Assembly: GCA_025356095.1 (NCBI GenBank)
Contig: JANXUR010000048.1
Coordinates: 1 to 64,000 of the forward strand
Direction: 5' to 3'
Length of the DNA: 64,000 nucleotides
From: Acidobacteriaceae bacterium
Lineage (GTDB): Bacteria > Acidobacteriota > Terriglobia > Terriglobales > Acidobacteriaceae
The translations under genes and the position numbers were made by a program. This document shows positions 1 through 64,000 of this stretch, in pieces (the first letter of the stretch is position 1; every line of letters begins with the position of its first letter). The notes beneath the pieces were generated by a model, which saw only the letters and a list, made by a program, of their open reading frames with translations, had not been told where the DNA came from and searched no databases.

Positions 1-66
1 CCGACTGCCTCCGCCGCCATTATCTCGTTCCAAGACATCCTGAAAGGTCCAATCAAAACGCACTAA
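1..66 (+). CDS. possible 3' end of a gene cut by the window edge
   Basis: Frame 1 is open from the first base to a TAA at 64-66 (22 codons). Its third codon positions are GC-rich, about 70 percent, like the real genes here, while frame 2 stops earlier. The peptide ends in QDILKGPIKTH and matches no family I recognise. It may be chance, because the fragment is very short. Confidence 0.3.
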   Translation, partial: PTASAAIISFQDILKGPIKTH

Positions 67-199
67 TGCACTGCCAAAAAACACTTTACTGCCTCATAGC
101 GTCCAACTCGGAGCGCTAGAAGTTAGCAACTCATGCGGGTGCGTTTGTGGGTGCATCCCGTCGCGAAGTGTGGGGTACCTTGCCCGAAGGTGGATTTCC

Positions 200-304
200 A
201 TGAAATTGACCGATACTCAGATTGAGCGCATCAAGCTGAGCCTCCCGGGTCTGGCAATGTCGCTCCCGTTATTCACGCCGCCCGATTTCTCGCAGGATGA
301 CTAA
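200..304 (+). CDS. candidate small ORF, 34 residues
   Basis: An ATG at 200 opens a 34-codon frame ending with TAA at 302-304. A purine-rich AAGGTGGA lies at 187-194, at plausible ribosome-binding distance. The peptide begins MKLTDTQIERIKLSLPGL, an amphipathic start, and ends with the acidic PPDFSQDD. It has no signal peptide and matches no family I know. It stands alone in the gap before the kinase. Codon choice is unremarkable and the call is tentative. Confidence 0.3.
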   Translation: MKLTDTQIERIKLSLPGLAMSLPLFTPPDFSQDD

Positions 305-695
305 CCCCAAGGGGTCTTTGAGAGCTATGTTTGCCCATGTCACCACTTTGACACACCAGTGACTGATTTCTGCTTCGTGGCCCACCCTGCCCCACAAAGG
401 CGCCGCGTGGAACGGCGGTTGCTCGCGAATCGCCGAACATCAGCGAAAAGTCTGGCGGTTTCTGAAGGTCAATATGCCATAACACCGCACGACTCCGCCA
501 GAGGTTCACTGGTAATACCGAGCGCTCCGGTGATTCTTTTTTTCGCAGACGACTTCGGCGTTATACTGAGGCACGCGTTAGAGTTGCCTTAGCCGCAGGC
601 CGCTTGCTTGGGCGCGCCTCGCTTTTGTCTTACCCGCGGCTTTGTCAGGGATCTTCGCCTCGTCCTTGGCTCACGCAATCTGAGGCGAATCGCCT
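305..695. other. intergenic region upstream of the kinase
   Basis: About 390 bases without a convincing gene. Short open frames exist on both strands but lack a ribosome-binding site or recognisable sequence. A TATACT resembling a -10 box lies at 562-567, without a good -35 partner. A purine-rich TGAGGCG precedes the kinase ATG. Confidence 0.4.
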
Positions 696-3653
696 ATGCC
701 CGACGAAAAACCTCATCGCCCGGAGGGTGACGCCCCTGCCGGTGGCGGTGCTGCAACACGCAGCGCTTCGGACGCAGACTCTGCTTCGAGCGCGTCGGCC
801 GATTCCATGCCCACACTGATGGACTGGACGCAGGCTTCCGGGCCTACCTCTTTTTCCCAATTCCAAGGCGGCGCGACCTTGCGTTCCGGCGTCCTGCTTG
901 CCCAGCGCTACGAAATTCTAAAAATGCTTGGCGAAGGCGGCATGGGTGCCGTCTACCAAGCCCGCGATACCGAACTCGATCGCATCGTAGCCCTTAAGGT
1001 GATTCGGCCCGAGTACGCACGCGATGAACAGATCATCCGCCGCTTCAAGCAAGAACTGGTTCTCGCCCGCCAGGTTACCCACAAGAATGTCATCCGCATT
1101 TTCGACCTCGGCGAATCCGAGGGCATGAAGTTCATCACCATGGAATATGTGGAGGGTGCGGACCTTCGCGACTTGATTCGCAGTCAAGGCAAAATCGCCC
1201 CTGCGGCAGCAGTGGAGATCATGCAGCAGATTTGTCGGGCACTCGACGCCGCCCACAGCGAAGGTGTGATTCATCGCGACCTCAAGCCGCAGAACATCAT
1301 GCAAGACAAGCAAGGCCGCGTTCTAGTGATGGATTTCGGCCTTGCGCATTCGGTCGAGTCCGTGGGCATGACCCAAACCGGCGCTCTGCTCGGCACCATG
1401 GAATACATGTCGCCCGAGCAAGCCTTAGGCCACGCACTCGACGCCCGGTCGGACCTGTTCACGCTGGGCCTCATCTTCTTTGAACTGCTGACCGGAACCT
1501 TGCCTTTCCGCGCGGAAACCTCGCTGGCGAGCCTGCTCAAGCGGACACAAGAGCGCGCCGTACCCATCTCTGCTCTGAACCGAGATGTGCCGCAGGCGCT
1601 CAGCAACGTGGTGGCCAAGTGCTTGGAGCGCGACCCCAAGCAGCGTTACCAGCACGTTCGCGAAGTGTTGGCCGACCTCGACGCCTGGCAGCAGGATGGC
1701 AAAGTCTCAATCACGACGTCGCACTTGTGGGCTGCCCGCGCCAAAGACCTTGCGAGCAAGAAGTTTGCTGCAGCAGCAGCCGTGGCTGTGGTCGCCGTGG
1801 TGGCCGTTACGGGCACTTGGTGGCTTACTCGTCAACAGCAGCCGGTTGCCGAGCATGCCCCCATCTCCGTGTTGGTTTCTGACTTCCAGAACGAAACCGG
1901 CGATTCAATATTTAACGAGACGCTGGAGCCTGCTTTTAGCACCGCACTGGAAGGTGCGTCTTTCATCAGCTCGTTCAGCCGGGGACAAGCTCACCGTATT
2001 GCAGCCCAACTCAAGCCCGGTGCCACCCAAATTGACGAAGCACTCGGTCGCCTCGTCGCCGCGCGCGAGAGCGTCAACGTCGTTGTGGCGGGCTCACTGG
2101 TAGCAGATAGCGGCGGCTACTGGCTTTCCGCCCGTGCCGTGGACGCCCCCACCGGAAAGAGCATCGCCAGCGAAAGCATCCGCGTCAAAACCAAAGATGA
2201 CGTGCTGCTTTCAGTAGGCAAGCTTGCGGCTAAGATTCGTCAGAAGCTTGGTGACGCCACACCCGAATCTGCGCAGCTTTCGCAAATGGAAACCTTCGGC
2301 TCCGGTTCGCTGGAGGCTGCCCACGAATACGCCGTCGCGCAGGATCTAGGCTCTGCTGGCAAGTGGGAAGAGTCTGTGACGCATTACCAACGCGCCGTGG
2401 ACCTCGACCCCAACCTGGGCCGCGCCTACGCGGGTCTCGCCGCGGTCTACGCCAACATGGGCCGCCGTACCGACTCGGAAAAGTATTACCAGATGGCGAT
2501 GTCGCGCATTGACCGCATGAGCGATCGCGAAAAGTATCGCACCCGGGGCGGTTATTTTCTAATGGTGCGCGAACCCAAAGAAGCCATCCACGAATACGAA
2601 ACGCTGGTTAAACAGTTTCCAGCGGACCTTGCTGGCTACAGCAATCTGGCTTTGGCGTATTTCTATCTGCGCGATATGTCGAAGGCACTGCAAGTCGGCC
2701 AGCGCGCAGTGGATGCTTTCCCCAAATTCCTTTTGCAACGCAACAACCTCGCTCTCTATGCCATTTATGCAGGCAACTTCGCAGAGGGTGAAAAGCAGGC
2801 GCGGCTGGTGCTCGGTCAAAATCCGAACTACGTGAACGCTTATTCCGCATTGGCAATGGCGCTCACCGGGCAGGACAAGCTGGCCGAAGCCTCGCAAACC
2901 TACCAGAAGCTGCAAGCGCTGAGTCAGCGCGGCACTTCCATGGCCGCCATCGGCTTGGCCGACCTTGACCTCTATCAGGGCAAGCTGGCAGAAGCCCTGC
3001 CCGTTCTCGATGCTGGTACCAAGGCCGATAGCGATAATAAGGATGATGGTGCGGCTGCGGCCAAGCAAATCGCATTAGCACAGTTGCAACTGGCTGCCGG
3101 AAAGAATGCACCCGCAGTGGCTGCAGCCGACAAGGCAGTCGCACTCGACAAGAGTGAATCCACGTTACACGCCGCTGGGGTCGTCTACGTGAACGCGGGG
3201 CGGGTTAGCAAAGCCCAGGCGCTGGTTTCGCAGCTTTTGGCTCATGTTGAACCCGAGCCACGGCTCTATGGCACACTTTTGAAGGCTGAAATCTCCCTGA
3301 AGCAGGGCAACGCCAAAGATGCCGTTACCACGCTGAAGCAAGCGCAGGATATTTCTGATAGTTGGATTGGCCGCTACGATCTGGGCCGCGCCTATCTGGA
3401 ACTCGGAGCTTTCCCGGAAGCAGATGCAGCACTGGAAGAATGTCTGAAACGTCGCGGCGAAGCGGTCGCGCTGTACCTCGACGACGTGCCCACCTTCCGG
3501 TCGTTGCCTCCGGTGTACTACTATCTGGCGCGCGCGCAAGAAGGCTTAAAGAGCCCTGCCGCAGCCGAGTCATTCCGCACATTCCTCAAGCTCCAGCCCA
3601 AGGGCAGCGGTCCGCTCTCCGCCGACGCCGAGAAGCGCTCCGCAGGCAAATAG
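696..3653 (+). CDS. membrane Ser/Thr protein kinase with C-terminal TPR region
   Basis: The 985-residue protein should phosphorylate Ser/Thr of partner proteins and sense something beyond the membrane. After a low-complexity N-terminus comes a Hanks-type kinase domain at about 70-335: glycine loop GEGGMG near 79, VALKV lysine, HRDLKPQN near 193, DFGLA and MSPEQ. A hydrophobic segment near 357-378 is the single membrane span. Residues about 390-540 resemble a TolB/FlgO-like domain (ISVLVSDFQNETGD). The rest is a run of TPR-like helical pairs. By topology this half is extracytoplasmic. The ATG at 696 has an upstream TGAGGCG. No partner phosphatase or substrate is adjacent. The architecture is common in Acidobacteriota; substrate unknown. 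Confidence 0.9.
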   Translation: MPDEKPHRPEGDAPAGGGAATRSASDADSASSASADSMPTLMDWTQASGPTSFSQFQGGATLRSGVLLAQRYEILKMLGEGGMGAVYQARDTELDRIVALKVIRPEYARDEQIIRRFKQELVLARQVTHKNVIRIFDLGESEGMKFITMEYVEGADLRDLIRSQGKIAPAAAVEIMQQICRALDAAHSEGVIHRDLKPQNIMQDKQGRVLVMDFGLAHSVESVGMTQTGALLGTMEYMSPEQALGHALDARSDLFTLGLIFFELLTGTLPFRAETSLASLLKRTQERAVPISALNRDVPQALSNVVAKCLERDPKQRYQHVREVLADLDAWQQDGKVSITTSHLWAARAKDLASKKFAAAAAVAVVAVVAVTGTWWLTRQQQPVAEHAPISVLVSDFQNETGDSIFNETLEPAFSTALEGASFISSFSRGQAHRIAAQLKPGATQIDEALGRLVAARESVNVVVAGSLVADSGGYWLSARAVDAPTGKSIASESIRVKTKDDVLLSVGKLAAKIRQKLGDATPESAQLSQMETFGSGSLEAAHEYAVAQDLGSAGKWEESVTHYQRAVDLDPNLGRAYAGLAAVYANMGRRTDSEKYYQMAMSRIDRMSDREKYRTRGGYFLMVREPKEAIHEYETLVKQFPADLAGYSNLALAYFYLRDMSKALQVGQRAVDAFPKFLLQRNNLALYAIYAGNFAEGEKQARLVLGQNPNYVNAYSALAMALTGQDKLAEASQTYQKLQALSQRGTSMAAIGLADLDLYQGKLAEALPVLDAGTKADSDNKDDGAAAAKQIALAQLQLAAGKNAPAVAAADKAVALDKSESTLHAAGVVYVNAGRVSKAQALVSQLLAHVEPEPRLYGTLLKAEISLKQGNAKDAVTTLKQAQDISDSWIGRYDLGRAYLELGAFPEADAALEECLKRRGEAVALYLDDVPTFRSLPPVYYYLARAQEGLKSPAAAESFRTFLKLQPKGSGPLSADAEKRSAGK

Positions 3654-3677
3654 AAAAGCAGCAAGGCAGACCCTCAG

Positions 3678-3709
3678 CGCCTTACTCGCAACGCGCCTTA
3701 CTCGCAACG
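3678..3709. repeat. 16-bp tandem duplication
   Basis: CGCCTTACTCGCAACG occurs twice in direct contact (3678-3693 and 3694-3709) between the converging kinase gene and the giant secreted-protein gene. The copies are identical, so the duplication is probably recent. Confidence 0.85.
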
Positions 3710-3805
3710 CTCAGGACGCGCAACGTAGAACGGCGCCTCCTTTGCGGAGACGCTGTTCGGTTCACCCATAAGGTCAATGCTCAACAACTTAACCGCAGGT
3801 TGCGC

Positions 3806-6800
3806 CTACTGCGTCACGTTCAGCGTGATGGCTGAGGTGTGCTTCAGGTTGTTCTTGGCGTCGGTCGCCGATACGGTGATGGTGTAGGTTCCGGCGGGTG
3901 TTTTGGGTGCCAATGTGCTGGAACTGCTTCCGCAGCTTGCCAATCCCATCACCCCAATCGTAAGTAGCACCAGCGCCATTACCATCCACATCCGCCTGCG
4001 GCCCCGCCATCCCAACAGCACCAGCCCCGGCAACACCAGCGCCAGCCATGACTGCCGATGGAACTGAATCGGCTCGGCATTGCCCTGCGCTGTAATCGTC
4101 ACACCGGTAAAGATCGTCACCGTCGCCGTGGCATCCGACGACCCATCCGAGGTCAACGATGCCGGGCTAAACGTGCAGGCGCTTGCTGCTGGAAGTCCCG
4201 CGCAGCCAAATGCCACCGTACCCGTATAGCCGCCTTGCGGGGTGACTGTGATCGTTCCCACCACAGAATTCGCACCCGCCACCGACAAACTCGCCGGTAG
4301 CGCAAGCGCAAAGTCAGGCTGTGGCTTTACCTCGATCGTGGTCGAGTTGCTGCTCTGCTGCGTCGGATTGCTCTGGTCTTGTACCGTAAGCGTAAAGCTT
4401 GACGTGCCCGCAGCCGAGGCCGTGCCACTGATGGTTCCTGCAACCGCATCCAGCGTTAAGCCAGCGGGCAGTGCTCCCGCCGTCACCGACCAAGTGTGTG
4501 AGCCGATTCCTCCGGTAGCGGCTAGTGTCGCGGTATAAGCTTTGCCCGCAACCGCGGCAGGCAGTGTCGCTGGCGAGGTAACAGCCAGCTTCGTACCTAC
4601 GCGCGTGGTAAGGGTCTCGGTCAGAGTCTGCGGCGGAACCGCAGAGTCATTCACCGTGACCAGCGTAATGGTGCCGAGCGGATTCGCCGTGACAGGCGAA
4701 CCGCTTATTTGCCCAGACGGAGCCAAAGCCAACCCGGAGGGCAGCGAGGATCCGGCAGCCACCGTCCAAATGAGCGGCGGTGTCCCGCCGGTTGCGCTCA
4801 GCGTCGCCGCAAAGGGCTGGCCGACTACTCCGTCCGGAATGCTCGTCGCCGTCATCCTCATCAGTGGAGCACCGACAAGCAGCGTGACCGGAGTGCTCAC
4901 CATCTGTGGCGGAGTGCTTTGGTCTGTGGCTGTCACCGTAAAGCTCGCCGTGTTTGCCGTCACAGGCGTACCGCTGATCGTCCCAGTGATGGCGTTGAGC
5001 GTCAACCCACCCGGCAATGCACCTGCCGTCACCGACCACGTACTCAAGCCGATGCCGCCAACGACTGTGGTGGTAGCGCTATAAGCTGTGCCGGCGACAG
5101 CAGCGGGCAACGCCGGCGACGAAGTGACTGCCAGCTTGGCCCCTACCCGCACCACAACCGCTGATGTCACACTCTGCGCCGGTATTGCAGAGTCGGTTGC
5201 CGTGATGCTGGTGGTGGTACCAGTCGCGTTCACCACCGTCGGTGTGCCGGTAAGTTGACCGGCGGGAGTCAGGCTCAACCCTGCCGGAAGCGATGAACCC
5301 GGTGCCACGCTCCAGGTAAGCGGCGGCGTGCCCCCCGTGGCGGTCAGCGTGGTGGCATAGGCTTGGTCTGCCACTCCATCAGGAATGCCCGACGTGTTTA
5401 CGCTCATCAATTGCGCAGCCACGTTCAACGACGCGGTCGTACTCGCGGTCTGCGGCGGATTGCTTTGGTCCTGCGCCACTAAAGTGAAATTCGCTGCCCC
5501 CGCCACAGTGGGCACACCAGAAAGTGTTCCCGCCGTTGCATCCAGCACCAGATTCGCCGGAAGGCTACCCTGTGTGACTGACCACAGATAGGGGCCAAGA
5601 CCGCCGCTTGCAGTAAGCGAAGCCGTGTACTGCTGCCCCGCCACTGCCGCCGGTAACGTAATTGCAGCCTGTCCCGCCGATAGCACGGTCAGCGCATGCA
5701 GCGTCAGGCCTACTGTTACCACTTGCGGCGGATTGCTGGAATCCGAAACTTGAAAGCGCGGACTATACACCGTGCCCGGCAGGTTGGAAGCATCCGCCGT
5801 GCCACTCAGGCTGCCGTCTGCTGCCAGTGTAAGACCAGAAGGCAGTGCGCCCGACGTCAGCGCATAGGTAAGCGCACCCGTGCCTCCTGCCACCGGCAGC
5901 TTCGCCGAGTACGCCGACCCGATAATCGCATCCGGCAGCGTACCTGCGGTGAGCGCCACCACTGGCGCAATGTGCACCGTCAGCGTCTGCGTGGAAACAT
6001 TGGGCGTACCAGGAAAGGAGTCACTGACCCGCAACGCGAACGTATAGTCCCCCGCCACCGTCGGCGCACCGCTGATGACGCCCGTCGCCGCATCCAGCGC
6101 TAATCCCGGCGGCAGACTGCCGGAATATAGGCTCCAAGTCAGGGGAGCTTTGCCGCCCAATGCCGTCACATTTTGCGAATAGGGCGCGTTCGATACTCCA
6201 TCGGGCACACTTAACGTGATGAGCGTCAAAGTGATATTGTTCGCGCCAGCCACCGGCGACGCCGCATGAGCAACCACTACCGGCTGCAGGGTTTGCAGCA
6301 ACAGTTGCATCCCTGCCACGGTCGTGTTGCCGCGCAAAATTACCTGCCCTGTCTCTCCCGGTGCCAACCATAGCGTCGCGTTCGACGTATTGGGGTCGAA
6401 GATGTCTGGGTCAGAAAGCGACACTACCGGCGTCAGTACCGGATTGATAATGTTCGCAAAGACGTTGTAGTCGGCCTTTTGCGCCAGTTGGCATCCGGTG
6501 AGTGTGTCCGCTGCGTTAGTCAGATACTGCTTGGCCAACACCAGTTGCAGCGTGATATTCGTCGGGTTGGTGCCAAACAACTTCACCGCGTACGTCGCCG
6601 ACGTGTTTCCCGTATTCGTCACCGGAAACACTGCATCGGCCAAAGTGGTGTTCTGGATCGCCGGATTTTGAATCGCAGGATTTTGAATCGCCGGGTTTTG
6701 AATGGCCGGGTTCTGAATCGCAGGATTCAGCGCCGTGTTGTAGTTCTGATTCTGAATCGCCGGGTTCTGAATCGCGGGATTCTGAATCGCCGGGTTCTGG

Positions 6801-9307
6801 ATCGCAGGATTGGTGAACGGACTGGTGATCGCTGGCGGTTCCAGCACCGGGCTGTACACCTCGGCACTCAGAATCGAAGGATTCTGCACCGAACCAAAAC
6901 TATCAGGATCTGAAATCGCCGGGGTCGTCGGATCGGCATTCAGGGTCAGGTTCCCATTCAGTGTGCTGCCCACCGTCTGGTCGGCCGCAGTTACCGTCAC
7001 ACTTGCCGTCGGATTCGCCGACTGAACAAACACCGACCGCGCGATGCTTGAAAGCGCTGGCACACTCACCGCTAGCGACAGCACCAGCGAACCTTGCTGC
7101 GAAAAAGAAGCAGAACCAGCCGGATCAATACCCCCTCCCGTCAGCGCTGGCTGATTGGCAATGGTGAGCGTAAACGTGCGATCAATCGTCGTGTTGTTGT
7201 GCAAATACACCGGAAATGCCCGTTCGATCAGCCCACTATTGTCCGGCACAAAGCCCAGCGTCTTCGCGTTGCCCGGCGAACTCAGCACCAATCCGGAATC
7301 AATACGCGAGGTAAACACGTCCTGATTGCGGCTGCCTGCATAGCGGTTATCGCAAGGCGTCACCGTCTGCGTGGGGTCGAATTTGCTCACATTGGTGGAC
7401 CCCGCCGGATTCGACGTGGAATACACCGGCGTGTACTTGGTCCAGTCACCATCGGGCGGTGCCACTACGTTGCGGTTGTCGGTCCATGTCGCAAAAAACG
7501 ACTGGGGATTCGCACCGCTGGTGTTGAAGTGCCACTGCCCGTTTTGGTAAACGAATGCAGACACCCCGGCAATGTCAATATAGTCGCCGATAAACGGCTT
7601 GGTGCCTTGCACAAACATCGGCAGCCCCGGAGGATTGGTCTCCAGTTGCTCCGCCTGCGTGGTGGAGTCATATGGATTGATGCCGTACTGGTAGCGCGAC
7701 ACCCGGAACGGCGAGAACTTCGGCACCCCCAGAAGGCCGGTGGGTTGCGGCGTCGCTTGCGCACCCTGAACATCAATCGTGTGGCGGCGCGTGGTCACCG
7801 TCGCGTCATCTACATAACTATTAAAGACCAGCGGGCTCGCGGGGTCAGAACCCAGTTCCCCCACCAACTCGCGCCCTTCACTGTACCGGTTCGAGTCAGG
7901 CTCGGGACTAAACAAGCCCAGTGTGTGATCCTCGCGCAGATCGTAATACACCAGCGTCAGTTTGCCCGCATTAAAGCTCAGCGCAGGCATTACTTGGTGG
8001 CCGCGGCCTGAAAGATTCGTAAACGGATTGCCTTGGTCGTCGTACACCAGTTCGTTGTCAATCGGTCGGGGCGCGCTCGGCCAGCTCACACCATCAGCAG
8101 AAACTGCCACGTTAATCCGGCCATCGCCACTGGTATGTCGCCGCGAGATCGCCAGATACACTCGCCCGGTATCGTCCACCGCTAGCGCAGGATACGAGTT
8201 GGTGCGGAATGTGGTCTCTGAGTCGCCCTCATCAAATGGGCAGAAAGGCTGGCTCTTATCCGTGTTGCAGATAGTCGGAAACTGAATCGCACGCACCGGC
8301 GTGCTCCAGGTCTGGCCGCCGTCAGTGGATTTGCTCACCATCACGCCGTCGCCCTGCGTAGCGTCAGAAAAGCGTCGCCACGCAGCGTACACCGTAGCTT
8401 GCGCGCCGCCTGCTGTGCTGGGGTCAATCGCCAGCACCACAGACTGGTTCGGTGCGGCGGTTTGCACGATGCTGGCGGGCGCACTCCAGGTAGCACCGCA
8501 ATCATCCGAATGCACCACTTTTATCTGGCTGGTCGCCCCGGCGAAGTTGCTGTAAGCAACAATCACCCGCCCTGCGGGCAGGGTCTGCGTCCCCGCACTG
8601 CCATCGGGATTCTTGTAGTTCACCGTGCAGGTGGCACCCCCGCGCGGAATATCCACCACCATCGAAGGCTTGTCGAGAAAGTTTGCCGCCGTTCCCGTAT
8701 CCACCGCAACCGTTCGCACGTAGCGGATAGGGTCGGTGGGGCTAAGGCTGGTTAGCCCTCCAGCCGCTATGGCAGCGGCGTCGCCATTCTCTTTGTTGTT
8801 GTTGTCAATCAGCGTGGCAACAAACACCGAGCCCAAACCACCGGTTCCCCGGTTGAACGCAATGCCGCTGTAGTAGAACAGCCCGTTGGTTCCCGGACGT
8901 ACCCACGGGTCGGCCCCTGCCTGATACCCATGGATCGGCGAAGCCAATCCCTCCGGCGACGTGTCTTCCGGATATCCCGGCAGCAGTACGCTCTTCCAGC
9001 TCAACCCACCATCAAAAGACTTATAAAGCCCCAGCCACGCGTCGCCCTGCTCTGGAACCCCCAGCAAACCGGCCAGGTCGACGGTGCGATAGTCATTCGC
9101 ACCGGCCACCAGGTGCAGCGAATTGCGGGTGGAAACAGCGATCGAGGGTTCATTCTGCCGTTGGAGAAAGGGGTCGCCATTCGTCCAGTCGGTGCCAGAA
9201 ACCATGTTTATGTTCTTACTCGCCAGCGGCGTCTGCGCCTGCAGGGCGCCCGGCGAAAGGCCCGTTACCACCACCAACATCACACTTGCCAAGACATGCA
9301 ATTTCAC
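3806..9307 (-). CDS. giant secreted Asp-box / NPAIQ / He_PIG repeat protein
   Basis: The 1833-residue protein begins with a clear signal peptide ending ALQA before QTPLAS. The N-terminal third carries Asp-box motifs typical of sialidase-like propellers: SFDGGLSW near 97, DDCGATW near 267 and STDGGQTW near 327. Residues about 832-884 hold nine NPAIQ pentapeptides in blocks of four and five. From about 1020 to 1665 there are seven putative-Ig (He_PIG) modules with the recurring pattern LPAGLTLD...GTISGTP. A last Ig-like module is interrupted at 1754-1793 by two hydrophobic segments around RGRRR, the second ending in the lipobox-like LASC. This suggests an exported, surface-associated adhesin or binding protein rather than a proven glycosidase; no catalytic set was confirmed. 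The gene is monocistronic and converges on the kinase gene. Confidence 0.85.
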   Translation of the reverse strand: MKLHVLASVMLVVVTGLSPGALQAQTPLASKNINMVSGTDWTNGDPFLQRQNEPSIAVSTRNSLHLVAGANDYRTVDLAGLLGVPEQGDAWLGLYKSFDGGLSWKSVLLPGYPEDTSPEGLASPIHGYQAGADPWVRPGTNGLFYYSGIAFNRGTGGLGSVFVATLIDNNNKENGDAAAIAAGGLTSLSPTDPIRYVRTVAVDTGTAANFLDKPSMVVDIPRGGATCTVNYKNPDGSAGTQTLPAGRVIVAYSNFAGATSQIKVVHSDDCGATWSAPASIVQTAAPNQSVVLAIDPSTAGGAQATVYAAWRRFSDATQGDGVMVSKSTDGGQTWSTPVRAIQFPTICNTDKSQPFCPFDEGDSETTFRTNSYPALAVDDTGRVYLAISRRHTSGDGRINVAVSADGVSWPSAPRPIDNELVYDDQGNPFTNLSGRGHQVMPALSFNAGKLTLVYYDLREDHTLGLFSPEPDSNRYSEGRELVGELGSDPASPLVFNSYVDDATVTTRRHTIDVQGAQATPQPTGLLGVPKFSPFRVSRYQYGINPYDSTTQAEQLETNPPGLPMFVQGTKPFIGDYIDIAGVSAFVYQNGQWHFNTSGANPQSFFATWTDNRNVVAPPDGDWTKYTPVYSTSNPAGSTNVSKFDPTQTVTPCDNRYAGSRNQDVFTSRIDSGLVLSSPGNAKTLGFVPDNSGLIERAFPVYLHNNTTIDRTFTLTIANQPALTGGGIDPAGSASFSQQGSLVLSLAVSVPALSSIARSVFVQSANPTASVTVTAADQTVGSTLNGNLTLNADPTTPAISDPDSFGSVQNPSILSAEVYSPVLEPPAITSPFTNPAIQNPAIQNPAIQNPAIQNQNYNTALNPAIQNPAIQNPAIQNPAIQNPAIQNTTLADAVFPVTNTGNTSATYAVKLFGTNPTNITLQLVLAKQYLTNAADTLTGCQLAQKADYNVFANIINPVLTPVVSLSDPDIFDPNTSNATLWLAPGETGQVILRGNTTVAGMQLLLQTLQPVVVAHAASPVAGANNITLTLITLSVPDGVSNAPYSQNVTALGGKAPLTWSLYSGSLPPGLALDAATGVISGAPTVAGDYTFALRVSDSFPGTPNVSTQTLTVHIAPVVALTAGTLPDAIIGSAYSAKLPVAGGTGALTYALTSGALPSGLTLAADGSLSGTADASNLPGTVYSPRFQVSDSSNPPQVVTVGLTLHALTVLSAGQAAITLPAAVAGQQYTASLTASGGLGPYLWSVTQGSLPANLVLDATAGTLSGVPTVAGAANFTLVAQDQSNPPQTASTTASLNVAAQLMSVNTSGIPDGVADQAYATTLTATGGTPPLTWSVAPGSSLPAGLSLTPAGQLTGTPTVVNATGTTTSITATDSAIPAQSVTSAVVVRVGAKLAVTSSPALPAAVAGTAYSATTTVVGGIGLSTWSVTAGALPGGLTLNAITGTISGTPVTANTASFTVTATDQSTPPQMVSTPVTLLVGAPLMRMTATSIPDGVVGQPFAATLSATGGTPPLIWTVAAGSSLPSGLALAPSGQISGSPVTANPLGTITLVTVNDSAVPPQTLTETLTTRVGTKLAVTSPATLPAAVAGKAYTATLAATGGIGSHTWSVTAGALPAGLTLDAVAGTISGTASAAGTSSFTLTVQDQSNPTQQSSNSTTIEVKPQPDFALALPASLSVAGANSVVGTITVTPQGGYTGTVAFGCAGLPAASACTFSPASLTSDGSSDATATVTIFTGVTITAQGNAEPIQFHRQSWLALVLPGLVLLGWRGRRRMWMVMALVLLTIGVMGLASCGSSSSTLAPKTPAGTYTITVSATDAKNNLKHTSAITLNVTQ
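6655..6812 (-). repeat. 15-bp coding repeats (NPAIQ pentapeptide)
   Basis: A 15-base unit encoding Asn-Pro-Ala-Ile-Gln is repeated nine times inside the giant secreted protein: four copies, then the spacer NQNYNTAL, then five copies. Codons vary between copies at synonymous positions, so the peptide seems conserved rather than freshly amplified. It does not match the A(D/N)LXX pentapeptide-repeat consensus. Confidence 0.9.
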
Positions 9308-9518
9308 AGGGATTCCTCAAACGTTCCGCCACATCCAGACCGGACGCAGGGATGAATTGTGTTCGCAATGGCCGGAAGGCAGGCATTGGGTGCCTAGGGG
9401 AGCTTCTCGCCTTTGCGGGGTCGTAACAACAAGGGATCTCATCCCTCCTGCTACTAGAGGGGGAGTCTACGCTTTTGCTTCCTGCAAGTCCATGAGATTT
9501 CTGCCGTGCGGCGGCCAG
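9308..9518 (-). other. 5' region of the giant secreted-protein gene
   Basis: About 210 bases separate this gene from the upstream YVTN gene on the same strand. The minus strand contains several GC-rich inverted stretches (for example GGGAT...ATCCC around 9440-9455), so a structured leader is possible. I recognise no riboswitch class. Confidence 0.3.
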
Positions 9519-10589
9519 TTATGGTTCCAGCGTCGCAATACCCCACGGGCCATCTCCGGCTTTTACCTTCTTTACCACGGTTAGGGTAGCCAGATCCAAA
9601 GCAGTTACATCGCTGGAAGGCCCGTTCGCGGTATATAGCGTTTTGCCGTCTGGCGACAGCGCTGCGCCCCAAGGCCGCTCCCCCGCATCCACCGAGCCCA
9701 TCACTACATTCTTCGCAGTATCTACCACCACCATCTTGTGGCCACGCCCGGTGGTTACATACAGTTTGCTCGCGTCGGGCGATAACAGCACCGCCATCGG
9801 CTTGATTACACCATGCTCGCCCAAAGAAATTGCCTGCACCGCTTGATGCTTCACTGCATCTACCAATATCACCGCACCGTCATTTTCCGCAGATACGTAT
9901 GCATGCAACCCGTCGGGCATAAAGACAATCGCCCGTGGCCGTCGGCCCACCTTGAACGAAGTCACCAACTTGGCTGTTGCAATATCAATCACCGCAATGC
10001 TGCCTTCGCCTTCCGACGTAACGTAGGCAAACTTACCGTTCGGACTAATCTTCACGCCTTCCGGCTCTTCGCCTACCTGAATACTGTGAGTCACCTTGCC
10101 CGATGCCACATCCACGAAACTCGCGCTAGCGTCGTCTTCGTTAGAGACGAGGATCGTCCGCCCATCGCTGGTGATGTCGAAGTTCTCTGGATCGGACCCC
10201 GAAGGTATCACCCGCACCAGCTTGTTCAGCTTTACATCAATCACGCCGATGCCATCTGCACTCCTGTCCGGCGGCGGCAACTTGCTTTCATCCACTCCCG
10301 GCGGCGCGTAAGGTGATCCGGTCAAGGCCACGTATAGAAACTTGTGGTCGGGGCTGGCATGGATGCCACGCGGACGCTTGCCCAAGGGCAGCGTCGCCAC
10401 CACTTGCAGCGTCGCGGCGTCAATCTCCGTCATGTCGCCCGAGCGTTCGTTGGTGACGTAGATGAGCGACCGTGCTGCTGCGGGAGTTTCCGTTGCGGCC
10501 GCGCCAGCGACGCGAGCGACGCAGGCCACTGCCCAAATCGTCACGCCGAACCAGCGTACAAAAGTCAGTAAAGATACAGATTGCTTCAT
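9519..10589 (-). CDS. exported YVTN/YncE-type beta-propeller protein
   Basis: A 356-residue protein built from repeats such as YVTNERSGDMTEIDAATLQVV and NGKFAYVTSEGEGSIAVID, the YVTN-family beta-propeller signature, running almost the full length. The N-terminus is basic and hydrophobic and ends in a signal-peptide-like ARVAGAA region. I chose the ATG at 10589 because TGTGGAG lies just upstream; a GTG at 10616 would add nine residues. Such proteins are periplasmic or secreted binding scaffolds and usually have no known enzyme activity. It lies upstream of the giant protein on the same strand, about 210 bases away, so co-transcription is uncertain. A second YVTN domain is present in the phosphoesterase fusion at 36.8-39.6 kb. 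Confidence 0.85.
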   Translation of the reverse strand: MKQSVSLLTFVRWFGVTIWAVACVARVAGAAATETPAAARSLIYVTNERSGDMTEIDAATLQVVATLPLGKRPRGIHASPDHKFLYVALTGSPYAPPGVDESKLPPPDRSADGIGVIDVKLNKLVRVIPSGSDPENFDITSDGRTILVSNEDDASASFVDVASGKVTHSIQVGEEPEGVKISPNGKFAYVTSEGEGSIAVIDIATAKLVTSFKVGRRPRAIVFMPDGLHAYVSAENDGAVILVDAVKHQAVQAISLGEHGVIKPMAVLLSPDASKLYVTTGRGHKMVVVDTAKNVVMGSVDAGERPWGAALSPDGKTLYTANGPSSDVTALDLATLTVVKKVKAGDGPWGIATLEP

Positions 10590-10688
10590 GTGGCTCCACA
10601 ACGTGTGATTCAGCACTCTGCCAACGCAATCGCGGCATCAATCGCGCGACAAGATAACCCATCTCGATTCTACCAAGGCATCGCTGCC

Positions 10689-12038
10689 CTACGCTTCATC
10701 GGCCGGCACATCAAAGTTCACCAAACTGCCGCGGAAGCCCTTGGTCTTCCATGCGCCGTAAGCAATCCCCGCCAGCATCCAGATGCTGCCATAAAGTTTG
10801 GCCGCGTAACTCAGGTTGATCCACAGCACAAAGCAAATGATGAACCCTAGCAGCGGCGGAAAAAAGTGTGTCAAGTATTGCTTCTTTTCCGCCCGCACAA
10901 AATATCGCACGAACGCCGCCAGATTTACCCCCATAAACGCAATCAGCGCTCCAAAGTTCAGCATCTCCGCACCGCGTTCGTAGCTGATGGAAAACGCTCC
11001 AATCAGCGCAATCACGCCCACAAAGATCACGCTGTTTCGTGGCACCCGTCGAACGGAATCCACCGCACCAAAAAACTTCGACGGCAGCGCACCACTGCGT
11101 CCCATGCCGAACAATAGCCGCGCCGCGCCCAGTTGCGCCCCCATGCCCGAGCCGAAATTTGCCACCAGCAGTGTCAGGTTCATGACCGCAAAAAACCATA
11201 ATCCAGCCGCGCGACCCGCCACGTGCACAAAGGCTGTATCCACCATCGCCGCCGAAAAAGGCTCACTCGCTGGCCAAATCAACTGCGCTACATACACCTC
11301 CGCCGCAGAGAGCAATCCAATAAGCAGGCACGTGTATACCGTCGCCAGAAAAATATTGCGCCGCGGATTCTCCGCCTCTTCTGACAACGTCGAGATGCCA
11401 TCGAAGCCAATGTAGCTCAGCACCGCGATCGAAGTCCCGCCCAGAATCGCTTTAGTGCTGAAGGTCAGCGGATCATAGAACGGACGGGTCAGGTCCGCGA
11501 CCGTCTGATGCTGCCCCAACAAGTAGCGCGCAGCCAGCACAAAGAACAGCGCCACCACCGCGCCCATAATCGCCGCCAGCAGCGTATTCACCCGCGCCGA
11601 TGCCTTCACACCCCGCAGGTTCAATCCCGTAAACATCAGAAAGAAAAACACGGCCCAAACCGGGTATGGCACCTGAGGCGCAAAGTTGATCGCCGCTTGA
11701 CTGCACCAGATGATGCAGATCAGCGGGTTCAAAATGTAGTCCATCACCATGCTCCACCCGGCAATGTAACCCGCTGCCGGATGCAGCTCGCAACCCACAT
11801 ACGTAAACGCCGAACCCGCACTCGGATACGCTCGCGCCATGCGCCCATAACTCATTGCCGTGAATAGCATCGCCACCATCGCAATCAGTATCGTGGTGAC
11901 CACATGCCCTTGCCCCTTGTTGCTGAGCACGCCAAACACGCCCATCGGCGCGGTGGGCTGAATCACGATGATGCCGTAGAGGATGAGGTCCCACAGCGTA
12001 AGCGAGCGGCGTAGCGCAGAGACGGTGGATTCAGGCAT
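10689..12038 (-). CDS. APC-superfamily amino acid/polyamine permease
   Basis: The 449-residue protein has about twelve hydrophobic segments and typical APC landmarks: LTLWDLILYGIIVIQPTAP in the first helix, and SYIGFDGISTLSEEAENPRRN near residue 205, the consensus region of amino acid and polyamine transporters. It should import an amino acid or amine by proton or cation coupling at the inner membrane. The ATG at 12038 is preceded by TGAGG. The substrate cannot be told from sequence. Neighbouring genes on the same strand (YVTN protein, zinc peptidase) give no obvious pathway. Confidence 0.88.
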   Translation of the reverse strand: MPESTVSALRRSLTLWDLILYGIIVIQPTAPMGVFGVLSNKGQGHVVTTILIAMVAMLFTAMSYGRMARAYPSAGSAFTYVGCELHPAAGYIAGWSMVMDYILNPLICIIWCSQAAINFAPQVPYPVWAVFFFLMFTGLNLRGVKASARVNTLLAAIMGAVVALFFVLAARYLLGQHQTVADLTRPFYDPLTFSTKAILGGTSIAVLSYIGFDGISTLSEEAENPRRNIFLATVYTCLLIGLLSAAEVYVAQLIWPASEPFSAAMVDTAFVHVAGRAAGLWFFAVMNLTLLVANFGSGMGAQLGAARLLFGMGRSGALPSKFFGAVDSVRRVPRNSVIFVGVIALIGAFSISYERGAEMLNFGALIAFMGVNLAAFVRYFVRAEKKQYLTHFFPPLLGFIICFVLWINLSYAAKLYGSIWMLAGIAYGAWKTKGFRGSLVNFDVPADEA

Positions 12039-12163
12039 GGGGCCTCAATTGTTGAGTATTAAAACGTTTCACTACGCAGATCTTCCCTGCGCTGACTATC
12101 CTACCATTCCCATCGCACCGCAACGCCCCATCTGCAACGCTTGCCCCGCCACTGCTATTGGTG

Positions 12164-13036
12164 CTATTGGAATGTGTTGCACGCGTTCACGTCGCCCGTA
12201 GTAAATCCTTTTTGAAACCACTCCACCCGCTGCGCCGACGAACCATGCGTAAAGCTTTTCTGGTTCACTAAGTGGCCTGACGCCTTCTGCAATCGGTCGT
12301 CGCCCACCGCCGCAGCCGCGTTCAACCCGGCTTGCACATCGCCATCTTCCAGAATTTTGCGCTGCTGCGTCGAATGTCCCCACACTCCCGCGAAGCAGTC
12401 TGCCTGCAACTCCAACCGCGCCGAAAGCGCATTCGCCTCACTCGGACTCGACTCCTGCATCCGCCGAACCTTTTGCTCAATGCCCATCCAGCTCTGCACG
12501 TGATGCTCAATTTCGTGCGCCAGCACATACGCTTGCGCGAACTCACCCGGCGCGCCAAAACGCTGCTTCAACTCCTCATAGAATCCCAAGTCGAGATACA
12601 CCTTATGGTCGCCGGGACAATAAAATGGGCCCGACGCCTGGTCTGCTGTCCCGCAGGCCGAAGGATACTGGTCGCGGAATAGCACCAGCTTGGTGTCGCG
12701 GTATTGCGGCCCCAGCGTCTGCCGCCACGTGCTCTGCACATCGTCCAGCACAAACGACACGAACTGCACCTCTTTTTGCTCGGCGGGGCCCGCCTGTACT
12801 GGCCCGCCGCCCGTTTGTGCGCCGTAGGCAGGCGCAGGACTGCCGCCGCCCTGACCAACCAGCGACAAGAAGTCCCGCTTGAAAATCACACTGAGAATAA
12901 GCAGAATCACGATGCCGCCAATGCCGAGGTGCGGCGCACCCAATTGAAAACCACCCCCACCACCCCCACCACCCCCACCACTGTTGCCGCGCTCATCTTC
13001 GATGTTCGAACTTTCCCCGCCCGGCGTCCAACGCAT
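12164..13036 (-). CDS. ypfJ: YpfJ-family neutral zinc metallopeptidase
   Basis: The 290-residue protein starts MRWTPGGESSNIEDERG, as YpfJ/KPN_02809 family members do, followed by a poly-glycine linker and one membrane span (IGGIVILLILSVIF). The zinc-binding helix is LAHEIEHHVQ, an HExxH motif near residue 170, and QADCFAGVWG supplies the distal region typical of the family. The predicted peptidase domain is extracytoplasmic. The start has a strong GGAGGATACTT upstream. It follows metH by 73 bases on the same strand. The substrate of this family is poorly known. Confidence 0.9.
   Translation of the reverse strand: MRWTPGGESSNIEDERGNSGGGGGGGGGGFQLGAPHLGIGGIVILLILSVIFKRDFLSLVGQGGGSPAPAYGAQTGGGPVQAGPAEQKEVQFVSFVLDDVQSTWRQTLGPQYRDTKLVLFRDQYPSACGTADQASGPFYCPGDHKVYLDLGFYEELKQRFGAPGEFAQAYVLAHEIEHHVQSWMGIEQKVRRMQESSPSEANALSARLELQADCFAGVWGHSTQQRKILEDGDVQAGLNAAAAVGDDRLQKASGHLVNQKSFTHGSSAQRVEWFQKGFTTGDVNACNTFQ
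12951..12982. repeat. 9-bp microsatellite encoding poly-glycine
   Basis: The unit CCACCCCCA is repeated about three and a half times. On the minus strand it encodes the uninterrupted glycine run of the YpfJ-type peptidase, between its N-terminal motif and membrane span. Copy-number slippage would alter linker length, and non-triplet slippage would break the frame. Confidence 0.8.
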
Positions 13037-13109
13037 AAGTATCCTCCGCAGAAGTGCCGACTCATTCTATCGAACCCGCAGCACCCTCGTTCCAAGTGGA
13101 CTTCGGTGG

Positions 13110-16100
13110 CTATACTACAAAATATTTCGCAGCAGGATGGTGCACCACAATCGCGGAAGTAGATTGCTCCGGCTCTAGCAAAAAGCCAGTTGTCAATCGC
13201 ACACCCACATTCTCTTCTGGCTTCAGCAGTTGAAAAAGTTTGGTCTGATCTTCCAGATTCGGACACGCCGGATAGCCAAACGAATATCTTGACCCACGAT
13301 ACTTCTGATGGAAAAGATCGCGAATGTTCGGTGAGTCCTCCGCCGCCATGCCCAGATCAGCGCGAATTTCTTTGTGCACAAACTCCGCCAGCGCCTCGGC
13401 CGTCTCCACCGCAAGCCCATGCAGATACAAATACTTCGTGTACGCTCCCGCCTCAAACAAACGATGCGTCTCTTCCGATGGCCGCTCGCCCACCGTCACC
13501 AGCGAACAACCCAGCACGTCCAGCTTTCCCGATGACTTCGGCGCAAAAAAATCGGAGACGCACAGCCTGCGGCCCTGCTTCTGCCGCGGAAAAGTAAAGC
13601 GCAATAACTCAGGCATATCGCTGGGAACACTCCCTGTGGGCGCGCCCTTGCGCTGCGCCTCCTCCAGCGCAACCGGGTCATACACAATCACATCGTTGCC
13701 ATCACCCTGGCACGGAAAGTATCCATACACCGCCTGCGGCGCAAACCATCCGTTCGCCACCACTTCTTCTTGCAATTCCAGCTTGATCGGACGGAACTTC
13801 TCTTCCACCAGCCGCACATAATCGTCCTGCGATGCCGTCTTCAACTGCCACTGATTCTTGAATAATGCAGTCTCATTGATGTAGCGAAACAACTCGTGCA
13901 AATCGTAATCCTTGCGCACCCGAATGCCCCAGAACGGTGGCTCAGGTATGTCCGGCGCATCGCTGACTGCAGCGCTGCGCTCGGCAGGTGCTTCTTCCTC
14001 CGCAACTGCATCGAGCCTGGCAAATTCCTTGATCGTCCTGCCTTCCTGCAGTCGTGCCTCGCGCTTCCCGTTCTGCGCTGCCGGCGTAGTCAAGTCGTCC
14101 ATCACATGCAACCCGGCAAAGGCATCTTCCGCATAAAACACACCTGATTGATACTCCCGTCGCAAATCATCTTCCACATACTTGCGCGTCAGCGCCGCGC
14201 CCCCGCACACCACCGGAAACTCCAGCTTCTGTAGCGCCAGATCCTGCAACACATACTTCATCTCCAGCGTAGACTTCACCAACAAGCCACTCAGCCCAAT
14301 CGCATCCGCTTGATGCTCTTGCGCCGCCTGAATAATGGCTTCCGCCGACTGCTTGATGCCCAGATTCACCACCTTGTAGCCATTGTTGGTGAGGATAATA
14401 TCCACGAGATTCTTGCCAATGTCGTGGACATCGCCCTTCACCGTCGCCAGCACCATGGTTCCCTTTTGCGACCCGGCCGCGCGCTCCATCTTGGGTTCCA
14501 GATGCGCCACCGCAGACTTCATCACTCCGGCAGAATCCAGCACTGAAGGCAACTGCATCTTGCGCGCCCCAAATAGGTCGCCCACCGTGCGCATTCCCTC
14601 CAGCAGCACGTTGTTAATCAAATCCAGAGGCGCATACTGCTGCAATGCCTCTTCCAGTAACTCTTCCAGCGTCTGCCGCTGCTCCGGCGGCCCGACCGCT
14701 TTTTCACCCTGAATAATCGCGTACTGCAACTTGTCTTCAATGGAAAGAGTTTCCACCTTTGCTGTCGGCGATGCGTCGCGCTTGCCCTTCATCCCGGCAA
14801 AGTGCTGCATGTACAGCGCCAGCGGCTCGCCATTGCGGTTGTCGCGGAAAATCAGCTTGCGCGCCAACTCAATCTCAACGTCTGGAATTTTGTGCAACGG
14901 ATAAATCTTGCTGTAGTTGACAATGGCCATATCAAGGCCGCGATTTACCGCCTCATACAAAAACACGCTGTTTAACACCCGCCGCGAATACACGTCGAGC
15001 CCAAATGAAATATTGCTCACACCCAGAATCGTCTTGGCCAGCGGCAGCTCCTGCTTAATGCGCCGCACCGCCTCCAGCGTCTCCACACCTGCACTGCGAT
15101 AGTCTTCCTGCCCCGTCGAAATCGGCAGCGTCAATGGATCGAAAATAATATCCACCGGGCGTATGCCATAGCGCTCGGTCGCCATCTTGTAGATGCGGTG
15201 CGCAATCGCCACTTTCTTCTCTGCCGTCAGCGCCATGCCATCTTCGTCAATCGTCAGTGCAATCACCGCCGCGCCGTAGCGTTTGGCCATCGGCAACACC
15301 TTCGACGTCCGCTTTTCTCCATCTTCCAGATTGATCGAGTTGATAATCGGACGGCCCGGTATGCGCTTCAGCGCCTCTTCCACCACATCGGCTTCCGTCG
15401 AATCCACCAATATCGGCGCGGGTACGCGACCAGCGATGCGCTCCAGAATATTGCACAGAAACCCTTTTTCATCCTCCCCCACAATCGCGCAACACACGTC
15501 GAGCATGTGCGAGCCTTCATTCGCCAAGCGCTTGGCCAGCGCCAGAATTTCATCATAATTCTGCGTGCGGACAAGGTTCTTGAAGTGCTCCACCCGCGTC
15601 GTCGTGTTCATCTCTTCGGCGACAATCAGCGGCTTGGGCTCAAGGTCAAGCGGAACGCTTGTGTACGCGCTGGCAGCAGCGCCGACGGCCTGCACACTGC
15701 GCGCAGCAGGCTCAACACCGGTGACCGCTTCCACCACGGCCTGCAAATGCTCAGGCGTGGTACCGCAACATCCACCCACAATGCGCACGCCATAGTCCGC
15801 TACAAAGTGCCGATGATACTCAGCCAGTTCCTTGGGCGTTAACTTGTAAACCGCATGCCCACCTTCATTTTGCGGCAAGCCGGCATTGGGCAGAATCGCA
15901 ATCTCTTTGGTCGAATTCAGACCCAGATAGCGGACCGCGTCATTCATCTCCTTCGGCCCGGTGGCGCAATTTAGCCCGATGATGTCTACGTCATACGGCT
16001 CCAGCGTCGTAAGCGCCGCGCCAATCTCGGTGCCTAGCAGCATGGTGCCCGTGGCTTCCAGCGTCACCTGCATCTGCACCGGCAATCGCCTGCCCGCATC

Positions 16101-16631
16101 GCGCATCGCATCAAAGGTGCCAGCCAGCGCGGCCTTGGCTTGCAAAATATCCTGGCAGGTTTCAATCAGCAGAATGTCCACGCCACCTTCAATCAGCGCC
16201 GCAGCCTGCTCGCGGAAGGCTTCCGCCATTGCGTCGAAAGAAATGTGTGCCAATGACGGCAGTTTGGTGGTCGGCCCCATCGAGCCCGCCACAAAACGCG
16301 GACGCGCCTCCGTGCTGAACTGCGCTGCCACCTCGCGCGCCAGTCGCGCCGAAGCGATGTTTAGTTCCGCAACGCTCTCCTGCAGGTCGTACTCCGCCAG
16401 CACCACGCGGCTCGCACCAAAAGTGTTGGTCTCCACCACATCGCAGCCCACTGCGAAAAATGACGCATGAATGTCGCGGATGATGTCGGGCCGGCTCAGC
16501 GACAGCAGCTCGTTGCAACCTTCCTTGCCGCGAAAATCATCGAGCGACGGCTGCCGCACTTGAATGGACGTTCCCATCGCGCCGTCGTAGACCACGACAC
16601 GCTCCCGCACGAGTTGGAGAAAATCTGCCAT
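13110..16631 (-). CDS. metH: cobalamin-dependent methionine synthase
   Basis: This 1173-residue enzyme transfers the methyl group of methyltetrahydrofolate to homocysteine through cobalamin, in the cytoplasm. All modules are present in order: homocysteine domain (start GAMGTSIQ; zinc site GGCCGTTPEH near 289), pterin-binding domain (about 330-600), B12 cap and B12 domain with GDVHDIGKN near 735 (the His that ligates cobalt), and the reactivation domain with RYSFGYPACP near 1115. Length is close to the E. coli enzyme (about 1227). AGAGGTG precedes the ATG. A terminator separates it from nuoI upstream. No cobalamin riboswitch was seen in the short leader. Confidence 0.97.
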   Translation of the reverse strand: MADFLQLVRERVVVYDGAMGTSIQVRQPSLDDFRGKEGCNELLSLSRPDIIRDIHASFFAVGCDVVETNTFGASRVVLAEYDLQESVAELNIASARLAREVAAQFSTEARPRFVAGSMGPTTKLPSLAHISFDAMAEAFREQAAALIEGGVDILLIETCQDILQAKAALAGTFDAMRDAGRRLPVQMQVTLEATGTMLLGTEIGAALTTLEPYDVDIIGLNCATGPKEMNDAVRYLGLNSTKEIAILPNAGLPQNEGGHAVYKLTPKELAEYHRHFVADYGVRIVGGCCGTTPEHLQAVVEAVTGVEPAARSVQAVGAAASAYTSVPLDLEPKPLIVAEEMNTTTRVEHFKNLVRTQNYDEILALAKRLANEGSHMLDVCCAIVGEDEKGFLCNILERIAGRVPAPILVDSTEADVVEEALKRIPGRPIINSINLEDGEKRTSKVLPMAKRYGAAVIALTIDEDGMALTAEKKVAIAHRIYKMATERYGIRPVDIIFDPLTLPISTGQEDYRSAGVETLEAVRRIKQELPLAKTILGVSNISFGLDVYSRRVLNSVFLYEAVNRGLDMAIVNYSKIYPLHKIPDVEIELARKLIFRDNRNGEPLALYMQHFAGMKGKRDASPTAKVETLSIEDKLQYAIIQGEKAVGPPEQRQTLEELLEEALQQYAPLDLINNVLLEGMRTVGDLFGARKMQLPSVLDSAGVMKSAVAHLEPKMERAAGSQKGTMVLATVKGDVHDIGKNLVDIILTNNGYKVVNLGIKQSAEAIIQAAQEHQADAIGLSGLLVKSTLEMKYVLQDLALQKLEFPVVCGGAALTRKYVEDDLRREYQSGVFYAEDAFAGLHVMDDLTTPAAQNGKREARLQEGRTIKEFARLDAVAEEEAPAERSAAVSDAPDIPEPPFWGIRVRKDYDLHELFRYINETALFKNQWQLKTASQDDYVRLVEEKFRPIKLELQEEVVANGWFAPQAVYGYFPCQGDGNDVIVYDPVALEEAQRKGAPTGSVPSDMPELLRFTFPRQKQGRRLCVSDFFAPKSSGKLDVLGCSLVTVGERPSEETHRLFEAGAYTKYLYLHGLAVETAEALAEFVHKEIRADLGMAAEDSPNIRDLFHQKYRGSRYSFGYPACPNLEDQTKLFQLLKPEENVGVRLTTGFLLEPEQSTSAIVVHHPAAKYFVV

Positions 16632-16653
16632 GCACCTCTAGTTCTTTTCAAAC

Positions 16654-16685
16654 ACAAACGAAAAGCCGGCCCGCTGGGGCCGGCT
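16654..16685 (-). terminator. Rho-independent terminator after nuoI
   Basis: A perfect 9-bp stem, AGCCGGCCC with GGGCCGGCT around a GCTG loop (16664-16685), is followed on the minus strand by TTTTCGTTTG. It lies 26 bases past the nuoI stop and just upstream of metH, so metH probably has its own promoter or depends on read-through. Confidence 0.85.
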
Positions 16686-16711
16686 CGCCTGAATCAAATT
16701 TCCGCGAACAC

Positions 16712-17230
16712 CTATCCCGCCGTTGAGCCTTGCCGATCCATCTCTGCCTTGTTAAAAGTCACGCCTTCGCCCAGTTGCGCCGGTTTAATCGCCAGCAACT
16801 GCTCTTTGCGGTAAATCAGGTTCGTTGCGTTAAACGATGCCAACTCGAAACCGTGACCATGCGTAATGGCGTCGGTCGGACACGCCTCCACGCAATACCC
16901 GCAAAAAATGCAGCGGTTGTAGTCAATGTTGTAAACCTTTGCATACCGCTCAGCCCCGCTCACCCGGTTCTGCTCGGTGTTCTCATCCGCCTCTATGTAG
17001 ATGCAGTTGCAGGGGCACGCCGCCGCGCACAAGAAACAGGCTACGCACTTTTCCAGCCCGTTTTCGTCACGCTGCAATACGTGGGCGCCGCGAAAGCGCT
17101 CCTGAAACTTGGCACCCTTCAGCGGGCCGGGCCCGTCAGGATAATTCTCCACGATCGTGGGCTGAAACATCTCCCCGAAGGTGATGCCCATGCCCTTCGC
17201 TACTGCCGCTATGTCTTTAACGACGCTCAT
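16712..17230 (-). CDS. nuoI: NADH-quinone oxidoreductase subunit I
   Basis: A 172-residue ferredoxin-like subunit of respiratory complex I that carries two [4Fe-4S] clusters in the peripheral arm. The two motifs are CVACFLCAAACP and CIFCGYCVEACP, with spacing typical of NuoI. I chose the ATG at 17230 (MSVVKDIAAVAKGM), with TGAAAG upstream, over a TTG seven codons earlier. The extra cysteine in ACPCNC is unusual but lies outside the CxxCxxCxxxCP ligand set. No other nuo gene is in the window, so the subunit is encoded apart from the complex I operon. Confidence 0.93.
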   Translation of the reverse strand: MSVVKDIAAVAKGMGITFGEMFQPTIVENYPDGPGPLKGAKFQERFRGAHVLQRDENGLEKCVACFLCAAACPCNCIYIEADENTEQNRVSGAERYAKVYNIDYNRCIFCGYCVEACPTDAITHGHGFELASFNATNLIYRKEQLLAIKPAQLGEGVTFNKAEMDRQGSTAG

Positions 17231-17318
17231 GTTGCTTTCAGTGTAAACCAAGTCCGGTCACTTGCGGAATCCACAGCCTTCCGTAGTCTGTGCCCCAGCC
17301 ACCTGCACCTCGCAGCCC

Positions 17319-18185
17319 CTAGTCACCATACTCCGGCTTGCGCCACACGCCCATGGCAGAGACCAGCCGACCCTCTTCCACGTTGCGCACCATATTCTTC
17401 ATCACCTGCGGAAACTTCTCACCAATCACCAGATTCACACTGAGCGACGATGCCGATGGACCGGCCTTCTCGTAGCTTGCAAGCCGGTTTGTGAACGATG
17501 CTCGCGCAATCTCCGTCATGTCTTGCCAGTGGTAGGGGTCGAACCCCGCCTCCCGAATCAACTGCCTCACTTGGTCTGGCGTAGAAAGCGAGCTCAAGTC
17601 AGCCTTTGAGGCCCACGCCACTGGAAAATGGATCGGCTGCTTGGGTCCGGCCATCATGTCGTGAACCGCCAACCGCCCGCCAGGCTTCAGCACCCGATAG
17701 GACTGCAAGTAAAGCTCGGTCTTGTCGCCAATGTTCATGGAAGCATGTTGGGTCCACACCAGATCAAAGCTGTTGTCAGGGAACGGCGGCTTCAACGCAC
17801 TGCCCTGCTGAAACTTCACCCAGCGATCCAGTCCAACCCGCTTGGTTAGCTCCGTACCCACTTTGCAGAATTCTTCACTCAAGTCCAATACTGTCACCAG
17901 GCACCCGAAGCGCTCCGCCAGCATTCGTGCCGGCCCGCCTATACCACCGCCCAGGTCTAACACCTTCCATTGCGAGCCATGGTCAGAGGCACCCAAAGGG
18001 CCGATTGCCAGGTCTGCCAGCTTTTCTGTAGCCTCTAGCCCGCCTGAATGGAATTGATCCACCGGTGCCAGATCCTCCAGCGTTGGATGCAAGGGGTCAT
18101 GCCCCGCCGCACCCAACGCTGCGTCGAGCCGCTCCTGCAGGCTGGCTGAACTGTAATGGGCTGCTATGTGCGCTTCGTTCATCAT
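17319..18185 (-). CDS. class I SAM-dependent methyltransferase
   Basis: A 288-residue cytoplasmic methyltransferase. The SAM-binding motif LDLGGGIGGPARMLAERFG lies near residue 75, followed by an acidic residue in TVLDLSE, NSFDLVWTQHASMN and RVLKPGGRLAVHDM. This pattern fits small-molecule methyltransferases of the UbiE, sterol or sarcosine type; the substrate is not determined. I chose the first of two adjacent ATGs (18185); a TTG at 18206 is an alternative. It lies 120 bases after ubiD on the same strand, so a shared aromatic or quinone role is possible but only inferred. Confidence 0.85.
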   Translation of the reverse strand: MMNEAHIAAHYSSASLQERLDAALGAAGHDPLHPTLEDLAPVDQFHSGGLEATEKLADLAIGPLGASDHGSQWKVLDLGGGIGGPARMLAERFGCLVTVLDLSEEFCKVGTELTKRVGLDRWVKFQQGSALKPPFPDNSFDLVWTQHASMNIGDKTELYLQSYRVLKPGGRLAVHDMMAGPKQPIHFPVAWASKADLSSLSTPDQVRQLIREAGFDPYHWQDMTEIARASFTNRLASYEKAGPSASSLSVNLVIGEKFPQVMKNMVRNVEEGRLVSAMGVWRKPEYGD

Positions 18186-18254
18186 CGTCTCTGCTTCAAC
18201 TTCCAAGTGAGCTTTAATAATAATTCCTCGCGTTCTCGTATCAACCGTATGCAG

Positions 18255-18310
18255 CGGTACACCTTATTCGGTACACCTTATTCGGCGCAGCTTATTCGGC
18301 GCAGCTTATT
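18255..18310. repeat. four tandem 14-bp repeats overlapping the ubiD stop
   Basis: Two copies of CGGTACACCTTATT (18255-18282) are followed directly by two copies of CGGCGCAGCTTATT (18283-18310). The pairs differ at three positions. The last copy supplies the ubiD stop codon (TAA at 18306-18308 on the minus strand). The array fills the proximal part of the gap between ubiD and the methyltransferase gene. Confidence 0.9.
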
Positions 18311-19883
18311 CAATCCCAAATTCCTTCCACCGCTGCGTCACTCTTTTTCGCGTCGCTTCATCCATCGTAATCTCATCCGGCCACGGACGCACGAATCCTT
18401 CCGCCGCCCACTTGCGCGTTGCATCAATTCCCATCTTCGACCCGTAGTTCGGCAGCCGCGATGCGTGGTCCAGCGAATCAATCGGCCCCATCGTAAATTG
18501 AATGTCCCGCTCCGGGTCTATATTGTTGAATACCTTCAGTGTAACTTCTGCAACGTTCTGCACATCCACATCTTCATCCACCACCACCACTACCTTGGTA
18601 AACATCGCCTGTCCCAGTGACCAGATTGCGTTCATCACCTTGCGCGCCTGCCCCGGATACGACTTGCGAATACTCACCAACATCAAGTTGTGAAACACGC
18701 CTTCCACCGGCAGATTCACATCCACAATCTCCGGAATCGTCATCCGCATCATGGGCAGGAAGATGCGCTCCACCGCCTTCCCCATGTAGGCATCTTCCAT
18801 CGGAGGCTTGCCCACAATCGTCGTCGCATACACCGGGTCTTTGCGATGCGTGATGCAGGTAACATGCAGCACCGGATACTCGTCTTCCAGCGAATAAAAG
18901 CCGGTGTGGTCGCCAAACGGCCCTTCCGTGCGCAGTTCGTCGAGATTCACATACCCCTCAATCACGATCTCCGCATTCGCCGGAACTTCCAAATCCACCG
19001 TCTCGCACTTCACCAGTTCGACGGGCTTCTGCCGCAAAAATCCCGCCACAATATACTCTTCTACCTCCGGCGGCGCAGGCACAATCGCTGAAAAAGTCAA
19101 CGCCGGATCTGTCCCAATCACCACCGCCACTTCCATCCGTCCCGTAGGACGTTCGCCCTCCGCCAGCCTCGCCCCGCCGCTGGCTCGAGCCATAATATCC
19201 ACCGCTGCCGATTTGCCGAGCGAGTCGCCACCCGTTGTGGCCATCCGCATCCGCTCGCGCATATGCTCCGCCGCCACCTTTTGCCGCTGCCAGTGCACAC
19301 CCGCCGTGGTCGCGTCATACACCTGCATCCGGTACATCCCCATGTTGCGCTTGCCCGTACGCGGGTCACGAGTAATCACGCACGGCAGGGTAATAAAGCG
19401 GCCCCCATCCTGCGGCCAGCATTGCAGCACCGGAAACTCCAGCAGCGAGAAATTTTCCTTCCGGATTACCTCTTTGCACGGGCCTGTCGCCACTGTTTTC
19501 GGAAAGAACTTACCTGCCTCGGCCAGCATCGGCAGCATTTTCACTTTGTCCAGAAACCCTTGCGGCGACTTCACGTCCATGAATCCGCGAATCCGCTCCG
19601 CGATTTCGTCCAGCGAATCCACTTCCAGCGACATCCTCATCCGCCGCTCGGAGCCAAACTGATTAATCAGCACCCGCTGCCCGGGATGGCCTTTCAAATT
19701 TTCAAATAGCAGCGCTTTGCCACCAACCGCACCCGCTTTGTCGCGCGATTTCGACACTCGGTCAGCGATCTCCGCCAACTCCAATATCGGATCCACCTCT
19801 GCCTTGATGCGCGTGAGTTCCCCGGCGCGGTCCAGGGCCTTGATGAAGTCGCGTAAATCGTCGTATGCCAAGCCCGCCTCCAC
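18306..19883 (-). CDS. UbiD-family (de)carboxylase
   Basis: The 525-residue protein belongs to the UbiD family, which uses prenylated FMN to decarboxylate or carboxylate aromatic or alpha,beta-unsaturated acids. Recognised landmarks are LRDFIKALDRAGEL at the start, the conserved block EGPFGDHTGFYSLEDEYPV near residue 320, and GKPPMEDAYMGKAVERIFLP. Length is normal for the family. The start is a GTG at 19883. A UbiX partner, which makes the cofactor, is not in the window. It is divergent from the ketosynthase gene and upstream of a methyltransferase. A role in menaquinone or aromatic acid metabolism is possible, but the substrate is not fixed by sequence. Confidence 0.9.
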   Translation of the reverse strand: MEAGLAYDDLRDFIKALDRAGELTRIKAEVDPILELAEIADRVSKSRDKAGAVGGKALLFENLKGHPGQRVLINQFGSERRMRMSLEVDSLDEIAERIRGFMDVKSPQGFLDKVKMLPMLAEAGKFFPKTVATGPCKEVIRKENFSLLEFPVLQCWPQDGGRFITLPCVITRDPRTGKRNMGMYRMQVYDATTAGVHWQRQKVAAEHMRERMRMATTGGDSLGKSAAVDIMARASGGARLAEGERPTGRMEVAVVIGTDPALTFSAIVPAPPEVEEYIVAGFLRQKPVELVKCETVDLEVPANAEIVIEGYVNLDELRTEGPFGDHTGFYSLEDEYPVLHVTCITHRKDPVYATTIVGKPPMEDAYMGKAVERIFLPMMRMTIPEIVDVNLPVEGVFHNLMLVSIRKSYPGQARKVMNAIWSLGQAMFTKVVVVVDEDVDVQNVAEVTLKVFNNIDPERDIQFTMGPIDSLDHASRLPNYGSKMGIDATRKWAAEGFVRPWPDEITMDEATRKRVTQRWKEFGIE

Positions 19884-20096
19884 AAAATGTTGCTGCCAAA
19901 CTCTCTATTATACGGGCCAAATTAGGGCTTGACCGCTTTCTGCCCCGCCCGCCGGATGCCCGCCACCACATCCGCTTTCCCGCAGATCCCACAATTCCGC
20001 TGACAGGTGGTCGCCATGCAAATCCACGCAGCACCATGCCTCTGGAAAACATTGGGCTTTTCCGCCCGCTTTCCGCTATAGTTGCCACGGAGAACT

Positions 20097-21377
20097 ATGA
20101 CTCAGACTTTGACTCGGCCCCTTATCAGGCGACGCGTAGTGATCACCGGCATGGGTTGCGTCAGCCCCAACGGCGTCGGCAATCAGAACTTTCAACGCGC
20201 TGCCCTCGCCGGCGAAACCGGCATTGGCCGTATCTCCCACTTCGATCCCAGCGACCTGCCAGTGCAAATTGCAGGCGAAGTGCGTGGCTTCGATGAATTG
20301 CAGTGGGTCACCAAAAAAGAACGCAAGCACGTGTCGCGGGTGCTGCCCTTTGCACTCGCTGCCGCCACAGAGGCCTTTGCCGACGCTGGCATTGTGCCCA
20401 ATTCCCTTCCACTCGAAGAGCGCCGCCGCTTCTCCGTCATCATCGGTTCCGGCGGCGGCTCGCACGAATTTCTGGACGAGCAGTACCGCCTGTTTTTTGC
20501 CAAAGAATATAGCAAAATGAGCCTGATGTGCGTCCCCACCGGCGTGATGGGCACTCTGGCCAGCGACCTCAGCATTCGCTTCGACCTCCGTGGCGCCAGC
20601 CACGTAATCACCACCGGCTGCACCTCTTCCACTGACGCCTTTGGCTACGCGCTGCGCAGCATTCAATCCGGACGAACCGACATGGTACTGAGCGGCGGTG
20701 CCGACGCGCCCATCGCCTTCGGCATCATCAAGGGCTTTACCTTGTTGAAAATTATGACCGCCAAATGGAACGCCGAACCTTCGCGCGGCTCGCGGCCATT
20801 CTCCGCCGACCGCGATGGCTTTGTCGTCGCCGAAGGCTCATGGATGTTCATCCTAGAAGAATTCGACCACGCCAAAGCACGCGGCGCAAAAATCTACGCC
20901 GAAATCGCGGGCTACGGCTCTACCTGTGAGGCCTTCCATCGGGTGCGTATGCGCGAAGTCGGGGAAGAACCTGCACGCGCCATCGGCATGGCCATGGCCG
21001 ACGCAGGCATCGGCCCCAATGACGTGAACTATGTGAACCTGCACGGCACTTCCACCGAACTCAATGACAAGATTGAAACCAGTGCCCTGAAGCTTGCCCT
21101 TGGCACTGACCGCGCTTATCAGGTGCCGCTCTCCGCTCTCAAGTCACAAATCGGACATCCCCAGGGAGCCTGCGGCTCGGCAGGCGTCGCTGCCACCCTC
21201 ATCGCCATGGAAACCGGGATGATTCCCCCCACCATGAACATAGACGTACCAGACCCCGAATGCGACCTAGACTATGTTCCCAACGTGGCGCGAGCTGCAA
21301 GTATCGAGCACGCAGTGTGTAACTGCATCGCCTTCGGCTCGAAAAACTCAGCCATGGTGCTTCGGAAGATTGGCTAG
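20097..21377 (+). CDS. beta-ketoacyl-ACP synthase (FabF-like)
   Basis: A 426-residue condensing enzyme that joins malonyl-ACP to an acyl chain. The Cys-His-His set is visible: the active-site cysteine in TTGCTSSTDAFGYA near 175, NLHGTST near 315 and SALKSQIGHPQGACGSAG near 350. The ATG at 20097 is chosen because GGAGAA lies just upstream; an ATG fifteen bases earlier lacks this. The nucleophile context GCTSS differs from the ACASG usual in housekeeping FabF, which suggests a specialised synthase (polyketide, aryl polyene or lipid modification). No ACP or reductase gene is beside it. It is divergent from ubiD. Confidence 0.9.
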   Translation: MTQTLTRPLIRRRVVITGMGCVSPNGVGNQNFQRAALAGETGIGRISHFDPSDLPVQIAGEVRGFDELQWVTKKERKHVSRVLPFALAAATEAFADAGIVPNSLPLEERRRFSVIIGSGGGSHEFLDEQYRLFFAKEYSKMSLMCVPTGVMGTLASDLSIRFDLRGASHVITTGCTSSTDAFGYALRSIQSGRTDMVLSGGADAPIAFGIIKGFTLLKIMTAKWNAEPSRGSRPFSADRDGFVVAEGSWMFILEEFDHAKARGAKIYAEIAGYGSTCEAFHRVRMREVGEEPARAIGMAMADAGIGPNDVNYVNLHGTSTELNDKIETSALKLALGTDRAYQVPLSALKSQIGHPQGACGSAGVAATLIAMETGMIPPTMNIDVPDPECDLDYVPNVARAASIEHAVCNCIAFGSKNSAMVLRKIG

Positions 21378-21452
21378 CGAAGAATCGTGTAAGTGCTTAC
21401 CGCTTGTTTGCGGCGACGTGACAGAGACGCGTCTCATTTCGCCGCATCGCTG

Positions 21453-22277
21453 CTACAAGGTTGTGGCATTCCGTACCGTCCCCACCACCACAGCCCACGC
21501 CGCCGACCGCGGATCAATCAGCTCGAAGTGCCCCGCACTCGGCACCTCAATCAGCCGCACCTGCTCGCCTTGCTTCAGCTTGGCCTCGGCATAGCGACGC
21601 GCGAAATCCAGCGGCACCACATCGTCATTTACCCCGTGAATCAGTACCTGCTGCGCCTGCGGAATCTTCAGACGCATGGGGTCGGCTTCGCGATACGCTT
21701 CCGCATCCCCTGCTGCACTCTGCTGCGTACCGCCCCGGGCAAAATCGCCTGCCGCATCATGACTCAACCCAAGTTCGTGGCAGCGCAGCAAGTCGGTAAC
21801 CCCCGCCAGCGACACCACACGCTTCACCGCAGGCTCGTGCCCAGCCAGGCAGAGCGCAAGATGCCCGCCCGCCGAGTGGCCCATTACCACCACCCGTTCC
21901 ATGTCAAAGTGATATTGGTCGGCAATGTGCGGCAGCATGGCAAACGCCGCCCGCACATCGTTCAGACTGCCGGGATATCCGCCGCCAGCATCGCCCACCC
22001 GCCGATATTCGATGTTCCACGTGGCGAACCCGGCGGCCGTCAGTGCCGCGCACAAGTGCCCGGCATGCAGCAAGTCATACTGGTTGCGCCAAAAACCACC
22101 GTGGATGTTCATCACCACGGGATGCCGCTGCCCACGCGACCCTGCCGCGAACTTGTGCCAGAATCCGCCAGGCTTGGGCACGCGCAAGTCAGCAAACTGC
22201 TGCGGCTCGCCGCCATAGTGCAAGCGCGCATCCGCCGCAGGCGGCGTCATGCTGAGGATGTCTTCCGAGTCGAACAT
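21453..22277 (-). CDS. alpha/beta hydrolase, kynurenine-formamidase-like
   Basis: A 274-residue serine hydrolase. It has the oxyanion motif NIHGGFWRNQYD near residue 57, the nucleophile elbow VVMGHSAGGHLAL near 134, a likely acid in HGVNDDVVP near 215 and the histidine in SAGHFELI near 249, so the triad is complete. HGGFW is typical of esterase/lipase and kynurenine formamidase branches. No signal peptide is seen. The Shine-Dalgarno match upstream of the ATG is weak. It converges on the ketosynthase gene and no tryptophan-degradation gene is near, so the substrate is open. Confidence 0.85.
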   Translation of the reverse strand: MFDSEDILSMTPPAADARLHYGGEPQQFADLRVPKPGGFWHKFAAGSRGQRHPVVMNIHGGFWRNQYDLLHAGHLCAALTAAGFATWNIEYRRVGDAGGGYPGSLNDVRAAFAMLPHIADQYHFDMERVVVMGHSAGGHLALCLAGHEPAVKRVVSLAGVTDLLRCHELGLSHDAAGDFARGGTQQSAAGDAEAYREADPMRLKIPQAQQVLIHGVNDDVVPLDFARRYAEAKLKQGEQVRLIEVPSAGHFELIDPRSAAWAVVVGTVRNATTL

Positions 22278-22302
22278 CGCGCGGGCCTGTCTCTTGCTGT
22301 CT

Positions 22303-22551
22303 CTAAGCCTGTTCCTTCAACTTTAGCCGGCTCTTGTTCTCTTCCAGAAACTCTTGGAGCTTGGGCGCCACTTCCATCAAGCGGTTCCATTGCTCGTAAT
22401 ACAGCGTCACCGGAAAGCGTCCCATGCCATAGACGCTGACTGCGCCTTTTTCGCTCACCTTGAAGCTGAGCGCTCCGCCCACTGCCTTGGCTCCAGCCTT
22501 TTCCAGTTCCGCCAGCCGTGCTTTCAGTTCATCATAACTTGGTTCAGACAT
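22303..22551 (-). CDS. small conserved protein of unknown function
   Basis: An 82-residue, highly charged protein starting MSEPSYDELKARLAELEKAG and ending in a lysine-rich helix. I chose the ATG at 22551 since AGGAGAA stands right before it. The middle part, VSEKGAVSVYGMGRFPVTLY, followed by an EQW-containing helix, resembles conserved small proteins I have seen in unrelated bacteria, none with a known role. No membrane segment or metal site is visible. It lies 25 bases upstream of the hydrolase on the same strand and may be co-transcribed with it. Confidence 0.75.
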   Translation of the reverse strand: MSEPSYDELKARLAELEKAGAKAVGGALSFKVSEKGAVSVYGMGRFPVTLYYEQWNRLMEVAPKLQEFLEENKSRLKLKEQA

Positions 22552-22720
22552 TGCATTCTCCTGAGGCTGGCAAACCAGCTCAATCTTTGCTTTACTTTCA
22601 CCATCTATAATTAAGAATAACAAAACACTCTGGGGGAATGTACCTTTTCCCGATATTTATATCTCGTTTATTGTCACTCAGATAGAGCGATTTTCCTGAT
22701 CGGAAGCCCTTGACAGTTTT

Positions 22721-22735
22721 TTCCCGAATTGGGAA
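22721..22735. other. short inverted repeat TTCCC-N5-GGGAA
   Basis: A 5-bp dyad around GAATT in the gap between the small-protein gene and the agmatinase-like gene. It could be an operator or part of a weak 3' structure of the agmatinase-like transcript. There is no T-run after it on the minus strand, so it is not a typical terminator. Confidence 0.3.
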
Positions 22736-22763
22736 TCTCCCCTACCCCGCCAAGTCATCCTCC

Positions 22764-23747
22764 CTACTTCAGCGCTTCCCCCAAAAAATCTAGAATCAGG
22801 CGGTCAGCAGTTTGCGCCGTGCGCCCGCTGGGGTCGCGCATAGGGTTCACCTCTACCACGTCAAACCCCACCACGTGGCCCTTTTTCGCCACCCCTTTCA
22901 GCAATCCATCCATCTGCAAAAACGTCAGTCCTCCCGGCTCATACGTGCCCGTGCCCGGAGTCACGCTCGGATCCATTACATCCACGTCCAACGTTACGTA
23001 GATGTTCTCAGTAGGCTGAATCTGGCTCAGTGCCCACTCGACCCCGTTTTTGTGAATCTTCTCGCTGGTAATAACGATGCTTCCAATCTTGCGCGCGTTG
23101 GTTACCGCCTCAATGTCGTTCGCCAAGCCGCGCATCCCCACCTGAATAATCTTCTTTACGTTCGGCAACTCTTCCGCCGCCCGCCGAATCGGCGACGAAT
23201 GGTCCACATTGCCGGGGCTGCTGGTCCACGTATCCAGGTGCGCGTCAAAATGGATGATGGTCAGCGGCTCGCTATGCGCCTTGATGGATGCGGTGGTAAT
23301 GCTGTGATCACCACCCAGCACTAGCGGAAACGCTCCCCGCGCCTGCACCTCTTGAATCGCTTTGGTCAGATTTTCAAAGGTCTGGCGCGGCACTGTCGGC
23401 GGCACTTCCACGTCGCCGGTATCCACCCAGCGCTTCCCTTTCAATATGTAGCGATCTTCGTCAATCAGGTAGAAGCCATCCAGCAGGTTGTATTGTTTGT
23501 AGTCGCCCGTGGCTTCGCGCAGCGCGCGCGGACCGTAGCGTTCGCCCGGCCATCCCCATGTGCCTTCGTCAAGCGGCACGCCGATTACCGCGATATCCGC
23601 CTCAACCTTCGAGCGGTCGGGTTGATACGGCGCGCTTAGAAACGTGGGAATGCCGGTAAAGGTTTGCATACCGCTCTGCGGAGCTTGCGCCAACGCCACG
23701 CCCGAACTCAAACATCCCGCAATCAAGCCAAGCCATAAACTCTTCAT
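22764..23747 (-). CDS. exported agmatinase/arginase-family ureohydrolase
   Basis: A 327-residue member of the ureohydrolase family, which hydrolyses guanidino compounds (agmatine, arginine, guanidinobutyrate and similar) with a dimanganese centre. Metal-binding motifs are intact: LGGDHSITTAS near 144, HFDAHLDTW near 165 and LDVDVMDPSVTPGTG near 252. The first 20 residues (MKSLWLGLIAGCLSSGVALA) form a clear signal peptide, uncommon in this mostly cytoplasmic family. AAGGCGA precedes the ATG. No urease, polyamine gene or transporter is adjacent; the APC permease lies 10 kb away. Agmatinase-type sequence is seen; substrate and periplasmic location are inferred. Confidence 0.87.
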   Translation of the reverse strand: MKSLWLGLIAGCLSSGVALAQAPQSGMQTFTGIPTFLSAPYQPDRSKVEADIAVIGVPLDEGTWGWPGERYGPRALREATGDYKQYNLLDGFYLIDEDRYILKGKRWVDTGDVEVPPTVPRQTFENLTKAIQEVQARGAFPLVLGGDHSITTASIKAHSEPLTIIHFDAHLDTWTSSPGNVDHSSPIRRAAEELPNVKKIIQVGMRGLANDIEAVTNARKIGSIVITSEKIHKNGVEWALSQIQPTENIYVTLDVDVMDPSVTPGTGTYEPGGLTFLQMDGLLKGVAKKGHVVGFDVVEVNPMRDPSGRTAQTADRLILDFLGEALK

Positions 23748-24145
23748 TCAGTCGCCTTTTCTTAGGTGAAACCAGTTGTCAAACAAATTTCCGGATGTCG
23801 AGGATTACAAACGTAACTTCCGTGTACCAAGATGATTCTGGTCAAGATTAACCACCTGCTATCATAATGAAACGCAAGCAATTCCATCACTCTGGCCACC
23901 GTCACCACGACGGCAGACTCTGAGCGCCGCTAGAGCGCACGAGTCCGCGTTACATCCCTGTCAATTCGTCAGTCGCTAGCCCTCTGCGCCACTCATAGGG
24001 CAGTTCTCGCAAGTTTTTTGCCGATGGAGACTCTACGCCCATCCTGCAATGCTTGCGAACGCACTTGGCGTATTTTTCGGGACGCAGGCACGTTGGCCCC
24101 CGAACCAACCCACCTTTCGCACTTTGAAAGGCGAGAGCAGGGAAA
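23748..24145 (+). other. long 5' region of the first beta-helix protein
   Basis: About 400 bases without a gene between two divergent start codons. A TATCATAAT stretch at 23860-23868 could be a -10 element, but no good -35 was found. Near the 3' end lies a hairpin at 24076-24104 that shares TTCGGGACGC...CCCGAA with the leader of the downstream paralogue. AGCAGGGAAA is the ribosome-binding site. Confidence 0.4.
24076..24104 (+). promoter_or_regulatory. leader hairpin TTCGGGACGC...CCCGAA
   Basis: A 6-bp stem (TTCGGG/CCCGAA) with a 17-base loop beginning ACGC, 41 bases before the start codon of the two-ASH-repeat protein. The same stem and loop start occur at 27437-27458 before its paralogue. 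A regulatory RNA role is only inferred. Confidence 0.4.
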
Positions 24146-26797
24146 ATGATTCTTCACAATCTGGCTGTGATTCGCTTGGCTGCACTGTGTTTGTTTGCAA
24201 CCGCCTTTGCCGCTCCCCTCTTAGGTCAAGCCGCCGTGAATGAAGCGCTTGAAACCAGAACCGTTTACGTTGACGCGGTCACCGGCACAGACTCCAACCC
24301 CGGCACTCAGTCCGCCCCTTACGCCACCATTGGCGCGGGCCTCAGCACCGCCGTCTCAAACAACCGCAGCAGCCTCGGCACCCTAGTCATCGTAAATCCC
24401 GGCACCTATCGTGAAGGCATCACCCTCAACTCCGGTGCGAATGACACCTCTTTGCCGTTCACTTTGCAGGCTGCCACCAGCGGTACCGCCATCGTGAGCG
24501 GCGCAACTCAGTACACCAGTTGGACCGCCTACAGCAAGAACACCAACATCTTCACACACTCGTGGACGAACAATTGGGGCATCTGTTCCACGCAAGGCAA
24601 TGCGGGCGCTCCACCGCAACCGGATATTATGCGCCGCCGCGAAATTGTCATGGTCAACGACACTCCGGTGACTCAGGTGTTGACTCTCGCCGACGTCATC
24701 CAAGGTACCTTTTACGTGGATGAGTCGCTGAATCTAATGTATTTGTGGCCTCTGGCTGGCACCACGCTTTCCTCCGCCGACGTTGAAGTCGGCAACCAGT
24801 CTGGCATGCTTACTTTGAACGGCAAAAGCAACTTCGTAGTGCGTGGCTTGACGTTTCAGTACGATTCCTCCTGCCGCGATGGAGCCGCCGTCACCGTCTC
24901 TGGCACCTCCAGCAACTTCCTGTTCGATAGCGACACCTTCGTTTGGAATAACGCCATGGGGTTGAAGATCAACTACGCGGGCACCAACCTGAGCGTGCTC
25001 AACTCCACCGCCAACCACAACGGCCAAAGTGGCTTTCACGTCACCCAGATCAAGAATTCGCTCTTCCAGAACCTCATCGCCAACTACAACAACTGGCGCG
25101 GCGCGCAAGGCACCGTTTACAACTGGAATGTCGGCGGCTTCCACTCGTTTCAAGGCCACACCGAGACCGTCACCGGTCTGCAGGTTGCCTACAACCTGAC
25201 CTACGGCACACACTGGGATACAGACCACAAGAACGTCACCAACACCGCCATCCAAAACATCAGCAACCTGCTGGTGGGCGACTTCTGGGAGAAAGACGAG
25301 GGCCCAATCACCCTCACCGGCGGCATCAACTGCTACAACGGCCTGGTCTTGGAACCGCTCGCCTTTCCCGGTTCTGGTATCGGGCTGCGCAGCACCGAGA
25401 ACGTGACCATGTCGGGCAACGTTTTCTACAACAATGCCAGCTCCATACTCACCGTTTTGGGAACCCCCGGCGGCGATCCCGTTACCGATTGGGAGACCAA
25501 CCAGTCCTACAACCTCATCACCAGCGGCCTGAACCTGCAAGATAATCTTTTTGACGCGCAAGATACCCAGTACGTGTTTGTGGATCAAGGCTTGGGTGGC
25601 TCCGACTGGTCTACATTCCTCAACGGACAGACCAGCGGACTCCCCGGCTCACCGCGCTTCGCTTCGAATAGCAATACTTGGTGGAACCCTACCACCACCA
25701 GCGCCTATACCGTACCCGCGCCTAGCTCGGGCACAGTGGAAGACTTTGCCGCGTGGAAGAGCCAGACCGGGCAGGATTCACTCTCCCAGTTCACCGCGCC
25801 AGCTACCGACCCCGCCACCACCTGCGCGGTTCCTATCACTGGCTCCACCAGCCCTGACTTTTGGCTCGTTACTCCCACACCCGCAGTCACTGCCGGCGCG
25901 GACGGCAGCGCGCCCGTCAGCTTTGCTGTGAGTCCGCTGGGCTCCTTCTCTGGAAACGTGACTCTTACAACCAACACTTCAGCGGTCGCGGGCCTTACCG
26001 GGAGCTTCACCCCCGCAGTGGTGACCGGTGGCTCGGGCACCACCACCTTCAACTTGGCCAGCACCACCAGCACCAAGGCTGGGACCTATCAGATTCCCAT
26101 CTTTGCCAGCAGCAACGGCAAAGTGCGCAGTGCGACCATCTATGTCACCATCCCGGTGACCAGTCTTCGTTTTTCCGCCTCCACGCTGAACTTCCCCACC
26201 ACGGTGGTCGGCAGCAGCAGCTCTCCGGTTTCGTTCACCATCAAGAACAACGGCAGCAAGAGCATCACCGGGGTTACCTTTACCGTTCCTACTGGCTTTA
26301 CGCAGACCAACAATTGCAGCGCTACCATAAAAACCGGAGTCACCTGCACCGTCAATGTCACCTTCACGCCCTCTTCAGCCAGAACCTTCACCTCAACCCT
26401 TACCGTGACCGATAGCGACGCCTCAAGCCCGCAGTCGGTCACCCTGAATGCAACTTCTGTGCCAGCACCTACGGCTTCCGCCACGCCGGGCTCGCTCAAC
26501 TACGGCAGCGTCAAAACCAGTTCCAGCTCCAGCATGACGGCCACGTTGCAGAATTCCAGCACGACTTCTCCGCTGACGCTCACCAAACTTCTGCTGACAG
26601 GCAGCGCCAGCAACCAATACTCCCAGACCAACGCCTGTCCGCTATCACCGGCGACGTTGGCTCCCCTGGCAAGTTGTACCGTTACGGTGAAGTTCGCGCC
26701 CACATCCACTGGCCTAAAGAGCGCCACGCTGGAGTTTGACAGCAACGTGCACAGCGGTCAGACAACCGTTTCGCTGAGTGGTACAGGAACAAAGTAG
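24146..26797 (+). CDS. secreted beta-helix protein with two ASH-type repeats
   Basis: The 883-residue protein has a signal peptide ending LLGQAAV. Residues about 35-560 resemble right-handed parallel beta-helix proteins: TVYVDAVTGTDSNPGTQSAP and YATIGAGL at the start, typical of DUF1565/pectate-lyase-like folds, then repeated N-rich turns (FLFDSDTFVWNNAMGLKINY). A linker domain follows (about 585-670), then two ASH/choice-of-anchor-type immunoglobulin repeats (about 672-883) with LNFPTTVVGSSSSPVSFTIKN and paired cysteines. It should act outside the cell, perhaps on polysaccharide or as a surface layer; no catalytic residues were identified. A larger paralogue lies 770 bases downstream. Confidence 0.85.
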   Translation: MILHNLAVIRLAALCLFATAFAAPLLGQAAVNEALETRTVYVDAVTGTDSNPGTQSAPYATIGAGLSTAVSNNRSSLGTLVIVNPGTYREGITLNSGANDTSLPFTLQAATSGTAIVSGATQYTSWTAYSKNTNIFTHSWTNNWGICSTQGNAGAPPQPDIMRRREIVMVNDTPVTQVLTLADVIQGTFYVDESLNLMYLWPLAGTTLSSADVEVGNQSGMLTLNGKSNFVVRGLTFQYDSSCRDGAAVTVSGTSSNFLFDSDTFVWNNAMGLKINYAGTNLSVLNSTANHNGQSGFHVTQIKNSLFQNLIANYNNWRGAQGTVYNWNVGGFHSFQGHTETVTGLQVAYNLTYGTHWDTDHKNVTNTAIQNISNLLVGDFWEKDEGPITLTGGINCYNGLVLEPLAFPGSGIGLRSTENVTMSGNVFYNNASSILTVLGTPGGDPVTDWETNQSYNLITSGLNLQDNLFDAQDTQYVFVDQGLGGSDWSTFLNGQTSGLPGSPRFASNSNTWWNPTTTSAYTVPAPSSGTVEDFAAWKSQTGQDSLSQFTAPATDPATTCAVPITGSTSPDFWLVTPTPAVTAGADGSAPVSFAVSPLGSFSGNVTLTTNTSAVAGLTGSFTPAVVTGGSGTTTFNLASTTSTKAGTYQIPIFASSNGKVRSATIYVTIPVTSLRFSASTLNFPTTVVGSSSSPVSFTIKNNGSKSITGVTFTVPTGFTQTNNCSATIKTGVTCTVNVTFTPSSARTFTSTLTVTDSDASSPQSVTLNATSVPAPTASATPGSLNYGSVKTSSSSSMTATLQNSSTTSPLTLTKLLLTGSASNQYSQTNACPLSPATLAPLASCTVTVKFAPTSTGLKSATLEFDSNVHSGQTTVSLSGTGTK

Positions 26798-26816
26798 CAG
26801 GCGCGGTGGCAGACCC

Positions 26817-26852
26817 GCAGTCGCGTCGAATGCAGTCGCGTTGAATGCAGTC
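26817..26852. repeat. 15-bp direct repeat
   Basis: GCAGTCGCGTCGAAT is followed at once by GCAGTCGCGTTGAAT (one mismatch) and a partial third copy GCAGTC. It lies 20 bases after the stop of the first beta-helix gene and has no coding meaning. Confidence 0.8.
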
Positions 26853-26989
26853 TTTGTTTGGGTTCCACCACAACGCCGGCCAACGGGGGCGGAATTACCT
26901 CCACGAACAGGGGAGAAGCTCCGCTCTTACACCCCTAACCACGGCACACCTTTTGGCACCATGCCCCAGACCTTCCTATCCATTCAGAT

Positions 26990-27014
26990 AGGCCGCAGTA
27001 CCGTTTTGCGGCCT
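26990..27014 (+). terminator. probable terminator of the first beta-helix gene
   Basis: An 8-bp stem AGGCCGCA/TGCGGCCT with a 9-base loop is followed by TTCC. It lies 190 bases after the stop codon, and the T-run is short, so termination strength is uncertain. Confidence 0.55.
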
Positions 27015-27436
27015 TTCCAACACTAAGCTGGCAAGGAGATAGCCTCTATATTTACCTTATTTTCATGAACTTACCCCTCTTAGGCACATATCTTGGATTA
27101 TTCTCTGGCTGCGTTGGCAGGGAATGTGCTTTTATACCTGCAACGCAGGCCCTTGGGTGGTTGCTGTGCATTTTGGCTCAGATATCGGGCCGGAAGAAAG
27201 TCTGAGAAGAGAGGAAAGGCCTTAGGGACGAAGTTCTTCGCCAGAAATTGTGCTTTTGGAGAGTAACGCCTCATTATGTCCGATTATGTCCGTTGCACTT
27301 GGAGCCATGTTTCGCCATGATGAAGCTGAACCTTGCACTTATGAAGTCCGGCAGTTTAGATCGGGCACCCCAACGCAACGACATGACTTTGGCTAGGTTT
27401 AGCAGGCAGTCAGGAAAGGTCGGAGCGTAGACCCGC

Positions 27437-27458
27437 CTTCGGGACGCCAAACCCGAAG
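27437..27458 (+). promoter_or_regulatory. leader hairpin CTTCGGGACGC...CCCGAAG
   Basis: A 7-bp perfect stem with the loop ACGCCAAA, 109 bases before the start of the nine-repeat protein. Stem and first loop bases match the hairpin before the upstream paralogue. Confidence 0.4.
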
Positions 27459-27540
27459 TTGGAGAACGCAGTATGAATACCCCGTGCTGAAGCGTCTGGG
27501 AGCTCTCCCCTTCCAGAGGATTCAGCGCTGGCCAACAGTG

Positions 27541-27558
27541 AACTCGGCACGCCGAGTT
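27541..27558 (+). promoter_or_regulatory. palindrome AACTCGGC-AC-GCCGAGTT next to the ribosome-binding site
   Basis: An 8-bp perfect stem with a 2-base centre sits directly before the GGAGG of the second beta-helix gene. It may be a repressor operator as DNA or a hairpin that affects ribosome access as RNA; neither is proven. Confidence 0.5.
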
Positions 27559-27567
27559 GGAGGCAGT

Positions 27568-30500
27568 ATGACCTACCTCAAGAGTGCGCTTGTAGCGCTC
27601 TTCTCTCTGGCCATTTTCACAGTCCCCTGCGTTGGGCAGGCGAATGTGAACGAAACTCTGGAAACAGCCACGGTTTACGTGGATGCAGTCAACGGCAGCG
27701 ACGCACGCTCTTGCGCACAAGCTGCCACCTCAACCAACGCCCTCAAAACCATCAGCGCGGCCATCACTTGCGCCCTCACCAACAACCAGGGCAGCATCGG
27801 GACAAAGATATGGGTCGAGCCCGGCACCTATCGCGAAACCCTGTCGCTGACTTCCACGACCCGCGATACAAACCTGCCCATGACGATTCAGGCCGTTACC
27901 AACGGCACGGTCACCATCTCGGGCGCGGTTACTTATACCGGTTGGACCCCTTACAGCGCCAACACCAGCATCTTCACCAACTCGTGGACCAATGATTGGG
28001 GTCTGTGCCCGCCCAGTTCTGCTCCCGGCGCGCCACCGTTTCCGGACATTGTGCAACGGCGGGAAACCGTCTTCGTAAACGGTGCCTTGCTCACGCAGGT
28101 GCTCACGCTGGCGGATGTGGTCGCTGGCAGCTTCTTTGTGGATGAAAGCGCCAATAAGATCTACGTGTACCCGCCCGCAGGCGTGAACCTAACCACGGCA
28201 GACGTGGAAGTGGGTACGCTCTCTAATCTGGCGACCATTACCCGCGCTCAGGTGGTTTTGCGCAACCTGACCTTTCAGTATGCGAACTCGTGCCGCGATA
28301 ATCCGGCCGTGACGATCACGGGAGCCTCGGCCAACAACATCGTGTTCGATACGCTGAACGTCAACTGGAACAACGCTAACGCGGTCACCATCAACAATCC
28401 GGCATCCAACTTTACGGTGACCAATACCACCGCGAATCACAACGGACAGAGCGGGCTTTCCGGCTATCAGGTAAAGAATGGCCTGTGGCTGAATGACACC
28501 GCCAACTACAACAACTGGCGCGGTGCGCAAGGTGCCATCTACAACTGGAATCTTGGCGGCTTCCACCCCTTCTCGGTGCACAGTTCTACTGTCACCGGGA
28601 TGAGCATGTATTACAACCAGACCTTTGGCGCGCACTGGGATACCGATCACCAGAACATCACCGCATCGGGAATGGTCTCGGTCAACAACCTGCTGGTGGG
28701 GGATTTCTACGAGAAAAACGAAGGCCCTATCTCGATCACGAACAGCACCTACTGCGGCAACAATTTAGTCGCTTCTCCGCAGGCTTCGTTCGGTGCGGGC
28801 GTGGAATTCCGCGACTCGATGAACGTCACCCTGCAAAACGACTACTTCTACAACAACGGTGTGGCCTCACTGAACTTTCAAGGCACGCCCGGCGGTATCA
28901 ACTGCTCCACCCACAACCCGGAGTGCGTCACCAACTGGGAAACTGGCCAGCAGTATGACCTCCAAAACAAATTCCTGACCCTGAGCGGCGACTCGTTCTG
29001 GGCACTGGACGCGACCCAGAACGACTTCCAAGACAGCTATTTGGGCGACCAGAACGGCAATAACGACTGGACCAGCTTCATCACAACGCTGAACTCCTCC
29101 GGCAACACTTGGTGGAATCCCAGCCTAAATCCGCCGTTTGAAGTTCCGCCCACGGCCAGCAACCCGCTGCCCCAGAATGTGGACTTTGCCGGGTGGCAGT
29201 CTGCCACCGGGCAAGACATCAGCCGTTCCACCTTCTCGCAACCCGCACTGCCTTCCACGGCGTGTGTGGGCACGGTGACGGCCGCCACCCGGCGTGGTCA
29301 CAATCAAGCCGGCAAGAAAACCAAGGCCAACCCCTCGGTGGTTCTGTCCGATGCCCCAGACTACTGGCTCGTGGCCTCCGCCAGCGGTGTGACCATTGAC
29401 CTTACTGGCGCGGCCCAAAACACCTTCACCCTGGCTCCGGTTGGCACCTTCGCCAGCAGCGTCACCTTGAGCGTAAATACCTCCAGCGCACCGGGCGTTC
29501 ACGCCACGCTATCTCCCACGACCTTCGCTACCGGTAGTGGCGCAGCAGCCATGTCCCTCACCACAGACCCCGGTACCGCAGCCGGAACCTACCAGATTCC
29601 CGTCATGGCCACCGGCGGCGGTCTGGTGCACACGTCCACCTTCTTTGTGACGGTGCCGCCGGGCTTTGCACGCCTCTCGACGGTCAATATCTCATTCCCC
29701 AATCAGGTGGTGAGCACCACCAGCGCGCCCATGAATGTGACCCTGACGAACGTGGGCACAACCACCATCACTGGCATCACACCGGTGGCCAGTTCCAACT
29801 TCGCCCAGACCAACACCTGCGGTACCAGTCTGCTGGCGGGCGCGAGCTGCATCTTCAGCGTTACCTTCTCGCCGAGTACCCTGGCGGGCACTTACACAGG
29901 AACCCTGACAATTTCGGATTCCGATGCTTCCACCCAACAGGTGGTGAACCTGACGGGCAACGCCATTGCGTTGGCAACCGCGAGCTTCAGCCCCGGCAGC
30001 CTGCTCTACGGCTCGGTGCCGCTGCAAACGGCCAGCACCATGACCGCAACCTATACCGACACCAGCACTCAGTCGCCCATTTATGTGACCAGTATTCTGA
30101 TCACTGGTGCGAACACGGGTGACTACTCGGAAACTGACAACTGTCCGCGTTCGCCAGCACAACTGGCTCCGCTGGCAAGCTGCACTGTCAATGTCACTTT
30201 TACTCCGACGGCGATCGGCTTACGGCAGGCCAACGTCAGCGTCACCTCAAACACCGTACTTGGCACCCAGACGCTCACCATGAGCGGCACCGGATCTGCC
30301 TCCACGGCCAACGTCACCCTGACGCCGACAGCGCTTTCGTTCGGTTCCATCACCGTCGGCACCAACAAGGTGCTGACCTCCACCGTCAAAAACACCAGCA
30401 GCGCGGCCGTCACCATCACCAGCCTTACGCTGGGTGGCGCAAACAGTAATCAGTTCATTTTTACAGATACCTGCCCGCGCGCTCCGCTTACGCTCGCTGC

Positions 30501-32661
30501 CAATGGAACCTGCATTATCACTGGCACCTTCACGCCAGTCGGGTTGGTGGGCAACTTAGGCGGCGCCGTCAGCGCCTCCGTCACGCTTACTGATACCGGC
30601 AACCCAACGACGCAGATTCTCAACCTCAATGGCACGGTCGTAGTTCCGGCCCCTACCACGTCATTCACGCCCACTTCGCTCACCTTCCCCAATACGAATG
30701 TGGGAATGTCGAGCTTGCCGCTGACGGTGATACTCACCAACACCTCTGCGATTGAACCGTTGCTCATCAGCAGCATCCCTACCACCGGCACCAACCTAAC
30801 CTCTTACTTGGTGGCGAGTACGTGTCCTATCGCGCCTGCAACTTTAGCGCCTTTAGGCTTATGCAATATCGTGGTCACGTTTGTGCCCACCGCCGCGAAG
30901 TCGTTGCCCGCATCGGTCACGGTGTTCAGCAACGTAAGCACCGGCAGTTCGGTGTTCAATCTTTCCGGCACGGGACAAGCACCCACGGTTTCGCTGACTC
31001 CGGCGACGCTTGCCTTCGGCAACCAAAACGTCAACGTGAAGGTCACCAAGACCTCTACCATCAAAAACACGTCCACGACGCTGCCGCTGCACATCACCAG
31101 CATTACGGTGACCGGCTCGCACGTCGCCAGCTACACCCTGTCTGACACTTGCCCGCGTTCGCCCGCTACTTTGGCAGCAGGCGCCAGTTGCGTAGTCACC
31201 GTAAACCTAAATGCCACCACCACCGGCGACCAATCGGGTTCGGTCACCATTATGGACGACATTGTCGGTGGGGTCAGCACGATCGCGATTACCGGCACCA
31301 CGTTTGCTTCGGCCACACTCACCCCCACCACCATTGCCTTCGGTAACGTGGACTACGCCAACTCTTTGGGTTCGGGCGTAGGGGCTTCGAAAACCCTGAC
31401 TTCGATCCTTAAGAACACGTCGCTGCAAGCTTCGCTGACCATTGCCAGCATCGGACTGAGCGGCAGCAACACCCGCTACTATACGGAGTCTGACAACTGC
31501 GGTGCCTCTCTTGCCGCAGGAGCAAGCTGCACCATCACCGCCGTCTTCACTCCCACCATCTCGGGAGCGTTGAACTCGGCCATCACCATCACCGATGGCG
31601 TGAGCGCTGGCACCCAGACCATCACCTTGACGGGTTCTGGGGTGCTGCCGGTTCCCACGGCGAAGTTCGCCCCCACCACGTTGGCCTTCGCTTCTGTCAA
31701 TGAGGGAACCACGCTCAGTAAGACGGCAACCCTCACCAACAGCAGCACAGATACGCTGGCCGTGCTGAAGATTACCAGCCTGATTCTGGCTGGCACCAAC
31801 AGCAGCGAATATACCGTGACCCACAACTGCCCGCTTTCGCCCAGTACGCTGGCTGCGGGAGCTTCGTGCACCATTACGGCCGTCTTCGCCCCAGTTAACC
31901 TCAACGCCACGACTGTAACCTACACCGCGACTGACAATGCTTCGCCCGCCACCCAGGTGTTAACCCTGACTGGTACCGGCAAAGCTGTGGTTCCGACAAC
32001 AAGCTTTACGCCCGCCACCGTCAGCTTTGGCAACATTAACGAAGGCACTTCGAGCACCATGACTTCGGTGTTCAAGAATACCTCCACCAGTTCGTTCGCC
32101 ACCCTGACCATCACTTCCATCGGTGCAGTCACTGGCACGGACTCCAACCAGTTCGTTGTCACCAACGCCTGCCCACTTTCGCCGGCGACCCTCGCTGCCG
32201 GAGCCTCGTGCACCTTCACCGTCGTTTATTCGCCCACCAACACCGACTCACCCAGCGTCACGGTTAAGGTGACGGACAACGAATCGGCGGGCTCGCGTAC
32301 CTTGACCATCAAAGGCACAGGCCTCAAACCCGTGCCCACCGCGACCCTCACTCCATCGTCACTCACCTTCCCCTCCACCACGGTAGGGACGGCAGCGGCA
32401 CCCATGACGACCACCCTCACCAACACCAGCACCAACACCTTCGCGACCTTGGCCGTCACCACTTTGACGACGACCGGCACGGCAGCGGCAGACTACACCG
32501 CGACCAGCAACTGTCCGGCGAGTCTGGCAGCGGGTGCGACCTGTGTGGTGACCGTCAACTTCACGCCTGCGGCAAAGAACACGCGCGCCGCGACGCTGAA
32601 CGTCAATAGCAACGTGAGCGGTGGCAAAACGACTGCCTCCCTTACCGGCACCGGCCAGTAG
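27568..32661 (+). CDS. giant secreted beta-helix protein with nine ASH-type repeats
   Basis: The 1697-residue protein is a longer paralogue of the gene upstream. I chose the ATG at 27568, which has GGAGG at the right distance and starts a signal peptide (MTYLKSALVALFSLAIF...CVGQA). The N-terminal beta-helix region (ATVYVDAVNGSDA; YNNWRGAQGAIYNWNLGGFH) is closely similar to its paralogue over about 560 residues. A basic insert, AATRRGHNQAGKKTKANPS, near residue 570 is missing there. Nine ASH/choice-of-anchor-type repeats of about 105 residues follow, each with LxFGxxxVG, SLxNTS, a CPxSPATLAAGASC cysteine pair and a final LTGTG. Likely a long surface or extracellular adhesin-like protein. A strong terminator follows. 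Confidence 0.87.
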   Translation: MTYLKSALVALFSLAIFTVPCVGQANVNETLETATVYVDAVNGSDARSCAQAATSTNALKTISAAITCALTNNQGSIGTKIWVEPGTYRETLSLTSTTRDTNLPMTIQAVTNGTVTISGAVTYTGWTPYSANTSIFTNSWTNDWGLCPPSSAPGAPPFPDIVQRRETVFVNGALLTQVLTLADVVAGSFFVDESANKIYVYPPAGVNLTTADVEVGTLSNLATITRAQVVLRNLTFQYANSCRDNPAVTITGASANNIVFDTLNVNWNNANAVTINNPASNFTVTNTTANHNGQSGLSGYQVKNGLWLNDTANYNNWRGAQGAIYNWNLGGFHPFSVHSSTVTGMSMYYNQTFGAHWDTDHQNITASGMVSVNNLLVGDFYEKNEGPISITNSTYCGNNLVASPQASFGAGVEFRDSMNVTLQNDYFYNNGVASLNFQGTPGGINCSTHNPECVTNWETGQQYDLQNKFLTLSGDSFWALDATQNDFQDSYLGDQNGNNDWTSFITTLNSSGNTWWNPSLNPPFEVPPTASNPLPQNVDFAGWQSATGQDISRSTFSQPALPSTACVGTVTAATRRGHNQAGKKTKANPSVVLSDAPDYWLVASASGVTIDLTGAAQNTFTLAPVGTFASSVTLSVNTSSAPGVHATLSPTTFATGSGAAAMSLTTDPGTAAGTYQIPVMATGGGLVHTSTFFVTVPPGFARLSTVNISFPNQVVSTTSAPMNVTLTNVGTTTITGITPVASSNFAQTNTCGTSLLAGASCIFSVTFSPSTLAGTYTGTLTISDSDASTQQVVNLTGNAIALATASFSPGSLLYGSVPLQTASTMTATYTDTSTQSPIYVTSILITGANTGDYSETDNCPRSPAQLAPLASCTVNVTFTPTAIGLRQANVSVTSNTVLGTQTLTMSGTGSASTANVTLTPTALSFGSITVGTNKVLTSTVKNTSSAAVTITSLTLGGANSNQFIFTDTCPRAPLTLAANGTCIITGTFTPVGLVGNLGGAVSASVTLTDTGNPTTQILNLNGTVVVPAPTTSFTPTSLTFPNTNVGMSSLPLTVILTNTSAIEPLLISSIPTTGTNLTSYLVASTCPIAPATLAPLGLCNIVVTFVPTAAKSLPASVTVFSNVSTGSSVFNLSGTGQAPTVSLTPATLAFGNQNVNVKVTKTSTIKNTSTTLPLHITSITVTGSHVASYTLSDTCPRSPATLAAGASCVVTVNLNATTTGDQSGSVTIMDDIVGGVSTIAITGTTFASATLTPTTIAFGNVDYANSLGSGVGASKTLTSILKNTSLQASLTIASIGLSGSNTRYYTESDNCGASLAAGASCTITAVFTPTISGALNSAITITDGVSAGTQTITLTGSGVLPVPTAKFAPTTLAFASVNEGTTLSKTATLTNSSTDTLAVLKITSLILAGTNSSEYTVTHNCPLSPSTLAAGASCTITAVFAPVNLNATTVTYTATDNASPATQVLTLTGTGKAVVPTTSFTPATVSFGNINEGTSSTMTSVFKNTSTSSFATLTITSIGAVTGTDSNQFVVTNACPLSPATLAAGASCTFTVVYSPTNTDSPSVTVKVTDNESAGSRTLTIKGTGLKPVPTATLTPSSLTFPSTTVGTAAAPMTTTLTNTSTNTFATLAVTTLTTTGTAAADYTATSNCPASLAAGATCVVTVNFTPAAKNTRAATLNVNSNVSGGKTTASLTGTGQ

Positions 32662-32679
32662 CAGCCGCGCTTTCACACC

Positions 32680-32708
32680 AAGGGCCGCCTCTTCCAGAGG
32701 CGGCCCTT
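32680..32708 (+). terminator. Rho-independent terminator after the nine-repeat protein
   Basis: An 11-bp perfect stem GGGCCGCCTCT/AGAGGCGGCCC (32682-32706) with a TCC loop is followed by TTTCT, 20 bases past the stop codon. Confidence 0.9.
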
Positions 32709-32768
32709 TCTGCTGGCTGGCAACTCACGACCTGTTAGCGAACCGCTACAATATTGCTTAGAGCCAGC

Positions 32769-33725
32769 ATGAATCAGCAGCCATCCTTCAAGCCCTTGTG
32801 CGCACGCGTCGTGCCCTCCCTGCTTTGCGCGCTGGCTGCACTCGTTGCACACTCCCATGCGCAAGCCGCCCCAGTAGCCAAGCCGGAAGTCCGCAGCACC
32901 CTGATTGCCAGTAGCGCAACACAGGTGCTCGACGTTGCACTCGTTCGCGTCACGGGCGAAACCCACGACGCCATTTTGCTGCTTCGCGGTGATGGCGTGG
33001 AACTCACCGCTGCCAAAGCCGAACAAGCGCCCCGGCCCGCTAGCAGCGTTGCAATTCCACCGCCGCGCGTCACCGTGCGCGACCTCCGCGGCCGCCTCGC
33101 CATCCGTCAATGGCCTAGATTTGACGTCTATTTGCCCGGCCGCAGTTGCAACGGTGTGTTCTCCCCACAACTCACGCTGACTTGCCAGGACAACAACGAC
33201 CCGTGGCCGCTGGGCTCGTCCTTGCTCGCCGATGACGAACTCGAAGCCCGCTTCCCATTCACCCGTAATTTTTTCGATGGCGAACTCAGCGGGCGGCTCG
33301 ACACAGTTAAGGTCGCGCCCTTTTACGCGGCAGCGCATTGGCATGGCAGCACTCCTGCGGCTAGTCTTTGGCTGCTCACTGGAATAGATGGCCACGTGCG
33401 CAGCTTGACTGCCGCGACCGCCACTGCCACCAAGGAATTCGCCAGCACTGGGTGGGGTAGCGACATCACCCGCGTCACTTCACATTGCGGCGCGGGCGAG
33501 CAACTGCTGGTGACCGCCGCAGCGGACGGGGCGCAGCCCGATTCCGTGCAAGCTGTAGAACTGACCGGAGACAACTCTCACCCCATCGCACCACCCTTGT
33601 CCATGCCCGGCCCCATCACCACACTGTGGCCGGACGCCGTCGGCCAGAGCGCGATCGCGGTTGTCCGGAACCTGAAGACTGGAGCCTATGACGCCTATCG
33701 TCTCGAAGTCGCTTGCGATCGCTAG
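32769..33725 (+). CDS. secreted protein of unknown function, paired with solute-binding protein
   Basis: A 318-residue protein with a signal peptide (LCALAALVAHSHAQA). The mature part is Ala/Thr-rich, with DVYLPGRSCNGVFSPQLTLTCQDNNDPWPLG near 125-155, where two cysteines may pair, and a propeller-like C-terminal half (SLWLLTGIDGHVRSL). I recognise no family. The ATG at 32769 avoids an in-frame TTG at 32754. Its last 38 bases overlap the start of the next gene, so the two are probably translated together and may work together. An opposite-strand ORF covering the same bases was rejected. Confidence 0.75.
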   Translation: MNQQPSFKPLCARVVPSLLCALAALVAHSHAQAAPVAKPEVRSTLIASSATQVLDVALVRVTGETHDAILLLRGDGVELTAAKAEQAPRPASSVAIPPPRVTVRDLRGRLAIRQWPRFDVYLPGRSCNGVFSPQLTLTCQDNNDPWPLGSSLLADDELEARFPFTRNFFDGELSGRLDTVKVAPFYAAAHWHGSTPAASLWLLTGIDGHVRSLTAATATATKEFASTGWGSDITRVTSHCGAGEQLLVTAAADGAQPDSVQAVELTGDNSHPIAPPLSMPGPITTLWPDAVGQSAIAVVRNLKTGAYDAYRLEVACDR

Positions 33726-35253
33726 CCTGCTGACTTGTGCTCTCGCAACCAGTGCCCACGCTGCGACCCGTCCGCAATATGGCGGCACCTTGCATCTGGA
33801 GTTGCAGGCCGCGCCTGCGGAGTATGCCCCCGAGATTCTGGCTACCCGTGAGCCGCCCAGCGAAGAACTTACTGCCCTTATCTTTGATCGCCTTGTCTGC
33901 CTGAATGGCAACGGTGAGCCAGCACCGCAACTGGCCACGCAGTGGGAACACGACTCCACCGTCACCCATTGGGTTTTTACTCTGCGCCAGCACGTGCACC
34001 TGCAAAATGGCATCGGTCTTTCGCCCGCCATGGTGATGAGCGCCCTCGCCCTGCAAAACGCCCAGTGGCGCGTCCGCTTTAACGCTGACAAACTTGTGAT
34101 TGATACCCAGCAACCGCAACCGGGCTTGCTGTACGAACTAGCCCTCCCGCGCAATGCTATTGTCGTGCGATCCGGCAAAGGCGCAGTGATCGGCTCCGGC
34201 CCTTTTCGTCTTCAAGACTGGACGCCCCACAAGCACGCCACCCTACGCGCCTTCGATCAGTATTGGGGCGGTCGCCCGTATGTGGATGTGATCGAACTCG
34301 CGCTGGGCCGCGCTCCCGCCGACCAGCTCGCCGACTTTGCTGCAGGCAAGGCCCAAGTGATAGAAGCAAGCCCCGGCAGTACAGCCGAACTACAGCGCCA
34401 AAAGCTTTCTGCACAAGTTGTTCCCCAGCTGCAACTGCTGGCACTGGCCTTTGACCCGCGCAGCAATGCCGTGGAAGCCATGCCCGTCCGTCGAGCGATA
34501 GCTCTGCCGCTCGACCGCACTGCAATTGCAAAGCAAATGCCGCTGACTTGGCTTACGCCGACACTGGCACTTCTGCCCCCATGGCTGCAAAGTGGGGCCC
34601 CGCTGAGCACCGAGACGGTAACGACGGTAACAGCCACAGCGCCCATCGCGCCCGCAAGCGACGCGGATCTCCGTGCCGCACGAGCCGATCTGCAAACTTA
34701 TCTCCGCGCCTCTTCCCTGGGAACCATACCTGCCGGTGGCCAGCCGCCCGCCCCCACACTCACTCTCGCCTACGACGGCACCGACTTGACCTCGCGCGCA
34801 GTCGCGGTACAGTTGCAAGCTTCTGCGAAGCTGTTTGGAATCAAACTCGCGTTGAGCGCCGAAGAACCCGGCAGCGCACCCGGCACCGCGTCTGGCTCCG
34901 CGTCTGGCTCCGTCGCCACTGCCTCCAGTGACGCTCCACCCGATATGCGGCTGCGCTACTTCCGCGTCGCATCCCCCGACTGCGCCACTGCGCTGCTCGA
35001 GCTTGCGTCGCGCATCAGCCCAGAGGCGCTCGCCGCTACCCGCAAATCCGTATCGGCCACCAACGCCTTGCCTGCCGCTGAACAGCACACCGGGCTCGCA
35101 CGCATCGCCACCGATCGCACTTCCGAACTCTGGCTGGTGCCCATCGCCTTTGCGCCACTGATCCGCGTCTTCGACGACCACATTGCCAACCGCGACACCA
35201 GTGCCCTCGACACTTTGCACATAGAAGAACTCTGGCTGCACCTATCGCAATAG
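33688..35253 (+). CDS. family 5 (oligopeptide/nickel type) solute-binding protein, orphan
   Basis: A 521-residue exported protein whose signal peptide ends TSAHA before ATRPQYGGTLHLEL, the usual beginning of DppA/OppA/NikA-like binding proteins. Further marks are IFDRLVCLNGNGEPAPQLATQWEH, GSGPFRLQDWTPHKHATLRAFDQYWGGRPYVDVIEL and FDPRSNAVEAMPVRRAIALPLDR. The family feeds ABC importers for peptides, nickel or opines, but no permease or ATPase gene is nearby. Residues about 395-410 form a Gly-Ser-Ala linker from 12-bp repeats. It overlaps the upstream unknown gene by 38 bases. It may serve a distant transporter, or act as a binding or sensing protein. Confidence 0.8.
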   Translation: MTPIVSKSLAIASLLTCALATSAHAATRPQYGGTLHLELQAAPAEYAPEILATREPPSEELTALIFDRLVCLNGNGEPAPQLATQWEHDSTVTHWVFTLRQHVHLQNGIGLSPAMVMSALALQNAQWRVRFNADKLVIDTQQPQPGLLYELALPRNAIVVRSGKGAVIGSGPFRLQDWTPHKHATLRAFDQYWGGRPYVDVIELALGRAPADQLADFAAGKAQVIEASPGSTAELQRQKLSAQVVPQLQLLALAFDPRSNAVEAMPVRRAIALPLDRTAIAKQMPLTWLTPTLALLPPWLQSGAPLSTETVTTVTATAPIAPASDADLRAARADLQTYLRASSLGTIPAGGQPPAPTLTLAYDGTDLTSRAVAVQLQASAKLFGIKLALSAEEPGSAPGTASGSASGSVATASSDAPPDMRLRYFRVASPDCATALLELASRISPEALAATRKSVSATNALPAAEQHTGLARIATDRTSELWLVPIAFAPLIRVFDDHIANRDTSALDTLHIEELWLHLSQ

Positions 35254-35338
35254 CAGCCGCAGCAAACAACTTGGCGGAGTCATGCACCGCGCAACCTTGG
35301 CCTAAACGAACCGGCATACCCAAAATATCGGAGCATCT

Positions 35339-36694
35339 TTGACCATCGAAACACTGCCCGCCGCCCGCAAGAAAGTGTACCTGCCTCCCGGCCTGCCCGT
35401 GAATCTGCTGCTGCTTACCAATGGCCAATTTCGCCCGCGCGATCCCATCCGCCTCTTTGAATACATGGCCCGAAAGTATGGCGACATCTCCACCTACCGC
35501 GTCGGCCATCTGCGTATCGTGTTCCTCAACAATCCTGAGTACATTCGCGAAGTGCTGGTGAATCAGGCACCCAACTTCACCAAAGAGCGCGTGCAGCGCC
35601 GCAGCAAGATGCTGCTCGGCGATGGCATGATTACCAGCGAGGGCAACTATCACAAAGCCCAGCGGCGCGCCGTGCAGCCCGCATTCTATCGCGAACGCAT
35701 TGGCGCTTATGCCGACACCATCGTCCGCCACGCCTGCAATCTGCGCGACGCGGTCGTGCCCGGCTCCACCATTGACATGGCCCAGACCATGATGCGACTC
35801 TCGCTCAGCGTCGCCGCCGATGCGCTTTTTCGCACCCGCATGACGGCAGAAGAAGTTGCCGCCATGAATCAGTCGGTTAACGACATCATGAAGGTGTACC
35901 ACTTCCTGGTGGCGCTGCCAGCAGCGGAAAAGCTACTGCACTTCCCCATCCCCGGCCTGATGCAGTTCAAGCGCGCGCGGCGAAAGCTCGACCGCCAGAT
36001 CTTCGAGATGATTGCGCATCGCCGCTCGCAAGGCGAGCCCGGCGAACTGCTCACCATGATGATCGAGGGCCAGCCCGACGCCTCCGACGAACAAATCCGC
36101 GATCAGGTCACAACCATCCTGCTCGCCGGCTTTGAAACCACCGCCAACGCGCTCTCATGGACGTGGTATCTGTTGGCGGAAAACCCGGAGGTCGAGGCAC
36201 GCCTGCACGCCGAGCTTGATGCCGTGCTCGGCGGCCGCTTGCCCACAGCGGATGACTATCCTAACTTGAAGTACACCGAGATGATTCTTGCCGAAGCCAT
36301 GCGACTGTACCCGCCCGCATGGGCCATGGGGCGGCAAGCCATTGAGCCCTTCGACCTCGGCCCCTACCACCTACCCGCCAAGACCACTGTGCTCATGTCG
36401 CAATGGGTAATGCACCGCAACCCGGAGTTCTTTGCCGATCCGCTGCGGTTTGATCCCACGCGCTTCGAACCGGAAGCCAAGCGTAACCGCCCCAAGTTCG
36501 CCTACTTCCCCTTCGGAGGCGGCCCGCGCCAGTGCATCGGCGAAGCCTTTGCGTGGATGGAGGCCGTGCTGATTCTCGCCACGCTAGCCCAGCGTTGGCG
36601 CGTCACACTGGTACCCGGTCAGACCATCGTGCCCGAACAACTGATTACGCTGCGGCCCAAAGGCGGCATCAGAATGAAAATGGAGCACCGCTAG
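35339..36694 (+). CDS. cytochrome P450
   Basis: The 451-residue monooxygenase has the I-helix oxygen-activation motif AGFETT near 263, the ExxR pair in [10 protein letters not shown] near 320, and the heme loop [16 protein letters not shown] near 397 with the thiolate cysteine. It should hydroxylate a lipophilic substrate using an external redox partner; no ferredoxin or reductase is adjacent. Overall sequence recalls CYP102-like or fatty-acid P450s. It has no membrane anchor. The start is TTG at 35339 with GGAG five bases upstream, since no ATG fits. It follows the solute-binding protein by 85 bases and converges on the phosphoesterase gene. Confidence 0.92.
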
Positions 36695-36773
36695 CGTAAG
36701 TGTTTCTCAGCGAAGCCCGCGCCAGCACGTTGAAAGTGTGCACTGCGACCTCCGCTGGCCCGCTATCCGCACG

Positions 36774-39617
36774 CTACTCCCCTCCGCCTGCCGCTATCAC
36801 GGTATGCTTTGGCGGCGGCATGGGGGTATTGCCCTTGCGGTCGTGCCACAGGATCGCGTTCAAGGTCTGCGAATCTGCGGCATCGGCGTGGCGGAAGTCC
36901 ATCTTCGACGACTGCTCGGCTCCCTTGTCTCGACGCTTGTTGGTTTCGAAGATCAGCCCATTGTCCCAGTTCCGATGATCCGCCTTGAATGGAGCCTGCT
37001 TGCCGCCGCCCGCAAAAAGCGGCGTCATCACCGGCGCATACGCATCGTTCACATTCATCGGAGGCAGCCCCAACAGCGCCTCCATGGTCCGGATCATGCT
37101 CACCGTGGTGTAAAACCCATGCTCCACCGCAGGATTGGCTGCCGACCCCGGCGCATACTTGCTAATCACCAGCGCCGTCGAACGGTGTGCATCCACATGG
37201 TCAGCCGCATCCTGCGCGTCATCCTCCAAAATCATGATGGCGGTGTCGTCCCAGTACGGGCTGTTAGAAATCGCTTCCACCACGCGCCCCACTGCCAGAT
37301 CGTTGTCGGCGACGGCAGCAGCAGGCGTAGGCGCATTCGGCTTCTTGCCCGAGGTGTGGTCATTCGGAATCCGCAACTGGATAAACTGCGGCATCTCATC
37401 TTTGTTGCCCGCCGCACGCGCTTTCTGCCACGCGGTGAACTCCAGCAGGAACTCATCCACCCGCAACTGGTCGGGGTATTCGGGATTGAAATCCGGAAAA
37501 TGCTCGTCGAAATGGCCCAACAAATCCGCCTTAGTCGCCACATCGCGTTTGATTACCGGAATCGCCCACGGATACGGACTCGCCCCTCCGCCCAACCGCG
37601 CCGGTAGCGGATCACCCTTGCGAATCACTGCCCGCTCACACTCCCCGCCCGTTGGCTCAATCGTCCCTTCGCGTGGCTGGGTCTGGCGTGCCTTCTTCTT
37701 CCTCGGATCCTCGCACCACTCCGTGGCAATAAATTCCCCATAGTGCCGATAGCTCACACCGTGCCGCGCCAGATTGTTCCATAAATATCCCGTACCCGGC
37801 TCATCCACGTCGGAGATATGCCAGTGCAGCGGATACTCGTCCAGCACGGTTCCTTCGTAGTCGTAGCTATGCTCACCCGCGCGATACGCAATTGGCCAGG
37901 TCTTCTCGTTGTAGTCGCTTGTAGTCGCTGCATTCGACCACTCGTGCCCGTCTGCCGACACTTCACCGCTGTCATAAAAATTGTCGAGCACCCCGAACTG
38001 CAACGCCAGTTTGTGCTGATTCGGCGTCACCTCTTCGCCAAACAGTGTCAGCGACGAATCGCCATTGCCCACCCCGAGGTCGCCCAGAATTTGGTCATAC
38101 GTGCGATTCTCTTTGATGATGTAAATCACGTGCTTGATCTTTTTTGCGTTCGCAGGCAACGCCACGGTTGCAGCGTCCAGCAAATTGTCCTGCCGGGCTT
38201 GCGCGGTCAGATCCGCCAGTCTGCTTTCGGTTTGCGACACCGGCAGCCGCGCCAGCGAGCCCTGCAGCAGGGTCGGAATATAGGGCAGCTCCGAGCGCTT
38301 CACCTTACCCGCCGTGATGTCCTTCATATCCTGCACGGGCTTGTTGGGGCCAGTCCCCTGCCCCTTGCCGCTGGCGATGATCAGGTCATTGCCGTGCACC
38401 ACAACTGCCGTCGGATACCAATCGGTCGGGATGAACCCCAGCGCAGCCTTCGCCTTTCCGTCATCGCCCGGTTGCGTGTCCAGTACCGCCACACTATTCG
38501 TTCCCGCGTTTGCGGCAAACAGCCGCTTGCCATCTGTGGAAAGCGCCACGCTCAACGGACTCGACCCACCTGCCTCCTGGCCCGCCATCTTGGTGGACCA
38601 CCGCGTCACCACTTCCCCCTTCGCCGTATCCACCGCCACCACGGCATCCGCATTCGCCAGCGCCACATACAACCGTTTGCCATCGCCGCTCAGCGTCATC
38701 GCTGTCGCATGCGGGCTCGACGACGCGCGCTCCGTACCGGGTAGCGCGATCCAGCGCGATACCCTTCCTGCCGCCACATCCAACTCTGCCAGCTTTGCCT
38801 CATTCCACAACGATACCCACGCCCGCCGGCCGTCGCTCGACACCGCCACTCCATAGGGAAAAGTCCCCGGGACCAGTTTGTGCAGGCTCAAGTCAAACCG
38901 CTTCTGTACCGCGCCCGTCGCAGCGTCCAGCATCACCGCATCGTCAGCAAGATTCTCAGCCACCAGCAACTCGTCGCTACTTGCGCCGTGAATCACTGCT
39001 ATCCCCGCTGGATACGGCACAATTTTCCCCGCATCTTCCGGATGCTCATGCAGTCCGCGTGCCCCAAACTTGCCTGCCGCCAACGCCGCTTGCGGCAGCG
39101 GCAAAAACTTTTCCGGTGCCACCACGCCATCCTTAAAGGAATACACCGCAATGCCGTTACCTAAATGGTTCTTCTTCACTCCGCCCACGTCAGTCATCGA
39201 AACCACAGACGCGTACAACCGCGCACCATCCCCGCCAAATGCCAGCCCGACAAAGTACGACTGCGCCGCGCCTTCCTTAAACCGTTCATCAGGAAAGTCT
39301 TGATACTTGCCAGTAGTCAAATCGAACACGCCAATGGACTGCCGGCGCCCGGAACTCTCCGCGCCGTAGCCAGCAAACAGGGCTGCCACATAACGCCCAT
39401 CCGGACTCACCACTACTGTCACCGGCAAACCATTGGTGGCAGTGACAAACCCTTCCCCAGGAGCCTCCACCATTTTGCTGCTCGGCAGCCACACGATCTT
39501 CTTAATCATCCGCGTCGCCGCCAGCGACAGCATCATGCTTGCACACAGCATCCCGACCCATCCCAGAAGCCGCAACCCGCGCCCGTTCCACCACCGACCC
39601 GTCGTCACTGTCCGCAT
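36774..39617 (-). CDS. exported YVTN beta-propeller / phosphoesterase fusion
   Basis: The 947-residue protein fuses a YVTN/YncE-like propeller (about 60-480) to a phosphoesterase-superfamily domain (about 490-930) beginning KHVIYIIKENRTYDQILGDLG. That start resembles acid phosphatase/phospholipase C-like enzymes; LDNFYDSGEVSADGHEWSNAATT and ILEDDAQDAADHVDAHRS add likely metal and substrate residues. A basic, hydrophobic N-terminus suggests export by a signal peptide or anchor. GGGGGAT precedes the ATG. It lies 120 bases after phoU on the same strand, past a terminator. A role in releasing phosphate from organic esters fits the neighbourhood; substrate is inferred. Confidence 0.85.
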   Translation of the reverse strand: MRTVTTGRWWNGRGLRLLGWVGMLCASMMLSLAATRMIKKIVWLPSSKMVEAPGEGFVTATNGLPVTVVVSPDGRYVAALFAGYGAESSGRRQSIGVFDLTTGKYQDFPDERFKEGAAQSYFVGLAFGGDGARLYASVVSMTDVGGVKKNHLGNGIAVYSFKDGVVAPEKFLPLPQAALAAGKFGARGLHEHPEDAGKIVPYPAGIAVIHGASSDELLVAENLADDAVMLDAATGAVQKRFDLSLHKLVPGTFPYGVAVSSDGRRAWVSLWNEAKLAELDVAAGRVSRWIALPGTERASSSPHATAMTLSGDGKRLYVALANADAVVAVDTAKGEVVTRWSTKMAGQEAGGSSPLSVALSTDGKRLFAANAGTNSVAVLDTQPGDDGKAKAALGFIPTDWYPTAVVVHGNDLIIASGKGQGTGPNKPVQDMKDITAGKVKRSELPYIPTLLQGSLARLPVSQTESRLADLTAQARQDNLLDAATVALPANAKKIKHVIYIIKENRTYDQILGDLGVGNGDSSLTLFGEEVTPNQHKLALQFGVLDNFYDSGEVSADGHEWSNAATTSDYNEKTWPIAYRAGEHSYDYEGTVLDEYPLHWHISDVDEPGTGYLWNNLARHGVSYRHYGEFIATEWCEDPRKKKARQTQPREGTIEPTGGECERAVIRKGDPLPARLGGGASPYPWAIPVIKRDVATKADLLGHFDEHFPDFNPEYPDQLRVDEFLLEFTAWQKARAAGNKDEMPQFIQLRIPNDHTSGKKPNAPTPAAAVADNDLAVGRVVEAISNSPYWDDTAIMILEDDAQDAADHVDAHRSTALVISKYAPGSAANPAVEHGFYTTVSMIRTMEALLGLPPMNVNDAYAPVMTPLFAGGGKQAPFKADHRNWDNGLIFETNKRRDKGAEQSSKMDFRHADAADSQTLNAILWHDRKGNTPMPPPKHTVIAAGGGE

Positions 39618-39668
39618 CGCAAATCCCCCGCGTCAGGCTTTCGCCTGTTCCACCAAGAATACCCATCC

Positions 39669-39703
39669 AAAAAAACGCTCGCAGTCCTCAAGAGGCTGCG
39701 AGC
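39669..39703 (-). terminator. Rho-independent terminator of the pst-phoU operon
   Basis: An 8-bp stem GCTCGCAG/CTGCGAGC with an 11-base loop is followed on the minus strand by C and seven T residues, 35 bases after the phoU stop. It separates the phosphate operon from the phosphoesterase gene. Confidence 0.92.
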
Positions 39704-39737
39704 ATATGGTACACAATTTCCATCCTGTGAACGATTC

Positions 39738-40424
39738 CTAAGTCTGCGTCTCCGCGTCGGTCGAGGGATCCCCCACATTGTGCCGCACATCTGCGCCCTT
39801 CACCCAGAAGATCACGTCTTCTGCAATGTTGGTGGCGTGGTCGGCCACGCGTTCCAAATTCCGCGCGATCAGCAGCGCATCCAGCGCCTGCTGCGTCACA
39901 CTTGGCGTTTCGTTCATCTTCCGCACCAAATTGATGAACGCTTCGTCACGCATGCGGTCTACTACGTTATCCATCTCCAGCACGGCCTGTGCCAGCTCCG
40001 CCTTGCCTTCAATAAACGATTCCAGCGCTCGCCGCACCATGGCTGAGGTTGCCGATGCCATCCGCGGAATATCCACCGGAAGATCCACGAACGGCAGGTC
40101 AATCATGTCCATCACGCGTTCCACGATGTTGACCGACTGATCCCCGACTCGCTCCAAGTCAGAATTGATTTTGACCACGGCCAGAATAAAGCGCAAGTCA
40201 ACGGCGGTGGGCTGCTGCATGGCAATCAAGTCGAAGGCAGCCTCGTCAATGCCGCGCTCCAACTCATTAATCTTGCTCTCGCCTTCCAGCACCGAGTGGC
40301 ACTTGGCCAGATCTCGGTCGCGATACGCTTCGAACGCGCGATCCACTGCCTGCTCCGCCAGCCCGCCCATACGCAACAGCCGGTCGCGCAGGTCTTCCAG
40401 TCCCTGATGAAATTTCGTCCGCAT
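39738..40424 (-). CDS. phoU: phosphate signalling protein PhoU
   Basis: A 228-residue all-helical cytoplasmic protein with the two-fold PhoU repeat. Each half has an acidic metal-binding stretch (LERGIDEAAFDLIAMQQP; DNVVDRMRDEAFINLV), and ERVADHATNIAEDVIFW is the standard C-terminal motif. PhoU links the Pst transporter to the PhoR-PhoB system and limits phosphate uptake. The start codon overlaps the pstB stop as TAATG, so translation is coupled. No phoR or phoB is in the window. Confidence 0.95.
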   Translation of the reverse strand: MRTKFHQGLEDLRDRLLRMGGLAEQAVDRAFEAYRDRDLAKCHSVLEGESKINELERGIDEAAFDLIAMQQPTAVDLRFILAVVKINSDLERVGDQSVNIVERVMDMIDLPFVDLPVDIPRMASATSAMVRRALESFIEGKAELAQAVLEMDNVVDRMRDEAFINLVRKMNETPSVTQQALDALLIARNLERVADHATNIAEDVIFWVKGADVRHNVGDPSTDAETQT

Positions 40425-41185
40425 TATCCAAACCTGCCCGTGATGTAGTCTTCCGTGCGCTTGTCCGAGGGTTTTGTAAAGACCTTCTCGGTCCGGTCAA
40501 ACTCGATCAGCCGCCCCATCAAGAAGAAGCCCGTAAACTCTGCGACCCGGGCCGCTTGCTGCATGTTGTGCGTCACAATGACAATCGTAAACTTCTCTTT
40601 CAACTGAAAGATTAGCTCTTCGATTTTACCTGTAGAGATGGGATCGAGCGCCGAGCAAGGTTCATCCATCAACACCACTTCGGGTTCTACCGCCATCGTT
40701 CGCGCAATGCACAGCCGCTGCTGTTGACCGCCTGAAAGACTGGCTCCCGACTTCTTCTTCATCGTGTCTTTTACTTCGTCCCACAACGCGGCCCCGCGCA
40801 GCGCGCGTTCCACCAATTCTTCCAACTCTTTTTTCCCCGGAGCAATGCCGTTCAGCTTCAGCCCCGCCGCCACGTTGTCAAACACGGTCATCGAAGGAAA
40901 CGGATTAGGCCGCTGAAACACCATGCCCACCCGGCGGCGCACCTGAACTGCAGAAGTACCATTGTAAATATCCACTTCGCCCACGCGTACACTTCCGGTG
41001 GCGCGAGCTTCCGGAATCACCTCATGCATGCGGTTTAGGCAACGAATGAACGTGGATTTGCCGCAACCCGAAGGGCCGATAATCGCCGTACACTTATTTG
41101 CGTCCGCAATCATGCTCACATCATGCAGCGCATGATGTTTGCCGAACCACGCATTTAGATTCTCCACTGTAATGCCTACGCCCAT
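40424..41185 (-). CDS. pstB: phosphate ABC transporter ATP-binding protein
   Basis: A 253-residue ABC ATPase that powers phosphate import. Walker [11 protein letters not shown], signature [13 protein letters not shown], Walker [14 protein letters not shown] and switch VTHNMQQA are intact, and [16 protein letters not shown] is typical of PstB. I chose the ATG at 41185 ([10 protein letters not shown]), with AGGAG nine bases upstream, over an earlier start inside pstA. The gap to pstA is 28 bases and the stop overlaps phoU. Confidence 0.95.
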
Positions 41186-41213
41186 GCCAAAGCTCCTAAC
41201 TGCGATGATGCAG

Positions 41214-42092
41214 CTACTGGACTGAACCAAGTGTGCCGCGGCTTACGGCGATCCGCACTGCCGCCACCGAGAACACAATGAGGATAATGAGAATTAACGC
41301 CCCAGCCCATGCCTGACGATGCCAGTCGTCATAGGGAGAGATCGCGTAACTAAAGATTTGCAGGGGCAGAGCCGCCGTCGGCTGATCCAGGTTCCAGTTC
41401 CAATAAGTGTTGCCAAACACCGTAAACAGCAGCGGTGCCGTCTCGCCCGCAATGCGCGCAAATGCCAACATGCAGCCCGTGATGACTCCCGAAGTCGCCG
41501 TTCGCAGCGTCACACTCACCGTGGTACGCCACTTGGAAACGCCTAATCCGTACGCTGCCTCCCGCAAACTATGCGGCACCAGCAGCAGCATCTCTTCCGT
41601 CGTGCGCGTGATCGTGGGGATCATCATGATGCCCAGAGCTACGCCGCCCGCCAGCGCTGAAAAATGCCCCCGCGTCAGTACCACGAGCGCATAGGCCGTA
41701 ATGCCGATGATGATGGAAGGCACCCCGTTCAGCACATCCGAAGTGAAACGAATCAGGTTGCCAAATCGGCTGCCCCGACCATACTCTGAAAGATAGATCC
41801 CCGAGCCGATCCCAACGGGCACCCCAATCGCGCTTGCCAAGCCCAGAATCAGCACAGAACCCGCAATGGCATTCGCCATGCCGCCACCAATTTCGCCCGG
41901 AGGCGCAGGCGTCTTGGTTAGAAAATCAAAATTCAGCGCCCCAAAGCCCTTGTACAGCAGGTAGCCAAAAATCGCCAACAGCGGTGCCAATACCAGCACC
42001 ACGCAGCTTGCCGCAATGAATGTCGCAGCCCAGTCGGAAAGCTTGCGTCCGAACGGCAACGGCGCCACTTGCTGATTCAATGCTCTAGCCAT
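41214..42092 (-). CDS. pstA: phosphate ABC transporter permease PstA
   Basis: A 292-residue inner-membrane permease with about six spans, carrying the ABC-permease loop [19 protein letters not shown] (EAA motif). With PstC it forms the phosphate channel. Its ATG lies eight bases inside the end of pstC, preceded by GAGGGGAA, so the two are translationally coupled. Confidence 0.95.
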
Positions 42093-43119
42093 TTCCCCTC
42101 GCAGGCATGCCCCGGGTGACGCTCCAAACCAGCAACTGGGCCAGAATATTTACAATCACTGTCACCACAAACAGCGCCAGTCCCACTTCGATCAGCGCGC
42201 TCAAATACAAATCCCCGGTGGCTTCGCTAAACTCATTCGCAATCACACTCGCCATTGTGTGCGCTGGTGCGAACAATGCCTCGGTCAGCTTAGAAATTTC
42301 TGGCCGGTTGCCGATGACCATTGTGACCGCCATCGTCTCACCCAGTGCACGCCCCAATCCCAGAATCACTCCGCCGACAATCCCGGCGCGCGCGTTCCGC
42401 AACACGCCCATGCGAATCATTTCCCAGCGCGTTGCACCCAGCGCGTACACCGCTTCCCGCTGCGCAGACGGCACCGCCGTCATCACTTCCCGCGCCATCG
42501 AAGAGATGATCGGTACCACCATAATCGCCAGAATAATGCCCGCCGCCAGCATACCGATGCCGAATGGCTGCCCGGCAAACAGACCAGTCCAGCCCAGCGT
42601 TTTGATCAAAAAAGGCTCTACGTTTTCGCGGAGCAGCGGCACCAGCACAAAAATCGCCCACAACCCATAAATCACCGAAGGGATCGCCGCCAGCAGCTCC
42701 GTCATGAACGATAGAAACGTCTTCAACCGGCGCGGACACATTTCTGTAATGAAGATGGCCACGCCCATGGACACCGGAACTGCAAGTAACAGTGCCAGCA
42801 GCGATGACACCACCGTGCCGTAAACAAACGGCAGCGCCCCGTAATGGTCGTTGACCGGATCCCAATCTTGCCCAACAAAAAACTTGAAGCCAAACGCCTT
42901 CCAGGCCAAATCCGAACGGCTGATCAGCTCATACAAGATCAAGCCCACAATGACCAATACTGAGGTGCCACAGGCGACGACAATCGCATAAAACGACTTG
43001 TCGCCGAACCACGCGCGGGAAATATCCGTTTTTTTGGGGATGGCCGGGGCCACTTCGAGAGCCTTTCCGGGTTCGTCGGCTCCGCTCGGGAGCGGAGCGC
43101 CTAGGGCTGCGTTACTCAT
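42085..43119 (-). CDS. pstC: phosphate ABC transporter permease PstC
   Basis: A 344-residue permease with an extended cytoplasmic N-terminus (about 50 residues), then six spans. GQDWDPVNDHYGALPFVYGTVVSS and AQREAVYALGATRWEMIRM (EAA loop) identify PstC. I chose the ATG at 43119; a GTG four codons earlier is possible, and neither has a clear Shine-Dalgarno. It is the first gene of the pstC-pstA-pstB-phoU operon and is divergent from ppx. Its binding protein, pstS, lies 7 kb upstream with other phosphate genes between. Confidence 0.94.
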   Translation of the reverse strand: MSNAALGAPLPSGADEPGKALEVAPAIPKKTDISRAWFGDKSFYAIVVACGTSVLVIVGLILYELISRSDLAWKAFGFKFFVGQDWDPVNDHYGALPFVYGTVVSSLLALLLAVPVSMGVAIFITEMCPRRLKTFLSFMTELLAAIPSVIYGLWAIFVLVPLLRENVEPFLIKTLGWTGLFAGQPFGIGMLAAGIILAIMVVPIISSMAREVMTAVPSAQREAVYALGATRWEMIRMGVLRNARAGIVGGVILGLGRALGETMAVTMVIGNRPEISKLTEALFAPAHTMASVIANEFSEATGDLYLSALIEVGLALFVVTVIVNILAQLLVWSVTRGMPARGNG

Positions 43120-43145
43120 GACTGAACACAAAGTACCAGATATTT

Positions 43146-43163
43146 GTTACATGAGGATTAAAA
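43146..43163 (-). promoter_or_regulatory. weak candidate Pho box before pstC
   Basis: On the minus strand the direct repeat reads TTTTAAT-CCTC-ATGTAAC, with the 11-base spacing of PhoB boxes. The second half resembles CTGTAAC of the pstS site; the first half is poor. It lies 27 bases before the chosen ATG, very close, so a short or absent leader would be required. Confidence 0.3.
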
Positions 43164-43303
43164 GATTGCCAAACACAAAACCGCTAAGAACTTTCAGCAA
43201 GTGCGCTAAACTCTTATCCTCAATAGAGTTGCAGCACAAGTGCGCCTTGGGCTTCGCCCTCCGTTGCTTGTGCTGGACTGGAACGCAAGGAGAAATCGCG
43301 ACC

Positions 43304-44833
43304 ATGCCTACCTTCGCCGCCATTGATATCGGTTCCAACTCCGTGCGGCTCAAGATTGCCCGACTGGTGCGCGGTCGCCTGCAATCCCTCCACGAAGATC
43401 GCGAAGTCACCCGGCTAGGCGAAGATGCCTTCAAGAGCGGGTTCTTGTCGCCAGAATCCATGGCAGACACCATCCGTGTGCTGCGCCGCTTCCAAAAAGC
43501 TTGCCTCGACGCCGGTGCCGATCAGGTCCGCGTCGTCGCCACCAGCGCTATGCGTGATGCCCGCAACGGCAACGCCTTTTTGGAATGGGCCCGCTCCACC
43601 ACTGGCTGGGAAGTCGAAATCATCTCTGGCATTGAAGAAGGTCGCCTTATCCACCTCGGCCTCACCACCCACCAGCGGATCAGCACTACCCCCACGCTTT
43701 TTATTGACCTCGGTGGCGGCAGTTGTGAACTTACCGTCTCGGTGCGCGGAGAAATCCAGCAAACCGTCAGCTTGCCGCTCGGCGCGGTTCGCCTTACTCA
43801 TGAGTTCCTGCACCATGATCCGCCGCTCAAAGAGGAGGTGGAGCAGCTTCGCAAATTCGTCTCCCGCGAAGTGGAGCGCATCGCACCCGGCATTGCCCGT
43901 GCCAAAATCGGCGCGGTTATCGCAACCTCGGGCACAGCCCTGGCTCTTGCGGATTTAGCCGTTGGCCAGAAGCTCGCCAAGCCTGCCACCTCAGTGATGG
44001 TTCCGCAGGCAGGCGTCCGCAGTTTGGCGAACCTGCTGGCCAAGCGATCCCTGGAGCAGCGCCGCAGCCTTGTCGGACTTGGCCCTCGCCGCGCTGAAAT
44101 CATCGTCGCTGGTGCTGCCGTTTACGCCGAACTGATGCAACGCTGCCATCTCAAGGGCTTCCGCTTCTCTGCCCTCGGCCTGCGCGATGGACTATTGGTG
44201 CAAATGGCCTCGGATATGGAGCGGGGCAGCAAATCCAATCGCCGCATCGAGTCCGAACGTTCCGGCTCTCTGCTCGCCGCCGCCGAGCACTATCGCGTAG
44301 ATCTTGACCATGCCCGGCAAGTGCGCACCACCGCACTCCAGCTTTTCGATGACCTTAAAGCCCTCCATCGCCTGCCGTTGCAATATCGCGAGATGCTCGC
44401 TGCCGCTGCCATGCTCTACGAGTCCGGCCTGTTTATAGGACGCAGTGGACGCCATCGTCACGCCTACTACATCATTTCCAACTCAGAGATTCTCGGCTAC
44501 ACTCCGCAGGAGCGCCGCATCATTGGTGCCATTGCGCGCTTTCTTGGCAAGTCGCGTCCTCTGCCGGGCGACCCGGCCATGCTGGCCTTGACCGTAGAAG
44601 AACGCGCTGCCACTGCCCGTGCCATCGTTCTGCTGCGCCTGGCGCGAGCCCTGAACCTTGGACGTGGCGGCACCTTGGCTGGCATCACCGTTCGCTCACG
44701 CGGCGAAACCGCACGCCTCGTCGTCACCCCCAAAAAGGGCCGCGGCGTCGAGCTGGAAACCTGGGCGTTAGAGAAGGAGCGGGATTACTTCCGCGAAGTG
44801 CTGGGGCGCGAACTGGTGGTCTGCGCGGCATAG
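43304..44833 (+). CDS. ppx: exopolyphosphatase / GppA-family phosphatase
   Basis: A 509-residue enzyme that releases phosphate from polyphosphate, or pppGpp in the GppA branch. FAAIDIGSNSVRLKI near the start and IDLGGGSCELTV near 130 are the two phosphate-binding loops; the C-terminal third looks like the HD-type helical domain (HARQVRTTALQLFDDL, YYIISNSEILGYTPQERRII). I chose the ATG at 43304, with AAGGAG upstream, because the longer frame adds about 100 non-homologous residues overlapping the divergent promoter region. Its 3' end overlaps sixA by 49 bases on the other strand. Confidence 0.92.
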   Translation: MPTFAAIDIGSNSVRLKIARLVRGRLQSLHEDREVTRLGEDAFKSGFLSPESMADTIRVLRRFQKACLDAGADQVRVVATSAMRDARNGNAFLEWARSTTGWEVEIISGIEEGRLIHLGLTTHQRISTTPTLFIDLGGGSCELTVSVRGEIQQTVSLPLGAVRLTHEFLHHDPPLKEEVEQLRKFVSREVERIAPGIARAKIGAVIATSGTALALADLAVGQKLAKPATSVMVPQAGVRSLANLLAKRSLEQRRSLVGLGPRRAEIIVAGAAVYAELMQRCHLKGFRFSALGLRDGLLVQMASDMERGSKSNRRIESERSGSLLAAAEHYRVDLDHARQVRTTALQLFDDLKALHRLPLQYREMLAAAAMLYESGLFIGRSGRHRHAYYIISNSEILGYTPQERRIIGAIARFLGKSRPLPGDPAMLALTVEERAATARAIVLLRLARALNLGRGGTLAGITVRSRGETARLVVTPKKGRGVELETWALEKERDYFREVLGRELVVCAA

Positions 44834-45315
44834 ACCGCCTTCACCAGCTTTGGCGTCAGATACCATTGCAAGCTGCCGCGATGCCTGCGCATATCCACCC
44901 GCGCCAGGCTACCTTTGCGCAAATCAATGTAGGCGGAGCTCTCTGGCCCACCCAACACATCGCACAAAAAATCACTGAGGTTCGGGTTGTGCCCCACCAG
45001 CAGCACCGCCTCGCAACCCTGCAGATTATCAAGCAACTCGCGGAAATCAGAGAACTTCGCATTGGGATGCAGCGCAGCGCTCAGCCGCACTTTTCCTTCG
45101 AATCCCATCTCGCTGGCCACCATCGTCGCCGACTGCGCCGCCCGCTTCAGAGGGCTCGATAGGATGCCATCCACCGCAACGTCCAGTTCGCCTAGAATCC
45201 GCCCCATGACGGAGCACTGTTCCACTCCCTCATCGTCCAAGGCCCGCCGATCGTTCTTTTGAGGGTCAGCAACCGCTTCGCCAGCGCTAGCATGCCGCAT
45301 AAAGTACAAAATCAT
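44785..45315 (-). CDS. sixA: SixA-like phosphohistidine phosphatase
   Basis: A 176-residue histidine phosphatase. The catalytic RHG-type motif is at the start (MILYFMRHASAGEA), and the second histidine is in LLVGHNPNLSDFLCDVLGG. SixA removes phosphate from histidine residues of phosphorelay proteins; small members of this family may act on other phosphates. It ends inside the 3' end of ppx (convergent overlap of 49 bases) and lies downstream of ppk1. Its role in this phosphate island is inferred from position only. Confidence 0.88.
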   Translation of the reverse strand: MILYFMRHASAGEAVADPQKNDRRALDDEGVEQCSVMGRILGELDVAVDGILSSPLKRAAQSATMVASEMGFEGKVRLSAALHPNAKFSDFRELLDNLQGCEAVLLVGHNPNLSDFLCDVLGGPESSAYIDLRKGSLARVDMRRHRGSLQWYLTPKLVKAVYAAQTTSSRPSTSRK

Positions 45316-45397
45316 ATCCTGACAATTCTATCGCGTCACGCCTGCGACCATCCGCTCCTCATCTGGTTCCTGCTCCGGCGTTCGCATGGGTTGCTGC

Positions 45398-45700
45398 CTA
45401 TTCCCCACCCAGTTGCACGCCGCCCGGCGACCGCAGAGTCCGAATATCCCGCATCGGCGGCTGACCAAACATGCGGCTGTATTCGCGGTTGAACTGGCTC
45501 GCACTCTCGTATCCCACCTCGAACGCCGCCCCGGCGGCATCCAGACCCTCAACCAGCATGCTCTCCCGCGCGGCATGCAACCTGAGTTGCTTCTGATACT
45601 GCAACGGGCTCATCGCGGTGAGCGCCCGAAAGTGATGGTGCAGGGTGGAGACGCCCATGCCCGCAGCTTGCTGCGAAGATTCCCGTGCAGGGCGACCGAT
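45398..45700 (-). pseudogene. remnant of an AraC-family regulator (C-terminal DNA-binding half)
   Basis: The frame encodes the C-terminal AraC helix-turn-helix region: [29 protein letters not shown] and [20 protein letters not shown], ending [11 protein letters not shown]. The usual N-terminal sensor domain of about 170 residues is absent. Upstream codons of the same frame run into the ppk1 terminator and do not resemble any regulator. It is therefore most likely a decayed fragment, although a short DNA-binding protein from an internal start cannot be excluded. Confidence 0.75.
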
Positions 45701-45766
45701 ATCCGGAACACATTCAGCGCATGACGGGCCTGTAGCCCTTAGCGCCGCAAACCCAAGGTTCACAGC

Positions 45767-45802
45767 AAAAAGCCCGCCGATGTGCGACTGGCACGGCGGG
45801 CT
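45767..45802 (-). terminator. Rho-independent terminator of ppk1
   Basis: A 9-bp stem AGCCCGCCG/CGGCGGGCT with a 14-base loop is followed on the minus strand by TTTTTGC. Reading plus, a shorter T-run (CTTTCT) follows as well, so it may act in both directions. It starts 18 bases after the ppk1 stop. Confidence 0.92.
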
Positions 45803-45819
45803 TTCTACTTGGAGCATGC

Positions 45820-48024
45820 TTAGGCCTTGGTGGTGGTGCCAGCTCGCCGCGAGCGCGGCTTGGCCACTACTTCTGGTTTCGGTGCCCCTTCTTCCACCGA
45901 CTCTGCCCCCGGAATATCCTGCAACTTGGCTTTGCCTTCGACCAGCGCGATCAGGAAGTCTTGCGCGCTAAAGGGCTTGTCTCCATTCGCACGCTCCGCC
46001 CGAAGATAGACCCCGGCCTCGGTCAGCACCCGCGCCTTTTTGGTGTCGGCCAGATAAGCGGCTAGAATTTCTTCTCGCAGACGCTTGCGCAGCTTCGCTT
46101 CTCTTACCGGGAACAGTACTTCTACCCGCTCATACAGATTACGGTGCATCCAGTCCGCGCTGCCTGCGTAAATCTGCTCATTTCCGCCATTGGCAAACAG
46201 ATAAATGCGGCTATGCTCCAGAAAGCGGCCCACAATGCTCCGCACCCGAATCCGCTCACTCACACCCGGAATCCCCGGCCGCAACGCACAGATGCCGCGG
46301 ATAATCAGGTCAATCTCCACCCCCGCCTGCGACGCCCGGTAGAGCGCGTGAATCGTATTCTTATCCAGCAGCGAATTCATCTTCGCAATGATTCGCGCCG
46401 GTCGCCCTGCCCGTGCGTGTTCCGCCTCGCGCTCAATCATCTCGAGGCAGCGCATCGAAAGCGTGAGCGGCGACACCAGCAACGGCTCATAGCTGGCATG
46501 CTCGGAATACGCCGTCAAGTATGCGAATACATCGCTGACCGCGTTGGTAATCTGCGGATCGGCCGTCATCAGGCTCAAGTCTGTGTAGAAACGCGCCGTC
46601 ACCGAGTTGTAGTTGCCCGTACCCAAATGCGCATAGCGTCGCGTGGTGCCATCCGGATCACGCCGCACCAGCAGCGCTAGCTTGCAATGCGTCTTTAGCC
46701 CCACCACACCGTGGAAGACCTGCACGCCCGCATCTTCCAGTTCACGCGCCCAGCGGATGTTCGAGGCTTCGTCAAAGCGCGCCCGTAGCTCCACCACCGC
46801 CGTGACTTCTTTGTGCGTCGCAGCTTCAATCAGCGCTGGTACCACTCGCGAGTTCTCCCCCGTACGATAGAGCGTCTGCTTAATCGAGAGAACTCGCGCA
46901 TCTTCCGCAGCCGATTCAATCAGTGCCACCACTGGCTCATAGGAGTCATACGGATGATGCAGCAGAATGTCGTTCCGCCGGATCTCCTCAAACAAATCTT
47001 CCGTCTTCGGCGACAGCCGCAACTCTCGCGGCGCAAACGGACGAAATTTTAAATCCGGCCGGTTCGTCTGCTCGCAGATATTCATCAGACGGCTCAAATT
47101 CACCGGCCCATCCGTGCGAAATACCTGCCAATCTTCCAGATCGAAGTTCACCTGCAAACGATCCGTAATCTCCGGGCTGGCACCCGCTTCAATCTCCAGC
47201 CGCACCACGTCGCCCTTGCGCCGGTTGTGTAGCTCACTCCGCACCAGCTCCAGCAGCGACCGCGACTCTTCTTCTTGCACATACAAGTTACTGTTGCGCG
47301 TAGCTCGAAACGCCGCCGACGCCAAAATCTCGTACCCCTTGTACATCTCCTTCGCATGATGCGCCACCAAATCCGCCAGGAAGATATAGTCCGTGGTCTG
47401 TTTGGAGGGCAGCCGCACCAGCCGGGGCAAAGCTCGGGGCACCGTCACCACCCCGGTATAGATCACCGCCGAGCGATTTCTTTTCAGCAGAAACGCCAGA
47501 CACAGAGCCTTGTTAATCACCCGCGGAAACGGATGCGACGGGTCTATCGTCACCGGTGTGAGCAACGGGTCCAGTTCGCGGTCGCAGTAGTCATCCACAA
47601 AGGCCCGTTCATTTGCATCCAGTTGGTCAATCTCCAGCACCCGAATACCCTCGGCTGCCAGCGCCGGATGCAGCAAATCATTCCAGCAGCGATACTGCGC
47701 CGCCAAAAAGTCGTGCGTCTCTTTCGCCACCATGTCCCGCTGCTGTAACAGCGTGATGCCATCGGGCAACGTCAGCACATGGCCATCTTCAATCTGCTGC
47801 ACCAGGCCGGCCAACCGCACTTCAAAAAATTCATCCAGATTGCTGGCCGTAATGGAAAGAAACTTAATCCGCTCCAGCAAAGGATTGGATTCGTCTTCCG
47901 CCTCCTCCAGCACGCGCCGGTTAAAGGCCAACCAAGACATTTCACGGTTCAGCAGAAAAGCGGGATTCTCCACGGGCAGGTTCGTCATCGTCACTCGCGT
48001 CGCATCCGGTGCGGTCTCAATCAT
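45820..48024 (-). CDS. ppk1: polyphosphate kinase 1
   Basis: A 734-residue enzyme that polymerises the terminal phosphate of ATP into polyphosphate at the inner membrane. [18 protein letters not shown] opens the N-terminal domain. The autophosphorylated histidine is in [10 protein letters not shown] near 468, and the second catalytic region carries [18 protein letters not shown] near 585. Length is normal, with an alanine/lysine-rich tail ending RRAGTTTKA. An ATG 12 codons later is an alternative start. It lies 14 bases after a small exported protein gene and probably shares its transcript. It ends at a strong terminator. Confidence 0.96.
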
Positions 48025-48038
48025 GGGTGAAGACTTCG

Positions 48039-48464
48039 CTACTTCTGGGGAGTAGTTGGCGCCTCAGGCGCAGGAGTCGCCGCCGCAGGCAAGGCCGCAG
48101 CAGTCGTATGCTTTGAAATGTACATCCGCAGATCGGCGCCAGAAGGCCGCTTCAAAAACAAATCACGCTTTACCACCCGCACTTGCAGCCTATCCCCTTC
48201 GTTCCACACATCCTCCGGAAAAGTCGAACCTTCATCATGGGGAATGTACTGCCCGCTGTAGACGTCGGTGCCCACTTGAACACTCAAATCAAACACATCG
48301 TCATCGGTCTGCAACGGCGTATTCGATTGCCAGGCGACCGTACGCGCCCGTTTCGAGTGTTTCAGCGAAATCAGTACGCCTTTCGCGTACTTTGGCCCCA
48401 CTGCAGCATTCGCCGCGCTGGCCAACAGAATTCCTAGCACTATCAATGCAAGAAAATGTCGCAT
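48039..48464 (-). CDS. small exported protein in the polyphosphate operon
   Basis: A 141-residue protein with a signal peptide (MRHFLALIVLGILLASAANA). The mature part starts AVGPKYAKGVLISLKHSKRAR, then VGTDVYSGQYIPHDEG and VVKRDLFLKRPSGADLRMYI, and a Pro/Ala-rich tail. It is probably a small beta-rich periplasmic domain; I recognise no family. TGAGGCGG precedes the ATG. It lies 14 bases before ppk1, so the two are co-transcribed, and a link to polyphosphate or phosphate handling is inferred from position. Confidence 0.75.
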   Translation of the reverse strand: MRHFLALIVLGILLASAANAAVGPKYAKGVLISLKHSKRARTVAWQSNTPLQTDDDVFDLSVQVGTDVYSGQYIPHDEGSTFPEDVWNEGDRLQVRVVKRDLFLKRPSGADLRMYISKHTTAAALPAAATPAPEAPTTPQK

Positions 48465-48509
48465 AACCGCCTCAGTATAGCCCATCACTATGGTGCATTG
48501 CTGTTCGCA

Positions 48510-48544
48510 CAAAAAAACGGCGCCGCAAGTTCCACCGGCGCCGT
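48510..48544 (-). terminator. Rho-independent terminator of the porin gene
   Basis: A 9-bp stem ACGGCGCCG/CGGCGCCGT with a 10-base loop is followed on the minus strand by seven T residues, about 20 bases after the porin stop. Confidence 0.95.
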
Positions 48545-48564
48545 CGTCTCGCAATTACCTTCAA

Positions 48565-50235
48565 CTAGAAGGTATAGACCAAGTCAAACTGCAAGCGCTT
48601 CAAGTAAGGGTCGCTGCTGCCCGGCTTCACGCCCGTCGCCAGTTTGGCGTTCAGCAGCGTTGAATCCAGCGTGTGTCCATACCAGTACGTGAAGTTGGCC
48701 GAGGTGTTAGCACCCACCTTCCACAACCCGAAGAAACGATGCTGTTCGATGTTCGTTGGCGCACGCTGATCCGATTCCGTAAACGCTGCAATCGCCGAAT
48801 CCTGCTCCTGATGATTGAACGCGTACCCGAACTGGATGTCGCCCTTGTTGCGGTTTTGTCCAACGCTGGCTTCAAAGTAGTAAGCCACACCTTGGCTGCC
48901 CTTGGTCACCGTCGTCACCTTGCCGGTCGAATCAACCGTCGGCACCGTGCTCGCGGCGCGTAAGTTGTCCAAATATTCTGCCGTAAAGTTCAACGGCAGT
49001 CTGGTGGACCACTTGCCCGTTCCTGTCTTCACTTGGCCGCCAACAATCAAATCGGAATACAAGAAGCCCGAGAGGAAGTGTTGGACACCCTTCGAATCTA
49101 CAAATGTCGCGTTGGTGATGCCGTTCGCACCAAACGCGCAACTCGGAGTCTTGTTCGGCAAACCGTTGCCGCTGGCGCAACCTGCTCCCGGCCCTGGAAC
49201 CGGCAAGCCGCCTGTCGTGGTCGTTGCACCCACCTGATAGGCTGATGCGTTCAGAATCGCATCTGCATTCTTCCAGTTCAGCACCGTGTACGAGGGGTTC
49301 AACGTCAAACGCCCTAACACGATTCGCGAGTTGATTGAGCCGCCCGCCGCGAACGAATCCGCACCGCCGCCCACTTCCGCGTATAGCATCTGGATACCCT
49401 GAACCGTCACGTTCTTTACATACTTCTGCCGCGCCAAGTCAAACGAGAACTTTTCGTTGAAGCCTTCTGGATTGATATCCGGATCGAACGTGTCCGAAGT
49501 CCGGGTCCAACTGTAGGCAAACTTACCGCCCGTCACCGACAGCCACTTGTGCGCCCGCGGATTGTACGTGATATACCCACGGTCAATGCCGATCGTCTTC
49601 TTCTGGAAGAAGTCCGTCAAGCTGCTGTTGGTCGAAGTCGAATCTGGCAGAACACCCGACGCCAGCGCTACACCCGCCAGAAAGTCGTCGTTCAACTTGC
49701 CTTCAAATCCGAAACGTACCCGGATGCGTGCCCGGTTACGATCCGCTACGCCCGGCTGAAAGAAGCTTTCACCCCGGACCCGCATATCGCCTGTCCAGCG
49801 AAAACGGCCCAGCGTGGATTCCAGCGTACTCACCCGCTTCTGCTCATCCTGCGTCGTGACCGCGCTGTTGGCCAGCGTCGTCTTCACATCGGTCAGGTCG
49901 CTGTTCAGCTTGTCGAAGGAATCCTTCTGGACGGAAGAGTTCTCCACCGCCATTGCCTTTTCATTCGCTGAAGCCGCCGAAGCCTTGGCATCCACCAGCT
50001 GCTGCTGCGTTTGCTGCCACACTGCATCCCGCGCTGCCATCTGCTGCTTCAGCGCTTCAATCTGCGCCGACTGCGCCGCCAGCGCATCCCGCAACCCCTT
50101 CACATCATCCGCCGTCACGGCCGGTACCACCGGAACGTCCGGCTTCTTCGCCGCCTTCTTGGTGGCAGCACTGGCGCTCGCCAACAGGGACGCCGCCGTC
50201 AGTACCACCGCTCCCAACTTGATTGCGTACTTCAT
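48565..50235 (-). CDS. outer-membrane porin with N-terminal coiled coil
   Basis: A 556-residue outer-membrane protein. After a signal peptide (AVVLTAASLLASASA), residues about 40-135 are Ala/Gln/Lys-rich and strongly coiled-coil-like (ALAAQSAQIEALKQQMAARD). From about 150 a beta-barrel begins (RFRWTGDMRVRGESFF, RNRARIRVRFGFEG), typical of putative porin families, and the protein ends with a phenylalanine (FDLVYTF), the barrel assembly signal. I chose the ATG at 50235 because AAGGAGAT precedes it. It lies 133 bases downstream of pstS, which suggests a phosphate or anion channel; selectivity is not shown by sequence. Confidence 0.88.
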   Translation of the reverse strand: MKYAIKLGAVVLTAASLLASASAATKKAAKKPDVPVVPAVTADDVKGLRDALAAQSAQIEALKQQMAARDAVWQQTQQQLVDAKASAASANEKAMAVENSSVQKDSFDKLNSDLTDVKTTLANSAVTTQDEQKRVSTLESTLGRFRWTGDMRVRGESFFQPGVADRNRARIRVRFGFEGKLNDDFLAGVALASGVLPDSTSTNSSLTDFFQKKTIGIDRGYITYNPRAHKWLSVTGGKFAYSWTRTSDTFDPDINPEGFNEKFSFDLARQKYVKNVTVQGIQMLYAEVGGGADSFAAGGSINSRIVLGRLTLNPSYTVLNWKNADAILNASAYQVGATTTTGGLPVPGPGAGCASGNGLPNKTPSCAFGANGITNATFVDSKGVQHFLSGFLYSDLIVGGQVKTGTGKWSTRLPLNFTAEYLDNLRAASTVPTVDSTGKVTTVTKGSQGVAYYFEASVGQNRNKGDIQFGYAFNHQEQDSAIAAFTESDQRAPTNIEQHRFFGLWKVGANTSANFTYWYGHTLDSTLLNAKLATGVKPGSSDPYLKRLQFDLVYTF

Positions 50236-50368
50236 GAATAGATCTCCTTGTGTGCTTTCTGAGTAGGGCGAAAGCGCTTTGCAAAATTCGCCGGGCCCCG
50301 AGTGCCAGGCGATACCCCGAAACTCCTTTGCGCACACCTCCCCTCTCGGCGAGGCGCACACCTCATTT

Positions 50369-51376
50369 CTAGCGGACGTTCTTGATCGCGACCTTAACCT
50401 TCTCCGTTACCGAAGCTGGCAGCGGCGCGTACGTCAATGCACCCGTCATGCTCTGCCCGTCCGTTACCATCCAGCTCAAAAATCCGGCGATCAGCTTGCC
50501 CTTCGCCGCGTCCTTCGACTTCTCCGGAATCAGCAACCAAGTGAAGCTCGAAATCGGATAAGAATCCTTGCCCGGTGCATTCGTGATTGAAACCCGGAAG
50601 TCCGCCGGCATCGTCTTCACCGAAGCCGCCGCCGCTGTTACGCTCTCCAGCGAAGCCTTCACAAAGTTGCCCGAAGCATTGCGCACCACGCCATACGGAA
50701 TCTTGTTCTGCACCGCGTAGATCAATTCGATGTAGCCAATCGAACCCGGCAGCGTCCGAATCTGTCCCGCGACGCCCTCATTGCCCTTGCCGCCCAATCC
50801 GCTCGGCCATTTCACCGAAGTGCCCTTGCCTGCGCTGTCCTTCCACTCATTGCTCACCTTGGAAAGATAGTCAGTAAAGATGTACGTCGTGCCGCTGCCA
50901 TCCGAGCGATGCAACGTCACAATCGTTTGGTTCGGAAACGTGACCCCGGGGTTAATCTTCGCCAGGCGCGCATCGTTCCAGTTGTTGATCTTGCCCAGAA
51001 AAATGTCTGCCAGCACGTCTGGCGTGAACTTCACTTCGCCCGCAACACCCGGAACGTTGTACGCCGGAACCACTGCGCCCATCACCGTGGGAATGTGCAA
51101 CAACTTGCCGTTGTATTGCGAAAGCTGGTCATCTGTCATCGGACCATCGCTCGCACCAAAATCTACCGTGCCTGCCAAAACCTGACGAATTCCTCCGCCC
51201 GATCCGATGGATTGGTAGTTGAACTGCACATCCGAATGCAGCTTGCGGTACTCGCTAAACCATTTGGAATACATGGGATACGGGAATGTGGCACCCGCTC
51301 CATTAATAGTCGTTTGGCCCCAAGCCGAAACGACAAAAACTGCCAAACACAACACTAGACCAAAACGGCGACTCAC
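50369..51376 (-). CDS. pstS: phosphate-binding periplasmic protein
   Basis: A 335-residue exported protein that binds phosphate and delivers it to PstCA. After a signal peptide (VLCLAVFVVSAWG) it shows NGAGATFPYPMYSKW, SIGSGGGIRQV, FGASDGPMTDDQ and LHRSDGSGTTYIFTDYL, the ligand loops of PstS. The start is GTG at 51376 with AGGAGG upstream. It is separated from the pstCAB-phoU operon by the porin, ppk1, sixA and ppx genes. A Pho-box-like repeat lies 54 bases upstream. Confidence 0.95.
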   Translation of the reverse strand: MSRRFGLVLCLAVFVVSAWGQTTINGAGATFPYPMYSKWFSEYRKLHSDVQFNYQSIGSGGGIRQVLAGTVDFGASDGPMTDDQLSQYNGKLLHIPTVMGAVVPAYNVPGVAGEVKFTPDVLADIFLGKINNWNDARLAKINPGVTFPNQTIVTLHRSDGSGTTYIFTDYLSKVSNEWKDSAGKGTSVKWPSGLGGKGNEGVAGQIRTLPGSIGYIELIYAVQNKIPYGVVRNASGNFVKASLESVTAAAASVKTMPADFRVSITNAPGKDSYPISSFTWLLIPEKSKDAAKGKLIAGFLSWMVTDGQSMTGALTYAPLPASVTEKVKVAIKNVR

Positions 51377-51429
51377 TATATGTTTCCTCCTGAGAGTGAC
51401 GGGCTACCTTATGGTTCTAGTGGCGGCTT

Positions 51430-51447
51430 GTTACAAACTCGTTACAG
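51430..51447 (-). promoter_or_regulatory. PhoB-box-like direct repeat upstream of pstS
   Basis: The minus strand reads CTGTAAC-GAGT-TTGTAAC: two 7-base half-sites with 11-base periodicity, as in the E. coli Pho box (CTGTCAT-N4-CTGTCAT). A TAGAAC that could serve as a -10 element follows about ten bases later. Position and spacing fit activation of pstS under phosphate starvation. Confidence 0.65.
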
Positions 51448-51569
51448 ATTGGTGAATATCTATTGAAACGCCCCGCCAGCCCGCAAGAGTCGAGGCAAAA
51501 ATGGGCTCAACTGCCTGCCATTCCCCAAGCTCCAAGACCACCATACTAACAGAATCCATAATATTTATT

Positions 51570-51596
51570 AGTATAGTAGGGATTCAAAAATGTCAA
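51570..51596 (-). promoter_or_regulatory. candidate sigma70-type promoter upstream of pstS
   Basis: The minus strand has TTGACA at 51591-51596 and TATACT at 51570-51575, with a 15-base spacer, in AT-rich sequence. It lies nearly 200 bases before the pstS start, upstream of the Pho-box-like repeat, and may give a basal, longer transcript. The short spacer is a weakness. Confidence 0.4.
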
Positions 51597-51644
51597 ACGC
51601 CATTTTTCTCCCCTCGCCTTCCCTTTTCTAATTCAACTTGCCAT

Positions 51645-52553
51645 TTACCGCTGCTGCTGCGCAATCCGGTTCAGCGCCGTACCGAATAGCGGATTCGCCG
51701 GAAAATCCTTCTTCAAACCTTCCAGCAGATGCGTCGCCTCACTCTTGTTCTTTTCGCGCACGTACGCGATCGCCAGCAGTATCTTGGCAAATGGGGCCAG
51801 ATACCGTCCCCCGGAAGCCGTCTTTTGCAAGTCGTTGAAGCCCCCCTGCTTATCCGCATCAATGCCGCCCAACCGCAACAGCCACCGCATCGGCGCGATT
51901 AGTGACCCGGTCATATACTTGGCGAATCCTGTGGCCAAATAGGCATCGTCGTAATGCGGATCCAGCGTCAGCAGCTTCTGCCCATACACCGTAGACGCCC
52001 GCGTATAGCGCAAGGCTGTAAAGTTCTGCTTGGCCACTAGCCCAGCCCAATCCGCCCGCAAGCCGTTGGAAAGCGTCAACGCAAACAGTGCGTTTTTGTC
52101 GTTCCCATCCACCGTCAGCCGCTTGTTGGCACTGGCATCGGCCCGCACCAGCAGCGCTTCCATCTGCTCATGCACATGCTCATCGGCCGTGAACCTGTCT
52201 TTCGAACGAATCCACTCATCGCTTTCCAGCAGTTGGCCTTCCAGCAATCCGATCCGGTGAAATTCCGCAAACAACAATCCCGCCGCCTCCCCCACCGGCC
52301 CCATCGGATCCTCAGGAAACGCGCTCTGCCAGCGCCGGAATTCCTCACTCGCCAAAGAAAACTCCAAATTGTAGAGATGATGAAATCCAATATCGAGCGA
52401 GGGTCCCTGCCTGACCACCAGACTCGTCGTCCCGCTTCCAGAGGAGCCACTTGCCACTAAACCGCCTGGCAACGGCAAAGCCTCTGCCCCACCCACCGCA
52501 AAACTCAACAGCAGGCCCAACCCACAGATACACACTCGCACCAAACTCTTCAA
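51645..52553 (-). CDS. exported helical-repeat (TPR-like) protein of unknown function
   Basis: A protein of about 302 residues with an N-terminal signal-like segment (VRVCICGLGLLLSFAVGGAEA). The rest is helical with repeat-like spacing (HHLYNLEFSLASEEFRRWQSAFPEDP; TLDPHYDDAYLATGFAKYMTG; IAYVREKNKSEATHLLEGL), suggestive of TPRs. I chose a TTG at 52553, three bases past the SpoIIE stop, with GGAG seven bases upstream; an ATG at 52598 overlaps the previous gene and adds a His-rich start. It is likely translated with the SpoIIE phosphatase gene. Confidence 0.7.
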   Translation of the reverse strand: MKSLVRVCICGLGLLLSFAVGGAEALPLPGGLVASGSSGSGTTSLVVRQGPSLDIGFHHLYNLEFSLASEEFRRWQSAFPEDPMGPVGEAAGLLFAEFHRIGLLEGQLLESDEWIRSKDRFTADEHVHEQMEALLVRADASANKRLTVDGNDKNALFALTLSNGLRADWAGLVAKQNFTALRYTRASTVYGQKLLTLDPHYDDAYLATGFAKYMTGSLIAPMRWLLRLGGIDADKQGGFNDLQKTASGGRYLAPFAKILLAIAYVREKNKSEATHLLEGLKKDFPANPLFGTALNRIAQQQR

Positions 52554-52555
52554 AA

Positions 52556-54196
52556 CTAGGCTCCAGCTCCGGTGTACACCACCTCGATGATGGTGCAATC
52601 GTCGGTCAGCGCGTGATCCCCACGGAACGCGTCCACCGCCGCCAAGATATCTTCCAGGCTTCCGCCCCGTTCTACCACTTCTTCCAGCCGCAGGTTGTCG
52701 AAGAAATCACCCGCCACATTCTCCGCTTCCGTCACCCCGTCGGTCACGATAATCATGCGGTCTCCCGGCTGCAACTGCAATTTCATGCTGGTATATTCCG
52801 CCGTCGGAATCAACCCCACCGGCATACAGCCTTCACTCGGCCGCAGTACCTTGCCGTTCATCACCATCACCGGGGCTACGTGCCCGCAGTTCACAAACTC
52901 CATCTCGCCATCCGCCCGCAGGTCCACCAATACCGCCGTGGCGTATTTCGCACTCAAACTCTTGGCACACAAAAAGCTGTTGATGGTCGAAAGCGTCTCG
53001 CACAGCGGCACTCCCGTCTTTAGATGCGAAAAAAACATGCCCTGCAACGTGGAAGCAAGCAAAGCGGCTGATACTCCCTTGCCCGAGACATCCGCCAGCA
53101 CAAATCCCAACGACTGCGGAGTCGCCACCACATCGTAGAAGTCGCCCCCCACCTGTTTGCAGGCAAAATTGCGCGCCTTCAACGTTGCAAACGGCACGTC
53201 CGGCACGTTCACCGTCAGCAAGCCCTGCTGAATCGAAGCCGCGATGGAAAGCTCCTGCTCCGCTCGCCGCGACGCCTCTTCTGCCTCCACCAGTCGCGCT
53301 TTTTCCAGCAGACCTGCCGCTTCTGTCGCAATGGTCTGCAAAATGTCGCGGCTTACAGTGGAGAAGTCCCGCGCCCGGTAGCGCGCATCCATGTAGAGTG
53401 CGCCAATCACTTCGCTGCCCGACGACCCTCGCAGCGGAATGCAAATCACCGTCCGCAGGTCGAATGCCACCACCGACTGCCGCATCGCCATATCGCCAGA
53501 CTGGCTCGTGTCCGTCAACATAAACGCCGCATTCGCCCGCATCGCATCCTGCAAAATGGACTGCGAGATCGTCGCGTCGTCGCTGATCTCTTCACTCTTG
53601 GCATTCATCCCCGCCGCAATGCGAAGTGTGCCATCGGCCTGCTTTAGGAACACAAAACCACGCTCGGCTCCGGTCAACCGCAACGTCGCTTCAATCAGCG
53701 TGTGGATGATCTCATCCAGGACGCCCGAGCTATTCAATCGCCGCGCCGCATCCAAAAACAGCGTCAGTTTCGCTAAATCCGTGCTGTCGTTCGAAGAATT
53801 CCCCTTGAACGACGCAATCTGGCTCAGCAGCAGCGACGCCGAGCTGCCTGAAGCTGGCCTCGGGTCGAAGATCACGTGCATATTGTCACGCACGCCAAAT
53901 TCAATCTTGTCATCCCGCTGCAACTTCTGGCGCGAGATCTTGTTGCCGTTTACGTAAGTACCGTGCCGGCTCTTTTGATCCACCAGAAAGTACTCGTTCT
54001 CCTCCACCACAAACGTGGCGTGATCCCGCGACACCCGAGGATCCGCAAACACCAGATCCTTATCCGCCTTCCGCCCTACCTCGAACGGCAAACGCACCAC
54101 CTGAACCGTGCGTCGCGCATCCCCCTCAATCACCAGCAGGCTGGGTAAGCGAGTCTCGCCAGAAGACGAACGAATTGTGAATGTTGTCGCTGCCAT
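52556..54196 (-). CDS. FHA-GAF-SpoIIE protein phosphatase (RsbU-like)
   Basis: The 546-residue protein has an FHA domain at about 20-115 (VGRKADKDLVFADPRVSRDHATFVV; KSRHGTYVNG), a GAF domain at about 150-310 and a PP2C/SpoIIE phosphatase at about 330-546 with the metal-binding GGDFYDV and TDGVTEAEN. The FHA domain would read phospho-threonine; GAF may bind a small ligand; the phosphatase usually dephosphorylates a STAS anti-sigma antagonist, and such a gene lies just upstream. The pair suggests a partner-switching stress or developmental switch, possibly linked to Ser/Thr kinases like that at 0.7-3.7 kb. Confidence 0.92.
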   Translation of the reverse strand: MAATTFTIRSSSGETRLPSLLVIEGDARRTVQVVRLPFEVGRKADKDLVFADPRVSRDHATFVVEENEYFLVDQKSRHGTYVNGNKISRQKLQRDDKIEFGVRDNMHVIFDPRPASGSSASLLLSQIASFKGNSSNDSTDLAKLTLFLDAARRLNSSGVLDEIIHTLIEATLRLTGAERGFVFLKQADGTLRIAAGMNAKSEEISDDATISQSILQDAMRANAAFMLTDTSQSGDMAMRQSVVAFDLRTVICIPLRGSSGSEVIGALYMDARYRARDFSTVSRDILQTIATEAAGLLEKARLVEAEEASRRAEQELSIAASIQQGLLTVNVPDVPFATLKARNFACKQVGGDFYDVVATPQSLGFVLADVSGKGVSAALLASTLQGMFFSHLKTGVPLCETLSTINSFLCAKSLSAKYATAVLVDLRADGEMEFVNCGHVAPVMVMNGKVLRPSEGCMPVGLIPTAEYTSMKLQLQPGDRMIIVTDGVTEAENVAGDFFDNLRLEEVVERGGSLEDILAAVDAFRGDHALTDDCTIIEVVYTGAGA

Positions 54197-54306
54197 ACAG
54201 AACCTTCTTCGGGATGTTGTTAACCCTTGCGGAAATACAAAACTTCGGGCCGCCCGTGGAGCGCACTCACCGGCACCAAGTCACCGGAAGCCCGGCTATT
54301 TGCCGA

Positions 54307-54648
54307 TTACTTAAACGACGCGACCGCAGTCTCCACACTCTCATACACGTCAAACACCGTGTACAGCTTGGTCACCTGCAGCAACCCAATCACTCGGGTG
54401 CTCAAATTGGCCAGCTTTAGTTCCGCGTTCGCGGACTTCGCCGACGTCTGCAAACCGACCAGCGTCCCCAAACCGCCGCTGTCTATGTACCCGACCTTGC
54501 GCAAGTCCAAAACCACCTTGGCGGACTCCGCCAAAGCCGCCTTCGCCTCATCCCGCAGCAATGCTGCCTCCGGACCAAACACCAGTCGTCCATCCGCCGC
54601 CAACACCGCAACGCCATCTTCCCTGCTGGAAGTAATCTTCAGTTCCAT
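54307..54648 (-). CDS. STAS-domain anti-sigma factor antagonist
   Basis: A 113-residue STAS protein. The regulatory serine region is VLDLRKVGYIDSGGLGTLVGL, with DS as the phosphorylatable site, followed by LKLANLSTRVIGLLQVTKLYTVF. Such proteins bind an anti-sigma kinase when unphosphorylated and free the sigma factor. GGAGGTGTGAGGG precedes the ATG. It lies 110 bases upstream of the SpoIIE phosphatase, its likely partner. No HATPase-type anti-sigma kinase is in the window. Confidence 0.92.
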   Translation of the reverse strand: MELKITSSREDGVAVLAADGRLVFGPEAALLRDEAKAALAESAKVVLDLRKVGYIDSGGLGTLVGLQTSAKSANAELKLANLSTRVIGLLQVTKLYTVFDVYESVETAVASFK

Positions 54649-54771
54649 CCCTCACACCTCCATTGCGATCATGTGCAATCTCATTCTGCTTCCACAACCA
54701 TTATCGCAGGTTAGCCTAAATGCTACCTGCGGGCAAAGCAAGCCAATAAGCGGCAAAGCCTTTGCCTAGAA

Positions 54772-56115
54772 CTACATGGCGACAGCTTTCGCAGTCTGCT
54801 TCCTCTCCCTGCCATCCCGCCCCACCGCCAGCAACCCGCCTACCAGCAGCGGACTCAGCAACACCGGCACCAGCGGCACAAACCACCACCGGTCCGCCCC
54901 CACCCCGGCACCCAGCACTCTGGCGCCAACCAGGCAACCCGCTAGTAGCCACGGACTCCCCAACACCCCTAGCATCACCCAACTTACCCGCCGACGCCCC
55001 CGCCCAACAGTCAACCCCGAAGCACTCAGCAACCACCACAGCATCGGCAGCAGCAGCAGATGGTTGTACGCAGCCGCTCCCGCAGACCCCACCACCGCCA
55101 GCCACAGCGACGACGCCATCCAGAAACGCACGTCCCTCCTGCCCTCCGGCAGCAACCTCTGCTTCACCATTCCATAAGCGGCTGGCCCCAGCACCGCTAG
55201 CCAAACCGCCACATTCAGCGCCATACCTAACCCGGGCCCCAGCCAGCTTTCCGCTGGTGAAACCGCTCCCGTGTACCTCCGATACGCCGCAAGCGCGCGC
55301 AACCACTCCGGTAGCCAACCCGGCAGCAGAACCTCTGACCCGGCCAGCAATAGCAACATCACTGCCGCAAAGCCCCACAGCCAACTCTTCCGCCGACGCC
55401 AGTCCGCTCCAACCCAAACCAACAAAACCGCCACCAGCAGCACCAGCAGTTGCGGCTTGATCGTCGCCAGCGCCAGCAGCCCTCCGCTCGCAAAATATTG
55501 TTCCTTTACCAACAGCCAAAGGCTCACCGACACCAGCGCAAACACCAGCACCGTCAACTGTTGCAGCTTGTAACCTTGAATAAAGGCAAAGCTCCCCAAC
55601 GTCAGTACTGTTACCGCTGCCGCAGGCGCCAAACTGCGCGGCCATCCCAACACTCCTCGCCATGCCGCCACACTTATCAGCAGCATCGCAACACACAACC
55701 CTCGATACCACTCTTCCACCACAGAAAATGGCGTGTCCACAAATGGTGCCAGCAAAAAACTTACATACAGCGGATACGCAAACGCCTGCTGCTCGCTGGG
55801 GTCCGCAGCATGCGCCACTTCCGCGGAATCTCCGGCAGTAAGTTCCCGGCCATAGTACCCAACTTGTATCTCGCGAGTTACATCCGCACCGTACGGGTCT
55901 CTGCCCTCGCGCAGCAGAACTTTTGCCCCGTACCAGCGTGGATACAAGTCAGACAAGTTACCTTGCGGCCTCCCCATGCGAGCCATCTCACTCTGCTGAT
56001 GCGGAATCAGCACCGTCTGCACATAGCCCCACATCACACCGGCGCACAGCAGCGCTGCAGCTAGGCAAAGCCATTCGCCCCGGGCTTTCCCGTCTTGATG
56101 CCGAATCCATTCCAT
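54772..56115 (-). CDS. membrane glycosyltransferase, GT87/DUF2029 type
   Basis: A 447-residue integral membrane protein with about ten spans. An early periplasmic loop holds SDLYPRWYGAKVLLREGRDPYG, the D-x-R/W-type pattern of polyprenyl-phosphate mannosyltransferases (GT87), and AFAYPLYVSFLLAPFV follows. It should add a sugar from a lipid donor on the outer face of the membrane. I chose the ATG at 56115 (MEWIRHQDGK); an upstream start gives a non-homologous leader. It may supply sugar for a glycan or lipoglycan; no partner genes are adjacent. Confidence 0.78.
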   Translation of the reverse strand: MEWIRHQDGKARGEWLCLAAALLCAGVMWGYVQTVLIPHQQSEMARMGRPQGNLSDLYPRWYGAKVLLREGRDPYGADVTREIQVGYYGRELTAGDSAEVAHAADPSEQQAFAYPLYVSFLLAPFVDTPFSVVEEWYRGLCVAMLLISVAAWRGVLGWPRSLAPAAAVTVLTLGSFAFIQGYKLQQLTVLVFALVSVSLWLLVKEQYFASGGLLALATIKPQLLVLLVAVLLVWVGADWRRRKSWLWGFAAVMLLLLAGSEVLLPGWLPEWLRALAAYRRYTGAVSPAESWLGPGLGMALNVAVWLAVLGPAAYGMVKQRLLPEGRRDVRFWMASSLWLAVVGSAGAAAYNHLLLLPMLWWLLSASGLTVGRGRRRVSWVMLGVLGSPWLLAGCLVGARVLGAGVGADRWWFVPLVPVLLSPLLVGGLLAVGRDGRERKQTAKAVAM

Positions 56116-56396
56116 AGCAATCCAATCGCGACAGAGCCGCGCACACTCAATCGCCGCGACACACCACCCGTTTCGCGGCCGCCCCCGCATCCTACACGCA
56201 TCCGGGAAGCAACCCCAACCCGCCGACACAACATCCGCCTGCCACCCGATTCCCACTTCGGAACAGCCCGTACCTTCGCGCTAACCCCGTCCATACAAAG
56301 CTACTTGCGCTGCCATTCCGTCTCTGGTGTCATGCTGAAAGCTGGCCTTGGCGAAAGTTACCGAGGGAATCCCCTAACCAGCCCACGAAACTCGGA
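56116..56396. other. divergent intergenic region between glycosyltransferase and Tad operon
   Basis: About 280 bases, GC-rich, with no clear gene. A Flp pilin gene, which often opens such operons, is not found here. Promoters for both sides must lie here, but none could be assigned with confidence. Confidence 0.4.
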
Positions 56397-56984
56397 ATGA
56401 CGGCCACCCTGCCCCACTTCGCCCCGCTCGACGTCAACACGTCATTCTTCTACTGGAAAGCTGCGATTTCGGCTTTGGTGCTCGCCCTCGCGCTGGGTGA
56501 CCTGTGGACTCGCACCATTCCTCGTTCTATCGTGGTCGCGGCAGCGATTGCCGGACTGCTCTACCATCTCGTCATTACCCTTACGTCGTCGCACGCCACC
56601 ACGGGCATCCACTGGTACCCCCTGTTCAGTGCTTTGGCTGCCGGACTTCTCGGCCTTTTTGCTGGGATGTTCCTATTGTCTCTGGGCGCTCTCGGCGGCG
56701 GCGACGCCAAACTCATCTCTGCCCTCGGCTTCATTTTAGGATGGGATCTTTGGCTCCGCGCTATGACCGTTGCCATCCTTTGTGGCGGTGTGCTTGCCCT
56801 GCTTCGTGCGCTCTTTTCCGGTCGTTTGCTAGAGTTGGTACGCAACATCGGAGAGTTGCTGATCTGGCTGCCCCGCGAGCGCCGGGCGCATCCGCAACTA
56901 AACACTCAAAACGCAGGCGTGATACGCTCTCCGTTTGCGGTAGCATTGGCTGGTGGCGTGTTGTGGGCGTTATGGCTGGGCTAA
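56397..56984 (+). CDS. cpaA: A24-family prepilin peptidase CpaA/TadV
   Basis: A 195-residue inner-membrane aspartic peptidase that cleaves the leader of Flp-type pilins. Both catalytic aspartates are visible: GDLWTRTIP near 33 and LGGGDAKLISALGFILGW near 105, with six hydrophobic segments. The Shine-Dalgarno match upstream of the ATG is weak. It is the first gene of the Tad operon that runs to the window edge. It lacks the N-terminal methylase domain of PilD, as expected for this branch. Confidence 0.9.
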   Translation: MTATLPHFAPLDVNTSFFYWKAAISALVLALALGDLWTRTIPRSIVVAAAIAGLLYHLVITLTSSHATTGIHWYPLFSALAAGLLGLFAGMFLLSLGALGGGDAKLISALGFILGWDLWLRAMTVAILCGGVLALLRALFSGRLLELVRNIGELLIWLPRERRAHPQLNTQNAGVIRSPFAVALAGGVLWALWLG

Positions 56985-57042
56985 CCCCCATCCGAGCGGT
57001 TCGCTCGCCGGATGGTTCAGCCGTTCACTAAAGGGACTTTTC

Positions 57043-57912
57043 ATGAATCGCAGACGACTATTCCTAATCGGAGTGCTGGCCCTAACCATTGGCCTGTTTG
57101 CCAGCATACTGGTGTACAGGAATCTCGCTGCCCGCTCCACGGGCCGCTCGCCCGTGATGGATGTCGTCGTTGCCGCACGTGACATCCCATTTGGCGTTCG
57201 CTTGCAAGAAGCCGACCTTCGCATTGCCAAGCTGCCGCTCAATGAACTGCCTGATACGATCTTCCATAGCCGCACCGAGGTCATCGGTCGTACTGCGGTT
57301 CAGTCCATCGCTCGCGGCGACCTGCTACTACCCGGCAAACTTGCGGGTGCCAACTCGCCCACCGGACTCGCCAGCATGATTCCTCAAGGGATGCGCGCCG
57401 TTCCCGTACGGGTCAGCGACCTCGCCTCCATCGCCGGATTCCTTGGCGTCGGTTCGCGAGTGGACGTCCTTTCCACCATCACCATGCCGGGGTCTAACGC
57501 GCCCGTAACCAAAACCGTTTTGCAGAATGTGGAAGTGCTCTCCGGCGGCGGATCGCCTCAGCGCACCGGTGACCCCGGCCCCGGTTCGCCAGTTGTCACG
57601 CTTTTAGTTTCGCCGGAAGATGCCCGCACCCTCACTCTTGCGGCCTCCGATGGCCGGCTCCAGCTCGCCCTGCGCAATCCTCAAGATGCGGGCGGCGATA
57701 AGATTGGCAGTTCGCTCAGCACCGGGCTCTTTGGTGCCACCGGCCCCGATGCCTCCGCGCATCCCGCCCGACCCGTCGGCCGGCGCAACAACGCGGACGA
57801 AGCAGCCGCCAAAGCCGCCAACGCTTCAAAGGCATCAAAAGCCGCTCCCGAAACCTATGCCGTTGAACTTATTCAAGGAGACAAACGCGACGTTACCAAG
57901 TTCCCCAAGTAG
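57043..57912 (+). CDS. cpaB: Flp pilus assembly protein CpaB/RcpC
   Basis: A 289-residue protein with one N-terminal membrane span (LFLIGVLALTIGLFASILVY) and an SAF domain (VVVAARDIPFGVRLQEADLRI), as in CpaB, followed by a TadG/RcpC-like part (VTLLVSPEDARTLTLAASDGRLQLALRNPQD). The C-terminus is Ala/Lys-rich. AAGGGA precedes the ATG at 57043. It works with the secretin in the outer membrane. It lies 58 bases after cpaA. Confidence 0.9.
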   Translation: MNRRRLFLIGVLALTIGLFASILVYRNLAARSTGRSPVMDVVVAARDIPFGVRLQEADLRIAKLPLNELPDTIFHSRTEVIGRTAVQSIARGDLLLPGKLAGANSPTGLASMIPQGMRAVPVRVSDLASIAGFLGVGSRVDVLSTITMPGSNAPVTKTVLQNVEVLSGGGSPQRTGDPGPGSPVVTLLVSPEDARTLTLAASDGRLQLALRNPQDAGGDKIGSSLSTGLFGATGPDASAHPARPVGRRNNADEAAAKAANASKASKAAPETYAVELIQGDKRDVTKFPK

Positions 57913-57925
57913 CCAACGGCGTCCC

Positions 57926-59365
57926 ATGTTAACCATGTTCACGACTCCAGCCAAATCGCGCTTGCTCCGCTCGTCCCTGCCCCTGCTTGGCGGCATCCTC
58001 GCCTGCGCCAGCGTTTCATTGGCACAGCAGCCGGATGCCGCGCTCGCCGAGCCTAAGATTCTGCACGTGATGGTCAATAAGTCGCTGGTGGTGGATAGCG
58101 AAACCCGCCTCAAGCGGGTCTCCGTTACTGACCCCGCCACTGCGGAAGCCCTCGTCGTCTCCCCCAATCAAGTTCTGATTCAAGCCCACAAGGCTGGCGA
58201 GATTTCGCTCATTTTGTGGGATGAGGCCGAGCATGCCCGCTCGTACGACCTCCATGTGGATGCTGACCTCTCTGGCCTGACTCGCGACATGGCCGACGTA
58301 TTCAAGAATGAGCCCATTCGCGTCACCAGCTCCCGAGGCACCATTGTCCTCTCCGGCCACGTCTCCTCCGAAGCCATCTCTAGGCAAGCCGATGACCTCG
58401 CCTCCTCTTACAGCAAAAACGTCATCAACACTCTCACCTTCGGCACTCAGGGTTCGGGGCAGGAAGTCCTGCTTGAAGTGAAATTCGCCGAAGTGGATCG
58501 CACCGCCCTCAATCAAATCGGAATCAACCTGCTTTCCACCGGCGCGGGCAATACTATCGGCAACATCACTACAGGACAATTCGGCTCCAGCGGCAGCCAG
58601 ACCGTCGGCGGCACAATTCACGGCCCCGCCGCCCCCACCACCACGACCGACACCATCAGCAACTTGCTGAATGTCTTTTTGTTCAACCCCGATATCCACC
58701 TCGGTGCGGTGATTCAAGCCCTTCAGCAGCGCAACTTGTTGCAGATTCTCGCCGAGCCCAACCTCATCGCGGTCAGCGGCAAAGAAGCCAGCTTCCTCGC
58801 CGGTGGTGAGTTCCCCGTCCCCATCGTGCAGCCCTCCAGCGGCACCAACGCCGTCACTATTCAGTACAAGGAATTCGGCGTCAAGCTAAAGTTCACGCCG
58901 CAACTGCAGGCCAACGGCAACATTCACCTGCACGTAATTCCAGAAGTCAGCACCCTCGATTTTGCCGACGGCATTACCCTTTCCGGCTTTACCGTCCCCG
59001 CGCTCAGTACGCGCCGCGCCGATACCGAATTCGATCTGCTTGACGGTCAGAGCTTCGTCATCGCCGGCCTCATTGATAATCGCGTCACCAAGATCAACAG
59101 CAGTGTTCCCGGCCTTAGCACCATTCCCATTCTGGGTAACCTGTTCAAGAGTTTCAGCTTCCAGCGCAACAACACTGAACTCATGGTGATCGTCACCGCG
59201 CGCCGCGTCTCGCCCTCCTCCATCGCCCCCAACGGCCCGGCCATGCCAGTTGCACCCATAGACGTTCCAAAGTTCGACGAACACGCGAAAGAAGGCTCCA
59301 CGGCACCGGGTATGAACCCCGCACCCGCGGTTCCCACTCCCTCCGCGGAGGCCCCCAAGCACTAA
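57926..59365 (+). CDS. cpaC: Tad secretin CpaC/RcpA
   Basis: A 479-residue outer-membrane channel. After a signal peptide (GGILACASVSLAQQ) come an N-terminal pilus domain (LVVDSETRLKRVSVTDPATAEALVVSPNQVL), a BON-like domain (FKNEPIRVTSSRGTIVLSGHV) and the secretin core (LLEVKFAEVDRTALNQIGINLL; QILAEPNLIAVSGKEASFLAGGEFPVP; DGQSFVIAGLIDNRVTK). It ends with a Pro/Ala-rich tail. I chose the first ATG (57926); a second, three codons on, is possible. It lies 13 bases after cpaB. Confidence 0.93.
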   Translation: MLTMFTTPAKSRLLRSSLPLLGGILACASVSLAQQPDAALAEPKILHVMVNKSLVVDSETRLKRVSVTDPATAEALVVSPNQVLIQAHKAGEISLILWDEAEHARSYDLHVDADLSGLTRDMADVFKNEPIRVTSSRGTIVLSGHVSSEAISRQADDLASSYSKNVINTLTFGTQGSGQEVLLEVKFAEVDRTALNQIGINLLSTGAGNTIGNITTGQFGSSGSQTVGGTIHGPAAPTTTTDTISNLLNVFLFNPDIHLGAVIQALQQRNLLQILAEPNLIAVSGKEASFLAGGEFPVPIVQPSSGTNAVTIQYKEFGVKLKFTPQLQANGNIHLHVIPEVSTLDFADGITLSGFTVPALSTRRADTEFDLLDGQSFVIAGLIDNRVTKINSSVPGLSTIPILGNLFKSFSFQRNNTELMVIVTARRVSPSSIAPNGPAMPVAPIDVPKFDEHAKEGSTAPGMNPAPAVPTPSAEAPKH

Positions 59366-59376
59366 CGGGAACCCTT

Positions 59377-60558
59377 ATGGCTGAACTCTCCGTTGCCATC
59401 ATTGCCGCTGAGAACGACCAGCAGACCGTACTCCAGGCTCTGGTAGATGCCACCAACGTCGCGCGCACCGTGATGGCGACCAGTTCCTACCCGCTGACCA
59501 GCACCGACCCCATCACCCGCAAAATCCACGCTATGCAGCCGGATGTCGTGCTGGTGGATATCCCCATCGGCAACCCGGCCAGCGCGCTCCGCGGCATCGA
59601 ACTGTTGCATCAGGAAATGCCCGCGGCTTCCGTATTTGCCATTGGCAGCATGACTCAGGCCCAGACCATCGTCAGCGCTATGCGAGCAGGGGCTCGTGAA
59701 TACGTCGAGCGCCCCGCCAGCACCACCGACCTGCTCGAAGCCTTTGTGCGTCTCGCTGCCTCGCAGCGCAAATCCCGCGGCGAAGGCCAGCAAGGCAGTG
59801 TCTATTCCATCGTCGGTGCCAAGGGCGGCAGCGGTGCCACCACGATCGCCGTCAACACCGCGCTGGCCCTGCAAGCTGCCCATGGCGCCACCGCGCTGGT
59901 GGATCTCGGCACCCTCGGCCATACCGCACTGCACCTCAACCTTAAACCCCTTTTTACCGTAAACGACGCGGTTCGCAACCTCCACCGCCTCGACCACGCC
60001 CTGCTAGAAAGCTTTATTACCCAGCACGCTAGCGGCCTCCACGTGTTAGCTGGTGTCACCACACCCGGCTCCGTCGAACCCACCACTGCCGACTACGCCC
60101 GGCTCTTTGAGATGCTGACCCACCACTATCAGCATGTGGTGGTGGATGTCTCCAGCCGTCTCGACGCGGCCACGCGCCTGGTCTGCAATCTTTCTGACTA
60201 CGTAGTGCTCGTAACCCAGACCGATGTCGCGTCCCTGTGGAGCGCTTCTCGCATGGTGCAGTACCTCGGCGAAGCCGGAGGTCGCGACCATGTTCGCCTG
60301 CTGTTTAACCGCTACCGCAAAATCCCCGGCTTTGGCGACCGCGAAGCGGAAGCCGCCACCGGTGCCAAGGTTATCTGGAAGATTCCCAACCAGTACGCCG
60401 CCGCATCCGCCGCAGTAGATGCTGGTAAACCCTTGATGGATCAGTCCTCGAGCGAGATTGCCAAAGCCTTTCAAGGCTTGGCCGCCGAACTGACCCGCGC
60501 GCAGACCCAGCCCAAACCATCCGGCTGGTCCATCTTCCGTAATACCTTTAGCCAGTAA
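59377..60558 (+). CDS. cpaE: Tad localisation ATPase CpaE/TadZ
   Basis: A 393-residue ParA/MinD-like protein with an N-terminal receiver-like domain (about 1-125), then an ATPase domain. The deviant Walker A reads GAKGGSGATTIAVN near 148; the lysine of GKT is replaced by alanine, as is usual in TadZ. VDLGTLGHTALHLNLKPLF and VVVDVSSRLDAATRLV follow. It places the pilus machine at the pole. It lies 11 bases after cpaC. Confidence 0.92.
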   Translation: MAELSVAIIAAENDQQTVLQALVDATNVARTVMATSSYPLTSTDPITRKIHAMQPDVVLVDIPIGNPASALRGIELLHQEMPAASVFAIGSMTQAQTIVSAMRAGAREYVERPASTTDLLEAFVRLAASQRKSRGEGQQGSVYSIVGAKGGSGATTIAVNTALALQAAHGATALVDLGTLGHTALHLNLKPLFTVNDAVRNLHRLDHALLESFITQHASGLHVLAGVTTPGSVEPTTADYARLFEMLTHHYQHVVVDVSSRLDAATRLVCNLSDYVVLVTQTDVASLWSASRMVQYLGEAGGRDHVRLLFNRYRKIPGFGDREAEAATGAKVIWKIPNQYAAASAAVDAGKPLMDQSSSEIAKAFQGLAAELTRAQTQPKPSGWSIFRNTFSQ

Positions 60559-60579
60559 AACGCAGTATCATGAGAGCAA

Positions 60580-61926
60580 ATGGCGTGGCACGCCGTGCGC
60601 TTCGGCAGCCGCTCCACCCATCATCCCTTTATGGCGAATCCTCCCACCTTCGAGCGGGCTGAATACCAGCAGGTGAAGACTGACCTTCACCGCAAGATTC
60701 TTGACCGCCTTAATCTGGAAAAGCTGGGCCGCGCCAATGACGCCGCCGCCCGCGATGAAGTTCTTTCCATCATTCGCTCTACCATCGCCTTGGAAGCGGT
60801 GCCCCTGAGCTTCGCCGAGCGCGAGCGCATGTCCCGGGACATTCTCGACGAGATATTCGGCTTCGGCCCGCTGGAAACTCTGCTCCGCGACAACACCATC
60901 ACCGACATTCTGGTCAACAGTCACGACCACATCTACGTGGAACGCGCTGGAAAACTGGAACGCACCGGTCTTACCTTCCGCGACAACGCCCACCTGATGC
61001 AAATTATTGACCGCATCGTCTCCCGGATTGGCCGTCGGGTGGATGAGAGTTCGCCTATGGTGGATGCTCGCCTTCCCGACGGTTCACGCGTGAATGCCAT
61101 TATTCCGCCGCTCGCCCTCGATGGGCCGTGTCTCTCCATTCGCCGCTTTGGACGGGAAGCCCTGACCGCCCGCCAAATGCTGGAAAATAAAACCCTCACC
61201 GAACCCATGCTCGAACTGCTTTCCACCATGGTGCAGGGCAAACTCAATTTGCTGATTTCAGGCGGAACCGGTGCTGGCAAAACCACGCTGCTCAATGTAC
61301 TCTCCGGTTACGTTCCCAATGATGACCGCATCGTCACCATCGAAGACGCCGCCGAATTGCAGTTGAAGCAGGAACACGTCGTCCGCCTTGAGACTCGCCC
61401 ACCCAACATTGAAGGCAAGGGTGCCGTCCGCCAGCGTCAGCTCGTCATCAACAGTTTGCGGATGCGTCCCGACCGCATCATCGTCGGCGAAGTCCGGGGT
61501 GAAGAAGCCTTCGACATGTTGCAAGCCATGAACACCGGCCACGAAGGTTCTATGACCACCGTCCACGCCAACTCACCCCGCGATGCCATGGCCCGCTTGG
61601 AAAACATGGTCTCCATGGCCAACCTGAGCTTGCCCGAGCGCGCCGTGCGCCAGCAACTTAGCAGCGCAATACACGCCGTGGTGCAAGTGGCCCGGCTGGC
61701 CGATGGCACTCGTAAGGTCATCTCCATCTCAGAGGTCACCGGTATGGAAGGCAATAACCTTTCCATGCAAGATATTTTTGTCTTTGAACGTCGCGGCCTG
61801 ACCACCGAAGGCCGGGTGCGCGGCATCTTCCGCGCCACTGGCGTTCGCCCACAGTTTGCCGAACGCTTGCTTGCCGGCGGCTTCCGTATTCCCAATTACG
61901 TTCTCGAATCTGCGGTCGAGGTCTAA
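60580..61926 (+). CDS. cpaF: Tad pilus assembly ATPase CpaF/TadA
   Basis: A 448-residue type II/IV secretion ATPase that drives pilus assembly. Walker A is [13 protein letters not shown] near 226; [17 protein letters not shown] near 300 is the Asp box and Walker B; and the histidine box [15 protein letters not shown] follows. The ATG at 60580 has GAGAG nearby, although an internal ATG at 60631 is possible. It lies between cpaE and tadB. Confidence 0.95.
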
Positions 61927-61932
61927 ACTCTC

Positions 61933-62901
61933 GTGAATAACCTGATCGCCGCAGCCGTGTTCCTGCTCATCTCCGCCGCTGTTTTTGTGGGCATCCTGTT
62001 CTACGACCGCCGCCGCTCCTACGCACGCCTTTTGCAGGAGCGGCTCGCCGCCGCCAAAGAAGCCCCCAAGCCCTCCGTCAAAGAAGAACTCGAACTTCTA
62101 CGCAATGACGTGCTCAGCGAAATCCCCGCACTCGATAAGCTGCTGCGTAGTTCCAAACGCATCACCGTCTTGCAAGAGTTTCTCGATCAGGCCGACTTGA
62201 ACTGGAAGGCTGGCAACTTCCTCATCATCTGCGGCATGACCTCCGTATTCCTCTTCCTCATCACCGCCTTGTTGATGGATAGCTTGGCCATCGCCTTCGG
62301 TGCAGCTTCGCTGGGGCTGATTCTGCCCTATGCCTATGTATCCTTCCGCCGCACCCGCCGCTTCGATAAGTTCGAAGAGGTCTTCCCAGAAGCTCTCGAT
62401 ACGCTGGCCCGCGCCGTGCGCGCTGGCCACGCCTTTACCACAGCCTTGGAACTGGTTGCCGCTGAAACCTCCCAGCCAGTCGCGAGCGAGTTCCGCAAGA
62501 CCTTTGAAGAGCAGAAGTACGGCCTGCCCGTCCGCGATGCACTGCAAAATATGGCCCGCCGCATCCCGTTGATTGACACCAAGTTCTTCGTGACGGCCGT
62601 CATGCTGCAACGCGAGACTGGCGGCAACCTCGGCGAGATTCTCGACAACCTCTCCTACGTCATCCGCGAACGCTTCAAAATCCAGCGGCAGGTGAAAGTC
62701 CACACCGCCCAGGGCCGCATGACCATGATGTTGCTGATGGCCTTGCCGCCCACCGTCTGCACCGCGATGGCCACTCTGGTGCCGGATTTCGTGCGTCCCT
62801 TGTTTGTGGATCCCGTGGGGCAAACCGTATTGGTGATGGCAGGCGCACTGCAAATTATGGGCTACATTTTAATTCGCCGCGTGATTCGGATTCAGGTATG
62901 A
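61933..62901 (+). CDS. tadB: Tad platform protein TadB
   Basis: A 322-residue inner-membrane platform protein with a T2SSF domain: RRTRRFDKFEEVFPEALDTLARAVRAGHAFTTALEL and TGGNLGEILDNLSYVIRERFKIQRQVKVHTAQGR are the characteristic helices. The start is GTG at 61933, six bases after the cpaF stop. It overlaps tadC by four bases. Confidence 0.93.
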   Translation: MNNLIAAAVFLLISAAVFVGILFYDRRRSYARLLQERLAAAKEAPKPSVKEELELLRNDVLSEIPALDKLLRSSKRITVLQEFLDQADLNWKAGNFLIICGMTSVFLFLITALLMDSLAIAFGAASLGLILPYAYVSFRRTRRFDKFEEVFPEALDTLARAVRAGHAFTTALELVAAETSQPVASEFRKTFEEQKYGLPVRDALQNMARRIPLIDTKFFVTAVMLQRETGGNLGEILDNLSYVIRERFKIQRQVKVHTAQGRMTMMLLMALPPTVCTAMATLVPDFVRPLFVDPVGQTVLVMAGALQIMGYILIRRVIRIQV

Positions 62902-63806
62902 CGCTCGCCCTCATCGCCGCGCTGTTGGTCTTTGCCGGTGTTGTCACCGCCGTGGTGTGCTTTGCTTTGGCCGCCGTAGCCCCCGCTTCGCTGCTCGCCG
63001 AGCGCCTGCGCGACCTTTCCTCTGCCCCGGTCGCCCCCCGCCAATCGCTGCGTCAACCTCTGCGCGACCGCCTGCAGCGTGCCCTCGCACCCTTCGCCAA
63101 AGCCTTGCCCCATTCGCTGGCGGAAGTCTCACAAACCCGCCTCTGGCTGGTACAGGCTGGCTATCGCGAAGAGCGCCACGTGAACGCCTACTTTGGCTTG
63201 CGTGCCCTTAGCGCCTTCGTCGCGCTCGCTTTTATGCTCGGCTCGGGCATCGGCTTCCGCTCGCCGTGGCTTATGATCGGCGTGCCCGCGCTGGCCTTCT
63301 TTCTACCTCGCTTCTTCCTCAAGCGCCGCATTAGTAAGCGCCAGCAGCGCATTCGGCTCGCCTTGCCAGACGCCCTTGATCTCACCGTGATTTGCGTCGA
63401 GGCGGGTATCTCGCTCGATCAAGCAATTCAGCGGGTGGGCACTGAGTTGCAATACGCCCACCCCGACCTCAGCGAAGAACTGCGACTGGTCAGCCTTGAA
63501 ACCCGAGCTGGCAAACCCCGCTCTGAGGCTCTGCGCAACCTCGCCACCCGCACCGGCGTCAACGACGTCCGCCAGTTGGTCGCCGTCCTCATCCAAACCG
63601 ACCGCTTTGGCACCGGCGTCACGCAGGCGCTCCGCATCCATTCCGACGCCCTGCGCACCGAGCGCCGCCAGCGCGCCGAAGAGCAAGCCGCCAAGCTCAA
63701 CGTCAAGATGCTGCCCTACCTTGTCGTATTCGTCTTTCCCGCGCTTCTGGTGGTCGTATTCGGCCCCGCCGCGCTGCAATCGTTGCGTATTCTGGTCAAC
63801 CGGTAA
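62898..63806 (+). CDS. tadC: Tad platform protein TadC
   Basis: A 302-residue homologue of TadB that forms the second platform subunit. It has a T2SSF-type domain: RIRLALPDALDLTVICVEAGISLDQAIQRVG and DVRQLVAVLIQTDRFGTGVTQALRIHSDALRTERRQRAEE. The start codon overlaps the tadB stop as ATGA, so translation is coupled. Confidence 0.93.
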   Translation: MTLALIAALLVFAGVVTAVVCFALAAVAPASLLAERLRDLSSAPVAPRQSLRQPLRDRLQRALAPFAKALPHSLAEVSQTRLWLVQAGYREERHVNAYFGLRALSAFVALAFMLGSGIGFRSPWLMIGVPALAFFLPRFFLKRRISKRQQRIRLALPDALDLTVICVEAGISLDQAIQRVGTELQYAHPDLSEELRLVSLETRAGKPRSEALRNLATRTGVNDVRQLVAVLIQTDRFGTGVTQALRIHSDALRTERRQRAEEQAAKLNVKMLPYLVVFVFPALLVVVFGPAALQSLRILVNR

Positions 63807-63821
63807 GGCGGGCCGCTCACC

Positions 63822-64000
63822 ATGGCTCAGTCTCCTTCCAGCCTGCATGCAATCAACTCCGACCGCAACCTTGCTCTCGCCGACCGCGTCCTAATCGCCG
63901 ACTCCCACTTCGCCCGCCTCGTTGGACTGCTCGCCATACCCGCCAGCGCCTTTCAACCCGGCAACGCGCTGTGGATTCGCCCCAGCCGTGGCGTCCACAC
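63822..64000 (+). CDS. DUF192 family protein, cut by the window edge
   Basis: An ATG at 63822 opens a frame of at least 59 codons to the right edge. DSHFARLVGLLA...GNALWIRPSRGVHT resembles the start of DUF192 (UPF0127) proteins, small domains often found next to Tad genes. The rest is outside the window. It follows tadC by 15 bases and likely belongs to the operon. Confidence 0.75.
   Translation, partial: MAQSPSSLHAINSDRNLALADRVLIADSHFARLVGLLAIPASAFQPGNALWIRPSRGVH

Follow-up and report, generated by a model that had tools for sequence, protein, structure and literature searches.

A split terminal Ig-like domain with an internal lipobox as a putative C-terminal lipid-anchoring module of exported acidobacterial proteins

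A giant exported protein encoded in the window (the whole stretch of 64,000 nucleotides analysed here) ends in an Ig-like domain that is split by two hydrophobic spans and a lipobox. We consider it probable that this tail is a module for C-terminal lipid anchoring that forms part of the Ig-like domain; it would be processed by Lgt and LspA and would leave the ectodomain tethered by a lipopeptide. What the computation shows is how the tail is arranged, how far it is conserved and that the Ig fold is predicted to be completed despite the interruption; this is described before the mechanism that we derive from it.

The protein of 1833 amino acids is encoded on the minus strand at 3806..9307, as judged from the open reading frame (9307..3806) and from domain matches, and it contains a BNR-like N-terminal region, He_PIG Ig-like domains, NPAIQ repeats and the split terminal Ig-like domain. 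Inspection of the sequence places a Sec signal peptide of the signal-peptidase-I type at its start (VKLHVLASVMLVVVTGLSPGALQA; 9236..9307, minus strand), and no lipobox was seen by inspection at this N-terminus. The first part of the terminal domain, residues 1664-1735 (4103..4318; this and all following features of the domain lie on the minus strand), comprises strands A-E with a conserved pair of cysteines and was delimited by a profile and an AlphaFold2 model. The second part, residues 1803-1833 (TPAGTYT...NVTQ; TPAGTYTITVSATDAKNNLKHTSAITLNVTQ; 3809..3901), comprises the last two strands, F and G, and was delimited by the profile, the model and a structure match. What the initial annotation had described as an Ig-like module split by a hairpin with an internal lipobox is confirmed by these boundaries, and the insert between strands E and F, which had been put at about 60 foreign residues, measures 67. 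It opens with a linker that leads from strand E to the first hydrophobic span (residues 1736-1752; 4052..4102; placed by the model and by measured positions). This span, TM1 (SWLALVLPGLVLLGW, residues 1753-1767; 4007..4051), was placed by its measured position and its hydrophobic core, and it is followed by the basic cluster RGRRR (residues 1768-1772; 3992..4006), which the tail alignment suggests to be both a cytoplasmic turn and the n-region of an internal lipoprotein signal. The second span, TM2, would serve as the h-region of this signal and has LAS at its end (residues 1773-1791; 3935..3991; placed by its hydrophobic core and measured position); it is followed directly by Cys1792 (codon at 3932..3934), the lipobox cysteine of LASC, which was identified by its conservation among tails, and by a Ser-rich linker, GSSSSTLAPK (residues 1793-1802; 3902..3931; measured position).

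The tail belongs to a catalogued family. Residues 1726-1831 match the NCBIfam entry NF058595 (invert_tail, “lipo-invert putative C-terminal anchoring domain”; release 20.0) with 54 bits, the curated cut-off being 37 bits, and with E=1.9e-14; the match covers positions 1-112 of the 113 in the profile and ends at residue 1831 of 1833, that is, at the C-terminus of the protein, and the order of elements in the family is the same as in the window protein. Given this E-value and the recurrence of the arrangement in 90 non-redundant tails (the window's included), collected from loci found with the NF058595 profile, the arrangement is far beyond chance. Beyond a name and a putative role, the library entry offers nothing, and our literature searches found neither a paper naming the family nor a clear published precedent for such an anchor. 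The earlier remark that no mechanism had been described therefore stands as far as papers are concerned, but has to be amended in that the domain itself was already catalogued. New here are the recognition of the split Ig domain, the E/F position of the insert, the conservation statistics and the fold prediction.

NF058595 matches above the cut-off number five in the genome from which the window derives, and its contig C10 additionally carries one divergent copy. Among the sampled genomes of the phylum, 49 of 396 pass the cut-off. The tail is found in each of the 44 genomes sampled from the window's family, which agrees with the statement in the initial annotation that similar inserts occur in Acidobacteriota proteins, and five further genomes, outside the family, also pass. 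True tails are present in two of these five, which belong to one genus of another family (L026 and L032) and possibly acquired them by transfer, whereas the sequences of the remaining three, when read, proved not to be tails. Weak matches outside the family were likewise read individually and turned out to be uninterrupted Ig domains, N-terminal lipoproteins or unrelated sequence. In a genome with the record name “Terriglobia bacterium”, five matches exceed the cut-off, and a plasmid search using the tail returned no match.

The lipobox cysteine is present in 90/90 tails, an invariance that is partly selected, since the NF058595 profile includes the cysteine column. The residue before it (-1) is G, A or S in all 90 (62 G, 18 A and 10 S), as compared with a fraction of 0.32 for the same three residues among neighbouring TM2 positions. 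At +1, directly after it, the tails have G, S, A, N or T and never Asp, and the residue at -3 is L, V or I in 43 of the 90 tails, which is looser than in the textbook lipobox. Selection of interrupted terminal domains by their Ig flanks alone yielded a set of 110, drawn from loci found with the cysteine-including profile, and [GAS]C[GSANT] occurs in the insert of every one of them (110/110). Conservation of the cysteine, which had been proposed at the outset as a check, is thus found together with an invariant lipobox context. The hairpin itself has a hydrophobic core in TM1 of 89/90 and in TM2 of 90/90 tails and a basic cluster before TM2 at a median of 24 residues upstream of the cysteine. 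Lys and Arg together average 5.0 residues between 45 and 15 positions upstream of the cysteine and 0.4 over the 15 positions downstream, a distribution that, read from composition, corresponds to a positive-inside pattern. The two cysteines of the N-terminal part of the Ig domain are near-invariant (81/90 and 78/90 tails); they likely form a disulfide, which would stabilise this part.

Several lines of evidence indicate that the two parts flanking the insert are one domain. First, when the two parts were joined without the insert, the resulting profile ran through the junction in its matches to 40 uninterrupted Ig domains from the same loci (best E=1.8e-24). Second, AlphaFold2 (76 tails) assigns a pLDDT of about 93-97 to the strands, which lie at 8-77 and 149-175 of the modelled segment, and of about 52-77 to the insert of the window protein; the input was the uncut chain, and hence the model speaks for the fit of the strands and not for their retention after a cut. 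Third, VIA-align superposes model residues 7..175 on residues 404-502 of a Micromonospora sialidase (98 residues, rmsd 1.8, Z 13.1), a match that is a single contiguous Ig domain and whose alignment spans the insert, and a Foldseek search with the model has Ig-like domains among its matches. A paralogue on contig C10 of the same genome (L006; 1318-2112), which scores 36 bits against NF058595 and so falls just below the cut-off, has about 90 extra residues between the cysteine and the last two Ig strands. This extra segment is domain-sized and resembles a beta domain, but is modelled mostly at a pLDDT below 50, whereas the last two strands reach 94-96 and the N-terminal part is mostly above 90. 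As modelled, the terminal Ig-like domain is a single domain whose fold is completed across the insert, and the fold check that accompanied the initial annotation is answered in its favour by the insert-free profile, the AlphaFold2 model and the sialidase alignment alike.

From these observations we infer topology, acylation, cleavage and final membrane as follows. The N-terminal signal peptide would direct export of the protein through Sec, TM1 would act as a stop-transfer segment with the Arg-rich turn kept in the cytoplasm, and TM2 would re-enter the membrane as an internal lipoprotein signal with its lipobox on the periplasmic side. Cys1792 would be acylated by Lgt, after which LspA would cut just before it to give a lipopeptide of about 42 residues bearing the last two Ig strands; these strands would fold into the terminal Ig domain and stay there, such that a lipid would hold the ectodomain although no peptide bond would bridge the cut. 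Lgt/LspA processing that follows export of the ectodomain is the simplest reading because it makes use of both the invariant cysteine and the obligate small residue before it. In lipoprotein processing, it is cleavage by LspA, and not acylation alone, that calls for a small residue at -1, and since such a residue is obligate in the tails, it argues for LspA cleavage. The suggestion that the second half of the insert resembles a lipoprotein signal has held up: the half made of basic cluster, hydrophobic span and lipobox behaves like one in its -1 residue and its Lys and Arg pattern, and, when TM2-cysteine pieces were detached, some gave weak but correctly registered matches to the N-termini of known lipoprotein families. 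The Pfam lipoprotein-site model matched 1 of 10 detached segments, below its cut-off. Lgt, LspA and LolA are all encoded in the protein's own genome, and 61 of 70 complete tail ORFs have, by a simple rule, a Sec N-terminus of the signal-peptidase-I type, so that most tail proteins would be exported without an N-terminal lipid. Taken to its full extent, the reading states that the cut by signal peptidase II falls within an Ig-like domain, that the hairpin is left or discarded, that the giant ectodomain is held non-covalently on the membrane or cell surface by the small lipopeptide with the last two strands, and that this module sits on many exported proteins throughout one family; that whole might equally well turn out right or wrong.

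The same two hydrophobic cores and basic turn, found in nearly all tails, could also be taken to mean that the chain stays intact, TM1-RGRRR-TM2 forming a helical hairpin in the inner membrane under the Ig domain, with the cysteine either unmodified or acylated without cleavage. No new mechanism is required in that case, and the Ig fold, as modelled, forms without any cut. However, an uncleaved hairpin has no need for an invariant cysteine with an obligate G, A or S before it (90/90), nor for a Gly/Ser-rich linker directly after it, and we regard this explanation as unlikely.

Under the Lgt/LspA reading, the fate of TM1 matters: with this span retained, the protein would be kept in the inner membrane, and there would seem to be little need for the lipid. 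A version of the lipid-anchor reading in which a second membrane protease removes TM1 and the hairpin is discarded, whereupon ectodomain and lipopeptide would travel, non-covalently joined, to the outer membrane or cell surface, is one that we can put forward only tentatively and hold to be rather doubtful. Pro-rich spans occur in substrates of some intramembrane proteases, and TM1 has the higher Pro content of the two spans (4.7% vs 0.8% in TM2, with a small control set). In addition, the +1 position, at which Asp never occurs in the tails, offers no inner-membrane retention signal of the E. coli type, and LolA homologues are present. Against this stands the lack of a shared cleavage motif before TM1, as LPxTG, PEP and a cysteine are each found there in 0 of the 90 tails. 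The distribution of exosortase is no more favourable: there is no match to PF09721 in the protein's own genome and none in 26 of 60 family genomes overall, which disqualifies the enzyme as a general partner. The sole exosortase-like neighbour of a tail gene, an exosortase/archaeosortase-like gene directly downstream in genome G249 (L043, 6857-7837; TIGR04178, 42 bits), is unique to that genome, with no relative among the 59 further genomes sampled from the family, and was rejected as a partner as well. A dedicated second LspA was ruled out, LspA being single-copy in 42/44 family genomes, and no dedicated protease for the tail, nor any candidate that fits its distribution, was found.

The sequence MWMVM directly after RGRRR in the window protein raises the further idea that an internal start codon, Met1773, additionally yields the segment of TM2, lipobox and strands as a lipoprotein in its own right. 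Such a start was rejected as highly improbable: Met occurs in the corresponding segment of only 16/90 tails, and no stand-alone copy of the segment is among the matches listed.

Compared with known systems, the tail shares with Lgt/LspA lipoproteins the basic n-region, the hydrophobic core, the small residue at -1, the invariant cysteine and a Gly/Ser-rich start after it, LASC with its preceding hydrophobic stretch and Ser at -1 being a lipobox in the usual sense. In ordinary lipoproteins, however, the signal lies at the N-terminus of the precursor, whereas here it is internal, the cysteine being residue 1792 of 1833, and it follows a complete exported ectodomain and a preceding span at about 40 residues from the C-terminus. 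Retention of a domain by a strand has parallels: in chaperone-usher pili an Ig-like domain is completed by a strand of another chain (donor-strand complementation), and in the GAIN domain of adhesion GPCRs the receptor ectodomain, once cut, stays attached non-covalently through a terminal strand. Both are analogies only, with no shared sequence, and the strands of the tail would sit on a lipopeptide cut from the same precursor. A C-terminal span with an Arg-rich end is also characteristic of the tripartite MYXO-CTERM, PEP-CTERM and GlyGly-CTERM tags. The likeness of the first half of the insert to a C-terminal sorting signal, noted early on, could not be upheld for any known kind: as judged from the 90 tails, the tail would work like a sorting tag but fails the defining features of LPXTG (no such motif before the span), of PEP-CTERM (no PEP motif, no exosortase in the own genome) and of MYXO-CTERM (no cysteine before TM1), and the TM1 piece scores 9.6 bits against the MYXO-CTERM model, whose cut-off is 20. 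Of the systems that have been studied, MYXO-CTERM nevertheless comes nearest, although its cysteine and span stand in the reverse order. Its invariant cysteine, proposed to be lipidated before cleavage by myxosortase, lies ahead of the span, and the end of the tag is cytoplasmic (PMC11980579), whereas the tail has its cysteine after a second span, beyond which the chain would run on outside.

If our reading is correct, large exported proteins would be anchored at their C-termini by the ordinary lipoprotein machinery, without a dedicated sortase, and a domain would be cut from within while its halves were kept together through folding. This would explain the cell attachment of many large Ig-rich proteins in the family, give a function to a catalogued yet unexplained NCBIfam domain and provide a natural system for non-covalent surface display.

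The tail is also modular, as homologues of the body of the giant protein in other genomes end without it wherever their ends are readable. The NPAIQ pentapeptide repeats of the window protein (residues 833-886) have a counterpart in a homologue from L126, where NPDIS repeats occupy a similar region. Elsewhere in the window, no invert-type tail was seen at the C-termini of two large exported proteins (24146-26797 and 27484-32661), both of which carry Ig domains of the ASH/HYDIN type. The gene of the giant protein is adjoined, in convergent orientation, by a gene that reads as protein kinase-like (696-3653) and has a C-terminal TPR-like region.

Follow-up and report, generated by a model that had tools for sequence, protein, structure and literature searches.

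A predicted four-site PhoB-type operator upstream of pstS in an Acidobacteriaceae bacterium and its relatives

The window, by which we mean the whole 64,000-nucleotide stretch of Acidobacteriaceae DNA analysed here, carries the genes of a Pst phosphate transporter in two groups on the minus strand. The gene for the phosphate-binding protein, pstS, occupies positions 50369-51376 (TIGR00975, 393.5 bits against a cut-off of 205), begins with a GTG codon and is preceded by a Shine-Dalgarno sequence, AGGAGG, at 51386-51391. A putative porin gene (48565-50235, minus strand; PF16930 Porin_5, 73.5 bits, without a match in NCBIfam) follows directly and probably belongs to the pstS operon. The second group consists of pstC, pstA (41214-42092; TIGR00974, 284.6 bits), pstB (40424-41230; TIGR00972, 366.7 bits) and phoU (39738-40424; TIGR02135, 193.3 bits). 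The match of pstC to TIGR02138 (310.5 bits) covers 42085-43131; we place its start at the ATG at 43119, giving a gene at 42085-43119. The distance from pstS to pstC is about 7-8 kb in this genome, and in many relatives pstC lies close behind pstS. Between pstC and the porin gene lie an open reading frame that looks SixA-like by eye, one of AraC type (PF12833) and the polyphosphate kinase gene ppk (45820-48024, minus strand; TIGR03705, 901.5 bits). The opposite strand carries a long open reading frame at 42998 which, by eye, looks like a Ppx/GppA phosphatase; because it runs over the beginning of pstC, its true start is probably later. Downstream of phoU, positions 36774-39617 (minus strand) encode a large protein with weak matches to PF04185 phosphoesterase and to beta-propellers, possibly a phosphatase of the phoU operon.

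A reading made from the sequence only had pointed to CTGTAAC-GAGT-TTGTAAC at 51430-51447 as a 7+4+7 direct repeat of Pho-box type, correctly oriented before a phosphate gene. The observation was confirmed: CTGTAACGAGTTTGTAAC is present there on the minus strand without mismatch, as the sole match in the window at up to two mismatches, and the start codon of pstS lies 53 nt downstream. Matches at up to two mismatches also appeared in 10 of 100 dinucleotide shuffles of the window. What had been taken for the whole element is the inner pair of a longer array, GTTTCAA-TAGA-TATTCAC-CAAT-CTGTAAC-GAGT-TTGTAAC-N10-TAGAAC, in which four half-sites follow each other in 11-bp phase, the outer pair of the form TTCAY and the inner pair of the form TGTAAY (YTGTAAY). 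Alignment of relatives and a matrix derived from them place half-site 1 at 51463-51469 (GTTTCAA; family form TTCAY, from which the TTCAA of this copy differs by one mismatch) and half-site 2 at 51452-51458 (TATTCAC; family form AATTCAC). Half-sites 3 and 4, at 51430-51447, are kept in relatives. A predicted -10 element, TAGAAC, begins 10 nt past half-site 4, at 51414-51419, as judged from a profile of 79 upstream sequences and the matrix. Scored with a matrix built without its own copy, the array reached 56.3, and the runner-up in the window, on either strand, -3.7. A consensus scan called neither a promoter nor a terminator at the array, its one promoter match being at 51558-51587.

Conservation was assessed on PstS loci. 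Of 150 genomes of the host order, 144 had PstS at E <= 1e-40, and 80 PstS loci were kept from a wider contig set. From 110 loci with a PstS match we obtained 103 distinct upstream sequences, and 130 nt of each were scanned. YTGTAAC-N4-YTGTAAC was found within two mismatches in 76 of these 103 sequences, a count over related loci that ignores kinship. The best match had 0, 1, 2, 3, 4 or at least 6 mismatches in 31, 23, 22, 8, 11 and 8 sequences respectively. The reverse complement of the pattern was found in six of the 103 at two mismatches and never at fewer, and first-order Markov shuffles (n=2060) gave a rounded 0.0% at two mismatches. Seventy-nine aligned upstreams, picked by having at most two mismatches to YTGTAAY-N4-YTGTAAY, yielded a profile with all four half-sites (outer TTCAY and AATTCAC) and a -10 element of the form TANAA, 10 nt past the last half-site, with T28, A29, A31 and A32 conserved around an unspecified position. 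In 96% of them an A directly follows the last half-site on its 3′ side. At position 5 of the half-sites, 97% and 99% of the 79 copies have A; these copies were themselves picked for likeness to TGTAAY. The flanks of the leader are little conserved, in contrast to the half-sites and the -10 element.

The array was also sought in upstream sequences beyond the profile. In a chosen sample of further pstS upstreams from the order, scored with the pstS matrix, 29 of 40 lay above the 99th percentile of shuffles and 11 failed; as one locus, L315, shares its contig with L109, which was used for training, the truly held-out figure is 28 of 39. The box drifts at genus level among these upstreams, for example to ATGTAAC-N4-CCGTAAC. 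From other classes of the phylum we scored 37 pstS upstreams, 20 from one set and 17 of the 20 in a second, and just five of them beat the highest shuffle; three loci of the host's own family in the second set scored 22.8, -28.8 and -40.7. A TGTAAC form common to the phylum was rejected on the result for the other classes. The sequence-only reading had proposed TGTAAC as the acidobacterial form of the box; judged from these upstreams, it is a form of the host order and some neighbours, not of the whole phylum. A TGTGAC form, TTGTGAC-GAGA-TTGTGAC-N10-TACACT, stands before pstS in one genome of another class (G231, locus L268). On a contig labelled Elusimicrobia (L118), and possibly mis-binned, a pstS 64% identical to that of the window has a near-classical TTGTCAC-N4-CTGTCAC box 83 nt before its estimated start.

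The matrix also detected a weaker second box in the window, TTTTAAT-CCTC-ATGTAAC at 43146-43163 (minus strand), before pstC. This is the second-best place in the window with the full matrix (-3.7), and it is followed after N10 by a predicted -10 element, TACTTT, at 43130-43135. With a sub-matrix of the inner pair and the -10 element, trained on pstS upstreams only and without the window's own copy, the box scored 14.2, a value reached in none of 100 shuffles (99th percentile 0.16). Between the end of this -10 element and the ATG at 43119 there are 10 nt, and the transcript may therefore be nearly leaderless. When the sub-matrix was applied to 30 pstC upstreams, 15 scored above the 99th percentile of shuffles and 15 below, nine exceeding the highest reverse-complement score (4.0). 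Scores between 9.4 and 25.9 were obtained at L388, L389, L392, L403, L407 and L409.

A genome-wide search for the motif, as the sequence-only reading had advised, gave different answers for the 18-mer and for the four-site pattern. CTGTAAC-N4-YTGTAAC at up to two mismatches had 14 matches in the 3.53-Mb genome against 20 for the reversed pattern, and its exact copy in the genome is that at 51430-51447 alone. The inner 18-mer is thus uninformative without position and conservation, and the case rests on its position and on the relatives. Across the 150 order genomes, the exact two-site pattern had 40 matches against 13 reversed, and the four-site pattern, with up to three mismatches and a last half-site TKTAAY, had 93 matches in 48 genomes against 5 reversed. 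In the genome studied here, the four-site pattern at up to three mismatches has two matches and no reversed match. pstS follows 33 of the 90 classified matches (57 pstS places were typed). For the other 57 matches, 56 were retrieved and their downstream reading frames sorted, one at a contig end being left out. Twenty-seven of the 57 precede reading frames judged phosphate-related, a label given after the gene had been seen, with the five reversed matches un-annotated as background and kinship ignored in the counts. Five of the 57 precede a candidate RNA gene, and 25, including the one that was not retrieved, lie before unrelated or unclear sequence; 19 of these 25 carry three mismatches. The sequence-only reading had named a lack of enrichment before phosphate genes in related genomes as refuting its claim; the pstS and pstC upstreams and the matches of the four-site pattern do not refute it.

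The 27 phosphate-related targets comprise PhoU (four), PF04185 phosphoesterases (three, one by clustering), MGDG-synthase-like glycosyltransferases (two, one by clustering), SixA-like proteins (two, one by clustering), two weak PstS-like proteins (L242, below the Pfam cut-off, and L247, by clustering only), and one each of PhoX, a PHO4 transporter, a type I phosphodiesterase and PstC (L226; a permease by Pfam and PstC by a separate search). The largest class, with ten members, is a cluster of outer-membrane-protein-like sequences with signal peptides and coiled-coil-like character, whose tie to phosphate is weak. Six of the ten are similar to the N-terminal part of the window porin (26-35% identity over 136-169 residues), and no Pfam porin domain was found in the six members scanned. 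The second four-site match of the genome studied here lies 23 nt before a reading frame (L165:1562-3037, on G000:C54) that unites PlsC-type and OlsB-type acyltransferase domains in one protein (PF19576 and PF13444), a layout that we take to be that of the ornithine-lipid synthase OlsF. At E <= 1e-60 this OlsF-like gene was found in its own genome alone among 60 genomes of the order, and it was perhaps acquired and wired into the Pho regulon. An olsF gene of Vibrio cholerae is reported to be controlled by PhoB (PMC12186959, in excerpt).

Five of the array matches shared an unexpected downstream sequence, a candidate intergenic RNA with an invariant CCCUUCUAACCGGGAGGG hairpin. At up to two mismatches, CCCTTCTAACCGGGAGGGT occurs once each in 15 of the 150 genomes, 12 times exactly and three times with one mismatch; the reversed pattern had 11 matches, counted without a breakdown by mismatch number. 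The array precedes the RNA at all 15 loci, where it is the top-ranked place on both strands of about 3 kb, ends 12-15 nt before the hairpin and scores from 0.2 (L419) to 33.7. Ten of the 15 loci were found independently of the array, and all ten are preceded by it. The half-sites of these promoters are mostly TGCAAY or TGAAAC, not TGTAAC, and may be weaker PhoB sites or sites of another regulator. As the core hairpin is invariant at 18 of 18 positions, it says nothing about pairing. A second, terminator-like stem has seven pairs in which both partners vary, a number attained in none of 500 shuffles, and in most loci a G+C-rich hairpin and a T-run stand behind the core. No reading frame is common to the loci, and single loci have frames open across the RNA. 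By sequence, then, the family has a predicted promoter, a conserved structured core, a predicted terminator and no shared frame, as a small RNA should.

The copy in the genome studied here lies outside the window (L422:1433-1563, on G000:C85, with a CCCTTCTAACCGGGAGGG hairpin; hairpin at G000:C85:19809-19827), between a small reading frame without a Pfam match and a gene for an OprB-like porin. Its T-run is weak, its fold is ordinary relative to shuffles (z -1.5), and the consensus scan called neither a promoter nor a terminator there. Rfam 15 returned nothing at E <= 1 for five of the RNA loci and, for eight more at E <= 5, two weak matches only, both under the gathering scores: snoZ188 in L424 (E 0.25), which covers the promoter stretch on the opposite strand, and RT-15 in L421 (E 0.71), away from the RNA. 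No convincing match was thus found in the 13 loci searched of the 15. A model of the RNA run against 399 genomes of the class found the family in 12, all in the host family; weak extra matches in G079 and G405 lacked the hairpin and were dropped as spurious.

The RNA could act in cis as the leader of an OprB-like porin gene and not be a free small RNA, and such a gene does lie downstream on the same strand within 1.5 kb at five of the 15 loci (L422-L425 and L427). At L246 and, by reading frame, at L212, however, the RNA is followed by a gene for a DtxR-type repressor, and in most loci the G+C-rich hairpin and T-run stand behind the core; a leader seems rather unlikely. We consider the chances evenly balanced that transcription from the array yields small RNAs of an undescribed family, with a single copy per genome and made under phosphate starvation, whose CCUUCU strand lowers the translation of phosphate-costly mRNAs. 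By hand pairing, this strand, which two U-G pairs close only loosely within the hairpin, fits AGGAGG ribosome-binding sites. If the proposal is true, the RNA would be the repressing arm of this Pho regulon.

The best PhoB match in the genome (G000:C116:31204-31884) scored 249.6 bits, below the TIGR02154 cut-off of 296.2, and is followed by a phoR-like kinase gene with HisKA and HATPase domains (L015 2190-3524). We call this regulator PhoB-like because of its rank, its phoR-like neighbour and the synteny in relatives. In two of these (G010 and G020) phoB and pstS point away from each other on either side of the array; in G010, pstS lies at 18769-19746 on the minus strand, the array at 19814-19851 and phoB from 20156 on the plus strand. 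Upstream of phoB in the genome studied here no array was found, the best plus-strand matrix score in the locus being -15.1. Base contacts of E. coli PhoB are made by T194, V197, R201 and R219 (PMC3264566, in excerpt). V197, R201 and R219 are kept in the order, with T194 replaced by S and H198 by Y in 13 of 13 sequences (best match per genome); regulators of other classes, for some of which PhoB identity is unproven, have T194 in 23 of 25 and H198 in 24 of 25. S194 and Y198 appear to accompany the shift from TGTCA to TGTAA, but shared descent confounds this correlation and one family (f20) runs counter to it. A residue code in which H198 reads TGTCA, Y198 TGTAA and C198 TGTGA was suggested by G231, which has a C198 regulator (L354) and the TTGTGAC-N4-TTGTGAC box before pstS. 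The code was rejected as unproven: regulators on the pstS contigs of family f20 keep H198 with ATGTAAC boxes, the Y198 group is a single clade, and in G231 the C198 regulator lies off the pstS contig, which carries another regulator (L378).

These observations bear on what the array is. A chance match of the inner repeat, its conservation reflecting mere common descent of the pstS leader, would fit the finding that the 18-mer is no commoner than its reversed form. It is barely credible beside the contrast between conserved half-sites and drifting flanks, the recurrence of the array before unrelated genes and, in part of the loci, before pstC, and its presence before all ten RNA loci found without it. 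The array might instead be the operator of a different OmpR-family response regulator that controls the phosphate genes. Members of this family recognize direct repeats, in several cases laid out alike (PMC4832192, in excerpt), the genome encodes two or more full-length regulators of this type besides the best PhoB match (163.1 and 161.4 bits), and the RNA promoters favour TGCAAY or TGAAAC over TGTAAC. Half-sites of the form TGCAAT or TGAAAC are, however, also carried by a PhoX and a PhoU gene (L217 and L236), the phoR-like kinase follows the best PhoB match, and it is the PhoB counterpart that sits across the array from pstS in G010 and G020; we therefore regard control by another regulator as highly unlikely.

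The sequence evidence comprises the array and its conservation, a -10 element at constant distance, repeated occurrence ahead of phosphate genes, a regulator paired with a kinase, and the synteny in two relatives. All of this is best explained if the repeat is part of a PhoB-type operator of a phosphate-starvation promoter, to which we assign a probability of about 0.9; the array would then be a lineage-specific four-site Pho box. We infer the following course of binding, phosphorylation and regulation. When phosphate is scarce, the PhoR-like kinase would phosphorylate the PhoB-like regulator, which would bind head-to-tail in 11-bp phase on TTCAA, TTCAC, TGTAAC and TGTAAC. With the innermost half-site near the -35 region, RNA polymerase would be recruited to the -10 element TAGAAC, and pstS, probably with the porin gene behind it, would be switched on. 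The weaker two-site copy would act likewise on pstC.

Acidobacteria are abundant in phosphate-poor soils, and a usable operator matrix would make the Pho regulon readable from the genomes of the order. Here the operator points to genes for Pst, PhoU, phosphatase-type and lipid-remodelling proteins and to an RNA without a convincing Rfam match at the 13 loci searched, for which the array provides a first functional lead. The coincidence of S194/Y198 with the change from TGTCA to TGTAA poses a testable question, namely how a regulator family changes its target. In the open-licence PMC literature, to which our search was confined, no paper joining Acidobacteria, PhoB and the Pho box was found, TGTAAC together with a Pho box was found for E. 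coli only, and among the matches listed for phosphate starvation or the Pho regulon in Acidobacteria none was an operator study by its title.

Several known systems resemble the array in part. The Bacillus subtilis PhoP box, bound by a Gram-positive regulator, is made of TTAACA-type repeats, and the drifted acidobacterial copies CTTTAACA and TGTTAACA contain TTAACA. In Sinorhizobium meliloti, some small RNA candidates have predicted PhoB sites and others are raised on phosphate starvation (PMC2573895, in excerpt); these too are small intergenic RNA genes, a likeness of description. The Streptomyces coelicolor PhoP box, GTTCACC-N4-GTTCACC, has the same phase and is like the outer TTCAC of the array (PMC4832192 and PMC4415409, in excerpt), but it belongs to another phylum and another regulator, and the inner pair here is TGTAAC. 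A Pho box is defined as two 7-nt direct repeats with 4 nt between them, with a species-dependent consensus (PMC4415409, in excerpt), which in E. coli is CTGTCAT-N4-CTGTCAT (PMC4832192, in excerpt). Like the array, the E. coli box consists of 7+4+7 direct repeats before pst genes and near the -35 region; it differs in having TGTCAT, whereas here the inner pair is TGTAAC and a four-site array with an unlike TTCAY outer pair is usual before pstS. The sequence-only reading had set TGTAAC against TGTCAT, but TGTAAY lies within the range of known PhoB sites: those identified in E. coli by ChIP-seq, including the sites of phoE (TGTAATAAAAGCGTAAAC) and mglB (TGTAACCCGTATGTAACA), contain TGTAAY, and TTCAY half-sites occur among them as well (PMC10294691, in excerpt). 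The same source describes strict spacing of the Pho box to core promoter elements, and in the 79 upstreams the array likewise stands at a fixed 10 nt from the -10 element.
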